From: a bacterium
Lineage (GTDB): Bacteria; Sysuimicrobiota; Sysuimicrobiia; Sysuimicrobiales; Segetimicrobiaceae
Assembly: GCA_035945995.1 (NCBI GenBank)
Contig: DASYZR010000108.1
Coordinates: 1 to 34,689, forward strand
DNA length: 34,689 bases
Direction of reading: 5' to 3'
Part shown: positions 1 to 34,689 of the stretch, piece after piece
Layout of the letters: each line of letters starts with the position of its first letter
Position numbering within the stretch: position 1 is the first letter of the stretch
The notes under the pieces: generated by a model
Databases searched by the model: none
Told to the model about the DNA's origin: nothing
The model's input: only the letters and a program-made list of their open reading frames with translations
Position numbers and translations under genes: made by a program

Positions 1-901
1 GCTGGCCGGGAGTCCGGTGCCGGCCGTGCGGGAGCGCGCCGGGGCGTTTGCGGCGCGCGAGCGCCGCGTGCGCGAAGCCGCCGTGACCGGATTGCTCCAG
101 CGGCTCGCGCCGTGGGGTGATCCCGCGATCGACGAGGCCACGGCCGGACACTGGGATCTCGGGGTGCTTGGCCGGACGCCCACGGCGCTGTACGTGCTGC
201 TTCCGGAGGCGGAGGCCGGGCGGCTGCAGCCGCTCGTGGCCTGGCTCATCGCCGACCTCCTGGACACGCTGATTGAGGAGGCCGACCGGGGGGTACGGCG
301 CTGTCCGGTCCGCGTCTTTCTCGACGAGTTCCGGCGCTTCGGTTACCTCGCCGGGCTCAGCGACCGGCTGCCGACCCTGCGGGAGCGGGGCGTCAGCGTG
401 TTGCTGGGCGCGCAGGTGCTGAGCCAGATCGAGGAGGTCTACGGCGCGCGCGAAGCGCGGACGCTCGTCGCCAATATGGAGACCAAACTCATCTTCCGGG
501 CCGGCGACCTGGAGACGGCGCGGCTCGTCAGCGCGTGGCTCGGGCAGACGACGGTCGTGGCGGTCTCACAGACGATTGGATCCCGCGGAACGCGGGCGAC
601 GGTGCACCCATACGTGCGGCCACTCGCCTTCGCCGACGATATCGCGAGGATTCCCGACGGCACCGTCCTGGCGCTGGCCGGCGCGCGCCGTCCGTTCATG
701 CTGCATCAGGCGCGCTACTTCGAGGCGCCCGCGCGACAGCTGCTTCCCCCTCTCACCGCGCCGCCGTTTCCGCTGCGGCCGCGGCCGAGCCGTCCGGCCG
801 TCCCGCCCCTCCACGCCGCCGCCCCGGCGCCGGTGCCGCGCGCCGCGGTGGTGTCGCGGCGGCGTCCCGCGCCGAGGCCGCACGGGGGCGTGCGCGTGTA
901 A
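1..901 (+). CDS. TraG/VirD4-family type IV coupling ATPase, 3' part only
   Basis: The reading frame is open to the left edge, so the gene starts outside the window; about 299 C-terminal residues are seen. VFLDEFRRFGYL is the Walker B strand of the TraG/TraD/VirD4 coupling proteins. It is followed by the family's LLGAQVLSQIEEVYG segment (equivalent of the QSLSQL motif) and by NMETKLIFRAGDLETARLVS, the TraM-recognition region that usually reads N..TK..F...D..TA..IS. These proteins are hexameric inner-membrane ATPases that deliver DNA-relaxase complexes to a type IV secretion channel. The last 70 residues are a Pro/Ala/Arg-rich tail without recognisable domain. No relaxase or Vir/Trb genes follow, so this is the edge of a conjugative element or a lone remnant. 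The Walker A part cannot be checked here. Confidence 0.85.
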   Translation, partial: LAGSPVPAVRERAGAFAARERRVREAAVTGLLQRLAPWGDPAIDEATAGHWDLGVLGRTPTALYVLLPEAEAGRLQPLVAWLIADLLDTLIEEADRGVRRCPVRVFLDEFRRFGYLAGLSDRLPTLRERGVSVLLGAQVLSQIEEVYGAREARTLVANMETKLIFRAGDLETARLVSAWLGQTTVVAVSQTIGSRGTRATVHPYVRPLAFADDIARIPDGTVLALAGARRPFMLHQARYFEAPARQLLPPLTAPPFPLRPRPSRPAVPPLHAAAPAPVPRAAVVSRRRPAPRPHGGVRV

Positions 902-985
902 ATGCGCGGACGAGGGAGCCCGCCCGGCCGCGCAGAAGCCGAGCACCATGCGCGCCCCGGCTCACACGATGGGAGGGAGCAACCG

Positions 986-2107
986 TTGATCGAGACCGCC
1001 GACGTCGTGGTCATCGGCGGCGGGATCGTCGGGATGGGCGCCGCGTTCTTCCTGTCCGAGGCCGGCGTGCGCGATGTGGTCGTGTGTGAACAGGCGCATG
1101 TCGGCGCCGGCGCCAGCGGGCGCGCGGCCGGGGTCATGATGCTCCAGGTGGGTTCGGAGACCGACCTCCGGTTTCAACTGGAGGCGATCGCCGTCCACCG
1201 GCGGTTGCAGGACGAGGTGGGGACCGACCTCCACGCGTCCGGGTGTCTCCTGCTCTGGCGTTCCGCGGACGCCGCCCAGGCGGCGGAGAAGCGCGAGGCG
1301 CTGTACGCGGACTTCGGCGTCGAGGTGGACGCGCTCGGCCCCGACGAGCTCCGGCGGCTGTTTCCGTATCTGGCCGTCGATGGGATCGTGCTCGGAACGT
1401 ACTCGGCGGCCGACCTGTGGGCGACGCCGCTGGCCACCGTGCAGCGCTTGGCCGAGGTGACGCGCCGTCGCGGCGTCGTCGTGCGCGAGGGCTGCCGCGT
1501 CATCGGGATCGAGAACGACGGCGTCCGGGCGCATCGCGTCGTGACGCAGGACGGCGCCGTGGCCGCCGGCGCCGTGGTGAACGCCGCCGGCGCCTGGGCG
1601 CGCGGCCTCGGCGAACTCACGGGCGTGCGCATCCCCATCACCCCCCGGAAGCGCCAGGTCTTCGTCCTCGAGCCCCCGGCGGACGTTCCGCCCGACTCGG
1701 TGTTCATCATGGAAGAGGAGGAAGACTTCTATTGTAAGACGCGTGCCGAGGGGTTGATCATGGTGTGCGGCCAGCCGCCCGGTGAGGCCTTGGAGCCGTT
1801 GGTGGAATGGGGGTATCTGGACGATGCGCTGTCGCGCACGGAGCGCCTGATCCCCGCGGCCCGGTCGAGGCCCATCACGGGTGCGTGGGCCGGCATTCGG
1901 CCGCTCTCGCCGGACGGCCGGCCGTTTCTGGGGCCGGCGGCCGGACTCGACGGTTACTACGTGGCCGGCGGATTCGGCGGCCAGGGCTTTACCCAAGGAC
2001 CGCTCGGCGGCCGTCTCATCGCGGAGTTGATCACCACGGGCCGGTCGAGCGTCGATCTGACATCCTACCGGCCCGACCGGGCCGTCCGGTCGCCCCGGCC
2101 CCGCTGA
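986..2107 (+). CDS. FAD-dependent oxidoreductase, DAO family
   Basis: Product of 373 residues. An open frame runs up to 902, but I start at TTG 986 because a strong purine-rich site (GGGAGGGAG, 971-979) lies 6 nt upstream and the residues before it look non-coding. The protein then begins directly with the Rossmann strand and the FAD-binding GGGIVG at residues 11-16. The C-terminal part carries GAWAGIRPLSPDGRPFLG and YYVAGGFGGQGFTQGP, typical of the D-amino-acid oxidase/glycine oxidase/sarcosine oxidase beta fold, where they close over the flavin. The family oxidises amines or N-substituted amino acids. The substrate cannot be told from sequence. No separate alpha/gamma/delta sarcosine oxidase subunits are adjacent. 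It is followed 21 nt later by the TatD gene. Confidence 0.85.
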   Translation: MIETADVVVIGGGIVGMGAAFFLSEAGVRDVVVCEQAHVGAGASGRAAGVMMLQVGSETDLRFQLEAIAVHRRLQDEVGTDLHASGCLLLWRSADAAQAAEKREALYADFGVEVDALGPDELRRLFPYLAVDGIVLGTYSAADLWATPLATVQRLAEVTRRRGVVVREGCRVIGIENDGVRAHRVVTQDGAVAAGAVVNAAGAWARGLGELTGVRIPITPRKRQVFVLEPPADVPPDSVFIMEEEEDFYCKTRAEGLIMVCGQPPGEALEPLVEWGYLDDALSRTERLIPAARSRPITGAWAGIRPLSPDGRPFLGPAAGLDGYYVAGGFGGQGFTQGPLGGRLIAELITTGRSSVDLTSYRPDRAVRSPRPR

Positions 2108-2128
2108 AGCGCGGCCTGGCGCGGGCGC

Positions 2129-2947
2129 ATGTGGATCGACGCGCACCTGCATCTCGACTCTGCCGACTTCGACCCCGACCGCGACGCGGTGGTAGCCCGT
2201 GCCGCGGCCGCGGACGTCGGCCTGATGGTGTCCGCGGCGACGTCGGTGGAGGGTGCCGAAGGCGCGCTCACGCTCGCGCGCCGGTACCCCGGCGTGCGCG
2301 CGGCGGTGGGCGTGCATCCCGAACACGCCGGCGCGCTGGACGCCGCCGCGTTGGAGGCGCTGGCGGGGCTGGCCCGCGACCCTTCCGTGGTCGCGGTCGG
2401 GGAGATCGGCCTCGACTACGCCCGCGGCGCCGCGAACAAATCCGCGCAGATCGACGCGTTTCGAGCCCAGGTCCGCCTGGCCCGCAGGCTCGGGCTGCCG
2501 GTCGTCGTCCACGACCGCGAGGCGCACGAGGATGTCGAGCGGATATTAATGGATGAGGGCGCCTCCGGGGTGGTGCTGCATTGTTTTTCGGGGCCGCCGG
2601 AGATGGCGGCGCGGTGCGCGGCGGCGGGCTGGATGATTTCCCTGGCCGGCCCGGTGACGTTTCGAAATGCCGGAACGCTGCGCGAGGTCGCGCGCATCGT
2701 GCCCGAGGACCGGCTGCTGGTGGAAACGGACGCGCCGTACCTGAGCCCGGTGCCGATGCGGGGCCGGCGGTGTGAGCCGGCCTTCGTCCTGCACACCGCG
2801 CGCGCGATCGCCGCGCTCCGCAGGATCCCGCCGGAATCGCTGCAAGTCGTGGTAGAGCGGAACGCACGCCGCGTCTTCGGCGTTGTGGACGAGAGACCCC
2901 CGGCCGCGAACACCGAACGGCCGGCGCAGAGAGGACGATGGGGATGA
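2129..2947 (+). CDS. TatD-family metal-dependent hydrolase / DNase
   Basis: A 272-residue TIM-barrel amidohydrolase-type protein of normal TatD length. It starts MWIDAHLHLD, giving metal ligands His6 and His8. It has GEIGLDY (Glu92), VVVHDRE (His128), LHCFSG (His151) and LVETDAPYLSP with the catalytic Asp, all in the order expected for TatD/YcfH/YabD proteins. The family comprises cytoplasmic Mg-dependent 3'-5' exonucleases involved in DNA and oxidative-damage repair; some members act on other substrates. The stop overlaps the next start as ATGA at 2944-2947, indicating translational coupling to the M48 protease. The C-terminal 20 residues after RRVFG are family-variable. Confidence 0.9.
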   Translation: MWIDAHLHLDSADFDPDRDAVVARAAAADVGLMVSAATSVEGAEGALTLARRYPGVRAAVGVHPEHAGALDAAALEALAGLARDPSVVAVGEIGLDYARGAANKSAQIDAFRAQVRLARRLGLPVVVHDREAHEDVERILMDEGASGVVLHCFSGPPEMAARCAAAGWMISLAGPVTFRNAGTLREVARIVPEDRLLVETDAPYLSPVPMRGRRCEPAFVLHTARAIAALRRIPPESLQVVVERNARRVFGVVDERPPAANTERPAQRGRWG

Positions 2948-4092
2948 CAAAGCGCCTCGGAATCTGCCGCCCGGCCGCGGTGTTGTGCGGCGTCGCGCTC
3001 GCCCTGGCCGCGGCCGTGCCGTCCGCGGGGCCGTCCCGCGCCGCGACGCAGTTCCCGCCGACGGCCGACGAGGTCAAACTCGGGACCCGGGTCTCAAAAG
3101 AAATCGAGTCGCACTACCGGATTGTCACGAATCCGGCGCAGGTCGAACGGTTGACCCGGGTCGGTGAGGCCATCACACGCGTTGTGGAACGGCAGGACCT
3201 CCAGTATCACTTCAAGATCGTGGACGTGGCCGGTGTCAACGCCCTGTCCATCCCCGGCGGGTGGGTCTACGTCACCGAGGGCATGATGCGCTTCGTGCGA
3301 TCCGACGACGAACTGGCCGCGGTCGTCTCCCACGAGATGACGCACATCAACCACCGGCACTACTACATCCAGGCGGCGCGCCAGGCGCATCTGACGCCCG
3401 CGCTGCTGGTGGCCATTGCGCTGTCGGTGCTCGCTCATTCGCCGGCGCCCCTGCTGGCCGGGGAGATCTCGTTGACCTCGGTGATGAACGATTACCAGCG
3501 CGATCTCGAGCGAGACGCCGATCTCACGGGCATCGGCTACCTGACCAAGACCGCTTATTCGCCGGTGGCCATGCTGACGCTGATGGAACACCTGGCGCAG
3601 GCCAGCCGCTTGACCGGGCAGCCGGACCCGACCGGGCTCGAGGACCATCCCCTGCCGCAGGAACGGGTCGCCTACATTCGGGATGACTTGGCGCGCCGCC
3701 ACGTTCCGATCATCCGCCGCCGGGCCGAAGACTATCTCCGGATTTCGCTCGATCCGGCGCAGCCGGCCGCCGGCGCCCCCGTGACGATCCGCGTCGACGG
3801 CCAGCCGATTCTGACGCTCGGGGCCACGGTGAACGGGCAGACGCCGGCCGACCGGGCGACGGCCCTCACCGGCCGACTCGACGCCTTCTTCAACCGGGAT
3901 CCCGCGCCGTTCGAGGTGCGGGCGGTCGCGCTCGCCGGCGGCTGGAGCGTCGTCGGCGGCGAGATGCCGCTGTTTGACATCGCGCCGCAGGACGCCGCGT
4001 TCGCGCAGACGACGGCGGAGGCGTTGGCGGGGGATATCCATTCCAGGCTCGCGCGCGTGATCGCCGCCGCGCCCTACAATCGGAAGTTCTGA
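2944..4092 (+). CDS. M48-family metalloprotease, exported
   Basis: About 382 residues. Two in-frame ATGs exist (2938 and 2944). I choose 2944 because it forms an ATGA overlap with the upstream stop and sits 9 nt after GAGG. The N-terminus is a signal peptide: basic MTKR, a hydrophobic core LCGVALALAAAV, then small residues. The zinc site is HEMTH at residues 130-134 with the third ligand in ERDAD (Glu189), the HExxH plus E layout of M48B (BepA/YfgC, LoiP-like) peptidases. These act outside the cytoplasmic membrane in quality control of envelope proteins. GGWVYVTEGMM before the active site is also family-typical. The C-terminal 130 residues include a possible extracellular domain but no TPR. 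The next gene starts 1 nt after its stop. Confidence 0.9.
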   Translation: MTKRLGICRPAAVLCGVALALAAAVPSAGPSRAATQFPPTADEVKLGTRVSKEIESHYRIVTNPAQVERLTRVGEAITRVVERQDLQYHFKIVDVAGVNALSIPGGWVYVTEGMMRFVRSDDELAAVVSHEMTHINHRHYYIQAARQAHLTPALLVAIALSVLAHSPAPLLAGEISLTSVMNDYQRDLERDADLTGIGYLTKTAYSPVAMLTLMEHLAQASRLTGQPDPTGLEDHPLPQERVAYIRDDLARRHVPIIRRRAEDYLRISLDPAQPAAGAPVTIRVDGQPILTLGATVNGQTPADRATALTGRLDAFFNRDPAPFEVRAVALAGGWSVVGGEMPLFDIAPQDAAFAQTTAEALAGDIHSRLARVIAAAPYNRKF

Positions 4093-4093
4093 G

Positions 4094-4828
4094 GTGGAGC
4101 TGCACGTCGCGTTTCTCCCGGAAGAAGCGGGCGACGTGCGCCGCCGGGTCGCCGTCGTCGTGGACGTGCTGCGGGCGACGACGTCGATCCTGACGCTCCT
4201 CGAGCGCGGCTGCGCCGAGGTCTTGATCGCCCGTGACGTCGCGACGGTCCGCCGCTACGCGGAACGCGCCGGGGCAGGACGGGTGCGCACGGCCGGAGAG
4301 GAGGGCGGCCTGGCCCCGGCCGGCTTCGATTTCGGCAACAGCCCGGCCGCGTTCGCGCGCGCCGAGGTCGAGGGCCTCCGGATCGTAATGGCGACGACGA
4401 ACGGAACGCGCGCGCTGCTCGCGGTGCGGGCCGCCCCGCTCGTGTTCGCCGCGTGCCTGCGCAACCGCGCCGCCGCGGCGCGCGCCGCCGCCGGCGCGGC
4501 GGTGGAACGGGGCCTGGATCTCACCGTCGTCTGCTCGGGCCGGGAAGGGCGGTTCAGCCTCGACGACGCCTATACGGCGGGGGCGATCGCCGACGCGGTC
4601 ATCGCGGACGTTGCCGGGCGGGAGCCGTGCACGTTGACGGATGCCGTGCTGGCGGCCCGCGCGCTCTACGACGCGTGGCCCGACGCCGCCGCCCTGTTCC
4701 GGCAAACGGCCGCCGGCCGGAACACGCTCGCCATCGGGCTGGAGGAAGATCTGCGCTACTGTGTGATGCGGGATTGTTCGGAACTCGTGCCGCGCGTGGG
4801 GGACGGGGTCACGCTTCTGGAGACCTGA
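4094..4828 (+). CDS. comB: 2-phosphosulfolactate phosphatase (ComB family)
   Basis: A 244-residue protein starting at GTG 4094, one nucleotide after the protease stop. Conserved ComB blocks are seen in order: VAVVVDVLRATTSI (residues 19-32), the glycine-rich EEGGLAPAGFDFGNSP, MATTNGTRALL, and CSGREGRFSLDDAYTAG. ComB removes phosphate from 2-phospho-3-sulfolactate using Mg2+, a step in coenzyme M synthesis in archaea. Bacterial homologues are widespread where coenzyme M is not made, and their true substrate is often unknown. No comA, comC or comDE is nearby, so the annotation is by family only. The gene converges on the glycosyltransferase, with only 6 nt between the two stop codons, which sit in the two arms of a small hairpin. 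Confidence 0.85.
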   Translation: MELHVAFLPEEAGDVRRRVAVVVDVLRATTSILTLLERGCAEVLIARDVATVRRYAERAGAGRVRTAGEEGGLAPAGFDFGNSPAAFARAEVEGLRIVMATTNGTRALLAVRAAPLVFAACLRNRAAAARAAAGAAVERGLDLTVVCSGREGRFSLDDAYTAGAIADAVIADVAGREPCTLTDAVLAARALYDAWPDAAALFRQTAAGRNTLAIGLEEDLRYCVMRDCSELVPRVGDGVTLLET

Positions 4829-4840
4829 GACGCGTCAGGT
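4823..4840. terminator. Inverted repeat holding both convergent stop codons
   Basis: ACCTGA (4823-4828) and TCAGGT (4835-4840) form a perfect 6-bp inverted repeat with a 6-nt loop. The TGA ending comB is the last part of the left arm, and the TGA ending the minus-strand glycosyltransferase is the first part of the right arm. It could act as a weak bidirectional terminator, but there is no T-tract on either side and the stem is short, so function is uncertain. Confidence 0.35.
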
Positions 4841-5467
4841 TCTGGCGCGGCCGTTGCGCCCGCTCCACTTGGCGATTTGCCACGTTGCCTTGAGCTTGCC
4901 GACGTACCCGCGGAGGAAGCCGTGCTTTTCCAGTTTGGACAGGTGCGTCAACGACCCGAGCGGAACCGTGCGCGTGCGGAGGCCGGAATGTTTCACGTGC
5001 CGGTTGAGCGCCGCCTCGACGCCGAAGCCGGTGTGGCCGAGATCCGGAAGGGCCTCGAGGACGGCGCGCCGCACGGCGCGCTGGCCGGAGAAATTCGGGA
5101 ACAATCGTTGCATCAGGTCCGGTTCGATCTGTCCGATGCTGACCTCGGCCGCGCCGCTCAGCACGGGCCCGAGGAGGTTCTCGACGTGCCGGGTGGTGAG
5201 ACCTACGAGATCGCCGTCCAGCAGCAGAATGACGCGCGCATCGGTCGCCGCAAGCCCGGCGGCGATCGCCCCGCCCTTGCCGTGGTTCTCGCGCAGTTCG
5301 ACGACCCGGGCGCCGTGGGTCCGGGCCGCATACACGGTGGCATCCTGGGATCCGTCGCTCACGACGATCACGTCATCCACGAAGCCGCTGTGCCGGACGG
5401 CGCTCACGACGTCCCCGATGGTCCGTTCCTCGTTGAACGCCGGAATGATGGCGGCGACTCGGGGCAT
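4835..5467 (-). CDS. Family 2 glycosyltransferase (GT-A)
   Basis: A 210-residue protein. The frame stays open far upstream to 6409, but that part is antisense shadow. ATG 5467 is preceded by GGGAGGGAG and starts the canonical N-terminus MPRVAAIIPAFNEERTIGDV. VVSDGSQDAT and the metal-binding DGD at residues 84-86 (LLLDGDLVGL) are classic GT2 features, as is ENHGKGGAIAAGL. The family uses nucleotide-diphospho-sugars or polyprenyl-phosphate acceptors, and this short form resembles the dolichol-phosphate-mannose synthase-like group without a membrane tail. It ends in a basic stretch (KLKATWQIAKWSGRNGRART) that may contact membrane. The acceptor is unknown. It diverges from the next gene with only 30 nt between starts. 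Confidence 0.85.
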   Translation of the reverse strand: MPRVAAIIPAFNEERTIGDVVSAVRHSGFVDDVIVVSDGSQDATVYAARTHGARVVELRENHGKGGAIAAGLAATDARVILLLDGDLVGLTTRHVENLLGPVLSGAAEVSIGQIEPDLMQRLFPNFSGQRAVRRAVLEALPDLGHTGFGVEAALNRHVKHSGLRTRTVPLGSLTHLSKLEKHGFLRGYVGKLKATWQIAKWSGRNGRART

Positions 5468-5497
5468 GCTCCCTCCCAGCCACGGCCCTTTTCCCCG

Positions 5498-6568
5498 ATG
5501 ACTTGGCGACTCCTGCCGGGGCGGCGTCCTCCCGCCCGGCCGCCGCGCCGGGGCCCCCTGCGTACGCGCGTGGCGCCGGCCGGGGTGGCGCTGCTCGTGC
5601 TCGGCGCCGTTCTGCTCGGCGTAACGGCGGCGCAGGCGGAGGACGTCCTGTTGCGGTTCGGCGACACCATTGTTCCCCAGGGAACGATCGTCTACGGTGA
5701 CGCGGTGGTCGTGGGGGGCAGGCTCGAGGTTGCCGGCACGGTGACCGGAAACGCCGTCGTGGCCGGGGGCTCGGTCGATGTGAGCGGCCGCGTCGGCGGC
5801 GACGTTCGCGCGGTCGGCGGGGATGTGGTGCTCGGCTCGACGGCCGTGGTGGGCGGGGGGGCGCAGGCATCCGGTGGGCACGTGACGGTTGCTCCCGGCG
5901 CCGTCGTCGGCCGCGCGGCGCCCGGTCCGCCCGCCACTCCGCCCGTACCGCTGCCGTTCCCGCCACCGGCGCCGCCGCCGTCCCCGTTCCCCGGGCCGCC
6001 CGTGTGGATACCGCCGGCCATCCTGGGTTGGTTCGCGATCTGGCACTTGGTTGCCGGCCTGGTGATCGCGCTTCTGCTCGTGACGTTCGTCGGGACCGCC
6101 TGGTTCACGGCCGCGCTGTTCCCCGGCGTGACGGCCGTCGTCGCCGGCGCGCTCGAGCGTAATCCGGGTGGCGCCGGACTCGCCGGGGTGGCCGTGTGGC
6201 TGCTTGCCGGACCGGTCCTGCTGCTGCTCGCGCTGACCATCGCCGGTCTGCCGCTCGTGTTGCTGGCCGTCTCGGCGCTCCTCATCGCCGTGCAGTTGGG
6301 GATCAGTGCCGTCGCGGTGGTCGTCGGGCACCGCGTCCGGCCCGGGCGCATCGCGCTCGAGGCTTTGGTCGGGGCGGTGCTCGTCGCGCTGGCCTTTGCC
6401 GTGCCCCACGCGGGGTGGATTCTCGGCTTTGCCGCCACGATCTGGGGCACGGGGGGCGTTGCGATGGCGATCGTAGAGCGCCGCGGCGTCCAGGGCCCCA
6501 TGCCCCCGGCGCCGTCCTCGCCGGCACCGTCGCCGTATGACGGGCCGTCCGCACGGCGTCTGCTATAA
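5498..6568 (+). CDS. Polymer-forming (bactofilin-like) repeat membrane protein
   Basis: About 356 residues from ATG 5498. No good ribosome binding site is visible, and GTG 5570, just before the hydrophobic segment, is an alternative start. A signal or anchor segment (ALLVLGAVLLGVTAAQA) is followed by about 75 residues of short Gly/Val-rich repeats such as VYGDAVVVGGRLEVAG and AVVAGGSVDVSGRVGGDV. This periodicity is that of polymer-forming cytoskeletal/bactofilin beta-helices. Next come a Pro-rich linker (residues 147-170) and four to five hydrophobic helices to the C-terminus. The layout matches widespread 'polymer-forming cytoskeletal protein' membrane proteins of unknown task, presumably an extracytoplasmic beta-helix tethered to the membrane. 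The gene is followed 20 nt later by tRNA-Arg. Confidence 0.75.
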   Translation: MTWRLLPGRRPPARPPRRGPLRTRVAPAGVALLVLGAVLLGVTAAQAEDVLLRFGDTIVPQGTIVYGDAVVVGGRLEVAGTVTGNAVVAGGSVDVSGRVGGDVRAVGGDVVLGSTAVVGGGAQASGGHVTVAPGAVVGRAAPGPPATPPVPLPFPPPAPPPSPFPGPPVWIPPAILGWFAIWHLVAGLVIALLLVTFVGTAWFTAALFPGVTAVVAGALERNPGGAGLAGVAVWLLAGPVLLLLALTIAGLPLVLLAVSALLIAVQLGISAVAVVVGHRVRPGRIALEALVGAVLVALAFAVPHAGWILGFAATIWGTGGVAMAIVERRGVQGPMPPAPSSPAPSPYDGPSARRLL

Positions 6569-6569
6569 T
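6561..6569 (+). promoter_or_regulatory. Extended -10 promoter of tRNA-Arg
   Basis: TGCTATAAT is a perfect extended -10 element (TGn followed by TATAAT at 6564-6569). No convincing -35 box is found at normal spacing, as expected for extended -10 promoters. The predicted start near 6576 lies about 13 nt before the mature tRNA 5' end. The element overlaps the last codons of the upstream membrane protein. Confidence 0.7.
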
Positions 6570-6588
6570 GGAAAGAGAGCGATAACGC

Positions 6589-6664
6589 GCGCCCGTAGCT
6601 CAGCGGATAGAGCGCCGGCCTCCGGAGCCGTAGGTCGGGGGTTCAAATCCCTCCGGGCGCGCCA
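6589..6664 (+). tRNA. tRNA-Arg (anticodon CCG)
   Basis: A 76-nt cloverleaf including encoded CCA (6662-6664). The acceptor stem is GCGCCCG (6589-6595) with CGGGCGC (6654-6660), and the D stem is GCTC/GAGC. The anticodon stem CCGGC/GCCGT has a 7-nt loop CTCCGGA, putting CCG at 6622-6624 with T before it. The T arm is GGGGG-TTCAAAT-CCCTC. It reads CGG codons, common in such a GC-rich genome. The outer anticodon-stem pair (6615 with 6631) is a C-T mismatch. Confidence 0.93.
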
Positions 6665-6707
6665 TATTTTCACGGTGTTGCAGTGCTTGCTCTTCGCCGG
6701 TATTCGA

Positions 6708-7466
6708 TCATTTATTCGAACTTAGGGCCCAGTCGAGGTTCCACGCACTTATGGCGTCGTAACTATTGACATCCATGGCGATGCTACCGTCCCCGTCGAG
6801 CTCGGTCTCCGTGCCTTGACTATCTTGTAAGCCGATCAAGTCGCGAAGCGCAATCTTCGCGGCTGCCAGCGTGAACCTATCGTCATCGTAGAATTCGATC
6901 TCGTACGACCCCAGCGGATCATTGCGGCGGGCGTTCTTCAGAGCTGCGGTCATGGGCAAGACGAGATGATAATAAAGTCTGCCGTGCGCGTACTTCGTTC
7001 TAAGATGTGCGACAGTACCGCCGGCGTTGGCAGGTAGCGTCGTGTCGTCCCACGTTCGCATCGGGCGCTGTGGCTCATGATAGAGTCGCAGCGGCACGAC
7101 TGTGCCGGTAATCCGATTGACCTTCAGAAGATTGCCCGTCGGATCCTGATACGTGTAGAATCGAAACTGCCACAGTACGGAAAGAGCTAATAGGCCGGTC
7201 AGAGCGGCCATCAGCAAGTCCCGCCGATTTAGACCGATCCCGTCCCTGACCGTCTGATTAGCGCTGCGCGACGCAGTGGCCTTCTCTTGCGCATCATCAG
7301 TTCGTGCGTCCGGACCTGATCGCGGAGCCGCTTGCTGGGACAGGAGCACGGTGGCCGGCTTGGTCGCGCCCCATCCCGCAGCCGGTCGAAGATTGCCGCA
7401 GTGCGGACACCTGTCCGCACTGGTTGAAACGTCCGTTCCACAGGACGGGCACGATACGATGGCCAT
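6708..7466 (-). CDS. Zinc-ribbon membrane-anchored protein of unknown function
   Basis: About 252 residues from ATG 7466; an in-frame GTG at 7496 would add ten residues. The N-terminus is a double-CxxC zinc ribbon (CPSCG at 6-10 and CPHCG at 20-24), then a polar linker. One transmembrane helix follows (about residues 83-100, LLMAALTGLLALSVLW), then a C-terminal soluble domain with YYHLVLPM and EIEFYDDDRFTL strands. The layout of zinc ribbon, single helix and outside domain is common in proteins of unknown function. I do not recognise the C-terminal domain. Codon use and base composition are clearly less GC-rich than the neighbours. The gene ends 44 nt from the tRNA, reading toward it. Confidence 0.7.
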   Translation of the reverse strand: MAIVSCPSCGTDVSTSADRCPHCGNLRPAAGWGATKPATVLLSQQAAPRSGPDARTDDAQEKATASRSANQTVRDGIGLNRRDLLMAALTGLLALSVLWQFRFYTYQDPTGNLLKVNRITGTVVPLRLYHEPQRPMRTWDDTTLPANAGGTVAHLRTKYAHGRLYYHLVLPMTAALKNARRNDPLGSYEIEFYDDDRFTLAAAKIALRDLIGLQDSQGTETELDGDGSIAMDVNSYDAISAWNLDWALSSNK

Positions 7467-7729
7467 TCGGCACCGCCCACGAGTCGATTTGGACACTCAC
7501 CGTGTGAAGCGTAAAGTCACTCTTTAGTTCTTGTTTGAGAAACCTGGGTCCCGCTCCTTCGATCCATGGTGTGATTCGTGTCCATCGACGTCCGCGGCTG
7601 AGCCATGAGCGGCCTGCTCCACCACGAAGATGTGCTCAACATCTTGGCATTGAGAACCCGTGTTCGGCAGGACTCGCCGCGGTCCGAATCCCATATTGAA
7701 CCGGAGTCCAAGAGAGGAGGTGTTCGTCA
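7467..7729. other. Intergenic stretch of lower GC
   Basis: Divergent region between the zinc-ribbon gene and the small isomerase-like gene. Short frames occur on both strands (for example ATG 7605, about 46 codons, running past the next start), but none has a ribosome binding site or a recognisable sequence. No convincing promoter pair was identified. Confidence 0.4.
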
Positions 7730-8068
7730 ATGCGCTTTCTCGTGACGGCCGAGGCGACCGGTGCCGTACCAAACATGACCCCGCCGCAGGTCGCCCAAAT
7801 GCTTGACACTGTTGTTGTTCCGAGTCTAGAGATGCTGGCAAAATGGGAGCGTGAAGGCCGAATCCACGGCGGAAGTTTCGCGGGGCGAAGGGGCGGTTGC
7901 ATGATTATCGACGCCGCCTCCAACGAGGAACTCGCCGACCTCCTGATGACATTACCCTTTTGGGGCCTCCAAGATTGGAAGATCACACCGCTTACCTCGA
8001 ACGAGGCCGCGGTGAAGCGCGTCCGCGATATGAGCCAACGTTTGAAGAGCGTCGCCGGACAGCGATAA
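7730..8068 (+). CDS. Small muconolactone isomerase-like protein
   Basis: A 112-residue protein from ATG 7730, preceded by a strong GAGAGGAGG site. It opens with MRFLVTAEATGAV and has LDTVVVPSLEMLAKWEREGRI and DAASNEELADLLMTLPFW. This is the pattern of the muconolactone delta-isomerase/YCII-like ferredoxin-fold family, small oligomeric proteins in which the middle helix and the hydrophobic FW segment line a pocket. True muconolactone isomerases sit in beta-ketoadipate operons; none of that pathway is nearby, so the substrate is open. It lies in the lower-GC stretch next to tRNA-Arg. Confidence 0.7.
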   Translation: MRFLVTAEATGAVPNMTPPQVAQMLDTVVVPSLEMLAKWEREGRIHGGSFAGRRGGCMIIDAASNEELADLLMTLPFWGLQDWKITPLTSNEAAVKRVRDMSQRLKSVAGQR

Positions 8069-8092
8069 CGGGTAGCCTCGTTCAGGAAGAGT

Positions 8093-8151
8093 CCCCGATG
8101 GGGCGGGTCCGCGCCGGCGCCTCGATCTTGCTCGCGTCCCCCCCATCGGGG
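8093..8151. repeat. 11-bp inverted repeat in intergenic region
   Basis: CCCCGATGGGG (8093-8103) and its exact reverse complement CCCCATCGGGG (8141-8151) are separated by 37 nt that contain a further short palindrome (GCGCCGGCGC). It lies 25 nt after the isomerase-like stop and could fold in the transcript as a terminator-like stem, but no T-run follows. The remaining sequence to 8340 is AT-richer, with a possible lone -10 (TATGAT, 8255-8260) for the next gene. Confidence 0.5.
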
Positions 8152-8340
8152 GCGGCGTTGGAAGTAGCATCCTCGCACAAGTCCCGAGTTCCAAAGCGTA
8201 GGCTCGCTTAACCGTTCCCTTCACAATATTCACCGTAGATTCACATCACTTGTTTATGATTTTTCTGGAATAGGCTTTCCGGGCATCGCGCTCCCAGTAA
8301 AAAGAGAGGTGTGGACAGGGACAAGAGAGAGGAGGGGAAT

Positions 8341-9612
8341 GTGCGAACGTGGCTCGCAATTGCCCTGAGCGTTCTCCTGCCGATTCTCGGATTGGCTGGA
8401 ATCGGCGAGGCCCAGACCGGCGTGGCCCTTCAGGGAACGCTCCAATCGGTGGACTGTCAGGCGGGGACGGTGGTCTTGGACACCGCCAACGGCACGAATA
8501 CGCTTCCCCTGGCCCAGGGTTCGACGGCCGTCGTGAACTCGACGACCATTCCTCTGTGCAACCTGCAAGACTATCAGTATGCGGGTGCGACCGCGACCGT
8601 GTGGTTGGTAGCCAGCGATAGCCAGTTTCTGGTCAACGAGATCGAAGTGATGGGACCGATCGCCTATGCGTCGGCACCCGCCCAGTCGATCTCACCCGTG
8701 CCGATCTGGGGCGTCGTCCTGGGGACGATCATCGTCGCCGGATTGCTGTACTTGCTGGTGCACGGGCGGGACGGGGACTACTATCGGTACCCCTACTACG
8801 GGTGGTACCATCGCCACTACTATCATCGTGAGTATCAACCCTACTTCGGATATTATCCGGCACCGGCCTCGATCGTGATCGTTGCGGTCGCCCAACCGAT
8901 CGCGGGATTCGTGCTCGGGACAGTCTATGCCGACGATCGCGAATACCTTCTGTGCCGCGACAGCGGCGGGAATTTCTACCGCTATCCCTACTTTGGACCA
9001 TATCGCGCGTACTACTACCGGCCGACGTACGGCCCGTACACGGGGGGGCCGACGATCGTCAACAATACGACCGTCAATAACATCACCGTCAACAACATCA
9101 ACATCAGCAACGTTGTGTACCACGCCCCGGTGCGCGTGGGTGATTCCCACTGGGATCCCCCGGCCGTCCGCGCCGCGGTTCAGGTGAATCGGCCGCCCGT
9201 GACGGGCGGCGGCCCGCCGCGGCAGCCGCAACCGATGTACCAGCCGCCGCGACAGCAGCCGGACCCGCGGCAACTCCCGCCGGCGTACCAATCCCAGCCA
9301 CCGCGGCAGCCGCAACCGATGTACCAGCCGCCGCGGCAGCAGCCGGACCCCAGGCAGCTTCCGCCGGCGTACCAATCCCAGCCCCCGCGGCAGCCGCAGC
9401 CGATGTACCAGCCGCCGCGGCAGCAACCGGACCCGCGGCAGTATCCGTCGACGTACCAGTCGCAGTCGCCGCGGCAACAACAACCCACCTCTCAGTCGCC
9501 GCCGCCGGGCCGCGGCAACGGGAATGGCGATCAGCGGAGACCGAACTCCCAGCAGCAGTGCGGCTGGCCGTCGGGCCAGCCGTGTTCGAATAACGGGTCA
9601 ACAACGCATTGA
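8341..9612 (+). CDS. Secreted Tyr-rich, Pro/Gln-repeat protein
   Basis: About 423 residues from GTG 8341, just after GAGAGGAGGGG; an in-frame GTG at 8311 lacks a comparable site. A signal peptide (VRTWLAIALSVLLPILGLAG...AQ) is followed by a domain of about 90 residues (LQGTLQSVDCQAGTVVLDT...) resembling the DUF5666-like barrel of the 10537 gene. Next come a hydrophobic helix (VVLGTIIVAGLLYLLV), an aromatic-rich stretch (YRYPYYGWYHRHYYHREY), an Asn/Thr/Ile repeat (about 9061-9111) and a Pro/Gln-rich tail. That tail holds three 28-residue repeats plus a partial fourth. Such tails are typical of cell-surface or spore-coat-like proteins. Function is unknown and no catalytic motif is visible. Confidence 0.8.
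   Translation: MRTWLAIALSVLLPILGLAGIGEAQTGVALQGTLQSVDCQAGTVVLDTANGTNTLPLAQGSTAVVNSTTIPLCNLQDYQYAGATATVWLVASDSQFLVNEIEVMGPIAYASAPAQSISPVPIWGVVLGTIIVAGLLYLLVHGRDGDYYRYPYYGWYHRHYYHREYQPYFGYYPAPASIVIVAVAQPIAGFVLGTVYADDREYLLCRDSGGNFYRYPYFGPYRAYYYRPTYGPYTGGPTIVNNTTVNNITVNNINISNVVYHAPVRVGDSHWDPPAVRAAVQVNRPPVTGGGPPRQPQPMYQPPRQQPDPRQLPPAYQSQPPRQPQPMYQPPRQQPDPRQLPPAYQSQPPRQPQPMYQPPRQQPDPRQYPSTYQSQSPRQQQPTSQSPPPGRGNGNGDQRRPNSQQQCGWPSGQPCSNNGSTTH
9214..9477 (+). repeat. 84-bp in-frame tandem repeats
   Basis: Three tandem units of 84 bp (9214-9297, 9298-9381, 9382-9465) and a short diverged fourth, each coding 28 residues that begin PPRQPQPMYQPPRQQPDPRQ. The first two units differ only at synonymous or near-synonymous sites; the third changes LPPA to YPST. 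Unit length is divisible by three, so expansion or contraction keeps the frame. Confidence 0.9.
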
Positions 9613-9749
9613 CGCGTTCAGGTGAGACTCCCATAGACGAGTGATGCGTCCCGGGGGCGCAGCGAATGCCCCCGGGACATTCTTTTGATCAGGCGGGACG
9701 CGGGCGTGGATTTGCGGTGGCGCTCGCGAAGCCCGATAATGGCGCCACC

Positions 9750-10367
9750 ATGGTCTTGTTCCTGAAGGCCTTTGTGATCGGGCTCTCGATCGCCGCGCCG
9801 GTGGGGCCGATCGGCGTGCTGTGTATCCGCCGGACGCTTGTTTTTGGCCGCGGCGTCGGATTCGCGTCCGGCCTGGGTGCCGCCACGGCGGACGCGTTCT
9901 ATGGCGCCGTCGCGGCGTTCGGGCTCACGTTCGTGCAGCGATTCTTCGTGCAGAACGCCCGGCCGTTGCATCTCATCGGTGGGGGCGTACTGCTGCTGAT
10001 CGGGTTGCGGACCATGCTCGCGAAGCGGGACGCCGTCGTGATTCCGGGCGACGGCGCTCCGCGAGTCGCGGGACTGCTGCCGGCCTACGCGTCGACATTG
10101 CTCCTGACCATCACGAACCCGATGACGATCATCAGTTTCGCGGCGGTCTTCGCGGTGATCGCGCCGGCCGGCGGCCTCGATTCTGGGTCGGCCGCCGTTA
10201 CGGTCGCCGGCGTGTTTTCCGGGTCTGCCGCGTGGTGGCTGGTGCTGAGTGCCGGCGTGGGTGCGGTCAGGCGCGCTGCCGGTGCCACGCTCCTCGGCTG
10301 GGTCGGCCGGCTGTCCGGCGGCGTGATCGCCGGATTCGGCGCCGCGCAACTCCTCGAACGGACGTAG
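9750..10367 (+). CDS. LysE/RhtB-family amino acid exporter
   Basis: A 205-residue integral membrane protein. The frame is open to 9666, but ATG 9750 gives the family N-terminus MVLFLKAFVIGLSIAAPVGPIG. That has the conserved APVGPIG at the end of the first helix, and the length fits LysE proteins. Further blocks are GFASGLGAATADAFYGAVAAFG (helix 2) and LLLTITNPMTIISFAAVFA, where the NP motif marks the long third hydrophobic region. About six helices in total are predicted. The family exports basic or neutral amino acids, or related metabolites, by proton antiport. No neighbouring LysG-type regulator identifies a substrate. Confidence 0.88.
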   Translation: MVLFLKAFVIGLSIAAPVGPIGVLCIRRTLVFGRGVGFASGLGAATADAFYGAVAAFGLTFVQRFFVQNARPLHLIGGGVLLLIGLRTMLAKRDAVVIPGDGAPRVAGLLPAYASTLLLTITNPMTIISFAAVFAVIAPAGGLDSGSAAVTVAGVFSGSAAWWLVLSAGVGAVRRAAGATLLGWVGRLSGGVIAGFGAAQLLERT

Positions 10368-10536
10368 GCCCCCCGCCGGAATCGTCTCCGCATCTTCACA
10401 ATCCGGCGACTCGCGCCGCTTGGCCGCGCACGTCGATCTGTTCCTCGGGCACGGTTCGCGGAACGTTTTGGGGGACGCGGGCGCTTCTGATGTGATTACG
10501 CGCGGTGAAGAGACTGTGAACAGGGAGGAGAACGGT

Positions 10537-11184
10537 TTGCACAGGATTCGGAACTATCCATGGATGCTCGCACTCATCGCTATGCTGGTCGCGGGGGTGA
10601 CGTTCGAGGCGGTCCGGTTGCACGCGTCGGCGCAGACGCAGCCGCCGGCGCAGGGGACGCAGCCGCGCCAGGGCGGCCGGGTCTTCGGGACGATTCAATC
10701 CGTGTCGGCCGGCTCGTTTGTCGTGACGGGGCGTGACGGCCGGGCCGTCACGGTGAGGACGGGTGCGGCGACGAAGGTCCTCGGTCAGACCGCCGCGGGC
10801 CTCACCGACATCAAAGCCGGTGACGCCGTCCGGATCGTGGCGACCAAAGCGCAGGACGGATCGTACACGGCGCTGATGGTGCAGGACACGCCGGCCGGGC
10901 TTAGGGCCGGCGCGCCGCGCGGCGGCGGTGTGCGCACCAACGCCACCGGACGTGTCTTCATGTCCGGATCGGTGGTGCGCGTGAGCGGCATGTCGCTTGC
11001 CGTGGCGTCGGCGGACGGAACCGCCACCACGGTCACGATTCCGCAGACGGCGAAACTGATGCGGACGACCGCGCTGGCTCTGACGAGCTTGGCCGCGGGC
11101 GCGCACGTCGCTGTGACGGGCACGCCCAATCAGGACGGATCGCTGACCGCGAGCACGATTATGGTGATGACGGCGAAGCGGTAA
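10537..11184 (+). CDS. Exported protein with two DUF5666-like domains
   Basis: About 215 residues from TTG 10537, 7 nt after GGGAGGA; GTG 10516 is an in-frame alternative that overlaps no such site. A signal or anchor helix (WMLALIAMLVAGVTF) is followed by two related beta-rich repeats. The first is about residues 46-117 (GRVFGTIQSVSAGSFVVTG...DAVRIVATKAQDGSYTA). The second is about residues 135-215 (GRVFMSGSVVRVSGMSLAV...HVAVTGTPNQDGSLTA). The G.I..V....V.T..G...V and DGSxTA pattern is that of DUF5666/OB-like domains found in exported bacterial proteins. No enzymatic residues are apparent, and the function is unknown. Confidence 0.75.
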   Translation: MHRIRNYPWMLALIAMLVAGVTFEAVRLHASAQTQPPAQGTQPRQGGRVFGTIQSVSAGSFVVTGRDGRAVTVRTGAATKVLGQTAAGLTDIKAGDAVRIVATKAQDGSYTALMVQDTPAGLRAGAPRGGGVRTNATGRVFMSGSVVRVSGMSLAVASADGTATTVTIPQTAKLMRTTALALTSLAAGAHVAVTGTPNQDGSLTASTIMVMTAKR

Positions 11185-11196
11185 CCGCCCGGCCCG

Positions 11197-11979
11197 TCAG
11201 CGCTTCACCCCGAGGACGACGGCTTCGCCCCACGCGAACGCGAGGTCGTCGTTCTCGGTTCTGATCCGGAATTCGGCCTGCGCCTCTGGACCGGCGTTCG
11301 CAAATTCGGCCCGTAGCGCCGCCGCGTCCGCCGGGGCCATGCCGCCTCGGCCGGACCATTCGCCGAACCACTGCGGGATCACAGTCTTCTCCGCTGCCTT
11401 GACGGTCAGCCCGGCCGATTCGAACAGCGTCCGCAGGCGGTTTAGCGGGATGTTGAGGACATGCGACGCGTCGCGCCGCAGTTCCCACCGATTCATCAAG
11501 TCCGCCAGGGACGAATCTTCAGGCGCGCATGTGTCGTCGATCACGACGCGGCCGCCGCGGCGCGTCACCCGCGCCATCTCCGCGAACGCCTGTCGCAGAT
11601 TCGGAAAATGGTGCGATGCGTAGCGGCAGACGACAAGATCGAACGCGTCGTTGCGAAAGGGCAACGCCTCAGCATCGCCGAGACAAAACGTGACGTTCGC
11701 CACGCCGCGTTCTTCCTTCAGCCCGACGGCTTCGCGCACCATGCCGGCGGTAAAGTCAAGCGCCACCACGGCCCGGCACCGGGCGGCCAGGGCGAACGCC
11801 GTGAAGCCGGTGCCGGTCGCGACGTCGAGTGCGCGGTCGGTGGCGGCGGCTGCCGCGAGACGCGTGAGGATTCCGAGTCCGCGTGACCGTTCGTGCCGCG
11901 GGCTCACCGTGTACCATGACGCCTGCCGTCCGAACTGCGACTGGACCGCCTGTTTTGCTGCGCGCATGTCGTCGTGCAC
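11197..11979 (-). CDS. Class I SAM-dependent methyltransferase
   Basis: A 260-residue protein. I choose GTG 11979 because GGAGG lies 8 nt upstream; ATG 11967 is the alternative, and the longer frame to 12255 is shadow. The SAM-binding motif I is LDVATGTGFTAFALA, with the acidic end of strand 2 at VVALDFTAGMV. Next come motif post-I (CLGDAEALPFRNDAFDLVVC) and RYASHHFPNLRQAFAEMARV, the usual order in UbiE/Methyltransf_11 proteins. The substrate is unknown. It is divergent from the small membrane protein, whose frame begins inside the first codons of this gene if its GTG 11974 is used. Confidence 0.88.
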   Translation of the reverse strand: MHDDMRAAKQAVQSQFGRQASWYTVSPRHERSRGLGILTRLAAAAATDRALDVATGTGFTAFALAARCRAVVALDFTAGMVREAVGLKEERGVANVTFCLGDAEALPFRNDAFDLVVCRYASHHFPNLRQAFAEMARVTRRGGRVVIDDTCAPEDSSLADLMNRWELRRDASHVLNIPLNRLRTLFESAGLTVKAAEKTVIPQWFGEWSGRGGMAPADAAALRAEFANAGPEAQAEFRIRTENDDLAFAWGEAVVLGVKR

Positions 11980-12030
11980 TGCTTCGTCCTCCGGGAAGGA
12001 GCCGGTGGCGGCCGCGCGAATCACCGGCTC

Positions 12031-12444
12031 GTGACCTTGGTCGGGTGGCACGGGTCTTCGCTGTTCTTGGGGCTCACGCTTGCCGGCGACGCGCTGTGTC
12101 TGGCCCTCGCGATCTTCGGCGAACTCACCGGGCGTCACCGGATGCCGCACCTGTTCTGGTGGATTCTCTGGCTCGCGCAAGTCCCCCTGGCGATCGTGGC
12201 GGTTGCGGGGATCGCCCTCTTCGCCGGCGGCGCGCGTCCCCGAACACCGCTGCATTTCCTCTACGATGGACTGATCGTGCTCACGCTGCTCGCGCTCTAT
12301 CTGCTGCGGCCGGGCGGTGCCCTCCGCGCCGCGATTGTGACGGACGAGCGGGCGTACCGCGAGTCCCGGTGGATGCTTCTCCTCGTCCTCTTTCTCGGCG
12401 GGCTGGTCGGGCGCGCGTACATGACCGGCAGCCTCGGCCGGTAG
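12031..12444 (+). CDS. Small four-helix membrane protein, unknown
   Basis: About 137 residues from GTG 12031, with a hydrophobic helix starting at once; the frame is open to GTG 11974, but those 19 residues look non-coding. Four membrane helices are visible: WHGSSLFLGLTLAGDALCLA, HLFWWILWLAQVPLAIVAVAG, a third around LYDGLIVLTLLALYLL and a last one WMLLLVLFLGGLVGRAYM. Short loops carry basic residues. No family is recognised. It is divergent from the methyltransferase and converges on the decayed TPP-enzyme gene. Confidence 0.6.
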   Translation: MTLVGWHGSSLFLGLTLAGDALCLALAIFGELTGRHRMPHLFWWILWLAQVPLAIVAVAGIALFAGGARPRTPLHFLYDGLIVLTLLALYLLRPGGALRAAIVTDERAYRESRWMLLLVLFLGGLVGRAYMTGSLGR

Positions 12445-12487
12445 ACCGCTTGGATACCCTGGCGGTCGAAGAGCGGTCGCGGCGCGG

Positions 12488-13380
12488 CTACGAAATCACG
12501 CCCGGGCCGAGCCTGCGCTCGTAGTAGGACCATATGGCTTCGCCAATCCGTCCGAAGTTGGTGTCGGTCGCCAAGTCGTCGGCCATCGCCTTGTCCATCG
12601 GCCGGGCGCCGGCCACCTGCGCGTTCATGACCTGTCGCTTCGCGGCCAGTTCGAGAAACGACGCGGCCAACACGCCGCCCCACGTTGCCGAAATATAGTG
12701 GATGGCCGGCGGCGAGCACGCCGGCGGCCAGCGGCGTGCTCACGACCGGCACCCCGAGGCGCTCCGCCAGGGCGCGGACCTCGTGTTCGGCCTCCGGGAG
12801 CACCGTGCCGCCTCCCGCCAGGACGACGGGGCGTTTGGCGCCGAGCAGCAGGGCGAGCGCCGCCTCGAGCCGCCCCCGTTCCGCGGCCATCCGGACGCGG
12901 ACCATTTCACCCACCGGCTTTGGCCGGTCGCCGTCGCCGTCGACCGTCTCGACGAACAGGTCGAGCGGGACGTCGACCTGCACGGGGCCGGGACGCCCGC
13001 CCAACATTTCCTGAAACGCCTGCCGCATGACGAGGGGCATCTGGTCGGGCCGGGTCGGCTGGAAGCTCCGCTTCACGTACGGCCGCAGCACCGAAGGAAA
13101 CTCCGCCTGGTAGTGCCGGTAGGTCTCCTGGAACGCCCCGCGATTGAACTGCACGCTCGGCACGTTGGCGGTGATGGCCAGCAGCGCCGACGAGTCCATC
13201 ATGGCCGAGGCGATGGCGACCGGCAAATTCGCCGAGCCGGGCCCGCAGGAGCTGAATGTCACGGCCGGGCGGTGTGTGACGCGCCAATACGCGTCCCCCC
13301 CCGAAGGCAAACGTGACGCCCTCGCACAGCAGCCGGTCGACGATGACCTGTGCGCCCGTGCTGAACCGCACGGTTGCCAT
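12488..13380 (-). pseudogene. Decayed acetolactate-synthase-like TPP enzyme
   Basis: The protein starts MATVRFSTGAQVIVDRLLCEG (start 13380), the N-terminal helix of TPP enzymes. At a run of eight C (plus strand 13295-13302) the frame must change to continue as DAYWRVTHRPAVTFSSCGPG, SANLPVAIASAMMDSSALLA and so on to VPLDLFVETVDGDG. The central domain follows (KRPVVLAGGGTVLPEAEH) and breaks near 12680. A third frame (to 12488) codes 50-60 unrecognised residues. Compared with intact family members, about 35-40 residues before GPGSAN are missing, including the catalytic Glu that activates thiamine. The whole C-terminal TPP/Mg-binding domain is also absent, so the gene cannot make an active enzyme. 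It is last in a minus-strand row with NIPSNAP and cupin genes. Confidence 0.8.
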
Positions 13381-13570
13381 GTGCTCACCCCCGGTGCGAG
13401 GCCCGCCGGTCTCGCGCGCGGCGGCGCGTCCGGCATCTGCCGCGGCGGATGTTCGGCTACAGCGGCGATAAAGGAAGAATTCGTACCGTGGGAAACGGCC
13501 GTTCGTACTTCCCCCGCGTTCCTATTTCGCCCCCGCTGCCGTTCTCCTTCGCACGGCGTGCCGCCGGAGG

Positions 13571-13894
13571 CTACACGTCGGGCGAGAAGTCGGTTGCGCT
13601 CAACAACGCGGTCCGGATGTGTTCCACCAGCCATCCGTGCTCGTGCGATTTGTCGCGGGCGCGCTTCCACTCCGAATCGGCCTGAAAGGCGCCCCACTTC
13701 TTCTCACGGTCTTCCCACGACGCGTACCGCGTGATGTAGACGAGCTCGTCCTGATCGCCAACGAGCGTTTCCCAGAACCCCACGACGTGGATTCCGTGCT
13801 TGCGGAAGAACGCCATGGTGTGATCGCGGAACCTGGCCAGTACGTCGGCCTTCCGGCCGGGCACGCAGCGGTAAACGCGGAGCTCGTAGATCAC
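13571..13894 (-). CDS. NIPSNAP-family protein
   Basis: A 107-residue protein. GTG 13894 is chosen because GAAGGGA lies 9 nt upstream; GTG 13903 is too close to it. The sequence runs VIYELRVYRCVPGRKADVLA, a helix FRDHTMAFFRKHGI, then VVGFWETLVGDQDELVYITRY and a tryptophan-rich region ASWEDREKKWGAFQ. These are the hallmarks of NIPSNAP/dimeric alpha-beta barrel proteins. Small bacterial members often lie in catabolic clusters. Their biochemical role is mostly unproved. Upstream on the same strand is the cupin, and downstream the decayed TPP enzyme. Confidence 0.85.
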   Translation of the reverse strand: MIYELRVYRCVPGRKADVLARFRDHTMAFFRKHGIHVVGFWETLVGDQDELVYITRYASWEDREKKWGAFQADSEWKRARDKSHEHGWLVEHIRTALLSATDFSPDV

Positions 13895-13951
13895 GGACCA
13901 CACTCCCTTCTCATGGTCTCGATCGCGGGCGGCGCGTGGAGGCTCGAGCCC

Positions 13952-14313
13952 TCAGAGCGGCATATCGTCCGGCGGGGATGCCGCGAACACAAACACGAGC
14001 GGCTGCGTGCCCGTGTTGTAGATCCCGTGCTTGACGCCGGGCGGCACGAAGATCACCGTGCCCGCCTCGATTGGGTGCGGCGCTCCGTCGAGTCGACAAG
14101 CCCGCGTCCCCCCAAGATGAAAATGATGTTTTCCGCTTCGGCATGCGCGTGTGGCGCCGCATACCCGCCCGGTTGGTGCGAGGAGAGTCGAAAATCAAAC
14201 CGTTTCGTGGCGGTGTTCGTGGGATGGACCAGCAGCTTCGACCACGCGCTGTGGTGGTGGCCGGGTGGCTCGAACCATCGAATCTCGTCTGCGCGTAGAA
14301 CGGCTGGCTCCAT
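13952..14313 (-). pseudogene. Cupin-domain protein with a one-base frameshift
   Basis: The frame from ATG 14313 (GGAAGGAG 10 nt upstream) codes MEPAVLRADEIRWFEPPGHH and PHAHAEAENIIFILGGRGLV, with the cupin motif 1 histidines and glutamate. The sequence then shifts frame between about 14085 and 14096. The continuation PHPIEAGTVIFVPPGVKHGI, YNTGTQPLVFVFAASPPDDM (cupin motif 2, with its His) ends at TGA 13952 in the next frame. Restoring a single base would give a continuous protein of 120 residues, and the 362-nt span is one short of a multiple of three. The site is not a long homopolymer. It could be a real inactivating deletion or an assembly error; the rest of the protein looks intact. Confidence 0.8.
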
Positions 14314-14399
14314 TTCCGGTTTGCTCCTTCCCGCGCCGCACGCGCCGTGCTGCCGGTCTGGTGGATTCTCTCGGCCGTTGAGCCGCGACGTTCTCGAGC

Positions 14400-15527
14400 T
14401 CAGGGAGCGGCCGGGGTCGTGGTCCCGCCCGCGTGCGTCCATTCCGAATCGACGACACGCGGCTTTTCGCGCCCTTCCTCGGTGAGAACCCGACGGCCGG
14501 ACTTCCGCCAGGCACCGGTTCCCCCGCGTACGTTTGCAACCCGGTCATAGCCCATCTGGCGGAGAAACTGCGCGGCCCGCAGCGAGCGCATCCCACTCTC
14601 GCAAATCACGAACACCGGCCTGTCCCCCGGGACTTCGGTGAGCCGTGTCGCCAGTTCGGCCTGCGGCAGGCTGACGGCGGCCGGGACGTGGCCGTACGCG
14701 TACTCCTCAGGCTCGCGCACATCCAAGAGGAGCGCGCCCGACTCCAAGGCGTCGAGCGCCTCGACGTCCACTTCTTCGACCGGCGGCAGGCTGGTGAGCA
14801 TGGCCCAGGCGGCGTCCTCGCGGCCGCGGTTCGTCGCCTCGATCGCGACCATGTTGAGCGGCCGCGCCGGAACGCTCCCGGTCAGCGTGGAGATGAACGC
14901 GGGGCGATCGAGGCGCAGCAGCGGGTTGAACAGCCGCTCGAACCCGATCGTCGTGCTCGGCCGGCCGCACATCCCCTTGCCGCAGGGGCCTTCGAAATGT
15001 CCCGGGAACACCGCCACCCAGTCGGGCAGGCGCAGCAGGCGCGTGACGCTTTCGTACTGCACGGTGGCATCGCCGCCGCCGAAGTCCGGACGTCCCACGT
15101 CGCCGACGAGCAGCGAGTCGCCGGTCAGTACCATGGACGGCTCCGGGCTGCGCGGCGGGTTGACGACCAGGACCGAGATCAGTTCCGGCCGGTGTCCCGG
15201 CGCGTGCAGAATCCGCAGGCGCAGTTGTCCGAGGGGGAGCTCTTCGCCGTCCCCGAGGCCTCGAAACGGGTACGTGACCCCAGCCGACGCGTGCAGGCAC
15301 AACTCCGCGCCGTGTTTCTCGGCCAGGCGCCGTGCCCCCGATACGTGATCCGCGTGGACGTGCGTGTCGATAACGTACTTCAGGCGGAACCCGCGCTCGC
15401 GGAGGACCTCATCGTACTGCCCGATCGTGATCGCGGGGTCCACCGCCGCCGCTTCATGGGACTGTCGTGAGGCGATCAAGTACGACGCGCATCCGCATCG
15501 TTCGTCGAGAAACTGTTTGAAGTACAC
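14400..15527 (-). CDS. MBL-fold hydrolase fused to rhodanese (persulfide dioxygenase-like)
   Basis: A 375-residue protein from GTG 15527 with GGAGGGGG upstream. Residues 1-240 are a glyoxalase II/ETHE1-type metallo-beta-lactamase domain. THVHADH (55-61), HAPGH (His112), LTGDSL (Asp137) and a late FPGHFEG supply the metal ligands. Residues about 255-350 are a rhodanese domain ending in the active loop CESGMRS, whose cysteine carries the persulfide. Such fusions oxidise glutathione or low-molecular-weight persulfides to sulfite and shuttle sulfane sulfur. The first gene of a minus-strand row, it has its own promoter at 15640-15669. A second sulfurtransferase 800 nt further upstream suggests a sulfide/thiosulfate handling neighbourhood. 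Confidence 0.87.
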   Translation of the reverse strand: MYFKQFLDERCGCASYLIASRQSHEAAAVDPAITIGQYDEVLRERGFRLKYVIDTHVHADHVSGARRLAEKHGAELCLHASAGVTYPFRGLGDGEELPLGQLRLRILHAPGHRPELISVLVVNPPRSPEPSMVLTGDSLLVGDVGRPDFGGGDATVQYESVTRLLRLPDWVAVFPGHFEGPCGKGMCGRPSTTIGFERLFNPLLRLDRPAFISTLTGSVPARPLNMVAIEATNRGREDAAWAMLTSLPPVEEVDVEALDALESGALLLDVREPEEYAYGHVPAAVSLPQAELATRLTEVPGDRPVFVICESGMRSLRAAQFLRQMGYDRVANVRGGTGAWRKSGRRVLTEEGREKPRVVDSEWTHAGGTTTPAAP

Positions 15528-15639
15528 GCGGCCCCCTCCGTCTAGCGCCCCTAGGACGTTCCACCCGCCGCGGCGCCTTCCACCGCACGGCTACGCAACG
15601 CCCCGTCATGCTCCCTCGTTACTATTATCGAACGGTCTC

Positions 15640-15669
15640 ATTATAGGACGGCTGCGCACCGCCCGTCAC
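15640..15669 (-). promoter_or_regulatory. Sigma-70-type promoter of the MBL-rhodanese row
   Basis: On the minus strand, a perfect TATAAT (plus-strand ATTATA, 15640-15645) lies 18 nt downstream of GTGACG (plus CGTCAC, 15664-15669), a four-of-six match to TTGACA. Predicted start is about 15633, giving a leader of roughly 100 nt before the GTG start. The leader includes a short ATG frame at 15609 with GAGGGAG before it that runs out of frame into the gene. Confidence 0.6.
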
Positions 15670-15753
15670 TGCCGGAAGAGCCGCGCCGGACCCGAATCAG
15701 AGAAGACGAGGCGGGTCGGTCGTGCCCGCCCCGTCCCCAGTCGCCTACAAGCG

Positions 15754-16281
15754 CTACTTCGGCTTCGTTGGCAACACGGTGATGCTCGGCCGGCCGGTCG
15801 GCAGGCTCTGGACCGACGGGTCCCACACCAGATAGATCTTTCCATAGGTATCCACGATCGAGTTGACGACTTTCGCGGCCTCGTCCGGGGACATGTCGAG
15901 TACCGCCGCCGAGACCAGCGGAATCTCGACCCGATGGTAGTGCCACAGCGCCTTTTCCGCCGGCGAGAATTTCGCGTAGGTCGCGGCGCTCACGATCGTT
16001 TCCACGCCGACGAGACGGGCATCCGGGGCGGCGCTGTCGTAGAGCTGGCACTCGATGAGCCCGCCCGCGACGGTCTTGCAGAAGTGATGGGCCAGCATCT
16101 CGGGCTTCCCCGGGAAGTGCATCTTCGCCGTAATGTGGAGCGTCCAGCCCTCGGTGGGCCGGGGGCTGTCACCTCCGGCCGCGGGCGCGAGACGACCGGC
16201 CCCCGCGGTAAGCGTCGCCACGGCACCGGTGATGGTGAGGACGAGCACGATCTGCGTGATTCGCCAACCGATCGATCTCAT
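15754..16281 (-). CDS. DUF1264 (OBAP-like) exported protein
   Basis: A 175-residue protein from ATG 16281, preceded by GAGGAGGGG. The first 26 residues are a signal peptide (ITQIVLVLTITGAVATL core). The body has the DUF1264 signature: MLAHHFCKTVAGGLIECQLY, then DSAAPDARLVGVETIVS, ALWHYHRVEIPLVSAAV and a final segment TYGKIYLVWDPSVQSLPTGR. In plants the family comprises oil-body-associated proteins. Bacterial members are exported proteins of unknown function. It follows the thiosulfate sulfurtransferase by 25 nt and is probably co-transcribed with it. Confidence 0.85.
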   Translation of the reverse strand: MRSIGWRITQIVLVLTITGAVATLTAGAGRLAPAAGGDSPRPTEGWTLHITAKMHFPGKPEMLAHHFCKTVAGGLIECQLYDSAAPDARLVGVETIVSAATYAKFSPAEKALWHYHRVEIPLVSAAVLDMSPDEAAKVVNSIVDTYGKIYLVWDPSVQSLPTGRPSITVLPTKPK

Positions 16282-16306
16282 CGTTCTCCCCTCCTCGACT
16301 AATCTG

Positions 16307-17158
16307 CTACGCAGTTTTTTCGACCGGCACACCGACCAGGCTGCCCCATTCCGTCCAGGAGCCGTCGTAGTTGCGGACGCGCGGGTATCCGAGCAGGTAC
16401 TTGAGGGTGAACCACGTGTGGGACGAACGCTCACCGATCCGGCAGTAGGCGATGACCTCGGTGTCCGGGTGGACGCCCCGGCCTTCGTAGAGCTTCCGGA
16501 GGTCCTCGGGTGCTTTGAAGGTCCCGTCCTCGCGGACGTTCTGCCCCCACGGGATGTTCTGCGCGCCCGGGATATGGCCGCCGCGCTGCGCCCCTTCCTG
16601 AGGGTAGGCCGGCATCGCGATCAGTTCGCCGCTGTACTCCTGCGGCGAGCGCACGTCCACGAGCGCGACGGCGGGCGATCCGATCCGCTCCAACACCTGG
16701 TCCCGAAATGCCCGGATGCCCAAGTCGGGGTTCTTCGCTCGGAACGTGGTCCGCGGATGAGCCGGCACGTCGTCGGCCATCGGCCGGCCTTCGGCCCCCC
16801 ATTTCGCGCGACCGCCGTTCAGAATGCGGATATGCTCGACGCCGTACATCTTGCAGAGCCAGAACGTGTAGGTGGCAAACCAGTTGTTCTTGTCGCCGTA
16901 CAGCACCAGGGTCGTGTCGTTGCCGACGCCGTACGCGCCGAGCAGGTGCTCGAACTGCTCCTTCGTGATCCAGTCGCGGCGGATCCGATCCTGCAATTGC
17001 GTCTGCCAGTTGAAGTGTACGGCCCCGGGAATGTGGCCCCGATCGTACAGGGTCACATCCTCGGAGACCTCTGCCACCCTGACCCCGGGGTCTTGCAGGT
17101 GATCGCCCAGCCAGACGGTATCGACCAGGACTTCGGGGTGCGCGTAACCCTCCGGCAT
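16307..17158 (-). CDS. Thiosulfate sulfurtransferase, tandem rhodanese
   Basis: A 283-residue protein from ATG 17158 with GGGAGGAGAG upstream; the frame to 17221 is not needed. It has two rhodanese domains, roughly 10-130 and 145-280. The N-terminal domain has LYGDKNNW where the active loop would be (Asp89 rather than Cys), so it is structural. The C-terminal active loop is CRIGERS (Cys239), the form seen in actinobacterial CysA-like and SseA-type thiosulfate sulfurtransferases, rather than the mercaptopyruvate form CG(S/T)GVT. It moves sulfane sulfur from thiosulfate to cyanide or thiol acceptors. It is likely co-transcribed with DUF1264. Confidence 0.9.
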
Positions 17159-17244
17159 GAATCTCTCCTCCCTCACGTAGGCGCATAGATCGTTAATGCG
17201 TGCGCTCAGCGTAAGCGACAACCAGGGGGCAGGTCACCGGGGGA

Positions 17245-17293
17245 AGTACGTGTCTTTGGCCGCGCCGGTACCTGTCTTTGGCGGGCACGTACT
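17245..17293. repeat. Inverted repeat with internal direct repeat
   Basis: AGTACGTG (17245-17252) is the exact inverse of CACGTACT (17286-17293). Inside lie two direct copies of TGTCTTTGGC (17251-17260 and 17273-17282). The arms bracket 33 nt in the 165-nt space between the sulfurtransferase start and the regulator stop. It could be a remnant of a mobile palindromic element or a terminator-like structure. The surrounding bases hold no gene. Confidence 0.5.
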
Positions 17294-17323
17294 AGGCGGG
17301 AAAGACCCGGGGGGGTTACCTGA

Positions 17324-20197
17324 TCAGGCCGACGGGATGCGGAGTCCTCGTTCAACGGCCCAGGCGGCGATCTGGGCGCGAGAGTTGAAGCCAAGTTTAT
17401 TGAGGATGCTCTGCACGTGGCCCTCGGCCGTGCGCTCGGCGATCACCAGACGAGACGCGATCTCACGATTGGACAGGCCCTGAGCGACGAGCGCCGCCAC
17501 CTCACACTCTCGCGCCGTGAGGGGGGTCGTCGGCGAGGCCGACCGGCGGATGGTGGCGGACGTGGCTGCAAGCGCCATGGCTTCCTCGACGGCTTCGTCG
17601 GACGTCATGGCGCGGCCGCTGTCCCAGGCTGAGGAGAATTTTTGGTCTCCAAGCCGTGCGCGCATGGATGCCACCGTGTGTTCGAAGTCCATCTGCTCGG
17701 CCGGCTCGAGGTGTGCTCCCTTGGCCGTGAGGAGCGCGCCGACCGCTCCGAGCAACCGTGCGATTCTCTCCGGCGGCACATCTCCCACCCAAGCGGCGGC
17801 CAGGCCGGCCACGGCCATCATCACGTTGGTCGAGGCTCTGAGATCAGATGTCAGGATCAGGCTTTGCCGGAACAGGTCGCGCGCCTCGTCGGTTTGGTTT
17901 TGGCGGAGCCGGATGTACGCCAGGTTATGGAGGACGTGTGCCTTGCCCCGATCATCGCCGATCTCGCCGTACAGCGCCAGCGCCTGTTGGGTCAAGGCAG
18001 CCGCTCGCCCATAGTCCCGCTGCATCCGGGCCAGCTCTCCAAGGCAATCGACGGAGTTCGCGATCCCGCGCCGGTTCCCAGCCTCCTGGTACAGCGCCAC
18101 GCTGCGCTCCATCATCTCCGTCGCTCGAGCAAAGGCGCCTTCAGCCTGCCTGACATGCGCAAGAAAGTGGAGAGCCAGTGCGCTCGCAGACGCGTCGCTG
18201 TGCGCCTCGGCGATCGACAGCCCTTCTGAGCAGAGCACAAAGACTTGTTGGTAGTCTCCCTGACGATAGGCCAGGATGCCGGCACTGGTGAGGGCCCGCG
18301 ATCGCAGCGCGGGGGGCGCCTGTCCTCCGGCCGCGATCATGCCCTCCAACCACGCTCGTCCTTCGGCGAAATACGCACGAATCTCCCAGAATCGCCGCAG
18401 CGTCACGGCCAGCCGCAGCCCGCGCTCTCCTCCATCGTCCAGCCCTCGGGAGTGCTCCAAGGCGGTCCGCAGGTTGTCGTGTTCCGTCTCCAACCGGTCC
18501 AACCACGCCTTCTGCTCCGGCCCGTCGAGCCCGTCGCCGGCGCGTTCCGCGAGGGCCAAGTACCAATCTCGGTGCCGGCCGCGAACCGATTCCGCCGTTC
18601 CGGCTTCGTGCAGCCGTTCCCGGCCGTACTGCCGCACCGTCTCCAATAACCCGTACCGCGCTTCCCCGCCCTGTATCTCGGCGAGCACCAGCGACTTGTC
18701 GACGAGGGACGTCAGGAGGTCCAGGATCTCCGGCGCCTCCAGTCCGTCTCCGGCGCACACCGCTTCCGCCGCTTCCAGCGTCCACCCGCCGGCAAATACC
18801 GACAACCGGGCGAGCAGGACCCGCTCGCGCTCGGTGAGGAGGTCGTAGCTCCAATCCATCGCCGCCCGCAGCGTCCGCTGGCGCGGAAGCACCGTCGGGC
18901 TGCCCCCCGTCAGCAACCGGAACCGATCGTCCAGGCGCGCGGCGATCTGCTCTACCGAGAGCGCCCGCGCGCGCGCCGCCGCGAGCTCGAGCGCCAGGGG
19001 AATCCCATCCAGCCGACGGCACGCCTCCGCGATCACGCGGGCGTTGTCGCGGGTGACCTGGAAGCCGGACCGGACCGCCGCGGCGCGCTCGGCAAAGAGA
19101 CGCACCGCTTCAAACTGCATCATGCGGTCGTGGGGTGGCAGGTGCACGGGGTCCGGCGCTGACAGCGACGGTACGCGCCAGATCGTTTCCCCGGCCACGC
19201 CCAGCGCCTCCCGGCTCGTTGCCAGGATGCGCACCCCGGGACACCTGCGCAGCAGAGCATCGGCCAAGCCGGTACAGGCCGTCAAGAGGTGCTCGCAGTT
19301 ATCAAGGACGACGAGCAGTGACTTCTGCCGCAGCGCGTCCATGAGCGTGTCGACGAGAGTTCGGCCGGATTGTTCGGGCACGCGGAGCACCGCGGCCGCG
19401 GCGTGGGGGACGAGGGTGGGGTCGGAGAGGGCGGCAAGTTCGACGACCCAGACGCCGTCGTGGAGTTCCCCGAGGAACCCGCGGGCAACCTCGAGGGCCA
19501 GCCTGGACTTGCCACAGCCTCCTGCGCCGGTCAGCGTGAGCAGACGCCGGTCCAACAGCAGTCGCGTCACTTCGGCGGTCTCGCGCTCACGCCCGATGAA
19601 GCTCGTCAGCGCGACCGGCAGGTTGCTCGGAACGTCGTCGAGCGATTTCAACGGCGGGAACGAGAGGGCCAACCCGGCGGCCACCACCTGGAAGAGCCGC
19701 AGGGGTTGCGTGAGATCCTTGAGCCGGTGCTCGCCGAGGTCGCGGAAGCTCACTCCCTCGGGCGGATCCTTGGCCACGAGGGCGTGGGTGGAATCGGAGA
19801 CGAGAATCTGGCCTCCGTGCCCGGCGGCACAGATGCGGGCCGCACGGTGCACGTCCAGGCCGGCGTATCCCTCGGGTCCCTGAACCGGCTCGCCGGTGTG
19901 CAGGCCCATCCGGACGCGGAGCGTGGCGCCCTCAGGCCAGGCGTGCGCCATGAGCGTCCGCTGCGCGGCGATCGCGGTGGCGACGGCATCTCTGGCAGAA
20001 GCGAACGCTACCAGGAAGGCGTCCCCCTGCGTGTCGACCTCGCGGCCATTCCCCGCGGCGAACGCGTCGCGCAGCAGGCGCCGATGCTCCGCCAGGATAT
20101 CCGCGTACCGCCGGTCGCCAAGACGCTGCAGCAGCGCCGTGGACGCCTCGAGGTCCGTGACGACGAGCGTGACGGTCCCCGCAGGCGGCGTGGCCAT
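17324..20197 (-). CDS. Cyclase-like / NB-ARC ATPase / TPR / LuxR transcription regulator
   Basis: A 957-residue protein from ATG 20197, 4 nt after the upstream regulator frame stops. Residues 1-175 form a class III adenylate/guanylate cyclase domain with metal aspartates Asp15 (VTDLEAST) and Asp59 (QGDAFLVAF). The position usually Asn in NRAAR is His117 (LDVHRAARI), so catalysis is doubtful. Residues 195-520 are an NB-ARC/AfsR-type ATPase with Walker A GAGGCGKS (224-231), Walker B LLVVLDNCEH, and TSREALGV and GIPLALELAAARARAL. A helical TPR region follows. Residues about 890-955 are a LuxR/GerE HTH (LTARECEVAALVAQGLSNRE and so on). This signal-integrating STAND activator class binds nucleotide and oligomerises on ligand or partner binding. 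The ligand is unknown. Confidence 0.88.
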   Translation of the reverse strand: MATPPAGTVTLVVTDLEASTALLQRLGDRRYADILAEHRRLLRDAFAAGNGREVDTQGDAFLVAFASARDAVATAIAAQRTLMAHAWPEGATLRVRMGLHTGEPVQGPEGYAGLDVHRAARICAAGHGGQILVSDSTHALVAKDPPEGVSFRDLGEHRLKDLTQPLRLFQVVAAGLALSFPPLKSLDDVPSNLPVALTSFIGRERETAEVTRLLLDRRLLTLTGAGGCGKSRLALEVARGFLGELHDGVWVVELAALSDPTLVPHAAAAVLRVPEQSGRTLVDTLMDALRQKSLLVVLDNCEHLLTACTGLADALLRRCPGVRILATSREALGVAGETIWRVPSLSAPDPVHLPPHDRMMQFEAVRLFAERAAAVRSGFQVTRDNARVIAEACRRLDGIPLALELAAARARALSVEQIAARLDDRFRLLTGGSPTVLPRQRTLRAAMDWSYDLLTERERVLLARLSVFAGGWTLEAAEAVCAGDGLEAPEILDLLTSLVDKSLVLAEIQGGEARYGLLETVRQYGRERLHEAGTAESVRGRHRDWYLALAERAGDGLDGPEQKAWLDRLETEHDNLRTALEHSRGLDDGGERGLRLAVTLRRFWEIRAYFAEGRAWLEGMIAAGGQAPPALRSRALTSAGILAYRQGDYQQVFVLCSEGLSIAEAHSDASASALALHFLAHVRQAEGAFARATEMMERSVALYQEAGNRRGIANSVDCLGELARMQRDYGRAAALTQQALALYGEIGDDRGKAHVLHNLAYIRLRQNQTDEARDLFRQSLILTSDLRASTNVMMAVAGLAAAWVGDVPPERIARLLGAVGALLTAKGAHLEPAEQMDFEHTVASMRARLGDQKFSSAWDSGRAMTSDEAVEEAMALAATSATIRRSASPTTPLTARECEVAALVAQGLSNREIASRLVIAERTAEGHVQSILNKLGFNSRAQIAAWAVERGLRIPSA

Positions 20198-20201
20198 ACG
20201 C

Positions 20202-22566
20202 TCAGCCGCGTTCCGCCGCCGGGAGATCGTTACTCGGCGAGACAACGTGTACCCCGTGCGCGACTGCCCAGGCCGCAATCTGAGTCCGTGCGGTGAACCC
20301 CAACTTATTGAGGATGCTCTGCACGTGTCCCTCGGCCGTCCGCTCCGCGACGACGAGGCGGGCGGCGATTTCGCGGTTCGTCAGCCCCTGCGCGACGAGC
20401 CGTGCGACCTCTCGTTCGCGCGCGGTCAAGACACCCTGACGCCCGCCGGGCCCGGGAGACGCGGGGGTGTCCGGCGCCAACGCGTAATCGATGGCTTGGT
20501 CCGGCTCCATCGCCCGCCCCTGGGCCCATGTAGCCGCGAGGACTGTCTCGTCCAGGTTCGCCCGCAGCAGGGCGACATGGCCGTCATGCTCAGGACGCTG
20601 GGCGGGGGGCAAGGCGGTGTGAATGGCCTCCCGCAATGCTTCCGCCGCGCCGAAGAGCCGCGCGGCCGGAATACCACCCGTCCCAATCTGAGCAGCGACG
20701 AGGCGATGGCGCCGGACCCGCGCAACGCACGGGCCAGTGTCAGACTCTCCTCAAGCAGCGCGATCGCCCGCACGGCGTCGCCACGCGCCGCTGTTGCCAG
20801 TCCGAGCCCCGAGAGGGGCCCCGGAACTTCTAAAGTATCGCCGATCTTGCGGAAGAGCGCGACGCTTTCCTCGTAGAGCGACGCGGCCCGGTCGTAGTCC
20901 CCTTGTCTGATTGCCACGCCGGCCCAACAGTCCAGGGTGAAGGCGCATCCCCACTTGTCTCCGGTCTCCCGGAAGAGCGTCAGGCTGTCCTGAAACATGC
21001 GTGCGGCTACCGCGAAATCGTCGTGCACACGCGCGATATGGGCCAGATGGTGTAGCGTGAACGCGGTACCGTAGGTATCGTCCAGTTGCCGGAACATTTC
21101 GAGGCTCTGTTCAAGTCTGGCTTGGGCGTGTTCATAGTCTCCTAGTTTTTCCGCTAACGCCCCGGCTCCGCATAGCACACGGGCACGGACCGAGGCCGGG
21201 ACCGCGCCGGCCCGAGACGTCATTTTCTCGAGCCAGTCCCGGCCCTCGCTGACGTATCCTCGCAACAGCCAGAACCGCGTCAACGCCCAGGCCAGCAGCG
21301 CCCCCGCCTCGGCGCCACCCTCGTCGATCGTGCACCATTCCAGCGCGGCCCGCAGGTTGTCGTGTTCCGCCTCCAGCCGTTGCAACCACATGGCTTGCTC
21401 CGGTCCCCTGAGGGCCGGATCGGCGTGCTGCGCCACGTCCAAACACCAGTCTCGGTGCCGCCGGCGAGTCGAATCCGTCGTTCCAGTCTCGTCCAACCGC
21501 TCCCGAGCATACTGCCGCACCGTCTCCAGAAGCCGGTACCGGGCCGCACCGTCTCCAGAAGCCGGTACCGGGCCGCGGCGTCGCGGGTCTCCGCGATCAC
21601 CAGCGACTTATCGACAAGCTGCGCAAGGAGTTCCAGAATCTCTGAGGCGGCGATCTCGCCTTCCGCGCACACCGCTTCGGCTGCTTCGAGCGTCCACCCG
21701 CCGGCAAAGACGGACAGCCGCGGCAGGAGGGCGCGTTCCGTTTCCGACAGCAGGTCGTAGCTCCAGTCCATCGCCGCCCGCAGCGTCCGCTGGCGGGGAA
21801 CCGTTGTCCGGCCCCCGCCCGTGAGGAGCCGGAATCGATCGCCGAGGCGCGAGGCAATCTGCTCAACCGTGAGTGCGTTCACCCGGGCGGCGGCCAGCTC
21901 GATCGCCAGCGGCATCCCGTCCAGACGCCGGCATGCCCGCGCGAGCGCCGGCGCGTTCGTGACTGTGATTCGAAAGCCCGGCTGCGCGGAGGCGGCCCGA
22001 TCAACAAAGAGCCTTATGGCCTCATACGTTGTCAGCCGGTCCGCGGGGAGGACCGTGGACGCATCGGGCATGGAGAGCGGAGGCACGCGCCAGATCGTTT
22101 CGCCCGGGACCCCCAAGGGCTCCCGGCTCGTCGAGAGGATTCTGACCTGGGGACACGCGCGTAGGAGGGTATTTGCCAGTTCGGCGCAGCCGGTCAGCAG
22201 GTGCTCGCAGTTGTCCAGCACGAGTAGCAGCGATGTGGCGCGGAGGGCGTCGACGAGCGTGTCACCGACGGCGCGCCCCGGTTGCTCGGGCACACCGAGT
22301 ACCGCGGCGACGGGGTGAGGGAGAAGGCTGGAGTCGGAGAGCGACGCGAGTTCCACTACCCAGACGCCGTCGCGGAACGTAGTGAGGACGCGGGCCGCCA
22401 CTTCAATCCCCAGCCGCGACTTGCCGCAGCCTCCGGCTCCGGTAAGCGTGAGCAGGCGCGTACCAGACAACAAGCGGCGCAGTTCCGCAATCTCACGCTC
22501 GCGTCCGACGAAACTCGTGAGCGGAGTCGGCAAGTTGTTGGGTATGGCGTCCCTTGTGTCGGCCAT
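20202..22566 (-). pseudogene. Second NB-ARC/TPR/LuxR regulator, frameshifted twice
   Basis: It starts at ATG 22566 (GGAGAT 8 nt upstream), MADTRDAIPNNLPTPLTSFV, directly at the ATPase, and has no cyclase domain. Walker A GAGGCGKS, LLLVLDNCEH and TSREPLGV are intact and very close to the downstream paralogue. After LLETVR the frame is lost because a 29-bp segment is tandemly duplicated (21514-21542 and 21543-21571). With one copy removed, it continues QYARERLDETGTTD as in the paralogue's QYGRERLHEAG. The TPR region then reads on to about 20680, where a further one-base shift is needed to reach the tail (ARLFGAAEALREAIHTALPP). The LuxR HTH (LTAREREVARLVAQGLTNRE) then runs to the stop at 20202. 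It is either a recent pseudogene or two separated partial proteins; the ATPase half could still be made. Confidence 0.85.
21514..21576. repeat. 29-bp tandem duplication inside regulator gene
   Basis: The 29-bp unit at 21514-21542 is repeated immediately at 21543-21571, and identity continues a further 5 nt (to 21547/21576). The unit includes CGTCTCCAGAAGCCGGTACC. Because 29 is not a multiple of three, the second copy shifts the minus-strand reading frame of the regulator exactly at its LLETVR segment. Confidence 0.93.
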
Positions 22567-22652
22567 TGGTGGATCTCCGTACACTGCGTGGACGCGACAA
22601 CCGGCGCTTCGCCTGTGAGACGACGACGTTCGGTGTAGTCTCGCCGGTCTCC

Positions 22653-22682
22653 TTGACAACGTCTACCCGGCTCTGGTACAGT
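22653..22682 (+). promoter_or_regulatory. Promoter of the ilv-leu operon
   Basis: A perfect TTGACA (22653-22658) is followed after 18 nt by TACAGT (22677-22682), four of six to TATAAT and preceded by TG one base away. Predicted transcription starts about 22689, at the beginning of the T-box leader. A second TTGACA at 22686 has no -10 at proper spacing. Confidence 0.65.
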
Positions 22683-22689
22683 CACTTGA

Positions 22690-22980
22690 CAAGTCCCCAT
22701 ATACAGGCGATGAGGAGGACGGGCCGCGGGTTCCCGGATCCGAGAGAGCTGGGTCAGGTGAAAACCAGCATCCGGAGCCGCGACCGCTCACTTCCGAGCC
22801 GCGGAACCAAAGGCACGCCGCTCGCCCCGCGTAGACGGGGCCGGGCGCGCGCCGAGTAGCATCCGCCGGACCCCGCCGTAACCGGGAAGAGGGCCGTCCG
22901 CGCCGCAACGCCGGACGGAACTAAGGTGGTACCGCGGGAAGCCCCGTCCTTAGATGGCTTTCCGCGGTTTCGTATTTTTT
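22690..22980 (+). ncRNA. T-box riboswitch, leucine (CUC) specifier likely
   Basis: The leader of ilvB. The conserved T-box AAGGTGGTACCGCG is at 22923-22936, with its tRNA-acceptor-binding bulge TGGT (22927-22930). CTAAGG (22921-22926) pairs with CCTTAG (22948-22953) to form the antiterminator. A competing terminator follows. Stem I can be folded: base GGAGG (22714-22718) with CTTCC (22791-22795), CGCGG (22725-22729) with CCGCG (22778-22782), CCGGAT (22734-22739) with ATCCGG (22770-22775). The AGAGAG bulge (22743-22748) and the conserved GGTGAAAA-type terminal loop follow. In the specifier loop, CTC at 22787-22789 is followed by A just above the base helix, the position of a specifier codon. 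Uncharged tRNA-Leu(GAG) would favour antitermination, matching the operon's products. The specifier call is less certain than the T-box itself. Confidence 0.9.
22932..22980 (+). terminator. Attenuator terminator of the T-box leader
   Basis: CCGCGGGAAGCC (22932-22943) pairs with GGCTTTCCGCGG (22956-22967) with one G-T pair, with a 12-nt loop and then a T-rich tract ending in six T (22975-22980). Its left arm overlaps the T-box sequence and its loop holds the antiterminator's right arm, so the two structures are mutually exclusive. Confidence 0.92.
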
Positions 22981-23010
22981 GCCGGATCGAGCGGGAGAGG
23001 AGCGAGGGGC

Positions 23011-24733
<1,723 letters not shown>

Positions 24734-24753
<20 letters not shown>

Positions 24754-25273
24754 GGCGCTCGAAGCCGTCCCGCGCCACGCGCGGCCGATGAAGCACACCA
24801 TCTCGGTGCTCGTGGACAACGCGCCGGGCGTCCTGATGAAGGTCGCGGGCCTGTTCCGGCGCCGGGGCTACAACATTCACAGCCTCGCCGTGGGGGTGAC
24901 CGAGCAGGCGACGGTGTCGCGGATGATCATCGTTGTCGAGGGCGAGCCGGAAATCCTGGAGCAGATCATCAAGCAGCTGAACAAGCTGATCGAGGTCATC
25001 AAGGTCAACGACGTCACCGGCTTCAACACCGTCGACCGGGAACTGGCGCTGATCAAACTCAACGCGACGCCGACCACCCGCATGGAGATCATGGAGATCA
25101 GCAACGTCTTCCGGGCGAGCGTCGTCGACCTGACCGAAAAGACGATGACGCTCGAGGTGACGGGGCGGTCCGACAAGATCGACGCGATTCTGTCGCTGCT
25201 CACCAAGTACGGCGTGCGCGAGATGGTCCGCACCGGCCAGGTCACGCTGGTGCGCGGCACCCAACCGACGTAG
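24734..25273 (+). CDS. ilvN: Acetolactate synthase regulatory subunit
   Basis: A 179-residue protein. ATG 24734 overlaps the end of ilvB; ATG 24788 would give the minimal ACT start, [20 protein letters not shown]. The N-terminal ACT domain has [15 protein letters not shown], where valine binds and inhibits the enzyme. A C-terminal ALS_ss domain follows, with [20 protein letters not shown] and a conserved tail. It activates IlvB and confers feedback sensitivity. The overlap implies translational coupling and a matched subunit ratio. Confidence 0.96.
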
Positions 25274-25291
25274 GGAGAGAGGGGCCGATCG

Positions 25292-26362
25292 ATGCCGGCC
25301 AAGGTGTATTACGAGCAGGACGCCAACCTCAACGTGCTTCGCGGCAAGCGGGTGGCGGTGATCGGGTACGGCAGCCAGGGCCACGCCCAGGCCCAGAACC
25401 TCAACGACAGCGGCGTGGCGGTGGTCGTGGGGCTCTACAAGGGCAGCCCGTCCTGGCCGCAGGCAGAAGCGGACGGCCTGGAGGTCGCGACAGTCTCGCA
25501 GGCCGCCGCGCAGGCTGACATCGTGCAGATCCTCATTCCGGACGAGATCCAATCGCGCGTCTACCGGGAGGAGATCGCCCCGCATCTCACCGCCGGCAAG
25601 GCGGTGGGGTTGTCGCACGGGTTCAGCATTCACTTCCATCAGATCGTCCCGCCGGCCGACGTGGACGTGTTCATGATCGCACCGAAGAGCCCCGGGCACC
25701 TGCTGCGGCGGATGTACGTCGAGGGCAAGGGCGTGCCGTCGCTGCTGGCGGTGCACCAGGACCACACCGGCAAGGCGCGGGCGATCGCCCTGGCCTATGC
25801 GCACGGCATCGGCAGCCTCCGCGCCGGTGTGATCGAGACGACGTTCCGCGAGGAAACCGAGAGCGATCTGTTCGGCGAGCAGACCGTGCTGTGCGGCGGC
25901 ATCTCGGAGCTGATCAAAGCGGGTTACGAAACGCTGGTCGATGCGGGCTACGCGCCCGAGATCGCGTACTTCGAGTGCCTGCACGAGATGAAGCTCATCG
26001 TGGACCTGATCTACGAGGGCGGCCTGGGTCTGATGCGCTACTCGGTGAGCAACACCGCGAAGTTCGGCGATTTCACGCGGGGCCGGCGGATCATCACCGA
26101 CGAGACGCGGGCGGAGATGCGGCGGATCCTGGCGGAGATCCAGAGCGGCAGCTTCGCGAAGGAGTGGATCCTCGAAAACCAGGCCGGCCGCCCGGTGTTC
26201 AACGCGCGGTACCGTCAGGAAGCGGACCACCGGATCGAGGAGATCGGGCGGCAGCTGCGCGCCATGATGCCGTGGCTGAAGCGTGACGCCGCCGTTCGCC
26301 CCGCGCGAGACGGGGCGCCCAAAGCCGAGCCCCGCAAAACCGAGGCCCGGGCGAAGCGATAG
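25292..26362 (+). CDS. ilvC: Ketol-acid reductoisomerase, class I
   Basis: A 356-residue protein from ATG 25292 (GGGAGAGAGGGG upstream). It isomerises and reduces acetolactate or acetohydroxybutyrate to the dihydroxy acids. The Rossmann motif is [13 protein letters not shown]. The cofactor-specificity loop reads GLYKGSPSW, with a Tyr where Arg is usual but both serines kept, so NADPH use is likely. Mg ligands are in [14 protein letters not shown] and [14 protein letters not shown]. Class I enzymes end soon after the [10 protein letters not shown] segment. This one carries an extra basic, Ala/Pro/Arg/Lys-rich tail of about 25 residues, part of which is coded by a CCCCGC...CGGGG hairpin. It follows ilvN by 18 nt. 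Confidence 0.96.
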
Positions 26363-26374
26363 ACGGCGGCCCCC

Positions 26375-26413
26375 CCCGCATACGCGGGGCAGGCCCGCAT
26401 ACGCGGGGGCAGG
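26375..26413. repeat. Two tandem hairpin units between ilvC and leuA
   Basis: CCCGCATACGCGGGGCAGG (26375-26393) is followed at once by a second copy with one extra G (26394-26413). Each can form a CCCGC/GCGGG stem with an ATAC loop. They occupy most of the 56-nt space between ilvC and leuA, and similar CCCCGC-loop-CGGGG hairpins occur in the ilvC 3' end (about 26299-26316) and in the T-box leader (about 22824-22840). The role is unknown; they may influence mRNA stability or be a small dispersed repeat. Confidence 0.7.
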
Positions 26414-26418
26414 AAAGG

Positions 26419-27966
26419 ATGGAGACGGCGATGAGCGAGATGATCCGGATCTTCGACACGACGCTGCGGGACGGGGAGCAGTCGCCCGGCTTCACGATGA
26501 ACACGCAGGAGAAACTGGAAGTCGCGCGGGCGCTGGCCGCCCTCCGGGTGGACGTGATCGAGGCCGGGTTCCCGGCGAGCTCGCCGGGGGATCTCGAAGG
26601 CGTGCAGCTGATCGCGCGGGAGGTGCGCGGCCCCATCATCGCCGGGTTGGCGCGCGCCAACCGGGGGGACGTGGAGGCGGCCATCGACGGCGTCCGGGAA
26701 GCGGAGCGGCCGCGGATCCATACGTTCATTGCCACCTCGCCGATCCACATGGAGCACAAGCTTCGGATGACGCCCGACGAGGTGTACGAGGCGGCGGTCG
26801 GGGCGGTCCGGCTGGCCCGCCGGTCGGTGGAGGACGTCGAGTTCTCCGCGGAGGATGCGAGCCGGTCCGATCCCGAGTTCCTGGTCCGCGTGTTCGAGGG
26901 CGCAATCGACGCCGGCGCCACGACGATCAACGTACCGGACACCACGGGATACGCGACGCCCGAAGAGTACGCGGCGCTGCTGCAGTTCTGCATCGAGCGG
27001 ACCAAGGGGGCCCACCGCGCCGTCTGGAGCGTGCATTGTCACGACGACCTTGGGCTCGCGGTCGCCAATTCGCTGGCCGCGCTGCGCGTCGGCGTGCGCC
27101 AGATCGAAGGGACCATCAACGGGATCGGCGAGCGCGCCGGCAACGCGGCGCTCGAGGAGATCGTCATGGCGCTGCACACGCGGCGGGGCCACTATGGGTT
27201 CGAGACCGGCGTCGACACGACCAAGATCTATCGCACGAGCCGGCTCATCAGCGCGATCGCCGGCGTGCCGGTGCAGCCCAACAAGGCGATCGTCGGCGAC
27301 AATGCCTTCGCGCACGAAGCGGGGATCCATCAGCACGGCGTGCTCATGAACCGTGAAACGTACGAGATCATGACCCCGCAGACGATCGGCATTCCGAGCA
27401 ACAAGCTCGTGCTCGGCAAGCACTCCGGGCGGCACGCGTTCAAGAAGATGCTGGCGGACAACGGCCTCGGCCTAAGCGACGCCGAGGTGGAGCGCGCCTT
27501 CGTCGAGTTCAAGGTGCTCTGCGACAAGAAGAAGCAGGTCTCGATCGAGGACATCTTGTCCCTCGTCGAGAGCGACGTCCAGGGCGCCCCGCAGACCTAC
27601 GGGCTGCGCGCCTTCCACGTGTCGACGAGCAGCACGCTGCCGCCGATGGCCTCCGTCACGCTGGCGCGGGGCCGGGAGCTGTTCACCGAGGAGGCGAGCG
27701 GGGACGGGCCGGTCGACGCGATCTACAACGCCGTCAACAAGATCGTCGGCCTCTCGCCGACGCTCGCCGACTACGCGATCAAGGCCGTGAGCGGCGGGAC
27801 GGACGCCATGGGCGAAGCCACGGTGAAGGTGCGGGACGGCGACGGCCTGTTCGTCGGGCGGGGGACGAGCACCGACGTCCTGGAGGCCAGCGCCAAAGCC
27901 TATCTCGCCGCGATCAACAAGCTCATTTACGAGCGCCAGCACTGGATGAGCAATACCTACGGGTAG
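26419..27966 (+). CDS. leuA: 2-isopropylmalate synthase
   Basis: A 515-residue protein from ATG 26419; ATG 26431 with GGAG upstream is an equally good start. It condenses acetyl-CoA and 2-oxoisovalerate, the first committed leucine step. The TIM-barrel has IFDTTLRDGEQSPGFTM (metal Asp and catalytic Arg), HTFIATSPIHMEHKL, VEFSAEDASRSD and HCHDDLGLAVANSLAAL (metal His). GTINGIGERAGNAALEE follows, with the linker AGIHQHGVL and GKHSGRHAFKKML. The C-terminal LeuA dimer domain, about 400-500, has FHVSTSSTLPPMASVTL and carries the leucine feedback site. Length is that of the long bacterial LeuA. cimA follows 6 nt later. Confidence 0.96.
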   Translation: METAMSEMIRIFDTTLRDGEQSPGFTMNTQEKLEVARALAALRVDVIEAGFPASSPGDLEGVQLIAREVRGPIIAGLARANRGDVEAAIDGVREAERPRIHTFIATSPIHMEHKLRMTPDEVYEAAVGAVRLARRSVEDVEFSAEDASRSDPEFLVRVFEGAIDAGATTINVPDTTGYATPEEYAALLQFCIERTKGAHRAVWSVHCHDDLGLAVANSLAALRVGVRQIEGTINGIGERAGNAALEEIVMALHTRRGHYGFETGVDTTKIYRTSRLISAIAGVPVQPNKAIVGDNAFAHEAGIHQHGVLMNRETYEIMTPQTIGIPSNKLVLGKHSGRHAFKKMLADNGLGLSDAEVERAFVEFKVLCDKKKQVSIEDILSLVESDVQGAPQTYGLRAFHVSTSSTLPPMASVTLARGRELFTEEASGDGPVDAIYNAVNKIVGLSPTLADYAIKAVSGGTDAMGEATVKVRDGDGLFVGRGTSTDVLEASAKAYLAAINKLIYERQHWMSNTYG

Positions 27967-27972
27967 ACGGCG

Positions 27973-29595
27973 ATGCCGAACGCCGGGCGCATCGCGCTCT
28001 ACGATACCACGCTGCGGGACGGCACCCAGGGCGCCGGCATCACGCTGTCCGCGGACGACAAGCTCCGGATCGCCGAGCACCTCGACGCCTTTGGGGTGGA
28101 CTACATCGAGGGCGGCTGGCCGGGCAGCAACCCGAAAGACATGGAGTTCTTCGAGCGCGCCCGCGGACGGGCGTGGCGGCACGCGCGTCTGACGGCGTTC
28201 GGCAGCACGCGCCGCCCCGGGACTTACGCCGAGCATGACGAGAACCTCAACCTGCTCCTCGCCGCGGGGACGCCGGCCGCGGCGCTGTTCGGGAAGTCGT
28301 GGGACCTGCACGTACGCGAGGCGCTCCGGACGACGCCCGAGGAGAACCTCGCCATGATCGAGGAGTCCGTCCGGTTCCTCCGCTCGCGCGGCATCGAGGT
28401 CGTCTACGACGCGGAGCATTTCTTCGACGGCTGGAGGGCCAACCCCGACTACGCGCTCGCTACGCTCCGCGCCGCCGAGCGCGCGGGGGCGTCCGTGGTG
28501 GTCCTGTGCGACACGAACGGCGGCCGCCTGCCGCGCGAGATCCAGGCCGGCGTCGCCGCGGCCCGCCGCGCGGTCGAGGGACCGCTCGGCATCCACGCGC
28601 ACAACGACGGCGAGCTCGGCGTCGCCAATACCCTCGTGGCCGTGGACGCGGGGTGCGTGCACGTGCAGGGCACGATCAACGGCATCGGGGAGCGCTGCGG
28701 CAACGCGAACCTCGTCTCGATCATCCCCAACCTGCAGCTCAAGATGGGGTACCGCTGCGTGGCCGAGGACCAGATTGTGCGGCTCGGGGAGGTCTCGCGC
28801 TACGTCGCCGAACTGGCGAACATGGCCGCCGACGAGTACCAGCCGTTTGTGGGGATGAACGCGTTCGCGCACAAAGGCGGCGTGCACGTCAGCGCGGTGA
28901 TGGCCCACCCGCCGACCTACGAGCACATCGCCCCGGAGGCCGTGGGGAACGCGCGGCGCGTCGTCGTGAGCGACCTGTCGGGCCGCGCCAACGTCCTGTA
29001 TAAAGCGAAGGAGATGGGCATCGACCTGTCGCGCGACCGGCCCGAGATCCGCGAGATCCTGGCCGAGCTGAAGCGGCTCGAACACGAGGGGTACCAGTTC
29101 GAGGCGGCGGAGGCGTCGTTCGAGCTGCTGATGCGCCGGATCATGGGGCAGCACCGGCCGTCGTTTGCGCTGCTCGGCCTGCGCGTTACGGTCGAAAAGC
29201 GCGGCGGCGTCTGCGCGGCGGAGGCGACCATCAGGGTGGCGGTGGACGGCCAGGAAGAGCACACCGCGGCGGAGGGTGACGGCCCGGTGCACGCGCTCGA
29301 CCGGGCGCTGCGCAAGGCCCTGGGCCGGTTCTATCCCGCGATCCAGCGCGTGCGCCTGACCGACTACAAGGTGCGCGTCCTGAACGCGGATGCCGCCACC
29401 GCCGCCCGCGTCCGGGTCCTCATCCAGTCGACCGACGGGGTCCGGACCTGGGGCACGGTCGGCGTCTCGGAGAACGTCGTCGAGGCCTCGTGGCAAGCGC
29501 TGGTCGACAGCCTCGAGTTCGTGTTGCTGCGCGAGCCCGGCGCGCACGGCGTGGGGTCGGCGGCGGGGACGGCTGGCGAGAGCATGCCTTCGTGA
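27973..29595 (+). CDS. cimA: (R)-citramalate synthase
   Basis: A 540-residue protein from ATG 27973. It condenses acetyl-CoA with pyruvate to citramalate, the entry to threonine-independent isoleucine synthesis. The start ALYDTTLRDGTQGAGITLSA has the LRDGTQ form typical of CimA rather than LRDGEQ of LeuA. Further evidence is YIEGGWPGSNPKD, FGKSWDLHV, EVVYDAEHFFDGW, HAHNDGELGVAN (metal His) and INGIGERCGNANL. The C-terminal regulatory domain (LGLRVTVEKRGG, then EGDGPVHALDRALRKAL) follows. Length matches the roughly 530-residue family. It lies between leuA and leuB; its stop overlaps the leuB GTG as GTGA (29592-29595). Confidence 0.95.
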   Translation: MPNAGRIALYDTTLRDGTQGAGITLSADDKLRIAEHLDAFGVDYIEGGWPGSNPKDMEFFERARGRAWRHARLTAFGSTRRPGTYAEHDENLNLLLAAGTPAAALFGKSWDLHVREALRTTPEENLAMIEESVRFLRSRGIEVVYDAEHFFDGWRANPDYALATLRAAERAGASVVVLCDTNGGRLPREIQAGVAAARRAVEGPLGIHAHNDGELGVANTLVAVDAGCVHVQGTINGIGERCGNANLVSIIPNLQLKMGYRCVAEDQIVRLGEVSRYVAELANMAADEYQPFVGMNAFAHKGGVHVSAVMAHPPTYEHIAPEAVGNARRVVVSDLSGRANVLYKAKEMGIDLSRDRPEIREILAELKRLEHEGYQFEAAEASFELLMRRIMGQHRPSFALLGLRVTVEKRGGVCAAEATIRVAVDGQEEHTAAEGDGPVHALDRALRKALGRFYPAIQRVRLTDYKVRVLNADAATAARVRVLIQSTDGVRTWGTVGVSENVVEASWQALVDSLEFVLLREPGAHGVGSAAGTAGESMPS

Positions 29596-30671
29596 CCGCG
29601 CGGGCCATGCAGGTCGCGGTCGTCCCCGGCGACGGGATAGGTCGCGAAGTCATCGCCGAGGCCGTTCGGGTCCTGCGGGAAACCGGCCGCCGGTTCGAGA
29701 TCACGCTGTCATTCGAGCAGGGCATCGCCGGCGGCGCGGCGATCGATGCGCGCGGCACGCCGATTCCGGACGAGACGATCGCGCTGTGCGCCCGCTCCGA
29801 CGCCATCCTGCTCGGCGCCTGCGGCGGTCCCAAATGGGACCGGGGACCGCGCCACCTGCGCCCGGAGCAGGCGTTGTTCACCTTGCGGCGGCGGTTCGGC
29901 CTGTACGCGAACTTGAGACCGGCCGTGGTGCGCGGCCCGCTCGTGGGAGCGTCGCCGCTCCGCCGCGAGCTCGTCGAGGGTCTGGACCTCCTCATCATCC
30001 GGGAGTTGACCGGGGGCTTGTATTTCGGCCCGCAGTCGCGCGCCGGCGAGGGCGAGGAGCTCACCGCGCAGGACACGCTGCCGTACTCCGCCGGGGAGAT
30101 CCGCCGCGTCGTGCGGGCGGCGTGCCGGATCGCCCGCACACGCCCCCGGCGCAAGGTGACTTCCGTCGACAAGGCCAACGTGCTGGAAACCTCGCGGCTC
30201 TGGCGGGACGTCGCGACGGAGGTCGGCCGCGAGTTTCCGGACGTCGCCCTGGACCACATGCTGGTCGACAACTGCGCGATGCAATTGGTGCGCGACCCGC
30301 GGCAGTTCGACGTCGTCGTCACGGACAACATGTTCGGCGACATCCTGAGCGACGAGGCCGCCGGCGTGATGGGGTCGCTCGGGCTCATGCCGTCGGCGAG
30401 CCTCGGCGACGCGCCGCCGGGGCTGTTCGAGCCCGTTCACGGCACCGCGCCCGACATCGCCGACCGCGGCATCGCCAATCCGCTCGCGGCGATCCTGACC
30501 GGTGCGCTGTTGCTCCGGTACGGCGCCGAACACGAAGCCGCGGCGTCGGCGATCGAGACGGCCGTGATCAAGGCGCTCGAAGACGGCTGCCGGACGGCCG
30601 ACATGGCCGGGAGCGGCCCGGCGCTCGGGACGGCCGCGATGACCGACGCCGTCCTCGCGCGCCTCTCCTGA
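29592..30671 (+). CDS. leuB: 3-isopropylmalate dehydrogenase
   Basis: About 359 residues if started at GTG 29592, which overlaps the cimA stop; ATG 29607 is the alternative and gives the bare start MQVAVVPGDGIGREV. NAD-dependent oxidative decarboxylation of 3-isopropylmalate, and in CimA organisms also of 3-methylmalate. The family motifs are GACGGPKWD, the substrate arginines in LRPEQALFTLRRRFGLYANL, ELTGGLYFG, VTSVDKANVLETSRLWR (catalytic Lys) and VVTDNMFGDILSDEAAG (Mg aspartates). Last comes EPVHGTAPDIADRGIANPLA (NAD loop). It is the last recognisable gene of the branched-chain operon; leuC and leuD are not in the window. Confidence 0.95.
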   Translation: MTARAMQVAVVPGDGIGREVIAEAVRVLRETGRRFEITLSFEQGIAGGAAIDARGTPIPDETIALCARSDAILLGACGGPKWDRGPRHLRPEQALFTLRRRFGLYANLRPAVVRGPLVGASPLRRELVEGLDLLIIRELTGGLYFGPQSRAGEGEELTAQDTLPYSAGEIRRVVRAACRIARTRPRRKVTSVDKANVLETSRLWRDVATEVGREFPDVALDHMLVDNCAMQLVRDPRQFDVVVTDNMFGDILSDEAAGVMGSLGLMPSASLGDAPPGLFEPVHGTAPDIADRGIANPLAAILTGALLLRYGAEHEAAASAIETAVIKALEDGCRTADMAGSGPALGTAAMTDAVLARLS

Positions 30672-30708
30672 ACGCGCGCACATCCCGGTTCACCCCGGAG
30701 GGCCGGCC

Positions 30709-30966
30709 GTGCTCGAGCTGCGACCCAATTGTGAATGCTGCGGGAAGGACCTGCCGCCGTCGGCTCCCGACGCGATGATTTGCTCGTTCGAATGCACGTT
30801 CTGTCGCGAGTGCGCGGAACACACCCTCGCGGGCCGGTGTCCGAATTGCGGAGGGAATCTCGTCCCGCGCCCGATCCGCCCCGCCGCCAAGACGGCGGAG
30901 TACCCGGCGTCGACCGTGCGTGTCGTCAAACCGCAGGGGTGCCGGCAGGCGGCCACGGCCGGCTAG
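30709..30966 (+). CDS. DUF1272 zinc-binding protein
   Basis: An 85-residue protein from GTG 30709, 37 nt after leuB. It begins MLELRPNCECCGKDLPPSAP and continues AMICSFECTFCRECAEHTL and GRCPNCGGNLVPRPIRPA. This near-invariant arrangement of CxxC pairs (eight or more cysteines) is that of DUF1272. The family probably folds as a small treble-clef or RING-like zinc protein. No activity is established. The last 25 residues are variable. It may be carried as a passenger on the operon transcript. Confidence 0.9.
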   Translation: MLELRPNCECCGKDLPPSAPDAMICSFECTFCRECAEHTLAGRCPNCGGNLVPRPIRPAAKTAEYPASTVRVVKPQGCRQAATAG

Positions 30967-30979
30967 AGCCGGCCGGCCG

Positions 30980-31016
30980 GGCGTTTCGGTAGTGGCGGCG
31001 TGAAGGCCGTCACTAT
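30980..31016. repeat. Hairpin repeat, copy 1
   Basis: GGCGTTTCGGTAGTG (30980-30994) is found again exactly at 31780-31794. Here the arm GGTAGTGGCGGC pairs with GCCGTCACTATC (two G-T pairs) across the loop GTGAAG. It lies downstream of the DUF1272 gene and upstream of the membrane-anchored gene at 31148. Confidence 0.75.
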
Positions 31017-31040
31017 CGAGAACAGAGCCTCCGGATCGTC

Positions 31041-31046
31041 TATACT
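31041..31046 (+). promoter_or_regulatory. Candidate -10 box for the 31148 gene
   Basis: TATACT, five of six to TATAAT, lies in the 181-nt space before the 31148 gene. No -35 element is recognisable at 16-19 nt upstream, so this is only a candidate. Confidence 0.35.
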
Positions 31047-31147
31047 AAAGGTGGGTAGTCGCCGTCGGTGAGGACCCGATCGCAACAACGGCGGCGCCGG
31101 GCCGGCCGCAAACGCGAACAAAGCCCCGTGGAACGAGGGGAACCAGC

Positions 31148-31723
31148 ATGCGGAGATGGTGGCAGACCCTCCCGGGCATATTGAAGGCGGCAGCCACCCT
31201 GATCACGGCCGTAACGGGCCTTATCGTTGGCTTGCATCAAGCCGGGATGTTTCCGGGCGGCGGAGGTGGTTCGGGAACGCCGCGGGCGGGTTCAACAGTT
31301 CCCGCTGCCCCCGACTCAACCACGACCCCCGCTCCCCCCGTGATCTCCGCCTCGTCTGCGCGGTACGCCGTCACGTTTCCGGCGGGAGCCGAAGCGACCG
31401 CCGGGGCGGGAGCTTACAAGATCTTGCAGGCCCGCGTGGCCCCCCGGTCGTTCGATCAGGTCACCGTGACATTCAAGGTCCGCGTCACGGGTGTGCGATA
31501 CCCCGGCCTGAACTTTTTCGGAAATGATTTCCGCCTGATTGTGGATGACGTGCCGCGCGAGCCCGAGGACGCTCCGAACCTTATTGTCGGTCTGCAGAGT
31601 TCCAAAGAGGGAGATGTGGTATTCGTGATCGACGCCGCCGCCAAGCATTTGGTGCTTCAGGTGGGCGAGGTCGGACATGAGACGTCCCCGATCCCCCTGG
31701 CGCTCACACAGGCGAAACCATAG
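31148..31723 (+). CDS. Membrane-anchored protein of unknown function
   Basis: A 191-residue protein from ATG 31148, preceded by GAACGAGGGGAACC. The N-terminus WWQTLPGILKAAATLITAVT, then GLIVGLHQ, is a recurrent bacterial single-helix anchor (W-QTLPGIL-type). A Gly/Ser/Pro/Thr-rich linker (about 35-65) leads to a beta-rich domain: FDQVTVTFKVRVTGVRYPGL, then FRLIVDDVPREPEDAPN and GDVVFVIDAAAKHLVLQVGE. The layout looks like an outside ligand-binding or structural beta-sandwich, but no known family is identified. The gene is bracketed by two copies of a hairpin repeat exactly 800 bp apart. Confidence 0.75.
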   Translation: MRRWWQTLPGILKAAATLITAVTGLIVGLHQAGMFPGGGGGSGTPRAGSTVPAAPDSTTTPAPPVISASSARYAVTFPAGAEATAGAGAYKILQARVAPRSFDQVTVTFKVRVTGVRYPGLNFFGNDFRLIVDDVPREPEDAPNLIVGLQSSKEGDVVFVIDAAAKHLVLQVGEVGHETSPIPLALTQAKP

Positions 31724-31777
31724 CGTGCTTGGCGCCTGACGCCGCGTCGAGCGTACGTGGGGGGGCGTCACCCGCAA

Positions 31778-31825
31778 CCGGCGTTTCGGTAGTGTCCTAA
31801 AAATTAGGACACTACCCGGCGTTTC
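31778..31825. repeat. Hairpin repeat, copy 2, with perfect 13-bp arms
   Basis: GGTAGTGTCCTAA (31788-31800) and TTAGGACACTACC (31804-31816) are perfect inverted arms with a three-A loop. CCGGCGTTTC stands on both sides (31778-31787 and 31816-31825). The left part repeats copy 1 (30980-30994) for 15 bp. It lies between the stop of the 31148 gene and the next membrane protein gene and may also terminate transcription. Confidence 0.88.
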
Positions 31826-31894
31826 GCTTCGCTTGCATTTGCCCGTGCGGCGGGCCTACAATCGTGTCGTGCGCACGGATTTCGCCTCTTGACG

Positions 31895-32596
31895 ATGGCC
31901 GCCGCCGCCGCGATCGCCCTGGGCTACGGGCTGGCGACGCTCGCCGTCGCGGGCCGCGGCCGGTTTTGGCGCCCGTGGCTGCTCGTGGCCTTCGCGGCCG
32001 GCGGCATCGCATTCCCGCTCACGGTCTTCCTTACAGCGTCCATCCAGTTCTTGCTGTCCACCGCCTTCGGGTGGGGTCCCGACGCGATCGCGATGACGTT
32101 TGGCGCGGGAATCGTCGGCGTCCTCGTGACCGCGGCCGTCAACGAGGTGTTCACCCTGGCCGCGGCGTTGCTCGTGTGGACGTGGTCACGCGAGCACAGC
32201 GCGGTGCGCGTCGGCGCAGCGGCGGGAGCCGGGTTCGCGGCGGTCGGCGCGTACCAGGTCATTCATCTGGCGCTGATGGCGCGCGCGCTGCCGATCAGTT
32301 CGGCCTCGACGTTCCTGGTTTCCCTGATTCAGCAACTGGCGTTCGTCGCCGTGAACAGTGCATCGACCGCGCTGGCGGCGTTCGGCATGATGCGGCGGCG
32401 CGCCGGTGTGTATCTCTGCACCGCGATCTTCGTCCAGACCGTCTTTCTCGCCTTCGGCCTGCTGTATGAGCTGCGCGCATACTCCAATCTGGTCTGGACC
32501 GTTCTCGACGTCATCGTCGTCGCCGCGCTGGTCGCCGGAGTGCTGGTCCTCGACCGGCGGGACCCGGAGGACGCCGCGCTCGCTTCCGCAGCCTGA
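31895..32596 (+). CDS. Polytopic membrane protein, unknown
   Basis: About 233 residues from ATG 31895 (TTG 31889 is an in-frame alternative; no clear ribosome binding site). Seven or so hydrophobic helices are visible, for example LLVAFAAGGIAFPLTVFLTA, then FGAGIVGVLVTAAVNEVFTL, AAGAGFAAVGAYQVIHLALM and LDVIVVAALVAGVLVL. The topology and the polar residues inside helices (NEVF, Q-x-x-H) recall YhfC/PrsW-type intramembrane protease relatives, but the Glu-Glu motif of PrsW is not evident, so I leave the family open. The next frame overlaps or directly follows it. Confidence 0.65.
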   Translation: MAAAAAIALGYGLATLAVAGRGRFWRPWLLVAFAAGGIAFPLTVFLTASIQFLLSTAFGWGPDAIAMTFGAGIVGVLVTAAVNEVFTLAAALLVWTWSREHSAVRVGAAAGAGFAAVGAYQVIHLALMARALPISSASTFLVSLIQQLAFVAVNSASTALAAFGMMRRRAGVYLCTAIFVQTVFLAFGLLYELRAYSNLVWTVLDVIVVAALVAGVLVLDRRDPEDAALASAA

Positions 32597-33461
32597 CGAG
32601 ACCGCCGCCCGCACGCGGGCCGCGGACGGGTGGCGCGCCCTTCGTGCGTTTTTTGCGGAGGGCGCACGCCATCTGCCGGACGCGATTGCCGCGTTCGAGG
32701 ACGCCGAGCGGTGGCTGCGCCGGGCCGGGCCCGATTCCACCGGTGCATCGGTCGCGGATCGCGAGGCGGTGCTGCTCGGGCTCTCCATTGCGCTGCGCCT
32801 GCGGCGCGGGGCCGACGACGTCCGGCGGGCGATCGTGCTCGTGCAGGAACTGTTAAACATCGTGCGCCGCCGGTCGGGGGAAGCGGCCGCGGTGCCGTTG
32901 CGCGCGTATCTCGAGGACGCGTACCGCGATCTGGCGGAGGCGACGGAGGGCGACGAGGCGGTGCGCGCCGCCGAGGAGGGGATCGAGGCGTGCGACCGGA
33001 CGCTGGCGCTCGCCCGGCGGTTTCACCTGGACGACGACGTTCCCCACGCGCGAGCCGTGAAGGCGCTGCTGCTTCGGCGGCTCGGCGCCGTGCGGCCGGG
33101 GGCCGATGTCCGGTCCCTGTCTCGAGAGGCCGACCGGCTTACCGCGGCCGCCTTCTCGGGGTGGCCGGCGCGGGATGCGGAGGGACTGGCGGCGTTCCAG
33201 GCGGACGTGGCGATGGCGCTCGTGGCCGGGGAGCCGCCTCGAAGGGCGGCGATCGACCGGGCCGACGACCTGCTGCGCCGGACTGCACGGGCCGTGCCCG
33301 CCGGGAACCGATACCTCGCCGCGCGGGTGGCCCGGGCGCGCGCCCGCGTGGCCATCGCGGCCGGCCGGCCCGACGCGCTCGAAGCGGTCGCCGAGGCGGC
33401 CGCCGCGCTGCGCGATCTCGGCCTGGCCGGCGAGGCGGAGGAGGTGGAGCACTGGCTCTGA
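32466..33461 (+). CDS. Helical (TPR-like) repeat protein, start unclear
   Basis: From about 32590 on, the frame codes an all-helical, Ala/Arg/Glu-rich protein. Examples are WRALRAFFAEGARHLPDAIA, AFEDAERWLRRAG, VLLGLSIALRLRRGADDVRR, ACDRTLALARRFHLDDDVPH and YLAARVARARARVAIAAGRP. The sequence resembles TPR-type solenoids. No ATG, GTG or TTG lies in frame between the stop of the membrane protein and the first helix. The nearest is ATG 32466 inside the upstream gene, after which about 40 residues look like shadow. Either the two genes overlap by 131 nt, or they are one protein interrupted by a one-base frameshift near 32590. Function is unknown. Confidence 0.5.
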   Translation: MSCAHTPIWSGPFSTSSSSPRWSPECWSSTGGTRRTPRSLPQPDETAARTRAADGWRALRAFFAEGARHLPDAIAAFEDAERWLRRAGPDSTGASVADREAVLLGLSIALRLRRGADDVRRAIVLVQELLNIVRRRSGEAAAVPLRAYLEDAYRDLAEATEGDEAVRAAEEGIEACDRTLALARRFHLDDDVPHARAVKALLLRRLGAVRPGADVRSLSREADRLTAAAFSGWPARDAEGLAAFQADVAMALVAGEPPRRAAIDRADDLLRRTARAVPAGNRYLAARVARARARVAIAAGRPDALEAVAEAAAALRDLGLAGEAEEVEHWL

Positions 33462-33526
33462 CCGAACTCCGCCCGCAGTTTCACGCATCAGCGCATCAGA
33501 GAACACGGGCGCATGGGGAAGAGCGC

Positions 33527-33886
33527 ATGAACGATCGCGGGCGAGGCCGCCGGCGCGAACGCGCGGTGGTGAACCCCAAGCTGCGGGGCCGGGACACCGA
33601 CGCCCTCTTTCGGGCGGTGCTGCAGCTCCGCACCGCCGACGAGTGCTACCGGTTCTTCGAAGATCTCTGCACCATCGGGGAGTTGAAGGCGCTGGCGCAG
33701 CGGTTCGCCGTGGCGCGGATGCTCGCCGACGGCCGGACGTACGAGCAGGTCGCCGAGGGGACCGGCGCCTCGTCGGCCACGATCAGCCGCGTCAGCCGGT
33801 TCCTGACGTACGGCGCGGACGGCTACGCGCTCGTGCTGGACCGGCTCCGGCGGCACGGCCGCACCGCCGGGCATCGTGAAGCCTAG
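33527..33886 (+). CDS. YerC/YecD-family TrpR-related regulator
   Basis: A 119-residue protein from ATG 33527, with GGGGAAGAG upstream. After a basic start, the Trp-repressor-like helical fold is evident: ALFRAVLQLRTADECYRFFE, then DLCTIGELKALAQRFAVARM and the helix-turn-helix RTYEQVAEGTGASSATISRV. This is the YerC/YecD (TrpR-like) family, whose members lack the tryptophan site and whose operator is mostly unknown. The last 11 nt overlap the start of the CcmH-like gene, implying coupling. The upstream helical gene ends 65 nt before. Confidence 0.88.
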   Translation: MNDRGRGRRRERAVVNPKLRGRDTDALFRAVLQLRTADECYRFFEDLCTIGELKALAQRFAVARMLADGRTYEQVAEGTGASSATISRVSRFLTYGADGYALVLDRLRRHGRTAGHREA

Positions 33887-34433
33887 CCGTCGGCTGTTCC
33901 TCGCGGCGGTCGCCGCGGCGTTCTGGGTCGCGGCTGCCGGGTTCTCCGTCGCGCGGGCGGACACGCTCGACGATCGCGTCTACGCCGTGGCGAGGCAACT
34001 CATGTGCCCGGTCTGCGCGGGACAAACCGTCGCGGAGAGCGACTCCGCGGTGGCCCGCGACATGCGCGACGTCATCCGCGCGAAGCTCCAGGCCGGCGAA
34101 ACACCGGCCGCCATCCTGAAATTCTTCGTCGGCCAGTTCGGCGAAGGGGTGCTCGCCGAGCCGCCCCGCCGCGGGCTTTCGCTGCTCTTGTATCTCGGTC
34201 CGCCGGCCGGGGTGGTCGCGGGGCTGGCGATCGCGGTTCTGTGCATTCGCTGGTGGACGGTGCGCGCCGGAGCGCCGTCGGGCGGGCCGCCGGCCTCCGG
34301 CGGGGAGACGCCCGGGACGGTCGCGGACGGTGCCGATCCCGGCGGCGGTCTCCGGCCCGGGCCGGAGCAGCCTCCGGCCGACTGGGAGCTCGCCCGGCTC
34401 GCCCGCGAACTCGAGGCCCGCGACCGCCTTTAA
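33876..34433 (+). CDS. CcmH/CycL-like cytochrome c maturation protein
   Basis: A 185-residue protein from GTG 33876. Signal peptide (RRLFLAAVAAAFWVAAAGFS) then the CcmH domain: LDDRVYAVARQLMCPVCAGQ with the redox pair Cys44/Cys47, then TVAESDSAVARDMRDVIRAK, then ILKFFVGQFGEGVLAEPPRR. One membrane helix (LLLYLGPPAGVVAGLAIAVL) follows, and a Pro/Gly-rich tail. In cytochrome c maturation system I, CcmH reduces or presents the apocytochrome CxxCH thiols on the outer face of the membrane. The usual motif is LRCPxCQ; here it is LMCPVCA, with both cysteines kept. No other ccm gene is adjacent. Its TAA overlaps, by two bases, the stop of the minus-strand oxidoreductase fragment. Confidence 0.85.
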   Translation: MKPSRRLFLAAVAAAFWVAAAGFSVARADTLDDRVYAVARQLMCPVCAGQTVAESDSAVARDMRDVIRAKLQAGETPAAILKFFVGQFGEGVLAEPPRRGLSLLLYLGPPAGVVAGLAIAVLCIRWWTVRAGAPSGGPPASGGETPGTVADGADPGGGLRPGPEQPPADWELARLARELEARDRL

Positions 34434-34550
34434 CGCACCCTGGCGCCGCGCGGGCATCCGGGCGCGATGTTCTGGTTCATACGGAACAGATTGCCGGGAT
34501 CGGACCGGCGCTTGAGCTCCACAAGCCGGGCGTAATTCGCCGGCGCCGCG
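34430..34550 (-). pseudogene. 3' stump of berberine-bridge-type FAD oxidoreductase
   Basis: On the minus strand, the last 40 codons before TAA (34430-34432) read ...ANYARLVELKRRSDPGNLFR, then MNQNIAPG. This is the BBE C-terminal segment of FAD_binding_4/BBE oxidoreductases (usual form NYxRLxxLKxxYDPxNLFRxNQNI). Upstream, where several hundred more residues should be, the frame runs after a few codons into the repeated TGATGCCTCAAA sequence at 34551 and meets a stop. The gene is therefore cut off by what appears to be an inserted element. The tail is too short to be functional. Confidence 0.75.
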
Positions 34551-34689
34551 TGATGCCTCAAAACTAAGTGTTACCGAAGAGTCGAGTGATGCCTCAAAGG
34601 GGTGTTACCGAGAGACGGCGCTCTGTCCTGTTTCGTCTCGTCGAGTGCCCGGCCGGTCGGCAAGCGTCCAGAGGCGCTGCAGCCGCTCC
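34551..34689. mobile_element. Probable end of an insertion sequence
   Basis: TGATGCCTCAAA occurs at 34551-34562 and again at 34587-34598, each followed by (A/G)GTGTTACCGA and GAG, a 36-bp spaced direct repeat starting at the point where the oxidoreductase is cut. Ends that begin with TG and carry repeated internal copies are a feature of IS21-type elements; the family is inferred only. On the minus strand, a frame entering from the right edge ends at TAA 34605-34607 (last residues GTRRDETGQSAVSR) and might be the element's terminal gene. Too little is in the window to name a transposase. Confidence 0.55.

Follow-up and report, generated by a model that had tools for sequence, protein, structure and literature searches.

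T-boxes placed ahead of ilv-leu genes have been familiar in Bacillus subtilis since the 1990s. For that organism, control of ilv-leu by a CUC T-box in response to leucine is described as established (Marta et al. 1996, cited in PMC2494555; PMC12452182), and CUC is the commonest leucine T-box specifier, at 74% (PMC7778990). Outside Bacillota, a T-box lies upstream of leuA in Geobacter and Pelobacter (PMC2494555). Here we describe a leader from an uncultured bacterium of the order Sysuimicrobiales (family Segetimicrobiaceae), located in what we call the window, that is, the whole stretch of 34,689 nucleotides that was analysed (contig DASYZR010000108.1, assembly GCA_035945995.1). The leader at 22701-22954 is a real transcriptional T-box, every part of which can be placed by hand and by covariation (Table 1). 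It resembles the B. subtilis ilv-leu T-box in its CUC codon, its predicted leucine tRNA partner, its transcriptional antitermination and its position as one leader before ilvB-ilvN-ilvC-leuA. In this respect the finding is real but ordinary, and Bacillus-type CUC leaders were also seen upstream of ilvB in other genomes. Differences lie in the phylum, in a divergent Stem I S-turn and in the genes: the B. subtilis operon holds leuBCD and no cimA, whereas in the window cimA is inserted, leuCD is absent from the unit and leuC lies elsewhere. The Geobacter/Pelobacter T-box likewise precedes a leucine biosynthesis gene outside Bacillota, but it controls leuA rather than an ilv-leu-cim unit. Judged from sequence, what is less ordinary here is the inclusion of cimA, conserved in relatives, together with a Stem I S-turn that lacks AGUA.

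Anatomy of the leader

The Rfam T-box model RF00230 matches the window on the forward strand at 22701-22954 over model positions 1-219, the full model, with 57.6 bits and an E-value of 4.7e-12 (1.0e-11 when searched against the whole genome). The gathering score of RF00230 is 93 bits, and each of the ten ilvB leaders scanned in the family, counting that of the window, scores under it; at this default threshold the Rfam scan reported no T-box in the window nor in nine family loci. We rejected the absence of a T-box suggested by the default scan, the E-value search and covariation being decisive. Given that the window leader has about 70% G+C, that the RF00230 consensus is A/U-rich and that the scores fall under the gathering threshold, the family leaders have possibly been overlooked by annotation pipelines.

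The first-pass annotation had proposed a complete transcriptional T-box, from promoter to terminator, and the parts were found where it had put them. All 74 pairs of the hand-drawn structure are standard in the window. In an alignment of ten leaders from the family, the 61-pair antitermination-state structure has 94.2% of its cells paired, compared with 34-48% once the 3' partners are shifted by 1-3 columns. In nine pairs both partners have changed, and values as high as these did not arise in any of 500 shuffles. Covariation is seen across the family in Stems I to III, in helix A1 of the antiterminator and in the terminator; an example is the Stem II pair 22805/22862, with A-U to G-C compensation. 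The Stem II S-turn (AGUAG), the T-box bulge and, in all 10 leaders, the Stem IIA/B pseudoknot are invariant. Since neither the pseudoknot nor helix A2 ever varies, they cannot be tested by covariation, and it is their conservation and their match to the T-box architecture in a review (PMC7583486) that argue for both. The AG bulge and the distal loop GGUGAAA are expected to form a double T-loop platform that receives the tRNA elbow. The anatomy was not taken from unconstrained folding, because the minimum-energy fold does not draw the canonical Stem I (its z-score is only -2.05).

A hairpin between Stem I and the antiterminator, near 22824-22840, had been singled out at first as having no T-box counterpart. 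After alignment we rejected it as a separate element: it occupies 22825-22840 and falls inside Stem II, between GGC (22812-22814) and GCC (22851-22853), distal to the S-turn GAGUAG. Such a long tip occurs in three genus members only, the remaining family leaders having a short loop there. The change from CCCCG...CGGGG in the window to UCCCG...CGGGA in leader L118 is compensatory. By alignment, then, the hairpin is a genus-specific peripheral extension of Stem II, a region that spans about 10 to 200 nt in T-boxes (PMC7583486).

At the two ends of the leader lie the promoter and the terminator. The promoter motif search returned one site in the window versus 0.1 expected in shuffles, the promoter can be picked out by eye in several leaders of the family, and transcription would start near 22690. 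Antiterminator and terminator are mutually exclusive in the window, with standard pairs in both structures. Across the family, 93.8% of the cells of the 13-bp terminator are paired and 3 pairs have both sides changed. A terminator scan program reported none in the window, a likely reason being that it looks for the U-run from 0-2 bases after the stem; we placed stem and U-run manually and used covariation as the check.

Table 1. Features of the T-box leader and the genes downstream, in window coordinates. Paired strands are separated by a slash.
Feature	Position	Strand	Basis and details
Sigma-70-type promoter TTGACA-N18-TACAGT	22653-22682	+	TTGACA 22653-22658; 18-nt spacer; TACAGT 22677-22682
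Stem I	22706-22800	+	RF00230 match, standard pairs, covariation
Stem I base	22706-22708/22798-22800		Base helix; Stem I also holds the K-turn GAUGA/GAG
Stem I helices	22714-22718/22791-22795; 22725-22729/22778-22782; 22734-22739/22770-22775; 22748-22752/22765-22769		
AG bulge GAGAGA	22742-22747	+	RF00230; invariant in family alignment
Stem I distal loop GGUGAAA	22757-22763	+	
Specifier CUC (Leu), then A 22790	22787-22789	+	RF00230 placement; invariant in 33 leaders
Stem II	22801-22866	+	RF00230, family alignment, covariation
Stem II parts	22801-22805/22862-22866; 22806-22811/22854-22861; 22825-22840		Base; S-turn region (GAGUAG); distal hairpin; inner GGC/GCC
Stem II tip extension CCCCG-CGUAGA-CGGGG	22825-22840	+	Family alignment
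Stem IIA/B pseudoknot	22867-22886	+	CGG 22867-22869/CCG 22876-22878; CCC 22872-22874/GGG 22884-22886
Stem III CCGUCCG/CGGACGG	22894-22918	+	RF00230, covariation
Antiterminator	22921-22953	+	A1 22921-22926/22948-22953; A2 22934-22938/22943-22947; RF00230, alignment, covariation
T-box bulge UGGUACC	22927-22933	+	Between A1 and A2
Intrinsic terminator	22931-22980	+	13-bp stem 22931-22943/22956-22968; U-rich tail to 22980
ilvB, acetolactate synthase large subunit	23011-24753	+	TIGR00118, 790 bits; start by alignment
ilvN, acetolactate synthase small subunit	24734-25273	+	TIGR00119; start 24734, or 24788 by profile
ilvC, ketol-acid reductoisomerase	25292-26362	+	TIGR00465
leuA, 2-isopropylmalate synthase	26419-27966	+	TIGR00973, 684 bits (cut-off 599)
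cimA, citramalate synthase	27973-29595	+	TIGR00977, 776 bits (cut-off 450)
leuB, 3-isopropylmalate dehydrogenase	29607-30671	+	TIGR00169, 466 bits; start by profile

The specifier, its tRNA and competing readings

The codon CUC, followed by A, sits directly above the lower Stem I helix GGAGG/CUUCC, where it had been read by eye; the significant covariance-model match puts the same codon in the specifier slot. Neither of the outcomes named beforehand as refuting the reading, another codon in that slot or the lack of a significant T-box hit, was obtained. CUC is found in all 33 leaders compared in the order while the flanking bases vary (11 from the family and 22 further ones; of the latter, 21 lie immediately before ilvB, and L018 is about 2 kb upstream). 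The genome encodes a tRNA-Leu(GAG) with discriminator A73, whose ACCA end fits the UGGU of the T-box bulge. We put at roughly 94% the probability that this is a leucine-specific, transcription-terminating T-box that senses tRNA-Leu(GAG).

By analogy with the well-studied T-box mechanism, its action would be as follows. When leucine is scarce, the anticodon of uncharged tRNA-Leu(GAG) would pair with the specifier and the tRNA elbow would stack on the AG bulge and distal loop. The free ACCA end would then pair with UGGU (22927-22930) and stabilise the antiterminator, allowing RNA polymerase to read through into ilvB-ilvN-ilvC-leuA-cimA-leuB. The 3' end of a charged tRNA cannot pair; the terminator stem (22931-22968) would form and transcription would stop near 22980.

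Could the decoding loop be read in another frame, as GCU (Ala), CGC (Arg) or UCA (Ser), so that another tRNA is sensed? There is one extra nucleotide between GA(C) and CUC, and a rigid canonical offset would indeed read GCU. However, CUC alone is invariant in the family whereas GCU, CGC and UCA are unconserved, the order's 22 remaining leaders, mostly with the canonical GAA, all read CUC too, and the genes downstream are branched-chain amino acid genes. The same genome (G000) offers a further comparison in five more T-boxes (L001, L003, L004, L005 and L006, on C5, C70, C116, C44 and C143, respectively). Their specifiers are UCC (Ser) before a serA-type gene pair, CCC (Pro) at proC, GUC (Val) at valS, ACC (Thr) at thrS and UGG (Trp) at a DAHP synthase gene, these gene names coming from reading the translations and not from family search. 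The bulge base fits the tRNA discriminator as UGGC/G73 (Ser), UGGA/U73 (Thr) and UGGU/A73 (Leu, Pro, Val), with a U-G wobble for Trp. Since the same reading rule gives codons that suit the genes and discriminators of these five T-boxes, a wrong frame at ilvB is unlikely; all told, we regard it as highly improbable.

Alternatively, the leader might be a degenerate remnant that no longer switches and serves as a constitutive attenuator or plain leader, as the low Rfam score and the loss of the Stem I S-turn could suggest. Against decay speak the compensatory changes in Stems I, II and III, in A1 and in the terminator, and the invariance of AG bulge, specifier, Stem II S-turn and T-box bulge; together these indicate that selection is maintained on the leader, and we regard a remnant as highly improbable. 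Some T-boxes outside Bacillota act on ribosome access and not on termination, and translational ileS T-boxes are described (PMC7583486). For the window we give such a mode of action equally little credence: the strong terminator stem is followed by UUUCGUAUUUUUU (22968-22980) and covaries in relatives, and the purine-rich stretch at 22997-23009 ahead of the ATG at 23011 falls outside the hairpin.

Genes under the leader

On the forward strand the unit reads ilvB-ilvN-ilvC-leuA-cimA-leuB, with NCBIfam equivalog models above cut-off. This confirms the gene order of the first-pass annotation, cimA included. The ilvB start is ATG 23011, which is conserved in relatives, and not ATG 22954, which lies inside the terminator. 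The leuA models score far below their cut-offs on the cimA protein, and from these family models the assignment as citramalate synthase is firm. It had also been claimed that one leucine sensor controls valine, leucine and isoleucine synthesis together. The part of this that holds is that cimA and ilv steps stand under the leader; leuC and ilvD of this genome lie on other contigs, and neither gene is adjoined by any of the genome's six detected T-boxes. A single leucine sensor would thus reach the ilv steps held in common, the enzyme that opens the leucine branch and the citramalate route into isoleucine, and not the whole pathway. On whether isoleucine depends solely on cimA, the model ilvA_1Cterm gave no match in the genome over cut-off; two strong partial matches cover only the first 295 of 380 positions.

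Where ilvB and cimA share a contig, cimA comes about 3-6 kb after ilvB in most genomes of the order. Within the family the two genes are on the same strand with a gap of about 3.3 kb; in most other members of the order with both on one contig, the gap is about 5 kb. In G026 the extra length is leuC-leuD, between leuA and cimA. The leuC types also differ, with TIGR00170 in the window's genome (G000:C5:60429-61817) and TIGR02083 in L211; it is possible that the isopropylmalate isomerase was replaced in the window's genome. No description of cimA under a T-box was found in the open-access papers searched, which is weak evidence because only open-licence text was covered.

The surroundings of the unit hold further genes. 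A small cysteine-rich DUF1272 (PF06906) protein is encoded at 30709-30966 (forward strand), 37 bases after leuB and possibly on the same transcript. On the reverse strand, 17324-20278 and 20202-22659 encode two neighbouring, related regulators with a STAND-type NTPase and a LuxR-type end. The former is a single 984-aa frame and the latter is split into three overlapping frames (459, 364 and 144 aa), which suggests frameshifts, a pseudogene or assembly errors.

The divergent Stem I S-turn

Other ilvB T-boxes of the order, for instance those of Candidatus Segetimicrobium genomatis (L037) and G026 (L211), share the homologous position and the CUC codon with the window. They differ in the loop that presents the codon. 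The window has GAC in place of GAA and lacks the 5' AGUA strand of the Stem I S-turn. This strand is present in none of the 11 family ilvB leaders, in contrast to 21 of the 22 leaders from elsewhere in the order (20 identified by script, and L127 in the alignment). The gap between GA(C) and CUC is one nucleotide longer than in the Rfam consensus, and also larger than in the rest of the order, where none or one nucleotide separates GA(A) from CUC. An alternative loop geometry may replace the Stem I S-turn. Within the same genome, the serA-type T-box L001 (G000:C5:52051-52290) is also without AGUA/GAA, unlike those of valS, thrS, proC and DAHP synthase.

Some relatives in the order show a different elaboration, in that Guanidine-I (ykkC-type) riboswitch matches form a tandem with the ilvB T-box, lying immediately upstream of it (L127:3797-3904, reverse strand; L146:995-1099 and L139:977-1081, forward strand). 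These matches, at 63-68 bits, are just over cut-off and may represent a ykkC subtype with another ligand; none was seen in the window. Tandems of a T-box and Guanidine-I on ilvB are listed for Bacillota (PMC12452182).

Food for further study is whether one Sysuimicrobiales family has remade the decoding loop of its leucine T-box, dispensing with the canonical S-turn in Stem I while keeping that of Stem II. If so, the codon would be read here in a naturally altered geometry, and in a unit whose single leucine sensor would also govern isoleucine synthesis by way of citramalate. We offer this tentatively, at somewhat below even odds.

Sysuimicrobiota, the phylum of this order, is little studied and known mostly from metagenomes. 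High-GC T-boxes of the sort found here fall below the Rfam gathering score and escape default annotation. Our analysis extends the leucine T-box of Bacillus type to ilv-leu genes of Sysuimicrobiales, where citramalate synthase is encoded behind the same leader. The leaders of the family form a natural set that has kept the codon but not an intact Stem I S-turn, which has decayed; they are useful for probing the role of the S-turn.
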